Made by a program: the position numbers and the translations under genes. From positions 13,969,265 through 14,033,264 of the forward strand of contig JASSKH010000001.1 in assembly GCA_031763025.1 (NCBI GenBank): a stretch of DNA of 64,000 nucleotides, read 5' to 3'. The notes under the pieces were generated by a model, which did not search any database, had not been told where the DNA came from, and saw nothing but the letters and a program-made list of their open reading frames with translations. Below are positions 1 to 64,000 of the stretch, piece after piece. Numbering within the stretch: position 1 is the first letter of the stretch; each line of letters begins with the position of its first letter. Source of the stretch: Macrocystis pyrifera (lineage: Eukaryota > Sar > Phaeophyceae > Laminariales > Laminariaceae).

Positions 1-71
1 ACATAGCCTAGAGCATATCGAAATAATAAAATAAGTACCCTACCTGGGGTATGTACGTACATACGACATGT

Positions 72-112
72 GAGCGAGCGTAGCGGAAAACCGCCCGCGA
101 GGGGAAGCGCAT
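72..112. repeat. GC-rich imperfect palindrome, unit 1
   Basis: The stretch contains GCGAGCGTAGCGG followed by a complementary-looking GAGGGGAAGCGC arm. A related unit lies at 264-303, and both recur in the second long repeat at about 58829-58869 and 59022-59061. It looks like a small hairpin repeat; no function is visible. Confidence 0.45.
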
Positions 113-263
113 ATGGCGTCCGAGACGTTTTCTCCTGAAGCATGGCGGCGGGACTCTTGACATTATCAAGTCGCCAGTTTGTAACTACAGTTAATCATGA
201 AAAAAACTATATTCAATCATGGACCTCTGTCCGCTTCGCATCATTTGATGTACTTTTCCTTCC

Positions 264-303
264 TGAGCGAGCGTAGCGGGCGGCCCGCGGAGCGAAGCGC
301 CTT
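264..303. repeat. GC-rich imperfect palindrome, unit 2
   Basis: Contains GAGCGAGCGTAGCGGGCGG and then GCGGAGCGAAGCGC, which can pair as a hairpin centred on GGCGGCCCGC. It shares the GCGAGCGTAGCGG core with 72-112. Confidence 0.45.
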
Positions 304-542
304 GTATTGAATATTAAATAGTAGATCTACCAATACTACCCGCGTGTGAGACACGGCGGTAGCTTGTGGCCTATACCATAGGATGGATGCAAACAAGCCT
401 GCGTAGGAGCGCGATCGCACCAAGATAATGAACGAATGACTACCTACCCCCGCTTTCCCCAGAGGGGAACCAAAAACGACATGGTACGTAGTATAGGCGG
501 GAAAACCAACATGGCCGTGACAGAGGGGGGGCGGGCGGTGGG

Positions 543-625
543 TTTTTAGTACTGCAGTCTCGTTTTGGGGATAAAGCACTTAGAACTTTAGTGGTCATTT
601 GTCCCCAAAACGAGTACTAAAGGGG
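543..625. mobile_element. MITE-alpha copy (palindromic, ~85 bp)
   Basis: A small foldback element. Its left arm begins TTTTAGTACTGCAGTCTCG and continues TTTTGGGG. Its right arm is CCCCAAAACGAGTACTAAA, the near reverse complement. Related copies sit at 1107-1210, 7521-7609, 26598-26675 and 32512-32540, and again in the second long repeat. No coding capacity; a non-autonomous DNA element is the natural reading. Confidence 0.7.
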
Positions 626-706
626 TTAACATATACCAACAATCAGTACAAATGTTACAAGGATTACCCTGGGCTTGGGCTGGGTAATCGACCTGTCTTT
701 TTACCC

Positions 707-780
707 CTATATGTAGCTCAGTAGGTAACACCTTCACATTTGGCGTCGTCGGCAGGAAACGGGTTCGAACCTCACTTCGA
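707..780 (+). repeat. tRNA-like (SINE-type) sequence with A and B boxes
   Basis: An A-box-like TAGCTCAGTAGG at 714-725 is followed 37 nt later by a B-box-like GGTTCGAACC at 762-771, which is tRNA spacing. The flanking acceptor arms do not pair and no credible anticodon stem is seen, so this is not a working tRNA gene. Between the boxes lies TTGGCGTCGTCGGCAGG, a motif also found at 34081 and resembling the start of the Ty3 element's primer-binding region at 39955. A second A-box copy with the same upstream sequence is at about 937-1012. The identical feature is in the second long repeat at about 59462-59536. Confidence 0.55.
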
Positions 781-1106
781 ACGTTTCTCATATAGAAACG
801 CTTGCTGCGCGTGCATCCCTAAAAAAACACATCTCCCTAGTTCCCCAGGTGATGAAACGAAGCGGGTAGGTCAGCGTACAGACGTACACGGTTGCGACGC
901 CCCAAAGATCCCGCCGTTCAGAGGGGGGGAGAGTGTTGTAAGGATTAATTACCCTGGGCTGGGTAATCGATCGGTCTGTTACCCCTCGTATAGCTCAGTA
1001 GGTAACACCTTTCACACAAACCAATAAATATTGAGGCAGATCGAGTTTTTGATATATTTTTTATCCTCCGGCGGATTGGTAAAAACAAAGCTTAATAATT
1101 ATAACC

Positions 1107-1210
1107 CTTTTAGAACCGCAGTCCCGTTGTGGGGACAAACCACTCAAATTCTAAGAAATTCGTCCACCAAACGGGAATTTGTCCCGAAAACGGACTGCGG
1201 TCCTAAAAGC
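1107..1210. mobile_element. MITE-alpha copy
   Basis: Left arm TTTTAGAACCGCAGTCCCG and right arm CGGACTGCGGTCCTAAAAG form an inverted repeat around a second internal GGGACAAA/TTTGTCCC pair. Same family as 543-625. Confidence 0.65.
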
Positions 1211-3243
1211 ACGCTTACTTCCACGTTCAGATTTCGTGTCGTGTGCCAACTTGACCCATAGCTCCCGTAGCAGCAGCAGAGCAATAAAAGAATAATAACT
1301 CTTCCCAGCTTTTCTCGGCGGCGAAAGCACTATCCCATACTTTTAACACCGCCCGTCACCACCACGATTTCCTTCGAGACAGCACGATTATCTCCTTCCT
1401 TCGCAGAAGACAGTTGTTCCAAAGTAGTAGGTTTTCCGTCTCTACGAAATCTCAAAACTGCTAGAAAAAAAAAGCTCCCTTTCCTTGAAGCCAACTCTTG
1501 ACGCGTTCTCTCAATTCAGCGGGTTCCTAAGAGCTTTTACTCGGGTTGTTCGTCCGTCTGCAAAACTAAATAGCACACCACTCGATAGAATTGACCCCTT
1601 TTTTTTCTCGGAGCCAATTAATTCTCCACACATCCTCTCAATACAGCGCCGACCAAGGATGTCCCACCATTTTTTTTTTGCAAGAATCGATGAATGTACG
1701 TGATGTATACATGTATATGCACCAGGCATCAATCATCGCCCGTCACCTTGGTTCGCGCGCACTTCTATGGCGGCCGCTGCTATCGTCTGCTGCTGGGTAG
1801 CTGTAGCGGCGAGGGGTACGCGGCAACCGAAGGTAGAAGACCAGGACCCCGCTGGAGCTCCCGAGAGAGCCGACAGCCTTAAAAAATACACACCATATAT
1901 ATCGTGGAACCAAATCATTAATGCCAATAATGTAAAACAAAATCAACACGTGTAATAATAGTACTGTAAGGTACTGCAGTATTTGTAGCACAGCACAAGC
2001 GAATAAATAAATATCGCACACCTTGCGCTTTGTTGTGTCTGCTACACAAAAACCACGCGCACTCATCATCCACCTCTCCGTCCATGAACGCCGTGCATTG
2101 CATATGCGGTAATGTGCTTTTAGATGTCCGACAAAAAGCATGGCAACAACAAACTGCCGAAAACAAAAAAAGGGCGATCGCGGTATGAACTGAATGAACC
2201 TCTCGAGCACGCCATGGGAGAGCGAGCGCGTGGGACAAGCGCGACCACATTTCGGAGTGGCCAGCACGCCTCATCGATTTTGCTGATTGAAGCTGAGCGC
2301 CAGCTAAACAAACCGCTTCCCTTTTGCCTGAAGCTTGTGATGGCCCGCGCAAAAAAAATAAAAAATATATACGAGTATCGCCGTCAAAACAAAAAAACTG
2401 AAAAGAGCATGTCAACCCGACCGATAATCCTCAACTATTACATCCAACACGCTGAGAACGAAAATACATGAGTGCGTGAATGAATGCATGGACGATCGAC
2501 AATATGCGAGAGCAGAACCAAGCACGAATTGCTACGCCCGTCCCTATTACCTACAGTAAATTACTTTTGGTGGGTCTTCTCCAGAGTGTGTTTATTCACC
2601 GGTCTTTGGTTGGAGAGAGTCTCCCTTCGATTCGGCTCAACTTCAACGCATCAAGGCGCAGGCAGTGCACTGCAGTGCAATGAAGTGCAGTGAACGGTAG
2701 CTGGCAACCGGCTCGAGCTACGCAGAATATCCGCACCCCACTCCCCCCCACTCCCCCCAGAGCCGCATGCGTGGCAGGTGCGCATTCAGGCACGCACGCA
2801 AGCGTGAGCGCCAACATCCCGTGTCGAAACAGAACCGAAACATGAAAAAAAAAAAAAAGGAGAGAGGATCACGGCCGAAGCAACTCAATATGTACCTGGT
2901 ATTATACCTCGTGTTCGCATTTTCGCTGACAACCTATTTGTTCACTCCGAAAAATCCAAAAAAAATCTCGGGGAACAAGAAGGGAGGAACAAAAAACACA
3001 GCCAGGCCTCGTACACGAAAAAAAGTCCACCGAATGGACGAGAAGGTGAACGGCAACAAACTTAATTTGACACACGCAAAACAAAGGCGACACCGGCCCC
3101 TAAAAACGCCGGACCGGGTTGTTGCCGACATTGCCGGTTGTCCCCCTCCTTCCGCTCCGCCCACAACAGCATGGCGCTATTTGCGCGAGCACTGATCGAC
3201 CACGTCGCAAGACGCTCCGCTCCGTCAACGATTACCCCTTTGC

Positions 3244-3267
3244 GGGGGGGGGGGGGGGGGGGGGGGG
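3244..3267 (+). repeat. 24-nt G homopolymer
   Basis: Uninterrupted G run. The equivalent run in the other long-repeat copy (62011-62038) has 28 G. This G tract is not followed by the TACTC head of the retroposons described below. Confidence 0.95.
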
Positions 3268-4666
3268 ATGATGAATAAAGCACAACACCGCCCGTCGACA
3301 TACAAGCCAAAGCAAAACTACTATTATTTTGCGCCGATGGCATATTTTTCTTATCACGACGCTTTTCGCCGCTTTCATCCGGGTGCTGACCAATCAGGTA
3401 CACGCGGAGCTGACACAACACGACAAAACAAACGTGCATGATTTCTCTTTTTTTCCTCTCTCCCCGCTCTCGCTTGAGTAGAGTAGAGAAACAAGAGTCC
3501 AGAAGAAGGTTAGATAGGGGGGGGCGAGATAATCGCCCAAAGCAGCATAGTATCGAGCATCGGAAACGATCCCTCGCGATGCAACTATTAATACTCCGTT
3601 GGTGTGCAACATCATTCTGCTTTTCTTCGTCGCGCTGGGACAAAAAAAAAAAACATAAGGAAACCAAATAAATCCGGCCGAGCTTGAGCTTGACAACAAG
3701 CTTGCTCTAGAAGCGGAGCCAGAGAGACCAAGACGAGGTGCAAGCAACTTGTGGGACTCAAAAACACACTGCCCAACGAAAAAGCTTCATCTATCCAACG
3801 GAAACACAAACAAACCCCGCGTCTTTACCCACCAATTTCGGGAGAAGGGGTGTGGGGGAGGGAGGGAAGGGAGTCCACGTGAGTGATTGACTCACACGAC
3901 AACCTCCGAACAAAGGCTCCAAATATATATTCGTATACCAAGTTACCTTGTATACCAAAAAAAAAAGCAGGAAAAAAAAATAAAAATAAAACTCCCAACA
4001 ATCCATAAAAAAACACCTAAAACGAAAGAATCTAGCAGCGAGAGGGCGGATTGTTCGGTGACGTCGCCGACACGACCAAGGTCGATTTCCCGAGCTCTTG
4101 TTAGTCACCCCGCCCGCTCCTACACGCCACACGGCAAAAAAGCCTGCACACACGGTTACAACACAACCAAACCGCGGTTCTTAAAAAATACACGCATGGT
4201 ACAGTCAGCAGCCGTAGTAGCGCAAACGCTACCTACCGCGCTACGTAGTAGTCTCTTGTTACAGCAAGGCAACCAAAGAAAAATAAACAAGTTACAGCAT
4301 AGTAGCGGGGGGGGGGGGGGCAGAAGGGGTGAGGAAATGGATGAAAATTATCGAAAGGAACACAGCAAAAACGACTCAAAAATCACCCCAAAGAGACAAA
4401 CGAGACATCCAAGACAGACAAGAGAGAGGCTCCAAATCAAACCTTCGAAAGAGGCGTTTTTCCTTCGACGAAAACAAGAGAGGCGAGCAGCCCGGCTAAC
4501 ACAACGCCTATTTTTTCAGGTCCAAGAGTTTGCCTTATGTTGCGGTTTTCTCAGCGGACACAACCCCTGCCGTCACGCCCATGCACCCGCAAATAAGCAG
4601 GGGATTCCTTATATGCACCCCCCACCCTACCATAACGCCCACCCACATACATGCCGGAGTTCCTAT

Positions 4667-4686
4667 CCCCCCCCCCCCCCCCCCCC
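4667..4686 (+). repeat. 20-nt C homopolymer
   Basis: Uninterrupted C run. Its partner in the second long repeat (63455-63495) is 41 C, about twice as long. Confidence 0.95.
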
Positions 4687-5199
4687 TACCCGTCCCTTGC
4701 GCAGGGGTTTCCATGCCCTTTCACCCAATACCGTAACGCACATCCGCATTTAAAATATGCCGGGGTTCCTATCCCTCCACCCCCCCCCCCCCGTTCCCTG
4801 AAACAATTCGACGGATTTTCTCAACACATTGGTCGGCAAGGCAACCGGGCTGAACGAATAAACTCCGAGCGTACCAGCACGAGCACGCCCCCAAAAATTT
4901 GTTCAAAACTTGCAATCGCAAATCGAGTTGCAACACACACACTCAAATTATCTTCCCGCTACCCATAATACGTAAAGACCTAACCAAGACCAAGACACCA
5001 AATCGCGTTGCTAGAAAACACTCAGCTCTGTTCCCGCTCCCCTTTTGAAGAACCAATAAGACAATACAGGCCGTGCATGTGTGCGGGCGTGCGAGGCCCG
5101 TCAACGCATATTATTGTGCGCCCCTTTGTAAGCAAGGAACACAACAACAAAAAAAAATGTGCTATTAATCTCCCCAACGGACCCTACCGACCCCAACAA

Positions 5200-5712
5200 C
5201 CAAAACAGACCTGATACCGAACCGAACCGCGAACCAATCGCTTCCGAACCTAACCAACACAGTTCAACAAAACCAAATAGGACAGACTACTAGACATTTG
5301 TATCAACCCCTTCGTAACTCCTTGCAAAGGCGTTTTTTGTAGGGGCATGCACTATGGGGTACCCAACCAAAACCTGAATAGTTTAGTATTGCCCCGGTAG
5401 ATGGTAGATCCGGAGGGGATATCCGATCAAAACCTGACTCAGGTTGACGATACCCGGAGATATATAGATGAACATGGGTTTCAACGCAGTCGGGGGCGCT
5501 TTTGCAGCCGTGAAGGATCCATCAAAAACGCACTATTTTAGCTTTTTAGCACAATGGGAGCCGGTCCGACTGTGGCGTGAAGCAGGAGGTCTCGATGTCG
5601 TCGGAAAGGCCGGTGGCGGCTTCCCCTGTGTTACCCACAACGTGCGTCTCAGTAGACTCCAGGAACCTGACATGAAAAAAAAAAACATAAGCCGGAACGG
5701 CGTTTCGGCGCA

Positions 5713-5715
<3 letters not shown>
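5200..5715. other. Unannotated stretch
   Basis: AT-rich, followed by a short region (5460-5690) that looks mixed. I see no coding exon, tRNA or repeat that I can support. Confidence 0.5.
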
Positions 5716-5779
<64 letters not shown>

Positions 5780-6110
5780 CGTACTCATTTGTTGCTTGCC
5801 TTAGTCATTTGACCATTGACCATGCATCCCTTTCGAGACGGAGCACCGTTCCTACTCCTAATAGAGACACCTCCAACAATTGGGCGCTATTACGTTGTTT
5901 CCATAAATTACATACAAACTTTTTGCTAATCTTATCCCCTTTCTGTTTGGCCTCCTGTGGCCACCATCTATCTCCTAGGATAGCGATCGTTTTCTCGCTG
6001 CTATTCATTGTATCAAACTCCTCCAGGTCACATTCGTCTATTTTCCTCATCTCCTCTTCCAACACATCCCGTTCCTCCTTGTATATTTCACATTCTCCTA
6101 CTATGTGAGT
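5716..6110 (+). mobile_element. Retroposon family Q copy headed by a 64-nt G run
   Basis: The copy starts with 64 uninterrupted G (5716-5779), then CGTACTCATTTGTTG and a body that includes CATCCCTTTCGAGACGGAGC and CCTACTCCTAATAGAGAC. The body matches the minus strand of 32985-33222 for roughly 200 bp, and shorter copies at 6841-6932 and 8489-8610. No open frame is shared between the copies, so it is a non-coding dispersed element. The 3' end is not clearly defined. Confidence 0.7.
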
Positions 6111-6181
6111 TCTACTCTATTGAATTGCCACACGGGCACATCTGTGCGTCTACTTCCTCCTCTTCCCGGCTACTGGTGTAC

Positions 6182-6212
<31 letters not shown>

Positions 6213-6405
6213 TGCCCCGGAGAGCGAGAGGAAACCCCTGTCCACACTTATTTCTCAAGTTTTCGTGCACCGGTTCGAACCCGGTTCGTTTCTTCCACCT
6301 TGGTCGGGCCTGTCTCTGACCGTCATTAAAGTGTGGTGTACTCCGAGGATGCAAGCACCTAAGTCTTTCTTCTTTCTGGCAGGTCCAGGTCCCCTCGGCG
6401 CAGGA

Positions 6406-6835
6406 GGGGGGGGGGGGGGGTACTCATTATCGCGCATGGCCGTAGTCGTATGATCATAGACCCTCGCATCCCTACAATGCCGGGACGGAGCACGCCGGGT
6501 TTTCACCGACCAGGCAGACATTGCTTGCACCAAGCGCGAAGCGCCGTGAGGTGTCCAGCGAGTCGCAAGAAGGGAGAGCTGCATCCTACTAAGAACCGCT
6601 TGTGAGGCGGATTTTCTTGCATACGGATGACAACATCAATGAACTAATTTAATTTCTGGTGTGGCCACTTCCAGAGACAGCAATGGGGTTACTATGTAAC
6701 TGCCTCGGGGGTGCCTTACCATATACGCACTACGTGATACGATCATCCCCCTTGTGCGGATTGAAGGTTCTTCCCCGCACACAAAAATGATCTAACTCGA
6801 CCGCCAGCCGTGGTAACCGCCAAAATAAAAAAAAA
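6406..6835 (+). mobile_element. Retroposon family P, full-length copy (G head, A tail)
   Basis: Starts with 15 G, then TACTCATTATCGCGCATGGC. The body includes CCGTAGTCGTATGA, GACGGAGCACG and AAGAACCGCTTGTGAGGCGG, and the copy ends in an A-rich tail (6822-6835). A second full-length copy at 29530-29959 has the same order and also ends in an A run. A 3' A tail with a constant 5' start is typical of a retroposed transcript. No ORF is conserved between the copies. Confidence 0.75.
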
Positions 6836-6840
6836 GAGGC

Positions 6841-6932
6841 GGGGGGGGGGGGGGGGGGGGGGGTACTCATTTGTTGGTTGCCTTAGTCATTTGACCATCC
6901 ATTGACCACGCATCCCTTTCGAGACGGAGCAG
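6841..6932 (+). mobile_element. Retroposon family Q, short copy
   Basis: 23 G (6841-6863), then TACTCATTTGTTGGTTGCC and the shared CATCCCTTTCGAGACGGAGC. It stops at a second G run of 39 (6934-6972). It lies directly behind the A tail of the family P copy at 6406-6835. Confidence 0.7.
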
Positions 6933-6973
<41 letters not shown>

Positions 6974-7299
6974 GGGAGTCAGCCGGTAGCTGTCTGGGCG
7001 AAACTACGGGGAATACGAGAAAGGAAAAAGAGGAAGAGACGCCCATGCCTTTGTCTCTAGTGGGACCCACCTACCTACCTGCCTACCTACCTACCGTACA
7101 TAGCGCAAACAACCTGGTACGTTCACACGTGTCAAAAAATCAAACAAGCGCTCGCGAACGCTCACAACGTAAAAAAAAAAAAGCCGAGAACCCTGGCTGG
7201 CACAAGCAATACGAGCGCTCTCTCTCGATGGCACGTGATCAAGGTGCAGGTTATTTATTGCTCGCGACCCCTTCGCAGTACTTTTCTTTCGTTTCGCAC

Positions 7300-8423
7300 T
7301 CACACAAAGTAGCCGCCGTCTCCGTTGAAGGTGTTGGAAGACACCTCCGTGCCATCCGCATCCTCGATGTCCACCACCGAGTCAGTCTCGTAGTTCACCA
7401 CGTTGTTGCTGAGGACGAGAGTGGGGACAAGCAACCAAGCGCCAAGACACGAACAAGAAACAAAAAAATAACAGGGTGTTTGTTACTAGCGATAATTATC
7501 CAACTTGGTCGGGTTAAACCCATTTAGTACCGCAGTCCCGTTTTGGGGGAAAATGACTTGGAATTAGAGTGGTTTGTCCCCAAATCGGGAATGCGGTACT
7601 AACAAGGGGTTAAACATAAGCAAGTGAACCCGAAGGCGTCACACAACCCGTCAGAAAGTTGCTCCGGTTGCCTGCTAACCGAAAACTCCGAGAATCTTTG
7701 GGGTTAAAAAAACGCCCTCCTCTTGGTCACTCTTTCCCACAGCAACAGCAACTACTTCTTCGCGGGTTGGGATTGCCACTCTATATGGTATACCTGTACA
7801 GGTAAACACAACACCAGAAACCGAACGCAACTAATTTTTTCGGAAAAGCCTTCGGTCACAGGACAACACGACAGAAAAAAAAAAAAACAAGGCGAAAACA
7901 AGATAGCGAACGTAGACTATTAATACTAAAAAAAAAAAAAAGTATTAAAAAAAAAAAAAAAAAAAAAAAATGCCAGTTTTTTTTTTTCTCCGCTAATGAA
8001 TGTGGACCAACCCACCTGAAAACGTTGTTGACGTTGATTCCCGTGAAGGGGTGCGCCTCCGCCACCTCCTCCGCCGCGCCGTAGTAGACGTAAATGTCGC
8101 TGTACCTGTTTTCCGTCAACGTATTTCCGTCAAACTGCTCCGATTCGATACCAAACCAGTCGAAACAGGAGGAGGCGGGTGGGGGGGGCGGCGAGGGCAA
8201 CACATCAATCAGAAGCCGCAACACAGACAGAACACACAGATTACGAAGTGGACGTAGGTACATAATCCCACGAACGAGGGTGTGCCAACGCTTGCCGTGT
8301 TTCAAATACGGGAGGGGGGGTGAATAAATCACAAAAAAAATCCAACTTCTGTACTTCGTAACGAAAATAGAGTGCATTACTTATTATTTTCCGAGTTCGG
8401 GCACACGAAATCATGTCGCACAT

Positions 8424-8466
<43 letters not shown>

Positions 8467-9059
8467 ACTCGATATCAAGCGTCTGGGTGGGGGGGGGGGG
8501 GGGGGGGTACTCTTTTTCGTTTGCCTTATAATAGTCATTGAGCATTTTGACCACGCATCCCTTTCGAGACGGAGCACCGTTCCTACTCCTAATAGAGACA
8601 CCTCCAACACTTTGCTGACCACGCACGCATCCCTTTCGAGAGGAAGCTACCGTTACTACTCCTAGCAGAGGCAAGGGGGGGGGGGGGGGGGGGGGGTGCG
8701 GTATTCAATCCCTTCTACTACCAATACTGCAAATAGCATCCCACACTAACTTCATGCAATTTGTAAAAACAAAACACGTAAAGGAAGCAGGTCTAAATAC
8801 AGGGGATACACAATATTCAACACAACACCAGGGTACCGGGTACATCTCATATCTGATTGCAATCTACGATAAAATCCGCAAACATCGAAAGATAAAAACG
8901 AACCGCAGCAGAAAAAAAAGAAACGCACCACGTTGTCTGTGGAGCCCAGGATGACGCGGAAGCCCCAGCGGTTGGCGTCGAACGTGTTCCCCGTAACGCT
9001 GCAGCGGGAGGTCTCGACGAGTGACAAGCCGGCGTCGAAGTTGTTCGAGCACTCGTTTC
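7300..9059 (-). CDS. Parallel beta-helix repeat protein, 3' exons (partial gene)
   Basis: Three minus-strand exons join in frame: 9059-8929, 8134-8016 and 7408-7300 (stop TGA at 7302-7300). Each is bordered by AG acceptors and GT donors (GTGCGT after 8929, GTGGGT after 8016). The last junction splits a serine codon AG|C, and the phases agree. The joined residues show right-handed beta-helix rungs such as VTGNTFDANRWGFRV, FDGNTLTENRYSDIYV and EVSSNTFNGDGGYFV, with the usual N-x-F/V ladder. Proteins of this fold (NosD-like, alginate mannuronan C5-epimerase-like) act on polysaccharides outside the cell; that link is inference, since no catalytic motif is visible here. The 5' exons are not recognised upstream of 9059, where a retroposon is inserted. 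An AATAAATAA lies about 40 nt past the stop. Confidence 0.75.
7521..7609. mobile_element. MITE-alpha copy in beta-helix gene intron
   Basis: Arms ATTTAGTACCGCAGTCCCG and CGGGAATGCGGTACTAA flank GGGGGAAAATGACTT and GTGGTTTGTCCCC. It lies in the intron between 7409 and 8015. Confidence 0.65.
8424..8465 (+). repeat. 42-nt G homopolymer in intron
   Basis: Uninterrupted G run followed by TACTCGATATC, the same GGG-TACTC junction that heads families P and Q. It lies in the intron of the minus-strand beta-helix gene, so the pre-mRNA carries a C run here. Confidence 0.95.
8489..8672 (+). mobile_element. Retroposon family Q fragments (two, adjacent)
   Basis: 19 G, then TACTCTTTTTCGTTTGCC, then the family Q body (CATCCCTTTCGAGACGGAGC) to about 8610. 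A second, partly overlapping fragment (CATCCCTTTCGAG again) runs at 8615-8672 and is followed by another 22-G run (8675-8696). Intronic. Confidence 0.6.
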
Positions 9060-9136
9060 CTGCTCTCGGAGATGGAAAGTGAGTGGGAGGGGGTGGGAGT
9101 GGAGGGGGGTGGGTGGGTGGGTGGGTGGCTGGGTGG

Positions 9137-9245
9137 GTCGGGTCTCATGTCGTGCATGGCCGTAGTCGAACGACCACAGACCCTTGCATCCCTACAACGC
9201 CGGGACGGAGCGGGTCGGGTTTTCACCGACCAGGCAGGCATTGCT
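9137..9245 (+). mobile_element. Retroposon family P fragment
   Basis: Diverged family P body (CATGGCCGTAGTCGAACGAC, then GGGACGGAGCGGGTCGGG). It is preceded by a GGGTGGGT-type repeat instead of a pure G run. It sits directly upstream of the first recognised exon of the beta-helix gene. Confidence 0.6.
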
Positions 9246-9409
9246 AGCGAAGGCAGCAGGGAGAGAATAAAAAAAAATAGGTGAAAATTGGCCGGTGAAA
9301 TCGTACGTACGACGTAATAATACCTCGTGCCGCTCTGTCCCGGAATGTAAGGGTGGTTTCGATTGAAAAATAATGTACAAAAATGTTCTAATACTAGGGG
9401 CATAGTGGT

Positions 9410-9517
9410 ATTGCGGGGGTCCATATTTAGTAGGACCTATGGTACACATAAAAACCTATATAATTACCTAATTTTACAAACACAAAAATGGTCCCATTAA
9501 CTATGGACCCGCGTGAT
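9410..9517. mobile_element. MITE-beta copy (~108 bp)
   Basis: Inverted ends ATTGCGGGGGTCCATATTTA and CTATGGACCCGCGTGAT enclose AGGACCTATGG and an AT-rich centre. Four better-conserved copies are at 26368-26477, 38213-38320, 52585-52691 and 52958-53066. No ORF. Confidence 0.65.
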
Positions 9518-12050
9518 TGGTAAATATTAATATTTTAGTAGCGTAAAATCAGTAGAAGAACGGTTTAATGTGAAGAACACACACACACACGCATGGCCTC
9601 TGATTGGCTCAAAATCAGTAAAATCAGGTGAAAAAAAGTTGAAAGCTACCTGGTCACTTTCAAGCCAAAAACAAGTACCATGTGAGGCTGGCCAATCGCA
9701 GGACACCTGGGGTGTGTTTTTTACTTGTGTTTAGTGTGTACCTGGTTTTGGTACAAAATGGACCAGGTAAACCTGTTTTTGGCGTAACCCTTGCTTTTTC
9801 TCATAAAAATTGTGTGCGTGCGGTCCGCACTTCGGAATCGTGGTCCGCGTTCGGAACGTTCTCGCAATTTTGTCGTTATGGTGCAAAAGCGGCGCAGCCG
9901 CTCCTCTCAGCCGTTTTGGGTCCGTTTTGGGTCTGGTTTGGGTTCAGGGCTATAAGGTTACATTAGGGGTTGGGCTGGGTCGACGCCCGCACCTTGATCC
10001 CGCCAGCGAGTGCTTCCTAGCCCGCAAAGCAATGCAAAACGTTCACAGCTCGCTCCTCTAAATAAACATGTTAACGAATTGTAATATTAATAGGAGCTGG
10101 CACTGCTGCTGTCTGTCCACCAGCGGAGAAATTGCACGTATCAAGGGTTTCGCATATATTTTCACCCAAGAATTGAAAGAAAACAAGCTTGCCGCTGGGA
10201 TATAACCGCCGCCGTTGCATGCAGGCTCTTCGAAAGGCCCCCCAAACGAGCAAGAGAGACGCGAGTACGCGAAACGTGCACACCGAACTGGTTTTGAAAA
10301 CACCAAGCTGCTTAGAGCACGACACGCAAGACAAGACAACCCCTACCCGCTTGGTACAGCGGCGACATAAGTAGTAGAAGCGCAACGCTCCTATTTCTGA
10401 GCAGTGGCGAACCCGGTAGCTTCTGTAATCGTCAGTGCTTGGTGCGAAGAGACCTCTCACAAGCAGCGTTTTTCTCGTGCTCCACAGCCCACAGCACACA
10501 GCAAAATTCGCACCGGGGTCGGGTCAGGAATTTGAAACCTCACCTGTTCCGGTCGGCTTGGGTCGGGTTGGGCTGGGTCGGGTCGGATCCGGTCAGGAGG
10601 TGTTTAAATTAAACTCTCACGGATCGGGTCGGGTCACCCTTGTACCCGACCCGACCTAACCGCGGGGAGGTTTGATCCGACGGGTGAACAGCCCTTGATT
10701 TGAAGCATCACACCACCGCCCCACCCCAGCTCTCGCCCCTCTCTGCCAGGCCGTGCAAGTTTCTTTTAAAAAACTGGCATGGTGTATATACATACCACGC
10801 GCCAGGTCTGAGGTATGCCATATCTAGACAAGTCCACCCCGAGGTCGGGGCCGAGGGTAAAACCCACCCCTATAGGTCGGAGCCGAGGGTAAACCAAAGT
10901 CTGCGTTGATTCCTGGTCGATTTATGACGTTTTTCACTCCGCACAAATACACGAGCTGAAGTCGGGAGTTTTGAACCAGCCTTGCTGAACAGCAGTATCG
11001 CATCGCAGCTCGCCGGGGAGTCGCTGCGCTCCTTTCCCAGACGACGCATATCAGTAACATACGTACTACCGACTTGCCGCTGCTCATTCATGCATCGAAT
11101 CGTGACTGTTTCGCGTGGTCTGTTTGTCTGTTTGCATGATGCGGCCGTGTACGACAGGCCAGGTGCTGCCTTTTTTGTGTGCTGCTTGCTGCTGCTAGTT
11201 TGGGTCGGAGTAATCATATCAACGCGCTGCCCACACTCTCCTTCTTCTGCGTCTCTCACCTTCTGTCAACCAGCACGAGGCAGTGGGCCCCGCGGAACTA
11301 TTCACGGAGGTGTAGCTTGCTGCTAGCTTACAGTAAAAAATGGTCTCGTACGTACCAGATACCTTGTACATACAGGTTACGGCACCAGCTGCCAGATACC
11401 AGGTACCTCTCTGGCACCTCTCTCTCCAGCGGGGCAAAACCTTTCTATTAATAGCACAAAACCTCTCAGGTACCTGGTACTGCTGTGTAGGACTCGTAGT
11501 GTTAGTGGTGTGTGTGTGTGTGTTCTTCACATTCAACCGTTCTTCTACTCGTCGACGTGGTGGGAAGGGGCGTACCATGGATGTTGTTGTTGTTGTTGTT
11601 GTTGTTGTTTTTTTCACAAAACCGTTCTTTCTACCCGTCGACATCCAGCACAACCAGTGTTCGTGCCGATTCTTCAATCCTAGAGAGATACCTGGTACAA
11701 GTTATGTGGTCACAAAGCTACGCCACAGAGATACTACGTTGCCACGTATGCAATGCAATGCCATGTCATCATACTGCGTACGACAGGCACGGCATACCCA
11801 TTCCATCACCTAGACAGAGAAGCAAAAACGAAACAAAGAGAAAAACAAAACAAAACACAGACAATTCGAAAGAGACAAGAAACAAAAAAAAGAGACAAAA
11901 ATATACCTGGTATATGTATATGTATATACTTCAGTATAGCAACAAACCATCGTGCATCCGCTGCAGGTAGTGTTAGAGGGACTGGGGGGAGGGGTAACAG
12001 CAGGAGGGGTAGAAGGAACACCGTACAAGTGTATGGGGGCAGGGGGGGGG
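9518..12050. other. Intergenic or intronic sequence, no gene recognised
   Basis: Holds GGGTCGGGT-type direct repeats (10550-10650), GT/CA runs and fragments of the three-copy dispersed repeat on the reverse strand (about 11505-11700, ending in CTACTCGTCGACGTGG and CTACCCGTCGACATCC). A minus-strand frame that stops near 10071 reads as plausible protein, but its borders and identity could not be set. Confidence 0.4.
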
Positions 12051-12054
12051 GGAA

Positions 12055-12747
12055 CAGGAGAAGTAGAAGGGAAACCGCGGTAGAAGAGAGTAGCAGAGAG
12101 ACCGCAGATAGGGTAGCAAGGTACCAGGCCGACTAATAGGTTGGACTTTTCTTTGCTACTCGTACCGCCAACTGCTGCGGCCGTTCGGTATGCATTTTGA
12201 TTTTTTTCCCTTCTTATCCTTATGAAAGAAGTACTACATAGTGGGTGGGTGACGAGCGTATTTTGGCCCACTCACTATTGCTCTCTTTACTTACTTAAGT
12301 GTTCATCGGGATGCATAGTCCCCTTTTTCCTTCTCGTATGTTTCCCCTTGCACGTCCCTTTTGGCTCATGATCGGGGTAAGTATGTGTGTGTCTGAGCTT
12401 TGGCTTCCCATTTTATTTATTTCTTTGGGATTCTTCTCCTTTTCTTTTTCTTTTTCTTTTTCTTGTTCTTTTTCGGTTTGGTTTCTTCGTTGCTTCTCTT
12501 TCTTTATGGTGTATTTTGGTTGCTGGCGTATGTATGTATGTTGTGTCGGCCGCACCTAGTGCGAAGGCATGGTATTGCGTAGGCTATTAATGCATTACGG
12601 TGTGTTATCTCTGTGTCGTAGTCTGTGACCACAGAGCTCGTATCTTTCTAGGGTGAAGAATCAGCACGGACACTGGGCTTGCTGGATGTCGTCGAGTAGA
12701 AGAACGGTTTAATGTGAAGAACACACACACACACACACACACACACG
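12055..12747 (+). repeat. Dispersed repeat A, copy 1 of 3
   Basis: Starts near GTAGAAGGGAAACCGCGG and runs through a T-rich TTTTTCTTTTTC tract to GAAGAACGGTTTAATGTG and a CA run. A near-identical copy is at 20923-21605, and an inverted shorter one at 17352-17820. The segment GCTACTCGTACCGCCAACTG near 12155 has an inverted partner near 12905-12955, which hints at terminal inverted repeats of a larger non-autonomous element of about 0.9 kb. Confidence 0.8.
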
Positions 12748-13030
12748 CAGGGGATCTGGCAGACACTTGAAAAGAAGGAGCTAGAAAAAAAAAAGAAAAA
12801 GAAAAAGAAGAAAACACCACTACTAGTCGTCAACAGAGTAAGACTAAGAACCAAGGGAAAAAATGACAGGCAAACCAAACAAAGCACAAGGCATGCTCCA
12901 GGTGGCGGAAGCAGTTTATGGTACGAGTAGCACAGCCAGGGCCTCCCTGCTGGCCCGCATGGTACCTTGCTACCCTGTCTGCCACCATCGTCCAGCGTTC
13001 GTCAACTATGCCCGGCCCCTCGGCGTCAGA

Positions 13031-13511
13031 CTATTGATAATTTCCTTGCATGTGGCAGAGGCAAGCACTTCAATCGATGTTAACCGACTGGTAAAGCATG
13101 AGCTTCGAGCTCGAAAGAGCTGATGATGAAAGAGATGGCACTCCAAGGCCTTGTCGTTGATTATTGCGGTCTCGCAGAGGAGACAGGTGGGGAGAGAAGG
13201 AGAGTGGGCGAGTGTGCGTTGTGCACGTGTGTCGCATCTCGATCTATAACTCAAAACAAAAATACTACAGAGGGACCCCGGACCCTCGAAATGCAGTGTA
13301 ACCTCAAAACTAAAACAAGCAAAACTCAGGAGAACTCAGCCTGTTTTTCGGGGTTCTACAGTTCCACCGCGTACTGAACCGTAACAAGTAATCCCGCATT
13401 CTGAACAAACTGCTACTCGTATGACAGCTCAGTGTACTGTTGTACTCTACGAACTATATCAACAGATGACTAGCTATGTCCCGACAGCGAACCGATAGGC
13501 TACTGACTACT
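13031..13511 (-). repeat. LTR (3' in element orientation) of gag-only Copia-type element
   Basis: 481 bp nearly identical to 16505-16986, with only a handful of substitutions visible (for example GTCGCATC here, GTCCCATC there). The two copies flank a minus-strand gag gene, so this is the downstream LTR. Its outer left edge is CTATTGATAATTTCC. The repeat may extend further right than 13511, because the other copy looks truncated there. Confidence 0.8.
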
Positions 13512-15175
13512 GTTATTGTTGTTGTGTAGCAACTGACTACTGCCAACGCTGCTGTTGTGTAACAACGTAGCTATCTTTAATACGACCTCTCGATGGATGG
13601 GACATAAAGCCAAGTTGCTGTTCAACTATCAACCTGTTCAACTATCAACTCGAATCGTCCAATTATGTGACTTCTCTGCGTTACATGCCATAATTCCAAA
13701 ATGTACACAACAATAAATCTAATTGTTGCGGGGGAAATGCTGCTGGCAGGAACCAATTCGGTATCTACTAGTAATATAATATGATATGTGTCTAAAGGAA
13801 AGACATGAAGCCAAGCAAACAAAACAAAACATATTCTGCTGCTTTACTATACGTATTGTACCTATAAATACGTGCTCTTGCATGTTAAATGCGAGTTTAC
13901 CAGTATACTATACTAGAATCATCAGACGTGAACTATATCCCGATCATGTAATCGATCAAGAATAAATTAACCTTCCAATGTATCTCCCCAAAACTATCTG
14001 ACTCTGGTTACTTGGTCAGTGTGTTTGTCTGAACTACTTGTCTGCATATTAACGAAGTGGAAGCCATTGCTATGTCGCAACAAAGTTTCATTACTCCTTT
14101 GCAACGTCGAAACAACTTCGGCTGCTCCTGCTTCGCTTTCGACGGGTGATCAATCCTTCTATAGCTGACGCAAAAAACTACAACGCATAACCTGGCAACG
14201 TAAAGGCATACTACTGACGTGACGGGTTTGACGCATGGAATAGCATGCAAACCGAAAAAATATCACACACAAAACCTTGGAAACCGTGCGGGTCTCACTA
14301 TACATTTACCAGACCGACACATACGGTACGATATCACTCCGTACACTTACAATAAATGCTACGCCAGTATTGGCTGTAAGCATTACTTCTGAAAGAATGT
14401 TAGATGAACACAGTAAAAGCAGTCTATCAGTATATAGTTTACTCCTAAACAACGGAAACAAACTCATGCTCGTACTAAAAAAAAACTTGCAACTACATCT
14501 CAATTCTCAATCACAGAAGAAGAAAAAAAAAAAAAAAAAAAAACGCAAAACAATACCGGTATTCAGTAGTCGATTTGTTGACCAAAAAATAGGAACAGCT
14601 ACAGTAAGTAGTGGTAGCAGCGGCCGACGTTATATGCTTCTGTTCGCCCCATACAGAAAAGATTTGTCGTGCTACTCACTACATATAGAAACCTTTCACA
14701 AATAGCCTAGCAGCTTAACACGCTTCTGCCGCCCCCCCGTACAAAGAAAGCGTGTCGTGCTACGTACTACGAAACAAGAAAATCTTGCCGTTAAGTTGAT
14801 GACGATGTATGCGACCTCGGGGTGACGCAGATGTCCCTCCTGGCGTTGCAGAAGATGGTGATGTACATGCCGATCCAGCAGACGTTCTCCCCGGTAATCC
14901 CAATAGTTGTAGTAGTTGATGCGGTGGCCCGGTCCTGAAAGATACCTCTTCAGCTAACCCCACGTTTCTGTTGTTGACGACTCCATAGCTCTGACAGTCT
15001 CAGCGAACAGTTGCTGTGACGATTCCGGAAGGTATCTTTCCGACAATCTCAAGCGCTTTTTACAGGATCTCGTAAACCGTCATTTCGACGACCCCGTGTT
15101 GATGTGATACTCCAGCGTAGATAATAATTTTGCTCAAAGACCCCGGATGATGTTCCGGTGGCGAAATTTCAAGAG
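13512..15175 (-). other. Non-coding internal region of gag-only LTR element
   Basis: Between gag and the downstream LTR there is no protease, integrase, reverse transcriptase or RNase H frame on either strand. It contains an A run (14523-14543) and short GC-richer patches near 14790-14940 that may be eroded coding sequence. This is what a non-autonomous element relying on a partner's pol would look like. Confidence 0.55.
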
Positions 15176-16273
15176 CTAAAACTGAAAGCCCTTGTCAAAA
15201 TCGTCGTCGAAGTTGATCGTAGGCTGCTCGTCGGTGTCCACGCGCAGTACAGCCGCCGTGTGCGTGCTGCTCTTCTGTGGGCGTTCAGCTCCTTGCGCAA
15301 AGCATTCGGTGTCACTGTGCGTAGTGGTCTTGTGAACCGAGCACCACTTTTGTCCAGCTCCACCTCCAGCGTTTTTGGCTTGCCCAGCAGCAGCAGCAGA
15401 CTTCTTGCCCTTTCTGTACACCTTGCCAGGCACAGCGCAACCGCTCTTGTAGTGGCCCTCCCTTCCGCAGTTGTGGCAGATGACAACGGAGCTGGTATCC
15501 GATGATGATGCTGTTGCTGCTGTCATGATGGTGCCGCGTCCAGCGATTTTCCCAGTCTTTCCGCGCGAAAGTCCGTCCAGATATAGGTGCCTCATTGTTG
15601 ATTGGATCTTCGACAGGTCGAAATCCGGGTCCTTATACGTCGTCAGCTTGATGTCGCGGTAGCTCTCCGGGAGTCCTTGGACGATGATGTCGGTGAAGTG
15701 GCGGTCGGTGACAGGTTCATTGACCGCGGCCAGACGACTACGAAGTCGTGTTGCCTGCATGATGTAGTTGTCCGGATCTTCGTCAGGCTCCATGGTCGTT
15801 GCTGCAAGTTTTGCCTGGAAGGCTCGGATCGTCTCGTTCGTCACGCGCAGGTACTTTTGCTCAAGCTCTTTGATGGCTTTCTGCCCATCGCCTCTAGTCC
15901 CACGCTCGTCGAAGGCATGGATAGCCACGAGGAGAGCCGCAGCCTTATCGATGACTAAGTACAGGATGGCATAGAGGTCCATGTTAGCTCGGTCGAATGC
16001 AGCTTGCCGTTGCTTTAGGGTCCCTCCAGCAGTGTACAGCAACCCTGCAGTTAACAGTAGTGCTGTATCTTCAGCCTGATCGGTATCTTCCGCGGGCCTC
16101 GCTTGACCTTCCATAACGGCAAAAATGTCAGGTCGTTGCATGCTGATGATGAAGCCAGCCTTCCTGTGCCAGTCAGCGAAATCTTCAGGCTTCTCTCCAG
16201 TGTATGACTTGATTCCTCGCACAGCGTTGATCAGACTGCTGTTGTTCGAGCTGTTGCCCGTCATGTTGTCCAT
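15176..16273 (-). CDS. gag: Copia-type Gag polyprotein with CCHC zinc knuckle
   Basis: A 365-residue Gag-like protein. It begins MDNMTGNSS and soon shows the W/H pattern FADWHRKAGFI of UBN2/Copia Gag. The middle is helical (KAIKELEQKYLRV, DNYIMQATRLRSRL, FTDIIVQGLPESYRDIKL), then comes a CCHC knuckle CHNCGREGHYKSGC (about residues 266-279) and a second Cys/His cluster WCSVHKTTTHSDTEC. The acidic tail ends DDDFDKGFQF. The frame stays open upstream to an ATG at 16501, only 4 nt from the LTR, but the conserved part starts at 16273, so I prefer that start. Gag forms the virus-like particle and binds RNA. No pol follows, so the element is a gag-only (TR-GAG-like) type. Confidence 0.85.
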   Translation of the reverse strand: MDNMTGNSSNNSSLINAVRGIKSYTGEKPEDFADWHRKAGFIISMQRPDIFAVMEGQARPAEDTDQAEDTALLLTAGLLYTAGGTLKQRQAAFDRANMDLYAILYLVIDKAAALLVAIHAFDERGTRGDGQKAIKELEQKYLRVTNETIRAFQAKLAATTMEPDEDPDNYIMQATRLRSRLAAVNEPVTDRHFTDIIVQGLPESYRDIKLTTYKDPDFDLSKIQSTMRHLYLDGLSRGKTGKIAGRGTIMTAATASSSDTSSVVICHNCGREGHYKSGCAVPGKVYRKGKKSAAAAGQAKNAGGGAGQKWCSVHKTTTHSDTECFAQGAERPQKSSTHTAAVLRVDTDEQPTINFDDDFDKGFQF

Positions 16274-16504
16274 TCTCACAGCAGTCAGCGACGTTGTACT
16301 CGTACGATGTTGTAGTCGCTCGCAGCAGCAGTCAGTGCTAGTTGTTGCAGCTCGTAGTAACTCCAGGCAGAGGATGGCCCTGGCAGCTCTCTCGTGAAGC
16401 TCGTAGCGGAAGCAGCAGCTCGGGGTCCTGAAGCGCAGCCTTGTACTTGGCGTACCTCGCGGCCCGCAGCTCTGCTGTTGTGCTTGAACGTCGAGGCTCA
16501 TAAC

Positions 16505-16986
16505 CTATTGATAATTATCCTTGCATGTGGCAGAGGCAAGCACTTCAATCGATGTTAACCGACTGGTAAAGCATGAGCTTCGAGCTCGAAAGAGCTGATG
16601 ATGAAAGAGATGGCACTCCAAGGCCTTGTCGTTGATTATTGCGGTCTCGCAGAGGAGACAGGTGGGGAGAGAAGGAGAGTGGGCGAGTGTGCGTTGTGCA
16701 CGTGTGTCCCATCTCGATCTATAACTCAAAACAAAAATACTACAGAGGGACCCCGGACCCTCGAAATGCAGTGTAACCTCAAAACTAAAACAAGCAAAAC
16801 TCAGGAGAACTCAGCCTGTTTTTCGGGGTTCTACAGTTCCACCGCGTACTGAACCGTAACAAGTAATCCCGCATTCTGAACAAACTGCTACTCGTATGAC
16901 AGCTCAGTGTACTGTTGTACTCTACTAACTATATCAATAGATGACTAGCTATGTCCCGACAGCGAACCGATAGGCTACTGACTACT
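16505..16986 (-). repeat. LTR (5' in element orientation) of gag-only Copia-type element
   Basis: 482-bp partner of 13031-13511. On the minus strand it ends AATTATCAATAG and is followed at once by GTTATGAGCC, the position expected for the primer-binding site. The close similarity of the two LTRs suggests a recent insertion. Confidence 0.8.
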
Positions 16987-17351
16987 ACGAAGCAAAAGCA
17001 AAGCAGGCTCGTCATCCACCCACCACGCCACACGACTCCTTCAATAAGGCTTATCAATCGGAGAAGGAAGAGAAATGAAAATCACATAGGGTCACCGCAA
17101 AGAAGAAGAAAATAAAATGAAATAAAAATAAACAAAAACAACAGGAAGACAAAGGAAGACCACGTTCGAACCAGCTGCACCAGTTGGTGGTACGAGTAGT
17201 ATAGGCATGTCTACTTCTTCTTAGTCTGCCCGGTACCTGGCTGCACAGACAGACATGGACATGAACATAAACACCATATATATATGTATTTAAAAGGTTC
17301 TTATATTTCCGTCTATCATGTAATTTTTTTTTATAAATTTTGAAATACGTC

Positions 17352-17820
17352 AGCTGTGTGTGTGTGTTCTTCACATTAAACCGTCCTTCTACTCGTCGAC
17401 ATCCAGCAAGCCCAGTGTCCGTATTGATTCTTCACCCTAGAAAGATACGAGCTCTGTGGTCACAGACTACGACACAGAGATAACACACCGTAATGCATTA
17501 ATAACCTACGCAATACCATGCCTTCGCACTAGGTGCGGCCGACACAACATACATACATACGCCAGCAACCAAAATACACCATAAAGAAAGAGAAGCAACG
17601 AAGAAACCAAACCGAAAAAGAACAAGAAAAAGAAAAAGAAAAGGAGAAGAATCCCAAATAAATAAATAAAATGGGAAGCCAAAGCTCAGACACATACATA
17701 CTTACCCCGATCATGAGCCAAAAGGGACGTGCAAGGGGAAAGATACGAGAAGGAAAAAGGGGACTATGCATCCCGGTGAACACTTAACTAAGTAAAGAGA
17801 GCAATAATGAGTGGGCCAAA
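17352..17820 (-). repeat. Dispersed repeat A, copy 2 of 3 (inverted)
   Basis: Reverse complement of the 12270-12747 part of copy 1, from the GT/CA run to the GAGTGGGCCAAAAT edge. It lacks the first ~200 bp of copies 1 and 3. A GGTACGAGTAG stretch about 160 bp before it (17188) may be the remnant of the terminal repeat. Confidence 0.8.
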
Positions 17821-17825
17821 ATGTG

Positions 17826-18236
17826 AGTTCGACTGATTAAATACTTGATACCAGGTACTCAACTTTGCAAGCTGCGTAATACGCCTCGTATATATTCTAT
17901 TTTTACCGAATTTTGCAAGTATTTTATAAAATTGTGATAAACCGAACGCGCGTATTCTATACTGTTATGTGATTCCTTGTCAAAGATATAGGCAAGCGGC
18001 TCCCCTGGATGCTGCCCGGTTTTTTTTATATATATGTAGTATCAGTGCGCAGAATGATTAGTTAAAATTGTCCTGTTGTGACCCGGCCAGCATCCAGGGG
18101 AGCCGCTGGTCTATATATCTTTGACAAGGAATCACATATAGAATACGCGCGCTCGGTTTATAACAATAATTGTAAAATTCGGTAAAAATGGAATATAGAC
18201 GAGGCGTATTACGCAGCTTGCAAAGTTGAGTACGAC
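17826..18236. repeat. Large imperfect palindrome of a ~300-bp MITE-like unit
   Basis: A unit running from GTGAGTTCGACTGATTAAAT through CTCAACTTTGCAAGCTGCG to GGCTCCCCTGGATGCTG occurs forward at 17826-18045 and reversed at 18060-18236. Together they form an inverted repeat with arms of about 170 bp around an AT-rich centre (18023-18060). A third, forward copy begins at 18240 and is split by a SINE. No coding. Confidence 0.75.
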
Positions 18237-18239
18237 AGC

Positions 18240-18794
18240 TGTGAGTTCGACTGATTAAATAGTTGATACTCAACTTTGCAAGCTGCGTAATACGCCTCGT
18301 CTATATTCCATTTTTACCGAATTTTACAATTATTGTTATAAACCGAGCGCGCGTATTCTATACGTCCCCGGTGGCTTGGTAGGTGGTCCGCGTGCCTATC
18401 AAGATCAATAGATCAATTTCGTGGGTTCAAGTCTCACCGAGTGAATGCTCGTAGGGGCTTTTTCTTGCATAAAAGGGATTGATTAGCGGAAAGCGCGAGA
18501 GCGTGAGTTAGCTACATTCGATGAAAATCGACGAGCAGTGGGAATGCTGAACCCTATGCGCGATAAAAAGTGGAGGCACGTACCGGGGGGGAGAAGGGAA
18601 GACACCTGTGACCACGGCTTGTCCAGAAGGTCGTCGAGGGTATAAAACCTCTTACGAATTAGGCTGGAAAGTGAAAGTGATGAGTAAAAAAAATATGTGA
18701 TTCCTTTGTCAAAGATATATATAGACCAGCGGCTCCCCTGGATGCTGGCCGGGTCAACAGGACAATTTTAACTAATCATTCTGCGCACTGATAC
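18240..18794 (+). repeat. Third copy of MITE-like unit, interrupted by a SINE
   Basis: Left part 18240-18363 and right part 18694-18794 join into the same unit as 17826-18236. The uninterrupted copies read straight across the insertion point (CGCGCGTATTCTATA then TGTGATTCC), so the SINE inserted after the unit. Confidence 0.8.
18364..18693 (+). mobile_element. tRNA-derived SINE, copy 1
   Basis: Head GTCCCCGGTGGCTTGGTAGG carries an A-box-like TGGCTTGGTAGG. A B-box-like GGGTTCAAGTCTC follows inside a T-arm-like stem. A roughly 230-bp body (with GATGAAAATCGACGAGCAG and CACAGG/CCTGTG segments) ends in an A run (18686-18693). Copies 2 and 3 on the other strand share head, body and tail. The head plus A tail is the standard layout of a Pol III SINE. 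Confidence 0.85.
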
Positions 18795-19122
18795 TTTTTT
18801 TTTTTTTTTTTTTTTTTCTTCATCACTTTTACTTTCCAGCCTACACGTAGGAGGTTTTACCCTCGACGATCTTCTGGACAAGCCGTGGTCACAGGTGTCG
18901 TCCCTTCTTCCCCCCGGTACGTGCCTTTACTTTTTTGTCGCGCATAGGGTTCAGCATTCCCACTGCTCATCGATTTTCATCGAATGTAGCCAACTCACGC
19001 TTTCGCGCTTTCCGCTTATCAATTTTAAAAGTCTCCCTATGAGCATGCACTCGGTGAGACCTGAACCCACGAAATTGATCTTGACAGGCACGCGGACCAC
19101 CTACCAAGCCACCGGGGACGCC
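18795..19122 (-). mobile_element. tRNA-derived SINE, copy 2
   Basis: Reverse-strand copy: T run at 18795-18817 (the A tail), body, then the tRNA-like head ending CCGGGGACG at 19112-19120. Same body as 18364-18693. Confidence 0.85.
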
Positions 19123-19123
19123 G

Positions 19124-19126
<3 letters not shown>

Positions 19127-19154
<28 letters not shown>

Positions 19155-19464
19155 ATCCATCACTTTTACTTCCCAGCCCACTCGTAGGAGGTTTTACCCT
19201 CGACGATCTTCTGGACAAGCCGTGGTCACAGGTGTCGTCCCTTCTCCCCCCCGGTACGCGCCTTTATTTTTGTCGCGCATAGGGTTCAGCATTCCCACTG
19301 CTCGTCGATTTTCATCGAATGTAGCCAACTCACGCTTTCGCGCTTTCCGCTTATCAATTTTTTATGCAAGAAAAAGTCCCTATGAGCATGCACTCGGTGG
19401 GACTTGAACCCACGAAATTGATCTTGACAGGCACGCGGACCACCTACCAAGCCACCGGGGACGC
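19127..19464 (-). mobile_element. tRNA-derived SINE, copy 3
   Basis: Reverse-strand copy immediately after copy 2, with a T run of about 28 and a clean T-arm (GTGGG, loop TTCAAGT, CCCAC). GGTAT flanks both ends, which may be a short target-site duplication. Two SINEs head to tail suggest one inserted beside or into the end of the other. Confidence 0.85.
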
Positions 19465-19590
19465 CGGTATACATGCTATATAACCCGAACGGTTTTTATA
19501 AATTTTGAAATACGTCCGCTGTGAGTTCGACTGATTAAAAAGTTGATACTCAACTTTTGTAATTTTCGATGTCGTAGATCTCGGAACTCA

Positions 19591-19660
19591 GAACATGGAA
19601 ACATCGTAGAAATCATGAAAAGCCAGAACATGGAAACATCGTAGAAATCATGAAAAGCCA
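19591..19660. repeat. 35-bp tandem duplication
   Basis: Two perfect head-to-tail copies beginning GAACATGGAAACATCGTAG, at 19591-19625 and 19626-19660. Confidence 0.9.
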
Positions 19661-19664
19661 TACT

Positions 19665-20920
19665 GGACCACACCACATGCACGCATCTGCAAGGACGGAT
19701 TGAAGAGAGGGCTGGGTCTGTCTTGCGCCGTGGGATGACGACACACGCGGGATAACACTCACAAGTTCAAGGCACAAGGGGGCCACGAGCCACAGGCCAC
19801 AAGCGGCCAGCCCCTACACATGTGTATGGCAATTGGTCACATAGCGACACTACCCTGTTTCGTGTATGATCCGACATCTCCGACATCTACGGACCCAGGT
19901 ACCAAAACTCCTATAATACCAGGAATATATTATGTGTGTGCTGTGAAGGACGCCCACACTTCCACTTGGACTGCTGCTGTGTACTTCCACTTGGACTGCC
20001 TGCTGCTGCTGTGTACTCGTGGCAGGGGCTGCATCACTACTACCGTGGTACCTGCGGCACACCAATAAAGGTGAGAGAGAGAGAGTGAATGTTTGCGTTT
20101 GTCAAACGACTGCTTGCACACAAACGCGACTCGACGTGTACCAGGTAGCAAGCGGTATATTGCTGTTACTGCCCTTCCTTGCTGAATCTGTAGATGATAT
20201 CATCAATATTGAGTGTACATACCAGGTACCAGGTGTATCGTTGGGGGGGCTCTGATGCGACACCATACTGGGTCAACAAGGGGGGCTTCGACGTGGCGAG
20301 CGTCCATAATGGTCGAGGATATATCAATGGCCAATTGAAGCCGTAAATGCGACAGACAGGAGAGGCGGAGAATTTCGCGGACCTGCAAGGCTCTCCAGAT
20401 TTGCACGTGAAACCACAGCAGTATATCATATGTATTATTTGTCAAATTTTCGTACTTTTGCCAACTTTTCTCTTCGCACGAGCACTTTTAGGCAAAACAC
20501 TAAGTACACGGACACGGGAAGCCCTGTCGGACACATTGGTCTATAGGTCTCGGCGCGATCCGTGCACTCTGAAGCGCGTGGCAGGCGCTTAATTTTTTTT
20601 TTTCCGGCGGGAGTGGATAAGACGATTTCCCTGGTTTCGGTAAAGAGGCCTTATTTTGTACGTACGTACGTATATCGGTACGTTGTCATGCTCTCTGTTT
20701 TCTCCCCGCGGCTCTCATGAGAGCTGTGAGCACACAGCTCAGGCATATACCAGGAACACAACAGACAACATGTACAGATCCCATCGTTCCAACGCTGCCG
20801 CCCACACGCCGTGCGTGTTCGACACGCCCATATGCGCAGTGTTGCTGTGGTTGGTTGTGTCTGTCGGAGCCTGTCGTCCGCATTCCATCGTCTGCCATAT
20901 ATTTTTTTATCGGTATGTAC
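19665..20920. other. Unannotated stretch with a possible exon remnant
   Basis: Mostly unrecognised. A plus-strand frame at about 20251-20346 reads like protein (PYWVNKGGFDVAS then NGRGYINGQLKP and a stop) but is too short to name. Several TACCAGGTA-type motifs lie here. No repeat family was identified. Confidence 0.35.
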
Positions 20921-20922
20921 TC

Positions 20923-21605
20923 AGGAGGAGTAGAAGGGAAACCGCGGTAGAAGAGAGTAGCAGAGAGACCGCAGATGGGGTAGCAAGGTACCAGGCCGAC
21001 TAATAGGTTGGACTTTTCTTTGCTACTCGTACCGCCAACTGTTGCGGCCGTTCGGTAAGCATTTTGATTTTTTTCCCTTCTTATCCTTATGAAAGAAGTA
21101 CTACATAGTGGGTGGGTGACGAGCGTATTTTGGCCCACTCACTATTGCTCTCTTTACTTAGTTAAGTGTTCACCGGGATGCATAGTCCCCTTTTTCCTTC
21201 TCGTATGTTTCCCCGTGCACGTCCCTTTTGGCTCATGATCGGGGTAAGTATGTATGTGTCTGAGCTTTGGCTTCCCATTTTATTTATTTCTTTGGGATTC
21301 TTCTTCTTTTCTTTTTCTTTTTCTTGTTCTTTTTCGGTTTGGTTTCTTCGTTGCTTCTCTTTCTTATTATGGTGTATTTTGGTTGCTGGCGTATGTATGT
21401 ATGTTGTGTCGGCCGCACCTAGTGCGAAGGCATGGTATTGCGTAGGCTATTAATGCATTACGGTGTGTTATCTCTGTGTCGTAGTCTGTGACCACAGAGC
21501 TCGTATCTTTCTAGGGTGAAGAATCAGCACGGACACTGGGCTTGCTGGATGTCGACGAGTAGAAGAACGGTTTAATGTGAAGAACACACACACACACACA
21601 CACTC
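20923..21605 (+). repeat. Dispersed repeat A, copy 3 of 3
   Basis: Nearly identical to 12055-12747, from GTAGAAGGGAAACCGCGG to GGTTTAATGTGAAGAACAC and a CA run. Small indels in the TTTTTC tract distinguish it. Confidence 0.85.
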
Positions 21606-21609
21606 AGGA

Positions 21610-23910
21610 TGACGTATAAAAATATCCCATACATGCATTTTTTTTGGGTTGTTGAATGGAGCACGGACCACCGCCTAGAGAACAATACCCACAGCAGCAG
21701 TGCACAGAACGTGTTTTAGCGTATCACTTGCTGGATAACATTTTCGTTTCCGAGGTTCGACTCGCACCATCCACGTTTTTTTTTCATAATTTCACTTTTG
21801 ACTATTTTTGTACCAGAACTACAACAGAGTACTACAGTAATATTAATACATTCGTCCACACCTTGCTTTTCTGAACGTATAATATGATAGAGTACATGTT
21901 ACTTGTGTGTTTTAGCCCAAATTAAAGAGTTTGGGCGGCGCGCTTGCGTGTGGCGTGCGGTCATACCCTAACATTTCACAGCTACTCCGAATACTTGGGA
22001 GTAAAGCAAAGTATGTTCGAGAAAATACTGCTGCTATTACCGTAGGTACTTCGTACACTCGCAGTATTTCGGGGGTTTTGTACTCGAGATACTGCGAGTA
22101 CTCGCAGTATTTTGAGGTTCTGTAGATACTACTACTGCGTATACTTTCTTCGGGCTCGCACTAATGCGGGGTTCGCTTCGGGCTCGCACTAATGCGGGGT
22201 TCGCTACTGCTGCTGACATGGATACCGCCTGTTGTGCTTCAAGTATCTCGGGGTTCTGTACCGCGGGTACTGCAAGTATACCAGTAAGTACTAGTCTACA
22301 GCAGTATTTCGTCCATTGGTAGTGTTCGTACTGCTGCTTCTTCTGCGAGACTCAGTACTCGCAGTAATGAAATACCCTCAATATGCCCAGTATACTTCGA
22401 GTATGAAGTATACTTCAACCGTTTGTGCGCCGTGTCGACAAGTCTCAGTCTCGCAGTAATGAAATACCCTCAATATGCCCAGTATACTTCGAGTATGAAG
22501 TATACTTCAACCGTTTGTGCGCCGTGTCGACAAGTCTCAGGCCCAGCGTTCGGCACAAAACACACCCAGATAGTTTCCACACGAGTGGGAGTTGGAGCAA
22601 ACTACTTTCGCTGGAGACAACTTGAGCACTCAAAGCAGTCTGCCAGTATTTCGATATAATATTATGCATGACTGCGAATGCTCTCAGTATCTCGAGGTTC
22701 TGTATTTATGTCGTGTTTCGATACTACTGCGGGTACATACTTTAAGCAACCTGTATTCTCGGGGTTCGGTACTGCTCGCAGTGCACTCTCATTACTCTCA
22801 GTATTTGGGCCTTCTCAGTACTCGCAGTAGTTTTGCCGCCTGTATTCCAACACTCTCAGTGCTCGGACTACGATTTGTTCTCGAGCATTTACCTGTGAAA
22901 CCTTGATATTATACCCTGAGCACCAAGAAACATTTATTTTGGGGGAACATATATATTGTAGTACCTTATTTTGGGGGAACATATATATTGTAGTACCAGT
23001 ATGTGTGTATGTGCTGCACCTTATTACTCAGCCGGTCACAAAGTATTATGGCGCAACCTCGAGCTCGCGCAACTTTTATGCACTTACGAATTAATCGCCG
23101 CGAGTCAGCTGGATCAATATATCTCAACTTACCGATACCCTATTATATATTATTGTAGTAATTAATGATCCCCCACTAATTCCGCGAACAGCAGTGTAAT
23201 ATAGTCTGTCCTCAAAAATATGCTGTTTGTGTTCTTCACGTTAAAATGATGGGTGGGTGCAGGTGCTACTTCTAAAAAAGTGTGCAGGGTTTCATACGAG
23301 TATTATTATTTCGCTCTTGCGCCACTCCCCTATTAATACGGCACCTCCCGGAGGGGAACCTTGTATTAGGTATGGCGGTTGGCGTGTGTACCAGCTCGTA
23401 CGACAGCTGGTGTGTACGCCTAGACTCGATTGCCGATGGCCGGTCAATACACAGTCAAAATAAATCTTCGAGGCAAACGTATAGCCACTGTTAGGTGACT
23501 TGTACGTGAAGCTTCAATAGAAGAGAAGAAGATGGTGTGGTGACCCCAAGCCGCAGTGTTGATTAATTTGCTCAGCTGGAAGCTGATGGTGAACAAAAAA
23601 GTAGGGTGAGCTCAGAGGGGAGCGGTGCGCATGTGCACTCACGGCTCGAAACAAAGGACAACCCCTACAAATTCGTTCAAAAACAAAAATAGGGAAATAC
23701 CCTTGCTGTAATGGGCCAGGTTCCCAACAGAACCAACATGACAACTTATGTACGGAAATCACCCAACGACGTGTCCTCGAGGTCGGGGATGTCTCACGTC
23801 TTAGGGACTCTCGTCGTCGGTAACCCGCCGACCAAAGGTACCGTAGTCCTGGCGTCAAGCCAGCTCGTAGAGGCACCCGGGGGGTACCAAGAGGTGCCCT
23901 CGTCCCAGTA
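21610..23910. repeat. Degenerate GTACTCGCAGTATTTC-type repeat region
   Basis: From about 22000 to 22880 the sequence is built of variants of TACTCGCAGTATTTCG and of TCGGGCTCGCACTAATGCGG (twice in a row at 22150-22200). It includes the perfect 92-bp tandem pair listed separately. A short direct repeat TTATTTTGGGGGAACATATA occurs twice at 22935-22991. The flanking parts look non-coding. Confidence 0.6.
22358..22541. repeat. 92-bp tandem duplication
   Basis: Copies 22358-22449 and 22450-22541 are essentially identical, each starting CTCGCAGTAATGAAATACCC (the first few bases differ slightly upstream). Each contains a GTATACTTCGAGTATGAAG inverted motif. Confidence 0.9.
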
Positions 23911-23915
23911 GGTTT

Positions 23916-23961
23916 AGCAATCTGGGAGAAGGGATCTTTAAGTTGCTTCTCCCAGATTGCT
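23916..23961. other. Perfect 16-bp stem hairpin
   Basis: AGCAATCTGGGAGAAG (23916-23931) and its exact reverse complement (23946-23961) flank a 14-nt loop. The stem is GC-balanced and mismatch-free, unusual in this sequence. It could be a remnant of an element's inverted ends, a structured transcript or a small-RNA precursor; nothing else supports one choice. Confidence 0.8.
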
Positions 23962-24437
23962 AGGGGACCTCGAAAAATCCCAACGCGGACCCACTCGGAG
24001 GGGCTCGTTCAACGAGCAAAACAATAGTTCACCATCATGCCATGATCACCGCGAGCAGCCGCGAGTGGCAGCCCGGGGAGTGATGGAGAGACTGAGAGGA
24101 TGATGTCTAGCTATTAGTCGTGATGTCCCTGGTATCACGCACCGGCATCCAAACAATAAAAAGGCCCCTGGTACGTAGATCATAGAGAGACTAACCCTCG
24201 CGTGGATATTCAACATCCTACGCAAACGCGCGGCCGGGGGGGAGGCAGACAGCAGAGAGTACGTACAGCAGCAGCAGTCAGTATCGGAGTTGGCTGGGAC
24301 GCCCACACCTGCCGTACACGTACTGGTAACACGCACACAAGATGCATACCACCCTGGACGGTAATATAAGGATCGTTGAAACACTAATATGCATATCAAA
24401 CCGTCCTTATATTTACGCCCAGAAGAGTGGTATTATT

Positions 24438-25265
24438 CACACCTTGGATAACGTAGCACTTATCTTACTGCTTGATGTAACATCAACATGGTAAGGCGTC
24501 AGCGAAAAACCCCCGTAACATTACGTTGCTTTCCGGGTTCTGTGATAACATAGTGTTAGTGTGTTATGTTATTGGCGGGCGATCGCGTAACATTATGTTA
24601 GAGTGTTACCCTGATCCCGTACTGACTGCAGTGTATGTGTTACCGTGTACGGGTATGCAGCCCATAGCGAGTAACACTGTGTTAGCGTGTTAGCGGGATT
24701 CCTTGTGTCTGTGGTAACACACACGTTGAAGGGATAACGTACATGGTCATTTAAACGTCAACATTATGATACCGTGTTGGCGACATCAGCCCGTAGCGAG
24801 TAACGTCATGTTTGTGTGTCAGCGGGATTCTTACTTGCTACCGTACCACCCTTCAGACGGATAACGTACACGGTCAAATAAACGCGTCCATAACACTATG
24901 TTCGTTTGTCATTAATACTGTAGTGAAATTCCTAGTCGCTATCGTTACGCACGTTAGAGGGATGACGTTTATGGTCAATACAACGTTAACACTATGTTAC
25001 CGTATCAGCCGCAGCAGCAGTCCGTATCGAGCGACGTTATGCGAGGGTGTTACGGAAGTCTTGCTACCATAACATACGTCAAACGGATAACGTATACCAG
25101 GTATGATCGATAAAACACTAGCATTATGCTAATGCAATGTATGAATGTGTTAGCTCGTATGCAATGTATGTAGTGACACAAGTTAACAGACAACGTAAAC
25201 CCCCAATCTAATATCAACAATATGTTTCTGCCGTGTTAACTCGTACGTGCGAGTGTGCAGATTAT
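24438..25265 (-). mobile_element. Palindrome-array element, truncated copy
   Basis: Reverse complement of about 46029-46836 of the element inserted in the Ty3 pol gene. It begins CACACCTTGGATAACG, a diverged form of that element's end. It continues with TAACATAGTGTTA-like palindromes and the same spacers (GGCGGGCGATCGCGTAAC, CCCATAGCGAGTAACAC), and stops after GTGCGAGTGTGCAGATTA. The other end of the full element is missing. No ORF. Confidence 0.85.
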
Positions 25266-25286
25266 ATTGAAGATTTAGTGCAGCGA

Positions 25287-25764
25287 TCATCGTCGCCTAG
25301 CACGATTTCTTAAATCCGATTTTCTTAAGCGTCTCTCCAAAAAGTCGAGAGCCTTGATGTTCCTACTAGGCTCTTTCTTGTAAGTCGTACTTTCCTGTAT
25401 TTTTTCTACGTCAGTATTCGGAGGCTCCCCAAGTGAGGAAAGCCCCATAAAAATTAGGTTATATATACTACTGCTCTGTATCATGCGTCTGTCTTATGTC
25501 AGGAACTCCGATGATATTCCTAATATCCAACTTTTCCCACCGATTTTCGTTTCGGTATTGTTGCAATCGGTTTTTAGCCGCGTAGGATGGTCGAACTTCT
25601 TTCATCGTTACCAAGAAGGCGTTTTCTAAGCCAGGGGAGAGATATTGACAATGGGGCGGGGAAAATGATATTCTTGTGCGTTTTTCAAGGGGAAAAAAGC
25701 TGAAAAACAGGCACACTTGGTCCATTTGAGCCCACGTAATACTGAAACGTAGTAAAAAGCGCAC
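25287..25764 (-). pseudogene. Possible unknown coding sequence in two overlapping frames
   Basis: Two minus-strand frames, 25764-25468 (98 codons) and 25484-25287 (65 codons), overlap by 17 nt. Both read like ordinary charged protein (for example NRWEKLDIRNIIGVPDIRQ and EPSRNIKALDFLERRLRKS). They could be one gene with a frameshift or two exons. No family is recognised and no start or splice site is convincing. Confidence 0.25.
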
Positions 25765-26367
25765 GCCACGAGCGGTGTTTTCTTTTTTGTTCGCGCCTGA
25801 ACGGTAGTAGTGTAAAGGTCGTCAGAGTACCAGTATCTCCGGGTACCAGTCCTTTCGGCTTTGAGTACCCTAGGGACGCGCGAGGACTCAGTCATTTCGG
25901 CTTTGAGTACACACAGTAGAATTAATATTCTATGGTCAGGGTTATTCAAGGATGGTGTCACGAGAAGGTTATAAGCCTTGATCACATTAGTAGCGGTTTG
26001 TTGTTGTTGGCGGGCCCATACTGTAATCAAGTAGTTTATAGGGCAGAGCTCTGGCTGACTCAGTCAGTAGCGATATATTACTGTCGTCAAAACCAATCAG
26101 TATGCTGGATTGCAGCGATATGCTGTATCTCCTCTCTCCTCGCTCCTCTCCGGAGAACTTTTTTTTCAATAGTGGGTTTCCGTACTATAATATGGCATGT
26201 TTCTTAGACGTACGTCAGATAAAAACTACTCTGGCGAATGTACCGGCCAGATCATTCAGTAGATTACTACTGCCGGTAGATTACTACTGCCAGTGCCTAG
26301 CCCTGCTATCTGCGGTTCACCCCATCAAGAACCCCATGACCTGCGACCAATATTGTGAAACACAACT

Positions 26368-26477
26368 ATTACGGGGGGCCATAGTAAATAGGACCCACGG
26401 TACAAACAAAAGCCTACATATTTCCCTATTTTTACAAACAGTATTTGGTCCTATATATACTATGGTCCCCCGCAGTA
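26368..26477. mobile_element. MITE-beta copy
   Basis: Left end ATTACGGGGGGCCATAGTAA and right end TATGGTCCCCCGCAGTAC, with GGACCCACGG and an AT-rich centre. Same family as 52585-52691. Confidence 0.75.
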
Positions 26478-26597
26478 CTAGTAGATGAGATGCCAACAAA
26501 CAACAAAATAGGGATATACCAGGTACTTCCTCCACAGCAGTTGAGGAGCCGCCCCGCGTCCGTCCGACGGAAATATGTCTGGCCTAAAAAAAATGCC

Positions 26598-26675
26598 CTT
26601 TTAGGACTGCGGTCCCGTTTTGGGGGACAAACTACTTGGAATTTGACTGGTTTGTCCCCACTGCAGTACTAAAAG
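26598..26675. mobile_element. MITE-alpha copy
   Basis: Arms CTTTTAGGACTGCGGTCCCG and CTGCAGTACTAAAAG with internal TTTTGGGGGACAAAC / GTTTGTCCCC. The right arm is shortened. Confidence 0.65.
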
Positions 26676-27035
26676 CGTCGAGCACCCGTATCGTAGCGCG
26701 GCTCCATAGTTCGAGACATGTGTGCCAGGTTGGGTGTGGGAAGAACGTTGTGGAGTAATCGGGTTAATTTTTGGGACGCTAATAAAATCCACCGGAGCTT
26801 CCGGTGTGCGCAACCGCGTTTAGACTTGGTTTCCATTCATTCCACTTTGCTGCTGTTGTTTTTCCAAACCTTTTTTTTTTCACCTTTTTTTCCCCCTGCT
26901 TTTTTCTTACTGTCCCGGTACCGCCTCCTTCTCTCTCTGCGTCTGACATCTACACCCCCACCCACGTCCGTTTTAATCAGATTCCGATAATCGTCCCCCA
27001 CGGAGAAGAGCCATCCAGGCCTTAATCCAGCGACG

Positions 27036-28950
27036 ATGAGGATGCCCGCTGCTGCTACTCCTGTTGTTGTGCCGTCTGCCGGTCGGAGTACCGACAAAAT
27101 TTTGCATCTCATGGTGAAGGAGAGCCTGTGGATATTTGCAGCCATCTTGGTCAACTCCACCTTTCGGGGAGTTTTTTTTAGATTTGCTGTGGAGGGGATT
27201 GACTACTATTTCTTGGTGAGCGTCGGTGAGGGCAGGGAACCTTTGTTTTTTGTTTGCAAGAGTTACACTTCAAAGCGTATTTACTTCGTACACCGGTGGA
27301 CTTCTGTGGTTTATACTACCCATCTATCTACAGTATATCTGTTCTTGTGTGCCCCGTGCATAGCTTATTTTTGCAGTGATGCCGTATTTTCTTTTTTCTC
27401 GAGGAAGGGGGGAAGCGGGGGGGAGGCTCGTTGTACGTCCAACGCGCCGTTTTGGGTTTGGTTTCTGCAACCCGAACAAACGTTTTGCGCTAACGTACTG
27501 CAGTAGGTGAAGCTCAGCGGCGGACCGAACGATCGATACTCCCTCCAACTGCCCCAGTATAGAATATCAATGTGTATGGAGCAAGGTTTGCATCGCTTTT
27601 TTGTTTTGTGATGTATCGCTTTTTGTTTGTAAGTTCCTTTCAAACAGCAGTGGACGCTTGTTGGGCTCTTGCGTCTTGCCTCTTACATATATGCGATTAA
27701 CCTATAAATGGATGCTAGCAACCGCGACGGAAGCAGCAAGGCTGGGAGTGTTCACCATCGGCTCCTGGCAGCGCGTCGTACGTAAAGGAAGACGATGGCC
27801 AATTCACGACCTACCAACCGACCGACCGACGAACCCATCCATTTTGTCCAAGCTTTTTCTCACTTCTCAAGCATAATTTGCGTGACTGATTCCTGCCCCC
27901 CCCCCAGAGCATTGCCTGCCTAGTCGGTAAAACCCGATGTGCTCCGTCCCGGCATTGTGCGGATGCGAGGGTCTATGGTCATACGACTACGGCCATGCAT
28001 GACATGAGTACCCCCCCCCTCTTCCCCACTTCACTCTCCTATCCCCCCCCTCCCCCTTCCCTGGCCTCTCATGCGAAACGGTGTCGCCCGCGACGCGTTT
28101 TTTTTGTGCTGCACGCATCAGCGACCGGCGTTACGCGATTTGTTCTCCTGGTTGGCCGCAACGGTGTACTTTTGTGCATCGCGCACGCGTCAGCAAGGCG
28201 CCACGCGACAGCAGTGGTGCTTCTTGGTCGCCTCGAGCGTTGCCACCTGCCTCGGGCATATCGTCATGAGATTCGGGCTCGTCCAGTTTTACTCACCTTC
28301 CGCGCAGGTGAGGGGTGGAGAAGCGACGGTGGGGGTGGTACATTGCGGTGACGGCTATTCCCATATCACGTGCAGAGCAGAGCCTGAGCGTTTGGTGTCT
28401 TGAAATGACAGTTACGTACCGGTTGGTACCTTTGCCTTTTGTGGGTTTTGTGACTCTTGACTTCTGAGGTTCTAAGGGGTGACGCTGGAGGCTTGCTTCT
28501 TCTTCTCTGCCCCTCCCTTGTGAGCGGTCAATACCACTTGACCTAAAACATCCATCCAGAGACTTCCATGCAGTCTAGGCTACCAGTCCCTGGGGCTACG
28601 AGCAGAGCCTACAGCAGCAGCAGGTGCCCGGTGTGCGGGTGCCTGTGGCTTATCAATATTCGTCGGCTGTAGTCGCAGCAGCGGCCGCCGCAGTTTTAAT
28701 ACCTGCGCGTACTACAAAAATAAGAGGGAACAGCAAACGATTGAAGAGGGTGATGCACGTCGTGTATAGCGGACGTCGCAAGGTTTTTTACACCCGTATA
28801 AAAAAACAAATGAGGGGGGATGAACGATTGCAGAATGGTGCAGCACGTCATCGTGGCATGGCACAAATAGAAGCGGACATGGCAGCAGCAGTGGACAGCG
28901 ATAATCCGGGCGAGGAAAGCGCTGGCGGAAGCAGCGTCAGTGGCGACTGA
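27036..28950 (+). CDS. Unrecognised small membrane-type protein, three-exon model
   Basis: Model: exon 1 27036-27215 (donor GTGAGC), exon 2 28122-28307 (donor GTGAGG), exon 3 28615-28950 (stop TGA). Exons 1 and 2 and the frame entering exon 3 are all phase 0, so they join without shifts into about 234 residues. The exon 3 acceptor lies in a CAG repeat, so its start is uncertain by one or two codons. Hydrophobic stretches (LWIFAAILVNSTFRGVFFRF, LFSWLAATVYFC, WCFLVASSVATCLGHIV, then AVVAAAAAAVLIPA) suggest several membrane passes. A basic segment RRKVFYTRIKKQMRGDER and an acidic Ser/Gly tail follow. I do not recognise the family. A retroposon fragment lies in intron 1 (27909-28019). The consistent phases and strong donors argue it is real, but the model is a prediction. 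Confidence 0.45.
27909..28019 (-). mobile_element. Retroposon family P fragment in intron
   Basis: Minus-strand head of family P: a C run after GAGTA at 28012-28019, with CATGACATGAG, CGACTACGGCCATGC and TGCTCCGTCCCGGCATTG going left. It is 5'-end only, about 110 bp. Confidence 0.7.
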
Positions 28951-29315
28951 AAATGTTGTAGTTTGACATATTTTCGGTCGTATTCCGCGTTCTCTGGAAT
29001 TGTGTTTTAGAAGGGGGGGCGAACAGACATGACATATTTTTTTACCGTTTCGGTGATATTATTGTCCATATTCCCTGGATTGGAAAGCGCGCTCTGGGTT
29101 CTAACCACACCCCCCCCCCCTCCTACGTTCACTGACCTCGCTTGCTGCGCCCGCCTTGTGGTCGCTCGCACCATGAATAGGCGGTGGCATTACTTGCTCC
29201 CGCAATCGTGATGGCGATCGGCTCACAATTTTTTGGCAAGACAGAGTCCAGGAAACGGAAGGTGGGACGCTATATACGACCACCGGCTACCTCCGAAGGC
29301 GGAAGGGTGGGGGTG

Positions 29316-29512
29316 TACTCATTGTCCTGCACGGCCGTAGTCTTAGGGCCATGGGTGCACTCGACATCATGCATGGCCGTAGTCGTATGACATAGACCCT
29401 CGCATCCCTACAATGCCGGGACGAACCACGTACGTCGAATTTCACCGGTCAGGCAGACATTGCTTGCACCAAGCGCGAGCGCGAAGAGCCGTGAGGTGTT
29501 TGGCGAGTCGCA
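29316..29512 (+). mobile_element. Retroposon family P copy, internally rearranged
   Basis: Head GTACTCATTGTCCTGC with a second, partly duplicated CATGGCCGTAGTCGTATGA 40 nt on. The body then runs to GAGGTGTTTGGCGAGTCGC. It ends just before the full copy at 29530. Confidence 0.65.
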
Positions 29513-29529
29513 ATCCCTAGATTTGCGGT

Positions 29530-29959
29530 GGGGGGGGGGGGTGTACTCATTATCACGCATGGCCGTAGTCGTATGACCATAGACCCTCGCATGCCTTCCA
29601 TGCCGGGACGGAGCACGTCGGGTTTTCATCGACCAGGCAGACATTGCTTGCACCAAGCGCGAAGCGCAGTGAGATGTTGGGCAAGTAGCATGAAGGGTGA
29701 GCTGCATCCTACTAAGAACCGCTTGTGAGGCGGATATTCTTGCATATGGATGACAGCATCAATGAATTGATTTAACTTCTGGTGTGGCCACTTCCAGAGA
29801 CAGAAATGGGTGTGTACTATGTAACTGTCTCGTGGGTGCCTCACCATATACACACTGCGTGATACGATCATCCCCCTTGTGCGGAGGGAAGGTTCTCCCC
29901 GCAAAAAAAAATATCTAACTTGATCGCCAGCCGTGGTAACCGCCACGAAAAAAAAAAAA
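29530..29959 (+). mobile_element. Retroposon family P, full-length copy
   Basis: Starts with 12 G, then TGTACTCATTATCACGCATG. Colinear with 6406-6835 through GCTGCATCCTACTAAGAACC and TTCTGGTGTGGCCACTTCC to CAGCCGTGGTAACCGCC and a 12-A tail (29948-29959). It lies between the two plus-strand host genes. Confidence 0.8.
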
Positions 29960-30443
29960 CGGTACCCTGGCTGTCTAGCTCACGCAGTGAGAGACGTGCT
30001 TCACAACGTCGCCGCCAGCCGACACCAACCCAACCTATGTACCAGGTATATAATGGGGGGGGGTTAACGGAACAATCACGGTTGATTGCTAAAGAAAAAG
30101 GAAAGTTAATTGTGGGAGGAATGTATCTGGTATGATGTTCCGTGGCAGATGGCATGCGGGGGTTGAAGTACGGAGACGTCATTTTACCATTTTACCGATC
30201 CGATTATTTTAGCTAACCCGTGTTGATCAGGGATCGTACAGCCGGAGACGCCCAACGAGCGGTGAGCGTCGTGTGAGCGCTTAAGACGCTGCGGTGTCAA
30301 ACGCAGGTAGCTGGCGACAACTATAGTGTGGAGTGAGTCAGTTCTACCAGAGAAGGGTGGAGCTATGTTGAAATTGCAGGAGGTGATGTCCGGGGCCACC
30401 GCGAAGGAAGAGCGGTGTGAATTCTGTCCGTTCTTCGGTGAAG

Positions 30444-32370
30444 CTCAGCGGCTTTATGCTTGCCCCCAAAATGAAACTGCAGGTGTCCGGAGTTTGGCTG
30501 CTCGCCCACAATGTTTCCCGGTCTGGTCCGCTCGAACGAAACCCATCCCTCCGTCCACTGGTGCAGGAGTTCCAACATGCCGACCGTCCCTCCCCCACCC
30601 CCCCCCCCTTTCTCCTCCCCCCAGCTGGCAGTAGCGCTCATCGTCATGGGCATGGTGCTGGCATACCGTTACGAGGAAAAGCCGCCTGTAGTGGGACTTG
30701 CGTTGGCCGCACTCATCGTTTTCTTGACGTCGGCCCAGGCAGTGCTCAACGGCGAGATGCTTATCGGTCATATGGAGGTAGGGTCTGGTTGTGCGTGCGC
30801 ACGGGGGGGTTCTTTTGCGATGCTTGCCCTGGCAACCACTCGCCTCTTGCGTATTATCGATGTTAACCGTAGATATGTAAACGCTTCGGTCTGCTAATTT
30901 GATGTTGCTACCCGCCCGGCGCGGTCATCGCGGGCGCTTGTTGTGCAAGAAGTACCCCCTGCGCAAAAGCACGGGAGTCGTTAGTTCAACGCGCCGCGGG
31001 TTGGTAGTGGAGTGTGGTCCGAACAATCGACTCCCTGACTGACTCAAGAGTGCTATTGATGGTGACTGCCTCTCCCCGACCCACATGCGCTGCTTGTTGG
31101 CCGCGACCCTCGTGTGTCATAACCTCCGTACAGCAGATGTCGCCAGTGGAGCTGATGTGGAGACTGGCGCCGCTCGGTCTAGGCCAGACGGTGTTCTTGG
31201 CGTTCGCTTCTGGAGAAGTGACCGAACTGAAGAATAATTTGACCTTCCTCGGCCCGATTTTGTATGAGGCCGCGGTGATTGGACTATTTTTCTTCGCGCT
31301 GCGCCTGTGCCTCCTGCAAGCGACCAAGGTCACCTCGCCGTTGACGATCACCATCACGTTTACCGTCCTTAGGGTGTGTGCTCGTGTTTGCATGGAACGG
31401 GATGAAGAGTGGATAGGGCGTTGGAGCGGGGGGGGGGGGAGTGGGGGGGGGGGGGGGGTGGACTCGATGTCATGCATGACCGTAGTCGTATGACCGGGGC
31501 GGGGTAGGTGCAGGCAATGTAAGCTCTCCCGCTTCGTAGCGACGACGCTTGCAGCGGCGGTGACTTTTTCCATGCCTTGCTCAAGAGGAGAGGGATGTGG
31601 TTTCCCGCCGCGCTAGTGTTGCTCCCGGTTGCTTATCGCCTTTTTTCCAAATATTATCTAGGCAGGGCAGGGCGACTCGGGCAAGTCAGTGGTGCTATCG
31701 AAATGTTCCTAGGGACCAACTACTGCGTTGGCTGTGAATCGATCGTAACGACGCTTGGGCGCCGCTCGCTTCTCCACCTCGCCGTCGACGCCCACTAACG
31801 CTTCGAGACGGTCCGTCGCTCGCATGTATCCCTCTTTTGTTTAGCGTGTGTTGTACTGCCTAGTGAGACTCACGCCAAGAACCCGCGTTTCAGTCGCTAC
31901 GCTACGCGTGCTGAAACGTTTTCCTCGTTTCCGACTGAACGCTTTCGATCGCCATTGTCGCCCGTCAACACCGCGCCAACAACACCAAACGCCGCCCACC
32001 ACAACGGCCATGTCACCTAATATGGTATCGCACGACCGTCAACCCCAACCCTCAGGTTCTGGATGCAGGGTTCACTGACTTCCTGTACATCTCTATTTCC
32101 GGCGTCCGTATGTTGGGCTTCATCGTAGTGGCCGCAGCTGTCATCCTCTACGCCGTGCTGACCGTCGCCGAGCGGTTACGCCCGTTGGCACAGGCACCCG
32201 ACCTATCCCCCCCAACTCAGCAAAGGGGACGCACGATTGAGGGGAGTGCGGTCGAAGCGGGAGACGTGAATTTCCCGTTAATCGACGCAAAAGTGCAGAG
32301 CACAGCAAGCCGACGAGAAGAAAAAGACCCCGCAGCCTACACGGCGGAACGCGGGTGGCAACAGCCATAG
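30444..32370 (+). CDS. Triose-phosphate/SLC35-type membrane transporter, 3' exons (partial gene)
   Basis: Exons that join in phase 0: about 30444-30482 (donor GTGTCC), 30625-30777 (acceptor after a long pyrimidine tract, CCCCCCAG; donor GTAGGG), 31134-31373 (acceptor TACAG, donor GTGTGT) and 32056-32370 (acceptor CCCTCAG, stop TAG). The product shows the second half of the TPT/SLC35 fold: KMKLQLAVALIVMGMVLAY, GLALAALIVFLTSAQAV, then MSPVELMWRLAPLGLGQ, an SGE turn, LCLLQATKVTSPLTITI and a last helix VRMLGFIVVAAAVILYAVL before a polar tail. These proteins exchange sugar phosphates or nucleotide sugars across plastid, Golgi or ER membranes; the substrate cannot be told. The loop normally following SPLTITI is missing, so one exon between 31374 and 32055 may be unseen. 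N-terminal exons are not recognised, so the gene may be truncated. The first exon start is uncertain. Confidence 0.6.
31430..31492 (+). mobile_element. Retroposon family P head fragment in transporter intron
   Basis: Two G runs, then TGGACTCGATGTCATGCATGA and CCGTAGTCGTATGACC. Only the 5' end of the element is present. Confidence 0.6.
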
Positions 32371-32511
32371 GCGGAGGAGAAATCGCCGACGAGACTGTAG
32401 TAGGGATCGGATGTATGCTCTACGGTAATGGTGGCGCCTATTGTTTCTGAGGTGAACAAAATGAGATTAAGTGTTGGGTTAGGTAGTTCCTTAGTGTCCT
32501 TAGTCCTCAAG

Positions 32512-32540
32512 CCTTTTAGGACTGCAGTCCTTAAAAGGGG
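32512..32540. mobile_element. MITE-alpha, solo-end remnant
   Basis: CCTTTTAGGACTGCAGTCC followed by TTAAAAGGG: the two ends of MITE-alpha meet directly, with the interior gone. Confidence 0.5.
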
Positions 32541-32678
32541 ACCTCATCAGCCAGAACTATTTTGGGCCATACAATACCACCTCTGTTTATCGTAGCATGC
32601 GTCATCGCCGTTTTGTAGTATTACGTTTGTTTTGCGTCGCGCGCTCTGTCGGATGCCCCCCCCCCCCACTAGAAAATA

Positions 32679-32928
32679 AATCAATTCATTGACGCTGTCA
32701 TCCATATGCAAGAAAATCTGCCTCAAAAGCTGTTCTTGGTAGGATGCAGCTCACCCTTCACGCGACTCGCCCAACACCTCACGGCGCTTCGCGCTTGGTG
32801 CAGGCAATGTCTGCCTGGTCGGTGAAAACCCGACGTGCTCCGTCCTGGCATTGTAGGGATGCGAGGGTATATGGTCATACGACCACGGCCATGCATGACA
32901 ATGAGTAAACCCCCCCCCCCCCCCCCCC
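32679..32928 (-). mobile_element. Retroposon family P copy, 3'-truncated
   Basis: Minus strand. A 19-C run (32910-32928) is the G head. GTTTACTCATTGTCATGCATG and the rest of the body run leftward to AATTCATTGACGCTGTC. The A-tail end is absent. Confidence 0.75.
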
Positions 32929-32984
32929 GAAAAATACGTGAATTTGACATGGAGAAGTTTGGTACACTACAGTAGATGGTATGT

Positions 32985-33222
32985 TACGAGAAAATGATCG
33001 CTAACCTAGGAGACAGATCGTGGCCACAGGCGGCGAAATAGGAAGGGGATAAGATAAACAAAATGTTCCTATGTAATATATCGAAACGATGTAATGAGCG
33101 CCCAACTTTTGGAGGTGTCTCTACTAGGAGTAGGAACGGTGCTCCGTCCCGAAAGGATACGTGGTCAGTGGTCAAATGACTAAGGCCAGCAACAAATGAA
33201 TACCCCCCCCCTCCCCCCCCTC
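32985..33222 (-). mobile_element. Retroposon family Q copy
   Basis: Minus strand. C runs at 33203-33220, then the reverse of TATTCATTTGTTGCTGG, CACTGACCACG and CCTACTCCTAGTAGAGAC. Colinear with 5780-6000. Confidence 0.7.
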
Positions 33223-34790
33223 GTGGACTGCTGTAGAACCCGTGAAACAGTTGGAAACCCTGCGTTTCCATGGTTGTTGCCGGCGGCACCGGGAAGTATT
33301 AGCTGATAGGGAAAGGAGGATACTTGCCGGAGGGAAGGAGGTAGAGATATTCCTAAAACGAAAGAATGGCTTGGCGTAGAACTAGTCCGGTTGCGATCTA
33401 CGATGTTCGCGACTCATGACTTCGGTCAGGGGGAACGCAATTGTTTTTATAAACTGTGCCAGGTATTTGTTCTTGTTTGTGAGTGTAAAGTATGCCGGTA
33501 ATGATTTCCATCCGTTCCATTCCAAATCTCAGGGGAAAATCTCATGACGCTGGGACTACAAGGGAGGAATTAAGGCACACTTATTCCCCTGACAGTCTCC
33601 TTTTTTGTGTTCGTGGTACGTAGCTTGTGTTGTGTTTCCTGTTTTCTCAACCTTTCCTTCTTCTGTGTTGAGTTTGTTTCTTAGTCTCTTTTTTCGCAAA
33701 TATTATTACAGTATATACAGAAGCAGTGCGTGCTCCTAGCGCACTGTAATCGTTCCTGCTTCTTCCTTATTCGTGTTCTTCTATTATCCCCACTACGTAC
33801 TCTCCAGTGTCGACAGGGGTCTATGTTGGAAATTCGTTAGAAATTCGCTTTTTGGTCTGTCTGTGCCGTCTGTCTCTCTGATGGAAGTCGCACGCCACTG
33901 GGAAGGAGGAGGTGACTGGCGTACGCGTGTTTTTTCTCAAACTACCCGGAACGGTTGACACCCGTACACACATCATCAGCGGCCTGTGTGTCGAGACCAG
34001 TGTTGGAAAGGCTTAGTTGGGATAGGCGATGTTTCAGCCTTTTACGTATTAATACAAGCTCAACAGACACATACCTTAACAAATGGCGTCGTCGGCAGGG
34101 AATGGGTTTTGGGGTGCGAGTGGAAAATGCATCAAATATGCCAGTACGACGCCGGATGTAAGGTCAAGGAGGGCAGGACATAGAGTATGCTCTGTCAGGT
34201 TTGCCTACGAGTTGGGCCGTTTTCGTTGTTGCTCACGTGTGTTGATTTCTTAGAGATAAAAATAGCGGTGAGGTCCTTTCCACAAGATATGGAAGACTAA
34301 AAGCCACAGGCTTGTTTGCCTCTGTTTCAATTTCTGGGGACCAACGGAGAGTTTTTTTCAGGTTCGACATGGTGAAGCCCACTGTGCTTTGGTAAAAATG
34401 CCTTGTTATGGAGGGTGGTGAGATTCGAACTCGCGACCCAAAAAAATGTCTTCCCGTCGACGCCATTTGTTGTGGTGTTAGCCTGTTGGGCTATACTGGT
34501 AAAAGGTCAACTAATCACCTAGAAGATCAACCAATGTAGTACCCAAGCTAAGCCATATAACACCGACCCGAATGCCCTGATTTGGCCAACGCCCCGATTT
34601 TCAAGCCTTTTCGTGTACAGCCCGGGACAACTCTTTTATTCTTGTAAAACTGAGTCTCAGCTGCTGTAACTGCATGTCTGTCTGGCTGTCTGTATGGCTG
34701 TCTGTCCGCATGGGTTCTATTTTCGAACACGTTCCAATGGTCGATATATAAGATCGTTACAGATGATATTCGTAGAACGTATTCGACCCT
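33223..34790. other. Unannotated stretch with SINE-like and PBS-like fragments
   Basis: At 34081 the sequence ATGGCGTCGTCGGCAGGG follows CTTAACAA, as a primer-binding site follows an LTR end. At 34375-34505 on the minus strand, an A-box-like TAGCCCAACAGG, ATGGCGTCGACGGG and a B-box-like GAGTTCGAATCTC are in tRNA order. No intact gene is seen. Confidence 0.45.
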
Positions 34791-34794
34791 TACG

Positions 34795-35065
34795 GACCCT
34801 TATATACTGAAACATACCATACCACCAGGCGAATTTAGCCATATATAACCATCCACGACACCGTACCATCATGCCATACCACATACCGTGTTTTTTCCCA
34901 TATACCATACCACCAACATACCATATCACGTACCGTGTTTTATTCCATATCGTATATCAAACCGTACCATCATACCATACGACCAACATATCTGCCATAT
35001 CACATCCCGTGTTTTTTCCATATAGTATATCAAACCGTAGTACCATCATACCATGTATGACTTTG
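34795..35065. repeat. ACCATACCAC/ATACCGTG tandem repeats (~80-bp period)
   Basis: Three to four degenerate units of CATACCACCAACATACCATA plus a CGTGTTTTTTCCATAT segment and a CGTACCATCATACCAT segment, one after another. Confidence 0.75.
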
Positions 35066-35329
35066 TACCAAATGGCCGTCTTTTCCGGAATAGTTCACTT
35101 TGCTCGTTTGGCCGCGGGTCTTTTCCCGTGCTTCCTGCAGCAGGGCCCGCAGGGGGGTGGCGTGGACAGTACGGTGCAAGCGTTGGCTCCGGCCGGGCTC
35201 CGTGGCACATGCTCTAGGTGGTCAAAGTCACGTGACCCAGCAAGCAACTCAGGGGATGGGATCCTACTTCCGAAAAGCCATCTAGGGGCTTGGAACCTAC
35301 CCGGATCTTCGTATTTTTAGCTGCAAAGA

Positions 35330-36360
35330 TTTTGTCCTTCTCGCTTCTTGCTGCAACTGCAGCAGCACGTGGCAGTGCTGCTGGAGCTCGTGCTGCTCGA
35401 GCTGCAGCAGTAAAACCACAGCAAAAACAGGCGTACGAGTGCTGCTCGAGTCGAGTGTTGCTCGATGTCGCTGGGTATTGCTGCTCTGCTGCTGAGTGCT
35501 CGTGTGCCCGTGGCTGCTTGGCCACGTCGTGCTCGTGTTCGTCTCGTGCTCGTTGCGCTTGAACAATCGAATGATCGTGGTCCCGAGTGTCTTTTTTTGC
35601 GGTGCAATAGGCTTGGAAACCTACTCATGCTCGTGCGCTCGAGTGCTGCTAGTGCGCTCGAGTGCTGCTCGAGCAATACGCAGCAGCACAAGAACAGCAA
35701 CAACAGGCGTACGGGTGCTGCTCGAATCAAGTGTTGCTAGAGTGCTGCTGAGTGTGCTGCTGCTGCTGCTGAGTGCTCGTGTGCTCGTGACTGCTTGGCC
35801 ACAAGACGTGAGAAATGGCTGCATCGACCACGTACGTACATACCAGGTGCATTTTTTTAGTATCTCGGTGCGATTCTCATCTTTTATCGGATCTTTTTAC
35901 CACTTATTGCGCTGCGTGTACTAGCCGAGTGTTCACTACCCTTTGTACAATACGCCCGTGCCACACGGTTTGCTTATTATTCCGCTACTCCTGTTGTTGC
36001 TGCCGCTATTGCTACTCACAATCACGGTACAGCTGCTACTGTTGCTGGCACAGGTTGCTTTTCTTGCTGCTACCCTTATTTTATTTCTGCCCGTGCCACG
36101 CGGTTGCTTATCTTGCTGCTCCTGTTGTTGCTGCCGCTGCTGCTGCACACTGCTGCGCACAATCACGGTACATCTACTACTACTACTGTTGCTGCTGGTG
36201 CCTTTTCTTGCTGTGCTACCCAAAGTATAGTTTTGCCCGTGTCACACGGTGGCTTATCTTGGTGCTTCTGCTGATGACGCTCCTGCTGCACACGGTCACG
36301 GTATAGCTACTGCTGTTGTTGCTGGCGCAGGTTGCTTTCCATGATGCTATTTTAAAGTTT
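35330..36360. repeat. GCTGCT/CAGCAG-rich degenerate tandem repeats
   Basis: The left half repeats GTGCTGCTCGAGTGTTGCTCG-type blocks separated by CGTGCTCG runs. The right half has three ~115-bp units containing TTGTTGCTGCCGCT, CACAATCACGGTA and GCTGCTACTG. Long open frames here follow from the lack of stop codons in such repeats and are not genes. Confidence 0.75.
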
Positions 36361-36499
36361 TTTTTTTGTGTCCGTTCGACTGATGTTTTTATCACACCCT
36401 GGCCATTTCGTGTACCAGTATATTTTGTACCGGGTGTTGATTACGTTGAGCGTGTATAGGGTTGTCCATCAACTCATTGTCGAGCTTGATTTGTTTTGA

Positions 36500-38080
36500 T
36501 TGATTCTTTGATCTTCCTCGGACGAAACATGTGCAGTTCATGCAGATCATACAGATCCCATCCGGTGAAGATGTACATATCAAACAGACCAGGATCCCAC
36601 TCAGGTACACACGTGCCAAATATTACAGATCATACAGATCATACAGATCCTGCACAGGTCATGTAAACCCACCGATAAACATGTGCAGATCATGCAGATC
36701 GCACAAACCCCATGTCGGTCATGATGGAACATATCATATAGATCACATATATTCCACACAGGTAGATCATACAGATCCTGCAGATCACTATCACACATAT
36801 CAAGTTCCCACTCAGGTACACGCGTGTAAAATATCTATCTCATACAGATACCACCCGGAAAATATGTACAAATCACACACAACATCCTCCTCAGGTACAC
36901 ACAAGCCAAATATTACAAATCCTGCAGAGCATACAATTCCTGCAGGTCATGCAAACCCACCGATAAACATGTGCAGATCATGCAGATCACACAGACCCCT
37001 TCCCGGTCAAGATGAACAGATCACACAGATTCCACTCAGGTAGATCATACAGACCCTGCAGACCACACGTATGTCATGTGTACAGATCATACAGATCCTG
37101 CAGATTACACATAGGTAATACCACACCGATCAAGTTCCCACTCAGGTACAAACGTGTGAAATATCTACCTCATACACACCCCATCTCGGCTAAACATGAT
37201 GTAAAACAAGTGTGAATTATCCAGATCTTACAGATCATACAGACATACCGCAGATCATACAAATCATACAGATCCTGCAGATCATGCAGACCCACCGATA
37301 AAAACGTTCATATCATGCAGATCGTGCATACTCTATCCCGGTGTACAGATCATACAGATCACGCAGATTCTACTCGGGTAGATCATACGGATCCTGCAGA
37401 TTATACAGATCCTACAGATCAATGACACCCACCGATAAACATTTGCAGATCATGCAGATCGTACAGACCCTATCTCGCTCAAGATGTACAGATCAGGCAA
37501 ATCGGACAGATCCCATCCCGGTCGAAACGCATTGATTGTACAGATCACACAGATTCTACTCGAATACACATCCATGAAAATTTAGCCACACAGATCCCCT
37601 TCAGGCTAAGCATGTGCATGTCATTGACATCAACCATATCTCACCTGGCACACAAGTGCAAATGATAAGGAACGTACATGTCTCCCCTGGCAAACTAGAT
37701 GGAGTGTGCAGATAATAGATCCTTCAGATCATGCCGATAGATCCCCCACATCATGCACACATGTCATTCAGATCATCCCACTTGGCACGCAAGTGTAATC
37801 ATAAAGACCAAACAGATATCACCGCCAAGAAAAGGGTGATACATCTACAATATACAAATTGTACAGATCCTTCAGATCATGCAGACCCACCCACGCAAAG
37901 CTATTCATCAGTTAATCACGGTAAATGTATGTTCGATTATCATGTGTAGTACATACAGATCGTGCAGACTCTACCCTGTAGAGGTGTTCAGATTATCAAG
38001 GATCACACATACTCCGAAGTATATATATATATCGATGATACAGATCCCACCCAGGCGATAAATACCTGGATGATACAAAT
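36500..38080. repeat. CAGATCATACAGATCCTGCAG minisatellite region
   Basis: About 1.5 kb made largely of CAGATCATGCAGATC, CATACAGATCCTGCAG and CCCACCGATAAACATG blocks in irregular order. They recur at about 36650, 36960, 37290 and 37430 as higher-order units. Non-coding. Confidence 0.85.
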
Positions 38081-38212
38081 CCCGCCAATTTCCTTCTGAG
38101 TGCTACTCTTTCCTTTGAGCAATAAAGTAGCCCATGCCACCTATTCGCCAAGCCATGCGAGAGCATCGAAGACTAGACTACTCCTCTTCGCCTTTAGCTA
38201 TATTACACTACT

Positions 38213-38320
38213 ATTACGGGGGACCATAGTAAACAGGACCAAATGTTGTTAGTAAAAATACCTAAATATATAGGTTTTTTATGTATGCCATAGGTCCTGT
38301 TAACTATGAACCCCCGTAAT
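38213..38320. mobile_element. MITE-beta copy
   Basis: ATTACGGGGGACCATAGTAA at the left, CTATGAACCCCCGTAAT at the right, with TAAATATATAGGTTTTT in the centre. Flanking TA dinucleotides on both sides may be the target duplication. Confidence 0.8.
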
Positions 38321-38589
38321 ACTGTAACCCATTCCTCATTTTTCTCCGAGATCATTTTTACTCAAACCAGAGGTGCAAGGGTTTTTCCTGCGTCTCCCTT
38401 TTCAACTTGCGACACCCTCCAGATTTCATGTTTCATGCCACCCACATCCCGAAGGGGAGCTGTGTACTAACATGCGATATCACATCAAATACACAAGAAG
38501 AGCATACTTTGAAGGTGCAAGGTGATGAGGTGATAAGTAAGGTGAAGGTGCGAGGTGGTGAGGTGATACATGAGGAGGTGAAAGCGCAA

Positions 38590-39025
38590 AGGGATATCAA
38601 TGGCACCAGGGAGCAGCAGCAGCCGCAACGGCAGCAGCAGCCCAGCAGCCACGTCTGCAACAGCAGCAGCACGACCAAGCGGGTCCGCTAAGCGCTTGCA
38701 ACGATCGCCCCGAAAAATAACAGCAGCATCAAGTTCACAAAAGCATATGCCTTTAGGGCGACAGAGCAGGAACGGGGATAGATACTGCTGTACCAAAACG
38801 CTTGTTGCCGATCTCTTATATGACGAGATGACGAGCGATGGCAGAGCGTCAAGTGCACGAGAGGATATTATATGCCTGCAGGGCGACAAAGCAGGAACGG
38901 GTGTAGATACCATACTGCTGTTCCAACACGAGAAGTACACAAGAGCATGCTAGCGCGCGACGAGCAACACCACAAGTACACAACAAGAGCATTCCTTGAG
39001 GGCGACAGAGCAGGATGAGCTTAAA
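38590..39025. repeat. CAG-rich run and GGGCGACAGAGCAGG tandem units
   Basis: A CAGCAGCAG-type run (38617-38680) is followed by three degenerate units, at about 38755, 38880 and 38998. Each contains GGCGACA(G/A)AGCAGGA(A/T) and, nearby, GCATATGCCT/GCATTCCTTG. Confidence 0.7.
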
Positions 39026-39676
39026 AATTCATAACTATACAGTCGATTACTTTTTACTTCGCCTTCATTTTGCGATCCTCGTCGTATGTTTCGGTGCTCT
39101 CGTGAATAACCCCGCTGTTGAATATACATGTCAATCTGTCGTTTGTGTAAACAACCGAGATGTTTTTCACTGGCCAACAGAGCGTCGTCAGCTCTCTGAC
39201 CGCTTGTTGGGGATCTCTTATTATATTTCGCGATTGGGGGCCGCAGAGTTCACCGGGCGGATCGCCATCGTGTGAGCGCTTACTACCCGCCAATTGATAT
39301 TTAGTTGGGTTGGGCGTTGGAATTACGGCCTGTGTGCCGGGTTGTGCTGCGCATGCAGTGTGTGGTGTTTGTTGTGCTGCGTGTGCTCGATATAGTCGGG
39401 GAAAGATTGTAGTCGATAATTTCCAATTACTACGAGAGGCTATCGGTTGAGTCACGCGTGCTGGATCGGGGTGCTCCTCCACGCCGCCGACATTGCTGCT
39501 GCTGTTTGAGGGTGATAGCTGCGAGTTCATACTACACCGAGAAGCGGGTTGTACTTGGGTTGGGGGTTTGGATCGTATGGCGGTGCTCTACGTGTGTTGT
39601 TGCTGCAGAGCTGCGGCTGCTCCTGCTGCATGCTGCGGCAGAGCTGTGCGGTGTGTTGTACGATGTGCTACACTAT

Positions 39677-39952
39677 CGTTAAGATATTGTCTTGTATGAG
39701 ATTGAAAGCCCGGTAACTACCTGGGTTCAGTCACTGGGAACGTATTTGTAGTACCTGGAAGGCGTATCTTAGACGGAAAACCAGGGTTTTCCAGAGGAGC
39801 ACGAGCTTGGTCTCAGTCTCCGTGTGCACGAAAGGCATAAAACTGCTCTTCTTCTATAGCTAAGCAAACAACACATGTGAGTACAATGTTTACCGACTCA
39901 AAAGGCAGACCTGTCCAGGGATACAAAGTGTCCCGCAAGCTTGATCTCAACA
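39677..39952 (+). repeat. 5' LTR of Ty3/gypsy element
   Basis: 276 bp, about 95% like 51979-52252. It starts CGTTAAGATATTGTC (TGTTAAG in the other LTR) and ends GATCTCAACA; the ends form the short inverted repeat usual for LTRs. CTAT precedes it at 39673-39676, and CTAT follows the 3' LTR at 52253-52256, consistent with a target-site duplication. Confidence 0.95.
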
Positions 39953-39972
39953 AGTGGCGTCTTCGGCTTAGG
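39953..39972 (+). promoter_or_regulatory. Primer-binding site region
   Basis: TGGCGTCTTCGGC begins 2 nt after the 5' LTR, the place where tRNA priming of minus-strand synthesis occurs. The TGGCG start is common in Ty3 elements. The matching tRNA could not be identified. A close variant, TGGCGTCGTCGGCAGG, is found in the tRNA-like repeats at 740 and at 34082. Confidence 0.6.
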
Positions 39973-40069
39973 GCTTTCCGCTTTTTTGTCGGTTTGCGTT
40001 GTTTGTCACTGTTTTTTTATTGTTTGCTTTCCTATTGTTGTTGAGTAAGTTTGTTCCGGCCACTGCACC

Positions 40070-41550
40070 ATGGAGACTCACGAGGTGGAAGGGTCTGCTT
40101 CCCCTCACGGTGGCCGAGCCACTGAGGCCCAGGGCCCCATTTCTGTCTTGCCTTTTCCCTCGTCGATCGACCCTTGCGAGGCCGCACAGCAACTCATGCG
40201 TTCGGTCAAGGCCTCCGCCTCTGATATTCTCATGATGTGCAACGATGGCAGCCATGAAGGCCTTAGTTCTACTAACTGGATCCCCGGTTGGGAGTACCCT
40301 CTCAAGAAATCCTTCGCGCGCGCCATCACGCCTGACAAGCCTACGACCGTCCCTCTCACTACCTTGATGGATGATTTTTTTGGACAGGTCAGCAGGATCG
40401 TCGGGACCGGAGGCGTTCACGCTCCTCCTGAGGTTGCTGAGCAACCACTTTGACCGCACCAACACGGGGGCCAGCTACACCAAGTTGCATAATTTTGGCG
40501 TGGCTAACGGGACCCCTTTTTGCGATTTTAGTCGTGCATTGCGAGGGGTGGTGTCCGCAGCGACGGGGACTGAGCGTGTTTTGGCACCGGGGGTGGAGGT
40601 CGTTTTGGAAGTAGTTCGGATGACAGTGAACGAGCAGTACCCTAGCTTGATGCCGACGCTGTACCCGGGAGTTTTGGCTACGGTATCGAGGCCGTTCGGC
40701 ACTTTGGACGCCATGTGGTTAGCTTTCGAGACTCTTGCGAATAATAAGACACCTGCCGTCAACGGCGAAAATATTTTTATTTGCCTGCTTCTTCGACGGG
40801 TGAGCGGTCATCCGCCCCGTCGGGGCCCCGGCCCACCAATATTGGTCGCGGCCAGGGCCGGACGTTTCCCCAGTCGCCTTCTTGGCAGGCGGGATTGCTC
40901 AATAATCCGCTTGTGATGAATGTCCACAAATCCATCCCTGACTGCCTCGACCCGTGGCTTGACACCTCTTCCAACTGCTGGCCCGTTGAGGAACACCACT
41001 ATGCCGAATTCACGCCGTTTGCATGTCTATCCAGACCGAGGACCCTCCCCTCTGGAGCGGCCTACTTTCATCGTCCGCTCGCGCAGCCGCCCTCAGCGAA
41101 AACCGAGGACGCTGTTTAAACTGTCACGAAGACACACACTCTCTTCGACAGTGTAGACACCCCTTTTTAAACCTTAGTGGTATCTTGAACCCCGACCTCG
41201 GAACGCTCGGCGACGACGGCGAGGCGTTCCGTCGTTGGCAAGAAGGCATGATCAGACACCGCCGCGAGAACAATTCACGACCGAAGAAATATAACCAGAA
41301 GAAACACAGGCGTCGTCCCGGCCCCTCGCGTGGGCAACATCACGGCCAGGGTCAGCAACACAGACAAGGTGATGGCTACAACACACACGCGGCACGAGGA
41401 CACCAGCAGTCTCACTCCGGCCATCATGGTGGTTCGACCGCCCCTACCTCTTCCGCCCCGGCTCCCGTCTCGGGGGGTTCGCTACGGTGCCTCGCATACC
41501 TCGGGCGGAAACCCGAATGGACGCCAGCCAGGCACCTTCCGCGCCGGTAA
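40070..41550 (+). pseudogene. gag: Ty3 Gag with CCHC zinc knuckle, frameshifted
   Basis: An ATG at 40070 opens a 127-codon frame (METHEVEGSAS...). The reading then moves to another frame near 40400, again near 40780, and again near 41030. Read across these shifts, the product has a capsid-like helical part (TKLHNFGVANGTPFCDFSRA, MTVNEQYPSLMPTLYPGV) and a basic, Gly/Pro-rich part. A nucleocapsid knuckle CLNCHEDTHSLRQC (C-x2-C-x4-H-x4-C, about 41110-41150) follows, then a Lys/Arg/His-rich tail (41240-41420). Gag builds the particle and packages RNA. At least three shifts mean this copy cannot make it whole; some could be sequencing errors in long homopolymers, but the shift sites are not in long runs. 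Confidence 0.75.
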
Positions 41551-42443
41551 CTGACAGGTCGACGGCGGTTCGGCTTCTCCTGATCGCCCGCCGCCAGCAT
41601 TGTCGGGAGAAAAACCTTGATTTCACAAGATGCACACGTCCCAGGCTCGCTCAGTACTCCGCTCCCGCCCCGCGCGTTACTCCATACTTCGGACCGACGC
41701 AGCGACTCAGCTCCACTGCTTTTTCCGGGGAGCCCTCGGGCGCCTTCCCCGACGTCGGGAGCCCGCGCCTCAAACGCCGCTCCCCTCAACCTGGGCACGA
41801 GAGCAGGCACGATAAACGCCTCTCTCCCAAACCACGCACCACGCAACACGACGGGTGTCGCGCCGTCGCGTTGTTTTTTTTTCAGCGAGGGTGTCCCCCT
41901 CCTACACCTCCCAGCCATGCGGTGGCGGTCGGTTTGAGGTGCGGGAAGGCAAACACCGAAACCCCGAGATCTCGGTTGAAGCTCGACTCGGCGTTTCCTC
42001 GCAATAACGGTGGCCGCTCCACCCTTTTTCCTATTAAGGAGGAGTCGACAAGATTAGCTACCTCGTCCCCCTTCCCCACCAGGTCTACAGGACGGAAGCC
42101 CTCTCCGGTGGACCCCTTGTTGCCCCCCATCCGAGCACCGTTCTTGAAGACGTCTACAGGGTCTGCAGGCCCTCTTTCGTCTTCGCGCACGCCACTCCAC
42201 GTGCGCAGCGCTCCTTCGGCTCCAGTGGAACAGGAAAAACCTGGCACTGTCCGTCGAGCCAGTGGTGCCTCCACGGCCTCCGGTCAGATCAACCGGACAG
42301 CATACCCGTTAAATTCGGAAGAATCGCAGCTCTCGTCAAGCAGAACGGGCTCAGAGCCCCCTGCCCCCTTTGGTCCAGGACAGAGATCATCGGGCGCAGC
42401 AAGAGAACCTTCTGGCGATTTTTTTGCCTGCGGGCAATGGTGA
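41487..42443 (+). CDS. Pro/Ser/Arg-rich linker frame between Gag and NADAR
   Basis: A frame of 318 codons with no stop, rich in P, S, R and T (for example SSSRTPLHVRSAPSAPVEQ). It lies between the Gag tail and the NADAR-protease frame and overlaps the latter by 74 nt in another frame. Its composition suits a disordered linker of the polyprotein. No domain is recognised. A shift is needed to enter the next frame. The G+C-rich composition makes chance open frames more likely, so coding status is inferred from position. Confidence 0.4.
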   Translation: MPRIPRAETRMDASQAPSAPVTDRSTAVRLLLIARRQHCREKNLDFTRCTRPRLAQYSAPAPRVTPYFGPTQRLSSTAFSGEPSGAFPDVGSPRLKRRSPQPGHESRHDKRLSPKPRTTQHDGCRAVALFFFQRGCPPPTPPSHAVAVGLRCGKANTETPRSRLKLDSAFPRNNGGRSTLFPIKEESTRLATSSPFPTRSTGRKPSPVDPLLPPIRAPFLKTSTGSAGPLSSSRTPLHVRSAPSAPVEQEKPGTVRRASGASTASGQINRTAYPLNSEESQLSSSRTGSEPPAPFGPGQRSSGAAREPSGDFFACGQW

Positions 42444-43545
42444 CACAGAGCCAATGTACGTGGAACCGGACTCGTCTCGTGCACCAGGGGCTCAGTGTTC
42501 TCAGAGAAGCACACTCCCCCCCCCACACGCCGCAACTGCGGCCACCGACGACTCGGCACCGTCGGGTTTTGACCGTACTCTCGAGTATACAACGGAGCGG
42601 GTGGTACTGTTCTGGCAGCCCCCCTCTTATTTTTCGCAGTGGTCCCCCTCGTCTTTTGTCGTCGACGATGTATCATATTCCTGCGCGGAGCAGTATATGA
42701 TGGCTGAAAAGGCTCGCCTTTTCCAGGACCACGGCACAGCGGAGCGGATTATGGCCTCGCCCGACCCACGCGAGCACAAACGCCTCGGTCGAGGCGTGCA
42801 TAACTTCGACTGCGCTATCTGGGACCGTGTTCGGGAAGACGCCGTCCTTGCTGGTAATTTTGCCAAATTCTCGCAGAACCCGGTCATGAAGCAGCACCTA
42901 TTGAGCACTGGCACCAAAATTTTGGCTGAAGCCAGCCCTTTTGATGCCGTGTGGGGCATCGGTCTGCGGGCAGACGACCCCCAAGCTCACGACCCCTCAC
43001 GGTGGCATGGAAAAAAATTGCTCGGTAAAGCTCTTTCCGCCGTTCGCGACACCCTCCGATCAAGTGAGGCCGGGTTGGCACACCCCGCCTCCTCTCACCA
43101 ATTCTGCACCCCAACCAGACCTGACAGAATTCATGAGATTACACCAGCGCCGCCCCGCCCTTTGGCCGTGGCCCGCGCTTGCCCAGGTCCTCCTTTGGAG
43201 TTTTCGACCTATTTTTCTGACGCGCCGGCTGATCACAGCCCCGAGATTTTGGCTGTCGCACCTAGTGCCGACCCCTCCCTCGTGCTGCCAGAACACGGCC
43301 CCTGCCTCGTCGGGGGCACCATTACCCTCGATGACGCCTCTTTTACAACGAAAATCGCGATTCACAGCGGAGCTGGCGTTCTTGCACCTTTTGGTTGCGT
43401 GGCGCTTCTCGACACTGGCTCCCCGCAGACTTTCATCCGACGAGATGTTTTGGATCGCATGCACTCGGTTGGTGCGGCATCCCTCGCGTGCGAGCAGAAA
43501 GGCGTCCCTCGTTCTTGGGGGGGTTTTTGCGATCGGCCCCTCTGA
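42370..43545 (+). CDS. NADAR (YbiA-like) domain fused to retroviral-type aspartic protease
   Basis: A continuous 391-codon frame. Residues about 79-231 form a full NADAR domain: VLFWQPPSYFSQWSPS, then YSCAEQYMMAEKARLF, PREHKRLGRGVHNFD, an NFAKFSQNPVMKQHLLSTG block, ILAEASPFDAVWGIGL and RWHGKKLLGKAL. The conserved E of AEQYM, the KFSQN and the EASP acidic residue are all present. In studied NADAR proteins the domain cleaves N-glycosidic bonds, including ADP-ribose from guanine in DNA/RNA and riboflavin-pathway intermediates. After a linker, residues about 314-360 carry the protease active site ALLDTGSPQTFI (DTG at 43411-43419). The protease C-terminal half (VLLGRDSW, near 43655) lies in another frame after a shift at about 43530. 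I see no ATG favoured as a start; it was probably made as part of Gag-Pol. No break lies within the NADAR region itself. Confidence 0.85.
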   Translation: MVQDRDHRAQQENLLAIFLPAGNGDTEPMYVEPDSSRAPGAQCSQRSTLPPPHAATAATDDSAPSGFDRTLEYTTERVVLFWQPPSYFSQWSPSSFVVDDVSYSCAEQYMMAEKARLFQDHGTAERIMASPDPREHKRLGRGVHNFDCAIWDRVREDAVLAGNFAKFSQNPVMKQHLLSTGTKILAEASPFDAVWGIGLRADDPQAHDPSRWHGKKLLGKALSAVRDTLRSSEAGLAHPASSHQFCTPTRPDRIHEITPAPPRPLAVARACPGPPLEFSTYFSDAPADHSPEILAVAPSADPSLVLPEHGPCLVGGTITLDDASFTTKIAIHSGAGVLAPFGCVALLDTGSPQTFIRRDVLDRMHSVGAASLACEQKGVPRSWGGFCDRPL

Positions 43546-44385
43546 AGACTTCGACGAGTGTGCGCCTGAGCGTCCAATTTTTTCGAGAAAATGAGCCTAC
43601 TTGCTCCCTCGCAGTTTGGGCCTGCGTGGTCCCCCCCTCGGTGATGCAGCATGCTGTACTATTGGGACGTGACAGCTGGATGCGCTTTAATAGCCGCTCC
43701 TACCACTCTCTGCCACCTCGGCCGTCTGATCCAACGCGTTTTTGGCGATCTGGAGTTAGTTCACCACGCCCCGACAGGCATGTCCGTGTACGCCATCGAC
43801 TCCGCCGCTTCGGGTGGAGGCTTCCATCTACGCTACGAGGGCGCAGCAGGCGTCACCCTGTCCGACGATCCCCAGCTGCTTGCTGTGAATTTGGTTCGAA
43901 GCGATGGCTCCCCGGCCCTCACTGGACACTACTTGGTCGACATGATGCCCCAGCCCAACCTACCCTCGGTCGAGGAGCACTTCGTCTCCTCCAGACGACA
44001 GGTTCTTCCCCTCGTTGGAGTGGCGGCTGTCGAGCCGGGGGATGTCCTCGGCGTCGCCCACGCCCCACTGCTGAGCGTTCCGCTGGACGTTTTGCAGCAG
44101 GACAACCGAGCCCCCAGTCCTCCCTCCGGACTAGGTGAGGTGTGTCCGGTTTCAGCAGTTACTGCCCCCCCCCTCGCAGCGCCAGCCTCGCCCTCGCCTG
44201 CACTGCTTGAGCGTTTGACCTCAGAACAGCGCGCTTCGTTCCTGCGCGTCTGGGCACGCTTGCCGACACATCTGCGGGAGGTGGCTTTTGATCTCCACGG
44301 CACCGGCTGGACCCCTGTGGTCATTGAACAGCTGGGGGACGTTCTCTGCGAATTTCCTGACGTTTTCACACCTCAGATAACGTAA
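43545..44385 (+). pseudogene. pol: Protease C-terminus and protease-RT linker, frameshifted and interrupted
   Basis: The protease end (LAVWACVVPP, HAVLLGRDSWMRF) reads in one frame to about 43700. The linker then continues in a second frame from 43651 (RSDGSPALTGHYLVDMMPQ, and later LTSEQRASFLRVWARLP and LGDVLCEFPDVF). At 44366 the coding stops because a foreign DNA element is inserted, and translation runs into a stop at 44385. The sequence resumes at 46845 beyond the insertion, after one copy of the 8-bp duplication. Confidence 0.75.
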
Positions 44386-45478
44386 CACTCGGATAACACT
44401 TATCTACGTTATGGGGCCTAACACAGGAACGTGGTAACGTACTAACATAGTGTTAGCACTAGAGGGGCGATCACGGTAACGCAGTAACACAGTGTTAACT
44501 GGAAACCCACGAACGTGCACGAGCCTTACTGTTATGTTGCTGCTCGGTCTCGTCCAGCTCTGGTACAGTAACATTATGTTATGCCGTGATCAGTCCTTGA
44601 ACTAACACCGTAACACAGTGTTAGCTTTGACGAAACACGTACTTTATCACTCTCCCAGATCGATATCCGCATGTTTACTAACACGATAACATAATGTTAT
44701 TGTCGACGCAGCGTTAGACGTAACACAATAACATTATGTTACCCTTAGGAGGAGTGTTAAACATAACACCCTATCATAACGTTACCATGTTCGCCAGCAC
44801 TACTAACACATAACATTGTGTTACAGATAACACACTAACGTAACATAACGCAATGACCAGCGCTACTAACACTACGTTATCTGGACCCCCCATCTGATTG
44901 CCTTAGGGTCGGATAACGTAACCACACCTCGGATAACGTAACACTCGGATAACACTTATCTACGTTATGGAGCCTAACACAGGAACGTGGTAACGTACTA
45001 ACATAGTGTTAGCACTAGAGGGGCGATCACGGTAACGCAGTAACACAGTGTTAACTGGAAACCCACGAACGTGCACGAGCCGTAACGTAATGTTGCTGCT
45101 CGGTCTCGTCCAGCTCTGGTACAGTAACATTATGTTATGCCGTGATCAGTCCTTGAACTAACACCGTAACACAGTGTTAGGCTTTGACCAAACACGTACG
45201 TTATCACTCTAACATTCCCAGATCGATATCCGCATGTTTACTAACACGACAACATAATGTTATTGTCGGCGCAGCGTTAGACGTAACACAATAACATTAT
45301 GTTACCCTTAGGAGGAGTGTTATACATAACACCCTAACGTAACGTTACCATGTTCGCCAGCTCTACTAACACATAACATTGTGTTACAGATAACACACTA
45401 ACGTAACATAACGCAATGGCCAGCACTACTAACACTACGTTATCTGGACCCCCCATCTGATTGCCTTAGGGTCGGATA
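44367..45478. repeat. 556-bp tandem duplication inside the element
   Basis: The segment beginning CACACCTC at 44367 starts again at 44923 with the same terminal sequence, and the two copies match closely with small substitutions and indels. An internal copy of the terminus is therefore present. Confidence 0.85.
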
Positions 45479-46836
45479 ACGTAACACTTAACGTACGTTA
45501 GATACGTTACAGTCTTAGCCGGCGCATGCGTAACATTATGTTAGGATGTTAGCCTAAATGCGGAAGTCCCTGCAACATTATGTTACGGTGTTACCGTCAG
45601 TAAAGATCTGATGGTAACATTCCGTTACCGTGTTACCATCAAAACCAATCCGGGTCTAACTTTTTGTTACTGAGTTACCGTTGGGGCCGAAGTCGTTCTA
45701 ACGTAATGTTACGACGTTACCCTTTGGATCTTCCCGAGATCTAACATGTGTTACCTGTGTTAGTGGTAAAGCGGGCGTGTGGGAGTAACATAGCGTGCCG
45801 TGTTATCCAATTTCGCCGACATCCCAGTAGGGAATACCTACAAAAATATCCCCGGGGGGGGAGGATAGCATGGCATCCCCGGTAAAAAAAACGCCTCCAG
45901 ATTTTAAAAACCCCAAACAGGGGATATTTAGGATGGATCCCCGCAAAAAAAAACGCCTCAGTTTTTTGTGGAAACCCCGCCAATACGTTATCCATCTATA
46001 ACACATTACGTTATCCATCCATAACGTAATCTGCACACTCGCACGTACGAGTTAACACGGCAGTAACATATTGTTGAGTTTAGATTGGGGGTGTACGTTA
46101 TCTACTAACTTGTGTCACTACATACATTGCATACGAGTTAACGACATTAACATAATGCTATTAATAGTGTTTTATCGATCATATACGTTATTATCCGTTT
46201 GACGTTTGTTATGTTGTTATGGTAGCAAGACTTCCGTAATACCCTCACATAACGTCGCTCGAAACGGACTGCTGCTGCGGCTGATACAGTAACATAATGT
46301 TAACGTTGTATTGACCATGCACGTCATCTCTCTAACGTGTGTTACGATGGCCCCTAGAAATTTCACTAACACACTAACATAGTGTTATGTACGCGTTTAT
46401 TTGGCCGTGTACGTTATCCGTCGAAAGGGTGTTACGGTAGCACGAAGAATCCCGCGGACACACTAATATAACGTTACTCGCTACGGGCTGATGCCGCTAA
46501 CACGGTAACATAATGTTAACGTTTAAGTGACCATGTACGTTATCCCTTTAACGTGTGTTACGGTAGCCACCAGGAATTCCGCTAACACGCTAACATAGTG
46601 TTACTCGCTATGGGATGCATACCCTAACACCGTAACACATATACTGCGGTCAGTACGAGATCAAGGTAACACTCTAACATAATGTTACGCGATCGCCCGC
46701 CAATATCACAACACACTAACACTATGTTATCACAAAATCCAGAAAGTAGTTAACGTAGTAACGTAATGTTACGTGTTTTTTTCGCTGACGCCTAACATTA
46801 ACATAAAACGTTAAGTGTTACGTTATCCGAGGTGTG
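44367..46836. mobile_element. Palindrome-array DNA element (TIR, 8-bp TSD) inserted in pol
   Basis: 2470 bp bounded by inverted ends: CACACCTCAGATAACGTAAC at the left and the reverse complement of CACACCTCGGATAACGTAAC at the right. It is flanked by GACGTTTT on both sides (44359-44366 and 46837-46844). The 8-bp duplication and ends starting CA suggest a hAT- or P-like transposition mechanism. There is no transposase or any other ORF, so it is non-autonomous. The interior is almost entirely TAACAYWRTGTTA palindromes (such as TAACATTATGTTA and TAACACAGTGTTA) and GTAACAC spacers. A 556-bp segment including the left end is tandemly duplicated (44367-44922 and 44923-45478). A different AT/GC block without the motif lies at about 45805-45985. 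Confidence 0.9.
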
Positions 46837-46844
46837 GACGTTTT

Positions 46845-48180
46845 CTCGAAGTCCAAGTCGGATTTTTTTCCTGCTCGTTGATGACTTTCGTGATCTCGGT
46901 CCCGGAAGGAAGCGCTCCTGACACGTCCAGGCCGCACCGCATCAACCCCATCCTGGCCAAGGAAGTGGAGGCCACCTTGGATCAATACCTAGCGGCAGGT
47001 CTGATCCAGCACTCGACTTCTCCGTACTCGAGCCCGCTGGTGGTCATCCCGAAGAAGTCTGGAGGCGTTTGGATCACCGCGAACTACAAAAAACTCAACC
47101 AGATCAGCAAACTCAGCCAGCTGCCTATCCCTCGCGTGGACCAAGTCCTCGACTCCCTGGGGAAGGGACGGGTGTTTTCCCTCTTCGATTTGGTCTCCTC
47201 GTTCCACCAGATTACCGCGCACAAGGACACCGTCCCTCTTACGGCGTTCTGCACTCCGACGGGCCTTTACGAGTGGCTCGTCATGCCCCAAGGCAGCAGT
47301 GCTTCGCCCGGCTGGTTCGTCAAGTGATTAACGAAGTCATTAAAGGCCTGGCACAAGTGGCGGCCTACCTTGATGATGTGATCATTTTCGACTCTGACCC
47401 GACGGCCCACGTCAAGACGATACGAGCCCTCTTCGAACGCCTGCGCAAACACAACCTCAAGCTCTCCCCCTCGAAGACTCGCCTCGGCGCCACGGACGCC
47501 AATTTTCTGGGCCACTCTATTTCGCCCGCGGGTATAAGCCCTAATGCGGAAAAAGTTTCGGCCTTGCTGAAAATGCCGATGCCCAAGAACCTCAAGCAGG
47601 TCCGCGCCCTGATGGGCGGCGTAGGATATTATCGCAAATTCCTGCCCGACCTGTCTAAACGGATACGTCCTCTCACCGCCCTTCTCCGGAAGGGGGTCAA
47701 GTATGTCTTCACGCCGGCTATGGAAGTTATCGTCCGCCAGATCCTCGCCGAGTTCGCGGCCCCACCGATTTTGATCTTCCCTGACTGGGATGCCGTAGCC
47801 GACGGCTCCCGCCCCTTCCACGTGTACTGCGACGCCTGCATCGACGGTTTCGGTGCCGCGCTCGAACAAGAACAACCGGGCGGCTCGGTACGGCCCAGTG
47901 CTTATATCAGCCGCGCTACCCTCGATTCCGAAAGGCACTGGACACCGTTGGACGTGGAAGCTGGCAGCATTGTCTGGGCTATCAAACGACTCCGAGGTTA
48001 CCTGTGGGGCACGAAGTTTCGAATATTTTTCGGACACAAGGCACTTGAGAGTATCGCCAAAGTAGGGGACCACAACGCGCGAGTCCAGCGGTGGCTCGAG
48101 TTCCTCACCGCGTTCGACTACACCCTCGAGTACCGCAAGGGCAGCGCCAACGGAAATGCTGGCTTTCTCTCCCGCTTGCC
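46845..48180 (+). pseudogene. pol: Ty3 reverse transcriptase and RNase H, frameshifted
   Basis: RT fingers and palm read from 46875 in one frame (ISVPEGSAPDTSRPHRINP, LIQHSTSPYSSPLVVIPKKS, VFSLFDLVSSFHQI) to a stop at 47327. They continue in another frame from about 47310 with the catalytic YLDDVIIF (the two Asp at 47372-47377), FLGHSISPAGI and GGVGYYRKFLPDLS. RNase H follows (YCDACIDGFGAAL, HWTPLDVEAGSIVWAIKRL). The position that is usually D in the DHKAL motif reads FGHKAL (48032-48034), so a catalytic acid is lost, and SANGNAGFLSRLP has G where D is usual. A one-base deletion is also evident near 46865. Together these copy RNA to DNA in active relatives; this copy could not. Confidence 0.9.
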
Positions 48181-49480
48181 AGAGCCCGCCACAGAACACG
48201 ACCGCAGTGAGTCTAGCTGCCTCAATCCCGTCGAGGACGGTGGTATCTTCCTCATCCGAGCCTGCGGGCTTCGCACTCGCTCTTCGCCGACCCCTGGTGT
48301 CGGTTTGGGTGGGCTGGTGTCCCGCAGTGAAAGTGCCGTCTTGGGTGGGCTACCTCTCGCCTCTTCGGATTTTCGCGATTTTCGCACACACGGGCCACGT
48401 ATGAGGATTGACGACCTCTTTGCTCCTTCGGGGAGATTCGTCGCTCGTGCATCTTCCTCCGTCGCCACCGTCGACCGCCGTCCTGGCTTGGGGGATTTTT
48501 CACCCCCCGCCAACGCCGCTTTCGCTTCGGTTTTTGTCGTGCCCTCCGGGGGCAACCAGGGCTCTGCAAAAGCCCCCGCTGCAGCGATGATTGTCGCCCA
48601 GCGCGCTCCTCCCGACGAGCACTTTACAGGTCGAAGATTCCGTCGTGAGCACTGCTCCGGCCGCGTCTTCCTTTTCATGCCAGGGCTCTGCAGAAGCCCC
48701 CGCTGCAGCGACGATTGTCGCCCAGCATGCTCCTCCCCCGACGAGCACTTTACGGGGAAAATATTCCGCCGTGATCACTGACCCGGCCGCGTCTACCCCA
48801 TCGCCGCTTGGCAACCCGGCGCCTCCGAACGTTTTGCCGTCTTCAGGCCGCATCTCATCGCGGACGCGCCGACGAACAGCCGCCGCCGCTGGCGCCGTGC
48901 CGCCTGCTGTTGATTATGGCTTCGGGCCCGGCGGGACCCCTAGACCATCAGCCCGGCGTGCTACCACCCCGCTGCGAGCCCCACGGCCGCGACCGCCCGC
49001 ACCCGTCGTTTTGGCCCCGACTCCTGCCGCCCTCGTCCGTCCCGACGGTACCCATCCCGTCCGGCCGCGACCACACCGAGCCCGTGGGAACTCCTCTTTT
49101 ACGACTTCCGCCGCCAACTGACGCACTTCCCGTCACCTCGACCGACTTGGACGCCATCGGCGCAGCTGCCGAGTTTCAGTTCGGTGATTCCGCAGCGCGC
49201 TATCCGCACGCCGACCGGGCTCGGGAACAACAGGCTGAGCCCGCGTGCAATGCCGCCATGCGCTACATAGCCCTTGGCCGACCGGAAGTTTTGCCAGACG
49301 ACATTTCATCAGGTTTCCCTTCCCACCAGCGCCCTCCCTTTTCGGAAGTTCAAGAGCTGGCCACCAAAGGCCGCTTGCACACCACTGACGCGGGCATCGT
49401 TCTACTTGTCCGACAGCCGTCTCCCCCCCCTGCGTTGGATACGCCACGCCCGGTGGGTCGTACGGCCTGCTTATTGAACG
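48181..49480 (+). pseudogene. Low-complexity RNase H-integrase linker with ~120-bp repeats
   Basis: Pro/Ser/Ala-rich coding in shifting frames, with no recognised domain. A segment starting GGCTCTGCA(A/G)AAGCCCCCGC occurs at 48549 and again at 48684, followed in both by GAGCACTTTAC. This is a duplicated linker block. The frame carrying RT/RNase H ends at 48781, and the integrase frame is open from 48808. Confidence 0.5.
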
Positions 49481-50270
49481 ACGAGCCTATTCACTTTTAT
49501 TTACCGCTGCTCATGCGCCCCTGGGTCATGCAGGCTTGCCATTCTACGACTTCCTGCCACCTAGGAACCGCGCGCACCCTACGTATGCTCGAACGTTTCT
49601 ACTGGTGGATCGGCATGAGCATCTGCACCCGGTGGTGGCTACGCAACTGCTTAAAGTGCCAGGCACGGAAAACGTCGCGGCATTCGGTCCGGTGGTCCTC
49701 CATCACGTTGCCCTTGCCAGAAGGGCCCGGCATCGCCGTCAGCATCGACTATTTCGGCCCCCTCCCGGTGACGCCTCGAGGTATTACCTACATCTTGCTT
49801 TTCACCGATCGTTTCAGCCGCCGAGCTGACATGTACGCCGTCACAGCGGCCGAGTTCACCGCTGAGGGCACGGCTAACATTCTCATCAACCTGTGTATCC
49901 CTCTTTGGGGGTGCCCGCGCAGCATCCTCTCGGACAACGGCCTCCAGTTCTGCTCCAAGCTTTCGCAAGCCGTATATCAGCTTCTCGGGGTTCGAAAAAT
50001 TGCCACCAGCTCCTACCACCCAAACGGCAACGGTGGGGTGGAACGTGTAAACCGCACGATGGTCCGGATGTTGGCAATGGTCGTCAACGAGCTCCAAAAC
50101 AACTGGGATGAACAGCTCCCTCACGTCGAATTTGCGTACAACAATTCCGTCAGTGCCGCCACGGGTCTGGCTCCCAACGAGGTACATATGGGTCGGCTCC
50201 CACGCCTCCCACTCACGATTTTCGAACGTGCTGGAGTCACCGGCCACAGAGCTTGGCCCGCGACCACCTC
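49481..50270 (+). pseudogene. pol: Ty3 integrase
   Basis: The zinc-binding module has HSTTSCHLG (H-x5-H) and later NCLKCQARK (C-x2-C, about 49648-49670). The core carries SIDYFGPLP, LSDNGLQF and GNGGVERVNR, which supply the D, D and E catalytic residues (about 49747, 49938, 50039). After FAYNNSVSAATGLAPNEVHMG the frame is lost near 50250. There a 22-bp duplication (two CAGCAGCGCGCGT-type units) and a shift occur before the next frame. Integrase inserts the cDNA into the genome. All core residues are present, so the domain itself is intact in this reading; the polyprotein is not. Confidence 0.9.
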
Positions 50271-50439
50271 GCCTACTGCGACTTGGCGACGGACCGCCAG
50301 CAGCGCGCGTACGAAACCGCCAGCAGCGCGCGTCCGAAATCGTTTGAGAACACCACGCCCTCACTGTCGCTCGCGTGAACCGCCGCAACTCCCCCCTCTC
50401 CGACGCTCTGCGTCCGGTCCCCAAATTTGACGTTGGTGA

Positions 50440-51387
50440 TTGGGTGTGGGTGTACAATACGGCGGCCACCATCCGCCAGGGCGCGAACCCAGACACGGGC
50501 GCCAAGGTCCTCAAGGCCAAACTCTCACTCAACTGGACGGGCCCTACAAAGTTCTCGCAGTTGGCCCCTGCTCCTCAGCGGACACCCCGGATGGATCTCT
50601 CGGAGCGAAGCTCCTGTATTTGGATCTTCCTTCCGATATGCCCGGCGCCGAGGCTCGCCGGCGCGTATCTGTTCAACGCTGCAAGCCCTGTGCCAACCCC
50701 CACGACCGTGGCGACATGCCGAAGTATTTGCCGGCGGGGTTGACCCAATACGTGCTCAACAATTTCTCCAAGAAATCCCCTCCGTACCACGTCACCGAGG
50801 ACGACGTTTCGACCCCTCTTGAACGACTCGAAGTGGAAAAGATTACTGGACATCAATCGGTTAGAGGTCGAGGTGGCGTCATCGCGGTGATGTACGAGAC
50901 GCACTGGAAGGGACTTTCCCGGCCATCCTGGGAACGGGAAGTGAACCTTCAGCTTTCTCGCCACGCAATTTTGCGCTACTGGGCCGGCACCCCGAACCAA
51001 CACCGCCAAACCAACCGCCTGTACCGCCGAATGAGAATTGGCGTGGCACAACGGGAGCTTTCTCGGAGTAACGGCGAGGGGTTTCTGGCACCCGGCTATG
51101 GTTGCGTATCGCACGCCGATTGGCTCCGCCGCTACAGCAACACTGTACTTCCCAACGGGGCCCACTTTTGGTACAAGGGCGACGACGATCTTTGGTGGCT
51201 CGGGAAAATCAGCGCAACTACACCGACGGATGAAGTATATTGGTTCGATTTTTGGACGACCCGGGACCAATCAAGCTTCCTCTTTCTCCGGCGCGCTACA
51301 CGACTTCGACGAGAGCTGTACGAGGTCCTTGGTGTCTGCAAATTCACTTGGCTAGCGCGTTTACACGGGGGGTCCAGCGTAACGTAG
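50440..51387 (+). CDS. pol: Integrase C-terminus, chromodomain and extra C-terminal domain
   Basis: A 315-codon frame. The first part is the integrase tail (LDGPYKVLAVGP, LLYLDLPSDMPG, RRRVSVQRCKPC). Residues about 125-188 form a chromodomain: LERLEVEKITGH, then VIAVMYETHWKGLSRPSWER. Chromodomains of this class steer integration towards modified histone H3. Beyond it are about 110 residues ending in a Trp/Tyr-rich module (HFWYKGDDDLWWLGKIS, VYWFDFWTTRD) that looks like an SH3/Tudor-type barrel; that is inference. The frame ends at a TAG at 51385, about 590 bp before the 3' LTR, a stretch with no further domain. Confidence 0.8.
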   Translation: MGVGVQYGGHHPPGREPRHGRQGPQGQTLTQLDGPYKVLAVGPCSSADTPDGSLGAKLLYLDLPSDMPGAEARRRVSVQRCKPCANPHDRGDMPKYLPAGLTQYVLNNFSKKSPPYHVTEDDVSTPLERLEVEKITGHQSVRGRGGVIAVMYETHWKGLSRPSWEREVNLQLSRHAILRYWAGTPNQHRQTNRLYRRMRIGVAQRELSRSNGEGFLAPGYGCVSHADWLRRYSNTVLPNGAHFWYKGDDDLWWLGKISATTPTDEVYWFDFWTTRDQSSFLFLRRATRLRRELYEVLGVCKFTWLARLHGGSSVT

Positions 51388-51978
51388 ATGAATCTCGAGG
51401 TGCCGCCGTGGATAGCTGATTTTCGCTTCTTGACTGCACTCGTTATTTATTTATTTGTTGTCATCTTCCTGGACTTTGGGGGATGAATGTTTGTCTGCCC
51501 GATATGTTCCTGGTGTGTTTGCTTTTTTTTGGACTGGGTTGGGTATGTGTTTTTGCGCATTCTGTCCTGCCTACCCCCCCCGCCCAGCGTTGGGACTGGT
51601 CTGGGCACTCGGCCGCTCAATTGCGGCCCAGGACGCGCTTTCAGAGTTGTGGACTGGGTTTAGATGGTTCTTGTCGTCTTCCGTGTTATTTTTCTTTTCG
51701 TTCCCGTACGCACTTTTCGCTTTTCTGTGCATCTTCCTCGCCCCCCCCCGTGCGGTCGGTATGGCGATGGCTTTCATCGACGATTTCTTCCTGCCACTTA
51801 AGGCTAGGTCTTCCCTTTATTTTTTTTACGTACTTTGCCGGCTTCGTTGCCTCGCCGTTCAGAGGTGTGGGAGTGGGTTTTGAGGAGCCGCATCTTCGAC
51901 TCATGTTCTAGTTCGTGGAATCGGGGTTTCCACGAATTTCTCATAATTCTGCATATACGGCTCATCAGAGTGGGCTAG
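51388..51978 (+). other. Ty3 3' untranslated region
   Basis: T-rich, no recognised domain. A short purine-rich AGAGTGGG lies at 51967-51974, just before the 3' LTR, and could be a weak polypurine tract for plus-strand priming. No other signal is seen. Confidence 0.5.
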
Positions 51979-52252
51979 TGTTAAGATATTGTCTTGTATG
52001 AGATTGAAAGTCCGGTAACTACCTGGGTTCAGTCACTGGGAACGCATTTGTAGTACTTGGAAGGCGTATCTTAGATGGAAAACCAGGGGTTTTACAGAGC
52101 ACGAGCTTGGTCTCAGTCTCCGCGTGCACGAAAGGAATAAAACTGCTCTTCTTCTATAGCTAAGTAAACAACACGTGTGAGTACAATGTTTACCGACTTA
52201 AAAGGCAGACCTGTCCAGGGATACAAAGTGTCCCGCAAGCTTGATCTTAACA
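51979..52252 (+). repeat. 3' LTR of Ty3/gypsy element
   Basis: 274 bp, starts TGTTAAGATATTGTC and ends GATCTTAACA, so here the terminal inverted repeat TGTTAAGAT/ATCTTAACA is perfect. Flanked by CTAT at 52253-52256. Confidence 0.95.
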
Positions 52253-52584
52253 CTATGGAAATAAAATTCCCAGAAAAACTTATACTACCAAATAATATCA
52301 TAATGTACTTGGTCGGAAAAGTGCCCACGTACTTATTTTGGGAAAAACCTTATTTCACGCTGGTCGTTCCTTATTTTGGCATCGCATCAAAGACTCGATA
52401 GGCGCTTTTTTCTTTAATCTTCCCTATATAAGTACATAATATTCGTAGTGTCTATTATAGTACGACCACGAGTAGTGTCGATTACTTTGTAACCGTCGTG
52501 CGTACCAGCGCAATGTCAAGAACTCCGCTGCAGACCACTGCTGTGCCGCCGTAGATCTGTCACTTTCGTCATTCCCACTCTTCT

Positions 52585-52691
52585 ATTACGGGGGTCCATA
52601 GTTAACGGGACCAAATTTTGTTAGTAAAAATAGGTAAATATATAGGTTTTTATGTACACCGTAGGTCCTATTAACTATGGACCCCCGTAAT
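52585..52691. mobile_element. MITE-beta copy (best palindrome)
   Basis: Ends ATTACGGGGGTCCATAGTTA and TAACTATGGACCCCCGTAAT are exact inverted repeats of 20 nt. GGGACC/GGTCCT follow inside, with an AT-rich centre. 107 bp, no ORF. Confidence 0.9.
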
Positions 52692-52957
52692 AGTAGTCAT
52701 GGGCTGTGAAAGCGTCTGGTTCATCACTACTACTGACAACACGAAAAAGTCTAATTCATTTTCATTTTGCGATCCTCTGTGTGGTGCAGACATCTTCTAG
52801 AATCTGCCTATATTCGTTTCTCTGTCGATTAACTTTGTCACTGCTTCTTTGGGACATTGTAGTTCGCTTTTATTTTGCGATCCTCTGTGTGGTACAGACA
52901 TGTTCTCTGTCTATTTTGATTAGTTTGTGACACGTCGTATATTTCGGTACTCTTACT

Positions 52958-53066
52958 ATTACGGGGGTCTATAGTTAACAGGACCTATGGCATACATAAA
53001 AAAAATATATATTTAGGTATTTACTACTAACAATACTTGGTCCTGTTAACTATGGACCCCCGTAAT
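52958..53066. mobile_element. MITE-beta copy
   Basis: ATTACGGGGGTCTATAGTTA at the left and TAACTATGGACCCCCGTAAT at the right, 109 bp. It lies 266 bp from another copy of the same family. Confidence 0.9.
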
Positions 53067-54087
53067 ATTAATAGTGATTGGTGGTAATGAGGCGCGACCT
53101 CAGCGATACACCTGCAGTAGTCATATCTATCTGCGATGCATCATGTTGGGCGAATACGGATTATTCTGTATTGTGCGGATCCAACACGAACGAACATCTA
53201 CGTACAGTATGTGGTTCTCACCTCGAAATTCGAATAATTTTGAAGACGAAAAATCTGCACCTGACATGTTTTGTCCAGCAGGAAGAGCTTCTCGTACCAG
53301 GTGCCACCACTGCTACTGATGTACGATATCTACAGCAAGCAGAGCTTCTCCAGCAACAAAACAGCTGCAAACAGCAGCAGTAGCGGTAGGGACACACGAG
53401 GCCAGGGTCGGCGTCGCTACACGCTCGGCTTGTGTCGGTTTAACCCTTGAATCCTTTGTACACGTACGTACTCGATTTTGTTGTGTGTTTCTGGGTTCCG
53501 CACTCAAAATTTGAAGACGAAAAACCTACAACCTTACATGTGTCCAACAGAGCTTCTCGTAGCAGGTGCCACCACTACTACTGCTGTACAACATCTGCAG
53601 CAGGTCTTCTCCTGTTCCTCCGTTCTCTCATCAGTAGGAGGGTGGGCCTGACAACACCACGTGCAGCCCGTCTTGGGGACATGGCCCGAACGTTGCTGTG
53701 GACAGGCACAGTCTGCCTACGAGTACTCGTAGAGTTGGGTTTCGTTCGGTAGAACTCAAAACACAAAAACCGTTATGATGCGGTTGTTGGTTCTGTTTTT
53801 TTTCAACCATGGCCCAGCCATGTGCCTACACACGTTGCCGCACCTAGCACGACCAACTGTGAACGACTTACCACCGCACCAGCAGCACGAGAAGGTTTCG
53901 TTTGTGTGTGTGCGTGCACATAGCCCGCCGGGACTGGAATAATTGGGGCCGTGTGCGTTGAGCGCGATGGTCCAACGTGGCCGAAGAAAAAATTGAATCA
54001 TGATGACACACACCCACACACATACACACATACAAACAGAAAAACTTAACACAAGGCACCCTACCCTCGTGTGCGAGCCGTTATGAA

Positions 54088-54133
54088 GAGGCTTTTTTTT
54101 CCTTGGAAAGCCAAGAAAAAAAAGGCTCGCGCT
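54088..54133. other. A/T-rich hairpin, copy 1
   Basis: GGCTTTTTTTTCCTTGG and CCAAGAAAAAAAAGGCTC pair around a 4-nt loop. A similar hairpin is at 55342-55376. Confidence 0.7.
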
Positions 54134-57100
54134 TCTCGCGCTTCGCGCGCCTCATTATTATATTTCGCGGTACAGAGATCTCTTGTCAATCTGTCATTTG
54201 CTTTGTAGTAAAGCACGTCGCAGCTGCAGTATAAACTTCAAGACGAACAGTAACAGTAATTCGTTTTTACTTTCCAATCCTCTGTGTGGTACAGACATGT
54301 ATGTTCTGTCTACTAATCGTCTGTCGATCACTTTGTTGCCGTCGTATAATTCATCTCCCCGGCTTCAGAAAATAAATACCTGGTAAATATTGTTTCTTGC
54401 AAGCTGTACCTACTACTGATCCACCACCGCCTGGACTCTACATGACATTATGATAGCATGCTTCATAAAGGAGTATGTCTTTCCGTACGTGGGGACGGGT
54501 AGGCTTCCGGCTTCCATCGTCGCTCGGAACCGGAGCCGTGAGCCGTGTGGGCTCTTCTACTATTTCAGTATATATATAGGGTCGTTATTAACTGGATTTT
54601 TTTTTTCTCGTTTCGCGGAAAATTCACGGAAACGCGAAAAAAAAATGCGGTGGGTCCTATTATCGCCTGGTATCATGTTTCATGAGCTTGCAACGCTCGT
54701 CCATCTGATCGAATCGTCGAAACCAGCGGCGCGCGCGCAGGCCGCCCGCTCGATCGGGCCGCTAAGGGTGCCCCGATTCCTAGAGAGGCGAACGTGCCTC
54801 GCCGTACCACGCGAGCTCGACTTCTGGCGCAACAAAGCCCTCCACGATAAGAAAATAGCTGGCGATTTCGTGTTGATCTCGACTATGTCGGTGAGTCGGC
54901 TCTGTCGACTGGACGAACAGAGCTCTCGTTGTGCACGGCGCTTTGCGCGACCAGCCACGGCCTGGGCATAATCCTGGGGATGCCCCTGATCTATCCTGTA
55001 CAGTGCCGGGTGGTGGCACGGCGCACACGGCGCACACGGCTCACACGGCTCACACGGCTCACACGGTGCGCCTGCCTGATGTTCTGCGATGATGCAGGAC
55101 TTTTCCGGCATACTCGTACAGGAGATTAGAATGGGCGAGGAGAGACATTCTGCGATATACAGATATCGGCAGACAGACGTCGTTTCCCGTATACACTACC
55201 GCCGTATGGACCAGGCAAGCCACAACAAATTGGTGGCTGTTGGGGGGTGGGGCGTCCTGCTCCCGCCGTGCTATCGTACTGCTGTACTGGCATACCACTC
55301 TGTTCCGTAATGTAGTAACCGTTCGGATTTAACAATGAGGCGGCCTTTTTTCTTGGTTTTCCAAGGAAAAAAAAGCAGACATTCAGTCTGAGCCAAACCC
55401 CGCCTGCTGGGGTGCCGTCTGTGCCGGTGCCGACTGGTCTATCTCGACACTCGCACCAACTCCAACTGCGACTTCACAAAAAAAAAGACAGGCAAACTAG
55501 CAGCACCAATAAAACAATAAAATCGCTTTTCTCGCGAAAACAACGGTCAGAGTCGGCCCCACGAGAGTGGCCTGAACGACCCGAGAAAGTTGGGTGTAGT
55601 CGATGACGGCTTACGCTATTACTCGTAGTGGTATTCGTTTGGTGACGTTTGCTCCTCATAGATTTCGACCTCCCTGGGCAGGACTCTACGCTTCACAATG
55701 CCCGTCGAAATCCTCGGAGTCACCAGGGATGTATGGGACGAGTATACAGAGCGATTAGGCAAACCAAAGAAGTATTGAGCGTTTTTCATTGCCATGCAGT
55801 GTGTTAACAGCAGTGACTTGCTATTCTCTAGTGAACCCCTTTTTGGAGTTCGTTGAATTGTTGTACGAGCAAAGGGGCATAACAGTCCGAGCGGTACATA
55901 ATTTACTACGTGAAGTAATGGTAGTGTAGAATCATTCAAGAAGCACGCAGGAGAGCAGCAGCGGCACATAATCAGCAACCACGCCGGCGCGTCTGCCCTC
56001 ACACTCGCTCTAGAGCTTCCGTTCCCTCGGAGGCTGTAGCGTTGTGTCTGTGCTGCACAAGACTTGCAGCGTCTCTGGTCTGCCGCGTAACTGCGTGTTA
56101 TGCACCCAAACGTCGCTTTGCTTGCGAACTCCAACTCTTTTTGCGCACTCCTAGCACGTGCTCGCAGCACTTAATTGAGCGTCTTCCTCCAGGTGCAGCC
56201 CAGTCAGTGCGTCAACACACCACCATCGATACAGCCCCCTCACCGCCCGTTGCCTCGCGCCCTGACGCTCCTCCAAAAGCAAGGACACTCGTCCGCCGCC
56301 AGCCGCTTGTTGTGTGTACACGACGACAGACTCGAAGAGCTGTTATTTTGTGTGTTCGGTGTTGCTCTCATATCGTAAAATGTACCAGATGCAAGGGCTC
56401 CGTTTCGGGGCGGCATCGCCGCCCGCTACACTCGCTGAAGGAACAATACAACATGTGAAACACATGAAGCAGGTACATGATTATGATTTGGCGCAATGCG
56501 CGACTTGACAATGCCAAGGGCTCCATGGTGCAGAGGAGAAAAAGCCCCGAACTCTACACGCATGTACCATGCTTGACACGTGATGGTGTTGAATATAATG
56601 TTTTTGTTATTGACAGAAATCAAGGCAAATTGTTGGTAGATTGCAAATGGCACCAAATTTATCACCATATTTTTTCGGTCGCATTCCCAAAGGAGTGAAA
56701 CCCCTTAATTCTGCCCTTCCAGAGCATGAAGAAGGCCACACTCGTCGTAACTTGGACCGATTTGCCGGGGACGACCGGTATATCGAGGACAACATGCTGC
56801 TACTCGTTGCTCCGAGCTTTGGCGTGTTGTGTGTTGTGCGGGTCGTAAGCCAGACCAACTTCAACGAACCGGTGAAAAACGAGCGATAAGAGAGCCTGCC
56901 AAACTGCTGAAAAACAAAAAATCTCTTTCCGAGAAAAAAAGTGTGGCACGATAAGCAAGCACGCAAAGAAAACAAAGAACGAGAAGAAAGCAAGGACGTT
57001 GAAGCGACGGTTATTACTCGTAGGCTCTCTGAGAGCGAAGCAGGCCCTTGTAATGAAGTGAAAGAAAGACAAAGACAAATGTAAGCAAGTCTATGTATGT

Positions 57101-58757
57101 ATACTGTAGTCTCACGTACAGTAGTAGATAAATTATGGTGTTTGTCACATACCGGAGGTAGGTATTGTTGCTGTAGGTACACACATGTACGGGGAAAAAA
57201 AATGGTTCGAGTGAAGTTGTCCACAGCAGTGGTAGTCAAATGGTGGTGTGGTTCAACACACAAGTCACCTCAGATGGTTGAGTTTGGTCCAGGCCGAGCG
57301 TTTGCGAGCTGGCAGTCGGTACTCGCGGCAGTACGGAGGTCAAACCGTCCGGCCATCGTCAAGACTTGTATGTAGCAAAACGTGGCTCGCAAGTGTCCCA
57401 GAGGGGTAGAGCGTGCTTCTGGCGCTAGGGAGAAGGTCTCCCAGGTATGTATGTATGTAGACGGTAAACTGATTGCTCCGCGCCAGGTCGAGTGCGATGA
57501 CCAAAGGAAACGAAGGTCTGCCGAAAATGATGGCAATCTACAAATTGGGGAGGGGCCGTAAATGACGCGGCCCCTGCTGATACGAAAACGTATGTCATCG
57601 TAACTCCTGAAACGGTCATGACCACAAGAGACTCGTCGAACTCGGAAATTTGATCGGGGTCGTGCTTGGTAGGTACGATTGAAATTGTGAAATTGTGAAC
57701 AGACAGACTGAGGACATAATATAAAACCAGTACACTCAAGGTACACTGTAAAACTACGTATAAAGCTAATGTAAACACTGGGGAACAATAGTTACGAGCT
57801 CGAAACCGTCCTTTTTCTTCCTTGTTTTTGTTGGTGTTGCAGCTGATCAGATATGATTCGACGACTTTTTGCGCGAGCGAGTGATGCAAAGCTTTCTCGT
57901 CGTCAGGGTCTCAGGGGTAATAGAACTACTTACAGATATCTCACTCTCTGAGCGTGTTCGGTTGGTACATCCCTGGCCTCTCAGAGCTCCCACTTGGAAA
58001 TCGCCTCCCTTTATTACTTGCCGGACCTTCCAGCGGTTCTTTGTTTTCTTCTCTTGGCACTTTCAGTCCTTCTTTCCTTTTTTCTTGTTTCATTTCGTGT
58101 GCGTGTGCGTACTCGGAGCACGGTTCCGCGGGCGAACCCGGCGCCGTCGCGGGTGTCGGCGGATGGTGGCCGGTAGAGAGGGGGTTGCAAGGAGCGCGGT
58201 CGCCGGTTTCGTGGCTAGGCGTCGCGTGTGCCTCGAGACACGAGGGAAGCATGAATGGGCTCTGTCTGGCCTCCATTTATGCTTTCTGATAGAGTATTTA
58301 CTAGTTTATAAGGGTCGTTCGGAATTGCAAGATAAGATTAAAGCGGTGCTTATTTTTGCGACCGGGCTTGAAGCTCAAAGAGAGAGGTACGCAGTCTGAG
58401 CACAAACATTGTCGAGCTGGCGAACGACGGCCACGGTGAGCACCGGGCTTTACGCGAGGCGGGCGACGGGGCTCACTGTGGCAGAAGTGAGGGAAGCTTT
58501 GCCCGGACCGAATCGGTGGCGAGGTCGTCGCGAGACGGGCGGGCGGCGCACGAGGCTGAGAGAGAAGCTCTGCTGTTTGATTTGTTGCTTTTTTTTGCTT
58601 TTTGACCGGTGTAAGATGTTCCAATCAGGCAGGAAATTATCACACGAGAGGGGACGGGGATTTTTTTCTCTTTCCGAAATTTTCGGTTTCATTTTCATTG
58701 TTTTTGCGGTGCTGCTGTGCCGTGCTGTGCTTTGCTTTATCTTTCGTACGAGTACAG
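54134..58757. other. Region with no recognised gene
   Basis: Several open frames exist, including 183 codons on the minus strand at 56170-55619 (ending VEIYEEQTSPNEYHYE) and 176 codons at 57869-58399 on the plus strand. None has a recognisable domain or supported splice sites. A 9-bp TCACACGGC-type minisatellite is at 55020-55070. At 57383-57440 GAGGGGTAGAGCGTGCTTCTGG and AAGGTCTC resemble the 5' half of a tRNA, without a T arm. Confidence 0.4.
55342..55376. other. A/T-rich hairpin, copy 2
   Basis: GCCTTTTTTCTTGG and CCAAGGAAAAAAAAGC around TTTT. It resembles 54088-54133 with stem arms exchanged in detail, so both may be relics of one small foldback element. Confidence 0.6.
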
Positions 58758-59299
58758 ACATAGCCTAGAGCATATCGAAAGAATAAAATAAGTACCCTAC
58801 CTGGGGTATGTACGTACATACGACATGTGAGCGAGCGTAGCGGAAAACCGCCCGCGAGGGGAAGCGCATGTGGCGTCCGAGCCGTTTTCTCCTGAAGCAT
58901 GGCGGCGGGACTCTTGACATTATCAAGTCGCCAGTTTGTAACTACAGTTAATCATGAAAAAAACTATATTCAATCATGGACCTCTGTCCGCTTCGCATAA
59001 TTTGATGTACTTTTCCTTCCTGAGCGAGCGTAGCGGGCGGCCCGCGGAGCGAAGCGCCTTGTATTGAATATTAAATAGTAGATCTACCAATACTACCCGC
59101 GTGTGAGACACGGCGGTAGCTTGTGGCCTATACCATAGGATGGATGCAAACAAGCCTGCGTAGGAGCGCGATCGCACCAAAATAATGAACGAATGACTAC
59201 CTACCCGCTTTCCCCAGAGGGGAACCAAAAACGACATGGTACGTAGTATAGGCGGGAAAACCAACATGGCCGTGACAGAGGGGGGGCGGGCGGTGGGTT

Positions 59300-59383
59300 T
59301 TTAGTACTGCAGTCTCGTTTAGGGGACAAAGCACTTAGAACTTTAGTGGTCATTTGTCCCCAAAACGAGTACTAAAGGGGTTA
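59300..59383. mobile_element. MITE-alpha copy in second long repeat
   Basis: Counterpart of 543-625, with TTAGGGGAC in place of TTTGGGGAT in the left arm. A second counterpart (of 1107-1210) is at about 59865-59967. Confidence 0.7.
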
Positions 59384-59461
59384 ACATATACCAACAATCA
59401 GTACAAATGTTACAAGGATTACCCTGGGCTTGAGCTGGGTAATCGACCTGTCTTTTTACCC

Positions 59462-59536
59462 CTATATGTAGCTCAGTAGGTAACACCTTCACATTTGGCG
59501 TCGTCGGCAGGAAACGGGTTCGAACCTCACTTCGAA
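59462..59536 (+). repeat. tRNA-like sequence in second long repeat
   Basis: Counterpart of 707-780: A-box-like TAGCTCAGTAGG at 59469-59480, TTGGCGTCGTCGGCAGG, and B-box-like GGTTCGAACC at 59517-59526. Unchanged between the copies. Confidence 0.55.
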
Positions 59537-62010
59537 CGTTTCTCATATAGAAACGCTTGCTGCGCGTGCATCCCTAAAAAAACACATCTCCCTAGTTCCC
59601 CAGGTGATGAAACGAAGCGGGTAGGTCAGCGTACAGACGCACACACGATTGCGACGCCCCAAAGATCCCGCCGTTCAGAGGGGGGGAGAGTGTGTAAGGA
59701 TTAATTACCCTGGGCTGGGTAATCGATCGGTCTGTTACCCCTCGTATAGCTCAGTAGGTAACACCTTTCACACAAACCAATAAATATTGAGGCAGATCGA
59801 GTTTTTGATATATTTTTTATCCTCCGGCGGATTGGTAAAAACAAAGCTTAATAATTATAACCCTTTTAGAACCGCAGTCCCGTTGTGGGGACAAACCACT
59901 CAAATTCTAAGAAATTCGTCCCCCAAACGGGAATTTGTCCCGAAAACGGACTGCGGTCCTAAAAGCACGCTTACTTCCACGTTCAGATTTCGTGTCGTGT
60001 GCCAACTTGACCCATAGCTCCCGTAGCAGCAGCAGAGCAATAAAAGAATAATAACTCTTCCCAGCTTTTCTCGGCGGCGAAAGCACTATCCCATACTTTT
60101 AACACCGCCCGTCACCACCACGATTTCCTTCGAGACAGCACGATTAACTCCTTCCTTCGCAGAAGACAGTTGTTCCAACCATGGTAGTAGGTTTTCCGTC
60201 TCTACGAAATCTCAAAACTGCTAGAAAAAAAAAGCTCCCTTTCCTTGAAGCCAACTCTTGACGCGTTCTCTCAATTCAGCGGGTTCCTAAGAGCTTTTAC
60301 TCGGGTTGTTCGTCCGTCTGCAAAACTAAATAGCACACCACTCGATAGAATTGACCCCTTTTTTTTCTCGGAGCCAATTAATTCTCCACACATCCTCTCA
60401 ATACAGCGCCGACCAAGGATGTCCCACCATTTTTTTTGCAAGAATCGATGAATGTACGTGATGTATACATGTATATGTACCAGGCATCAATCATCGCCCG
60501 TCACCTTGGTTCGCGCGCACTTCTATGGCTGCTGCTGCTATCGTCTGCTGCTGGGTAGCTGTAGCGGCGAGGGGTACGCGGCAACCGAAGGTAGAAGACC
60601 AGGACCCCGCTGGGGCTCCCGAGAGAGCCGACAGCCTTAAAAAATACACACCATATATATCGTGGAACCAAATCATTAATGCCAATAATGTAAAACAAAA
60701 TCAACACGTGTAATAATAGTACTGTAAGGTACTGCAGTATTTGTAGCACAGCACAAGCGAATAAATAAATATCGCACACCTTGCGCTTTGTTGTGTCTGC
60801 TACACAAAAACCACGCGCACTCATCATCCACCTCTCCGTCCATGAACGCGGTGCATTGCATATGCGGTAATGTGCTTTTAGATGTCCGACAAAAAGCATG
60901 GCAACAACAAACTGCAGAAAACAAAAAAAGGGCGATCGCGGTATGAACTGAATGAACCTCTCGAGCACGCCATGGGAGAGCGAGCGCGTGGGACAAACGC
61001 GACCACATTTCGGAGTGGCCAGCACGCCTCATCGATTTTGCTGATTGAAGCTGAGCGCCAGCTAAACAAACCGCTTCCCTTTTGCCTGAAGCTTGTGATG
61101 GCCCGCGCAAAAAAAATAAAAATATATACGAGTATCGCCGTCAAAACAAAAAAACTGAAAAGAGCATGTCAACCCGACCGATAATCCTCAACTATTACAT
61201 CCAACACGCTGAGAACGAAAATACATGAGTGCGTGAATGAATGCATGGACGATCGACAATATGCGAGAGCAGAACCAAGCACGAATTGCTACGCCCGTCC
61301 CTATTACCTACAGTAAATTACTTTTGGTGGGTCTTCTCCAGAGTGTTTTATTCACCGGTCTTTGGTTGGAGAGAGTCTCCCTTCGATTCGGCTCAACTTC
61401 AACGCATCAAGGCGCAGGCAGTGCACTGCAGTGCACTGCAGTGCAATGAAGTGCAGTGAACGGTAGCTGGCAACCGGCTCGAGCTACGCAGAATATCCGC
61501 ACCCCACTCCCCCCCACACTCCCCCCAGAGCCGCATGCGTGGCAGGTGCGCATTCAGGCACGCACGCAAGCGTGAGCGCCAACATCCCGTGTCGAAACAG
61601 AAACGAAACATGAAAAAAAAAAAAAAGGAGAGAGGATCACGGCCGAAGCAACTCAATATGTACCTGGTATTATACCTCGTGTTCGCATTTTCGCTGACAA
61701 CCTATTTGTTCACTCCGAAAAATCCAAAAAAAATTTCGGGGAACAAGAAGGGAGGAACAAAAAACACAGCCAGGCCTCGTACACGAAAAAAGTCCACCGA
61801 ACGGACGAGAAGGTGAACGGCAACAAACTTAATTTGACACACGCAAAACAAAGGCGACACCGGCCCCTAAAAACGCCGGACCGGGTTGTTGCCGACATTG
61901 CCGGTTGTCCCCCTCCTTCCGCTCCGCCCACAACAGCATGGCGCTATTTGCGCGAGCACTGATCGACCACGTCGCAAGACGCTCCGCTCCGTCAACGATT
62001 ACCCCTTTGC

Positions 62011-62038
62011 GGGGGGGGGGGGGGGGGGGGGGGGGGGG
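62011..62038 (+). repeat. 28-nt G homopolymer
   Basis: Counterpart of the 24-G run at 3244-3267 in the other long-repeat copy. Confidence 0.95.
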
Positions 62039-63453
62039 ATGAAATAAAGCACAACACCGCCCGTCGACATACAAGCCAAAGCAAAACTACTATTATTGAT
62101 AACTCAAGCACATTTTGAGCCGATGGCATATTTTTCTTATCACGACGCTTTTCGCCGCTTTCATCCGGGTGCGCTGACCAATCAGGTACACGCGGAGCTG
62201 ACACAACACGACAAAACAAACGTGCATGATTTCTCTTTTTTTCCTCTCTCCCGCTCTCGCGCTTGAGTAGAGTAGAGAAACAAGAGTCCAGAAGAAGGTT
62301 AGATAGGGGGGGGCGAGATAATCGCCCAAAGCAGCATAGTATCGAGCATCGGAAACAATCCCTCGCGATGCAACTATTAATACTCCGTTGGTGTGCAACA
62401 TCATTCTGCTTTTCTTCGTCGCGCTGGGACAAAAAAAAAACCATAAGGAAACCAAATAAATCCGGCCGAGCTTGAGCTTGACAACAAGCTTGCTCTAGAA
62501 GCGGAGCCAGAGAGACCAAGACGAGGTGCAAGCAACTTGTGGGACTCAAAAACACACTGCCCAACGAAAAAGCTTCATCTATCCAACGGAAACACAAACA
62601 AACCCCGCGTCTTTACCCACCAATTTCGGGAGAAGGGGTGTGGGGGAGGGAGGGAAGGGAGTCCACGTGAGTGATTGACTCACACGACAACCTCCGAACA
62701 AAGGCTCCAAATATATATTCGTATACCAAGTTACTTTGTATACCAAAAAAAAAAGCAGGAAAAAAAAATAAAAATAAAACTCCCAACAATCCATAAAAAA
62801 ACACCTAAAACGAAAGAATCTAGCAGCGAGAGGGCGGATTGTTCGGTGACGTCGCCGACACGACCAAGGTCGATTTCCCGAGCTCTTGTTAGTCACCCCG
62901 CCCGCTCCTACACGCCACACGGCAAAAAAGCCTGCACACACGGTTACAACACAACCAAACCGCGGTTCTTAAAAAATACACGCATGGTACAGTCAGCAGC
63001 CGTAGTAGCGCAAACGCTACCTACCGCGCTACGTAGTAGTCTCTTGTTACAGCAAGGAAACCAAAGAAAAATAAACAAGTTACAGCATAGTAGCGGGGGG
63101 GGGGGGGCAGAAGGGGTGAGGAAATGGATGAAAATTATCGAAAGGAACACAGCAAAAACGACTCAAAAATCACCCCAAAGAGACAAACGAGACATCCAAG
63201 ACAGACAAGAGAGAGGCTCCAAATCAAACCTTCGAAAGAGGCGTTTTTCCTTCGACCAAAACAAGAGAGGCGAGCAGCCCGGCTAACACAACGCCTATTT
63301 TTTTCAGGTCCAAGAGTTTGCCTTATGTTGCGGTTTTCTCAGCGGACACAACCCCTGCCGTCACGCCCATGCACCCCCAAATAAGCAGGGGATTCCTTAT
63401 ATGCACCCCCCACCCTACCATAACGCCCACCCACATACATGCCGGAGTTCCTA

Positions 63454-63454
<1 letters not shown>

Positions 63455-63495
<41 letters not shown>
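63455..63495 (+). repeat. 41-nt C homopolymer
   Basis: Counterpart of the 20-C run at 4667-4686. The doubling in length between otherwise near-identical copies shows how unstable these runs are, or how poorly they assemble. Confidence 0.95.
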
Positions 63496-63496
<1 letters not shown>

Positions 63497-64000
63497 TCCC
63501 TTGCGCAGCAGGGGTTTCCATGCCCTTTCACCCAATACCGTAACGCACATCCGCATTTAAAATATGCCGGGGTTCCTATCCCTCCACCCCCCCCCCCGTT
63601 CCCTGAAACAATTCGACGGATTTTCTCAACACATCGGTCGGCAAGGCAACCGGGCTGAACGAATAAACTCCGAGCGTACCAACACGAGCACGCCCCCAAA
63701 AATTTGTTCAAAACTTGCAATCGCAAATCGAGTTGCAACACACACACTCAAATTATCTTCCCGCTACCCATAATACGTAAGACCTAACCAAGACCAAGAC
63801 ACCAAATCGCGTTGCTAGAAAACACTCAGCTCTGTTCCCGCTCCCCTTTTGAAGAACTAATAAGACAATACAGGCCGTGCATGTGTGCGGGCGTGCGAGG
63901 CCCGTCAACGCATATTATTATGCGCTCCTTTGTAAGCAAGGAACACAACAACAAAAATTGTGCTATTAATCTCCCCAACGGACCCTACCGACCCCAACAA

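What the first reader, a model, noticed from the sequence alone, without database searches (positions are those of the whole stretch)
42604..43062. A NADAR (YbiA-like) glycosidase domain encoded inside a Ty3/gypsy polyprotein
Seen: a 391-codon frame holds all the conserved NADAR blocks (AEQYMM, KRLGRGV.NFD, NFAKFSQN, TGTKILAEASPFD..WGIGL, W.GK.LLGKAL), then a DTG aspartic protease in the same frame. The frame lies between a CCHC Gag and RT of an LTR-bounded element. Known: NADAR enzymes remove ADP-ribose from guanine in nucleic acids and act as antidotes to guanine-targeting ADP-ribosyltransferases. Inference: the element may use it to strip a host ADP-ribose mark from its RNA or cDNA, as a counter-defence, or to manipulate NAD metabolism during reverse transcription. 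I do not know of a well-described retroelement family with this domain, but cannot exclude one.
Basis: partly seen in the sequence, partly recalled or inferred. Interest (0 to 1): 0.93.

Follow-up and report, generated by a model that had tools for sequence, protein, structure and literature searches.

The report
ADP-ribose-removing enzyme in algal retrotransposon
A jumping gene present in very many copies in what is probably a brown alga carries a conserved enzyme domain that, in its relatives, strips ADP-ribose from guanine; the combination was reported in Ectocarpus in 2025, and its role is still unknown.

The parts
39677..39952 (+). 5' LTR (first base C where the 3' LTR has T); CTAT target duplication at 39673-39676
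40990..41550 (+). Gag fragment frame with a CCHC zinc knuckle (C-X2-C-X4-H-X4-C) starting at 41113
42370..43545 (+). Open frame with NADAR then the DTG motif; N-terminal part of Pol, cut short in this copy
42610..43059 (+). NADAR domain (PF08719), YbiA subfamily
43408..43545 (+). Start of the putative aspartic protease (LDTGSPQ motif), 798 nt after the start of the NADAR core, the spacing also seen in sister copies
44367..46836 (.). Nested insert absent from sister copy L031: inverted terminal repeats of 23 bp (one mismatch) and an 8-bp target duplication GACGTTTT; interrupts Pol between protease and RT
47046..47521 (+). Reverse transcriptase (RVT_1), in two frames in this copy
47807..48115 (+). 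RNase H (RT_RNaseH)
   Evidence: 1.9e-26
49510..50022 (+). Integrase zinc-binding (H2C2) and core (rve) domains
50830..50982 (+). Possible chromodomain after the integrase; 20.1 bits, below the 25.1 cut-off
51979..52252 (+). 3' LTR, followed by the CTAT target duplication at 52253-52256

Best explanation
A Ty3/gypsy lineage of (probably) brown algae carries a NADAR domain as a standing, selected part of Pol, directly ahead of the protease. SHOWN: fold, conservation of most ligand-contacting residues, fixed position across many copies and several lineages, and constraint. INFERRED: the domain is an active ADP-ribosyl-guanine hydrolase that enters the virus-like particle as part of (Gag-)Pol. 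There it removes ADP-ribose from guanines of the genomic RNA or the single-stranded minus-strand cDNA, so that reverse transcription is not blocked. The source of the modification would be a host or environmental ADP-ribosyltransferase that has not been identified.
For: Pfam, PDB-sequence and fold matches. In 30 element-borne NADAR rows (de-duplicated at 88% identity) the residues equivalent to Phytophthora NADAR E43, K50, R79, W89, E125, D130 and W133 are kept in 29, 29, 30, 29, 28, 29 and 27. In the genome: 1264 candidates, 150 scored, 150 over the cut-off. Of 150 scored RT places 40 pair with a scored NADAR within 6 kb, 38 of the 40 at about 1950-2000 bp. Of 20 random unpaired RT copies 14 have it, some of them broken, and 6 lose the element before reaching it. 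Between element A and 10 polyproteins of other lineages (some close kin of each other) NADAR is 54.7-60.7% identical, against 45.4-54.6% for the protease in the 8 with a long protease match. Among copies matched by family A DNA, shared variants have a nonsynonymous/synonymous ratio of 0.435 against 0.816 for private ones (one-sided Fisher p = 0.034). Published NADARs hydrolyse guanine-ADP-ribose in ssDNA (PMC11543638) and RNA (PMC11833690); passages read.
Against: No activity was measured. DarT (PF14487) gave no match in the genome; the PARP search did not complete. The position equivalent to R93 varies (18 R, 3 K, 9 other of 30). Constraint on NADAR within family A is weaker than on the protease (0.28 against 0.80 for its private variants) and the test is marginal. 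Family B's NADAR is less like A's (51.7%) than its protease is (55.7%). One polyprotein near the base of the RT clade (P0169) has 263 residues ahead of its protease and no NADAR, so the domain is not indispensable to every relative. On RNA, E. coli YbiA was less active than the DarT1-linked E. coli C7 NADAR (PMC11833690), and YbiA also acts on riboflavin intermediates (PMC11543638); our domain is of the YbiA subfamily, so its true substrate may be another.
Confidence: 0.45

Rival explanations
1. House-cleaning enzyme: the domain hydrolyses an N-glycosidic bond in a damaged or unwanted small molecule (modified nucleotide, riboflavin intermediate, free ADP-ribose derivative) in or around the particle, much as dUTPases are carried by some retroviruses beside the protease (analogy recalled, no call).
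For: E. coli YbiA acts on riboflavin intermediates (PMC11543638, passages). The sequence is of the YbiA subfamily by its glutamate at the E125 position. The place directly ahead of the protease resembles that of betaretroviral dUTPase (recalled).
Against: The NADARs tested in PMC11833690, YbiA included, acted on guanosine-ADP-ribose RNA, so a nucleic-acid activity is the simpler expectation.
Confidence: 0.2
2. Signal breaker: the domain degrades soluble NAD-derived alarm molecules made by a host immune response, as proposed for many phage NADARs.
For: PMC9503650 (passages) argues that phage NADARs mainly meet soluble ADP-ribose derivatives.
Against: The same paper argues that NADARs embedded in polyproteins of eukaryotic RNA viruses target macromolecular ADP-ribosylation. 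A Pol-fused enzyme would be made at low level and be particle-bound (inference).
Confidence: 0.13
3. Non-catalytic use: an RNA- or ADP-ribose-binding or structural module of Pol.
For: Constraint within family A is only moderate, and one ligand-contacting position, R93, varies.
Against: The other seven ligand- or catalysis-related positions are kept in 27 to 30 of 30 element rows, and the divergent family B keeps them too.
Confidence: 0.1
4. Chance insertion of a host NADAR gene into this one copy.
For: None found.
Against:: same position in many copies, two families, Ectocarpus and other sources.
Confidence: 0.01

Closest known systems
Ectocarpus NADAR-bearing Gypsy lineage (e.g. Gypsy-12_Ec32), PMC12477816 (section 5 part 1 and passages read)
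   Same: [quoted passage not shown] Polyproteins of Ectocarpus sp. CCAP 1310/34 with both NADAR and RT are among the close relatives by RT (e.g. P0128, 74% over the RT-RNase H query taken from family B).
   Different: Different genome (537 Mb) with two co-resident families. Here NADAR groups with stand-alone brown-algal NADARs rather than bacteria; the paper suggests possible horizontal transfer from its mostly bacterial blastp hits. I did not compare with the named consensus itself.
Phytophthora nicotianae NADAR (PDB 8bau)
   Different: PMC11543638 describes it as an orphan YbiA-subfamily NADAR, not a retroelement domain; ours is Pol-embedded
E. coli YbiA (PDB 2b3w)
   Different: Bacterial enzyme linked to riboflavin metabolism (PMC11543638)
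NADAR and macrodomains in polyproteins of positive-strand RNA viruses (PMC9503650, passages)
   Same: An ADP-ribose-processing domain embedded in a replicase polyprotein
   Different: RNA viruses, not LTR retroelements
Tx1 LINE ORF1 NADARs of Crassostrea gigas (mentioned in PMC12477816)
   Same: Retroelement-borne NADAR
   Different: Non-LTR element; not examined here

Membership tests
NADAR superfamily (PF08719) | Profile match above the curated cut-off over the whole domain | tested here: met
   171.5 bits vs 35.1, profile positions 2-163 of 163
NADAR superfamily (PF08719) | YbiA-like fold | tested here: met
   [not shown]
NADAR, YbiA subfamily | Glutamate at the E125-equivalent position (aspartate in BC4488, histidine in phage forms; PMC11543638, PMC11125620) | tested here: met
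   E in the window and in 28 of 30 element rows
NADAR superfamily (PF08719) | Hydrolysis of guanine-ADP-ribose | not testable with these tools
   needs purified protein
Ty3/gypsy LTR retrotransposon | LTRs with target-site duplication | tested here: met
   276 and 274 bp, 258 of 273 aligned bases identical, CTAT
Ty3/gypsy LTR retrotransposon | Domain order Gag, PR, RT, RNase H, integrase | tested here: met
   RT, RNase H, INT by Pfam in the window; Gag CCHC and PR by motif only; one natural frame of sister copy L031 holds NADAR, RT and RNase H
Chromodomain-bearing Gypsy | C-terminal chromodomain | tested here: inconclusive
   20.1 bits (window), 16.2 and 13.1 in two sisters, cut-off 25.1
Ectocarpus NADAR Gypsy lineage | NADAR at the N-terminus of Pol plus RT relationship | tested here: met
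   RT tree of 38 hand-chosen rows: all 19 NADAR-labelled rows, Ectocarpus ones included, lie in one 30-row clade, 100/99; the named consensus was not available
DarT-NADAR toxin-antitoxin system | Adjacent DarT ADP-ribosyltransferase | tested here: not met
   No DarT match in the genome, six frames, introns not joined

The most novel reading that the evidence does not exclude
Brown algae use guanine ADP-ribosylation of nucleic acids as a defence against retroelements, and a whole Ty3 lineage has long kept an on-board NADAR as its counter-defence: a retroelement-encoded RNA/cDNA de-ADP-ribosylase, pointing to an undescribed host writer enzyme.
Probability: 0.25. Interest if true: 0.88.

Novelty: new member of a known kind. 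Interest (0 to 1): 0.5.

Why it matters
If the domain is active, it would be a retrotransposon-encoded eraser of a nucleic-acid modification, and it predicts that brown algae (or their surroundings) put ADP-ribose on guanine of element RNA or cDNA. The physiological role of NADARs outside DarT systems, eukaryotic ones included, is stated as open in PMC11543638 and PMC11125620 (passages). Element copies under selection make that question testable with one purified domain and one modified oligonucleotide.

Tried and rejected
Chance insertion into one copy: rejected. Host gene beside the element rather than inside it: rejected, since one uninterrupted 1696-codon frame in sister copy L031 holds NADAR, RT and RNase H and database polyproteins carry both. 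Direct capture from a sampled bacterium or virus: not favoured. Element NADARs, family B apart, group with stand-alone brown-algal proteins; the 80 viral loci kept (of 474 confirmed) reach at most 51% identity, and none of the 80 has an RT or protease match at E <= 1e-3. Support is moderate (90/89), the rows (48 of 94; 39 of 94 plus 40 viral) were chosen by hand, and hits were gathered with family A as query. Host-to-element or element-to-host is undecided.

Second, independent capture in family B: undecided. RT of A and B is 78% identical and they pair in the RT tree (86/95), but their NADARs are 52% identical, less than A's to lineages with 58% RT identity. The AU test does not reject A+B (p 0.19) or one clade of all element NADARs (p 0.10), and is borderline for all but B (p 0.055). 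Fast change in B is as good an explanation.

A search with family B's NADAR among long proteins gave 331 candidates and none at E <= 0.001; I do not read this as absence. Selection figures for RT (0.02 shared, 0.24 private) rest on copies chosen by protein score and are not comparable; NADAR copies L001-L030 were chosen by score too. The relation of the Gag and Pol reading frames was looked at in four sister copies and the window and left unresolved. In one search the count of label changes is not meaningful, because many unlabelled rows are truncated element frames. In one search one of 39 chosen rows was too short and dropped.

Literature: 'NADAR'+'retrotransposon' (7 of 7 listed), 'NADAR'+'ADP-ribosylation' (20 of 30), 'NADAR'+'Gypsy' (2 of 2), and two of 'NADAR', 'transposable element', 'brown alga' (15 of 456). 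I opened five papers (PMC12477816, PMC11543638, PMC9503650, PMC11125620, PMC11833690) for passages, and one section of the first; the rest were seen as listings only. Among the five only PMC12477816 was seen to describe NADAR in a retroelement. The library holds only openly licensed papers.

Full report

STATE OF THIS COPY. It is not intact. The NADAR frame ends inside the protease region and the RT is in two frames. Compared with sister copy L031, 2470 bases (44367-46836) sit between protease and RT, with inverted terminal repeats and an 8-bp duplication: a nested DNA-transposon-like insert. The NADAR domain itself has no stop.

IS IT THE FAMILY OR ONE COPY? In the window's genome (537 Mb, 223 contigs) the first look gave 1264 NADAR candidates; 150 were scored and all 150 pass the Pfam cut-off. 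Thirty were cut out, one of them (L015) the window's own. My start motif recognised 25 of the 30 (L005, L008, L011, L023 and L027 were dropped), falling into two families by eye, A with 19 (window-like) and B with 6. Of the 25, 24 have a DTG motif 797-800 nt (A) or 827-837 nt (B) downstream, 16 of the 24 in the same frame. A search with family B's NADAR gave 1263 candidates; the 150 scored are 72-100% identical to it. A search with family A's RT gave 2730 candidates, 150 scored. From 109 unpaired ones I drew 20 at random and fetched 2.4 kb upstream: 14 have NADAR at the expected place, several of them frameshifted or partial, and in 6 the element's own sequence stops before reaching it. None of the 20 shows an upstream that is continuous to that point yet lacks the domain. 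In sister copy L031 one natural frame of 1696 codons holds NADAR, RT and RNase H.

BEYOND THIS GENOME. An RT-based protein search (query from family B) listed 120 of 551 hits. Thirty of the 120 carry a NADAR match by my profile (some fragments, e.g. P0146 and P0151), always before RT; 16 have NADAR, protease and RT all detected, always in that order. The NADAR carriers with a name are from Ectocarpus sp. CCAP 1310/34; most have no name. Of the other 90, the more distant ones lack NADAR (for example Aphanomyces P0203, which has room for it), and most close relatives begin at or beyond the protease, so they are silent. Close relatives with room that lack it are P0134 and P0155, which look like fused gene models; P0218, with room for part of the domain; and P0169, which reads as a true NADAR-less relative (263 residues ahead of the protease). 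In an RT tree of 38 hand-chosen rows, all 19 NADAR-labelled rows lie in one 30-row clade (100/99), with P0169 near its base. Gain after that split and loss in P0169 are both open.

IS IT KEPT BY SELECTION? Between element A and 10 polyproteins of other lineages (four of them close kin) the NADAR domain is 54.7-60.7% identical. The protease is 45.4-54.6% in the 8 with a long match, and RT 58.3-70.1%. The 62-residue linker gives matches over only 17-49 residues at 30-39%, or none. Family B is the exception: NADAR 51.7%, protease 55.7%, RT 77.7%. Among 37 distinct copies matched by family A DNA, variants shared by copies have a site-corrected nonsynonymous/synonymous ratio of 0.435, private ones 0.816 (p 0.034, one-sided). 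The protease gives 0.28 and 0.80 (p 0.0002), the linker 0.72 and 0.98 (p 0.31). Private variants should mostly post-date insertion (inference), so this contrast is what a domain used by active copies would show; it is modest for NADAR. Residues equivalent to E43, K50, R79, W89, E125, D130 and W133 of the Phytophthora enzyme (roles from passages of PMC11543638; positions mapped by me) are kept in 27 to 30 of 30 element rows. R93 is not (18 R, 3 K, 9 other). Family B keeps them too.

ORIGIN. Element NADARs cluster with stand-alone NADARs of Ectocarpus, Pylaiella and Scytosiphon and with unnamed proteins, apart from the sampled bacterial group (90/89; SH-aLRT 94 without family B, where family B falls outside with weak placement). 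The 80 viral loci kept reach 51% identity, and 0 of 80 has a matching RT or protease. This differs from the possible horizontal transfer suggested in PMC12477816, but the sampling was driven by family A, so it is a lean, not a proof.

MECHANISM. Published NADARs remove ADP-ribose from guanine in ssDNA (PMC11543638) and RNA, and do not act on phosphate-end ADP-ribosylation (PMC11833690). Both templates of reverse transcription, genomic RNA and minus-strand ssDNA, are therefore possible substrates. Pol-fused placement would put the enzyme into the particle (inference). I put about 0.45 on this template-cleaning role, 0.2 on small-molecule house-cleaning, 0.13 on signal breaking and 0.1 on a non-catalytic role; the remainder covers roles not listed. 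No writer was found: DarT had no match and the PARP search did not complete through repeated tries, so the counter-defence reading lacks its other half.

KNOWN OR NEW. PMC12477816 (Genome Biology, September 2025; [quoted passage not shown] So the kind is known; this is a further member with added evidence. The species of the window is not given; that it is a brown alga is inferred from its relatives.

Noticed in passing
window 44367-46836: A 2.47-kb insert with 23-bp inverted terminal repeats (one mismatch) and an 8-bp target duplication; a unit of about 560 bp is repeated inside it (97%). Looks like a non-autonomous DNA transposon nested in the retroelement.
   Followed up: partly
L033, L034 and one search places: Family B's NADAR is much more divergent from family A than its RT predicts (52% against 78% identity): fast change or replacement of the domain.
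   Followed up: partly
P0169: A polyprotein near the base of the NADAR-bearing RT clade that lacks NADAR although it extends 263 residues ahead of the protease.
   Followed up: partly
P0021, P0024, P0025, P0028: Stand-alone brown-algal NADAR proteins with a cysteine-rich N-terminus are close relatives of the element domain; host gene taken by the element, or element domain taken by the host.
   Followed up: partly
genome contig C189:13953140: Another NADAR place lies about 16 kb before the start of this window on the same contig and strand.
   Followed up: no
genome contig C200: Many of the listed family B places lie on one 22-Mb contig, C200; not tested against contig size.
   Followed up: no
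window 36522-37502: Dense block of short imperfect direct repeats (CATACAGAT-like units); 36 copies of a 40-nt reference reported.
   Followed up: no
window 38205-38321 and 52577-53067: Related repeats of 43-75 bp, direct and inverted, on both sides of the element, about 14.5 kb apart.
   Followed up: no
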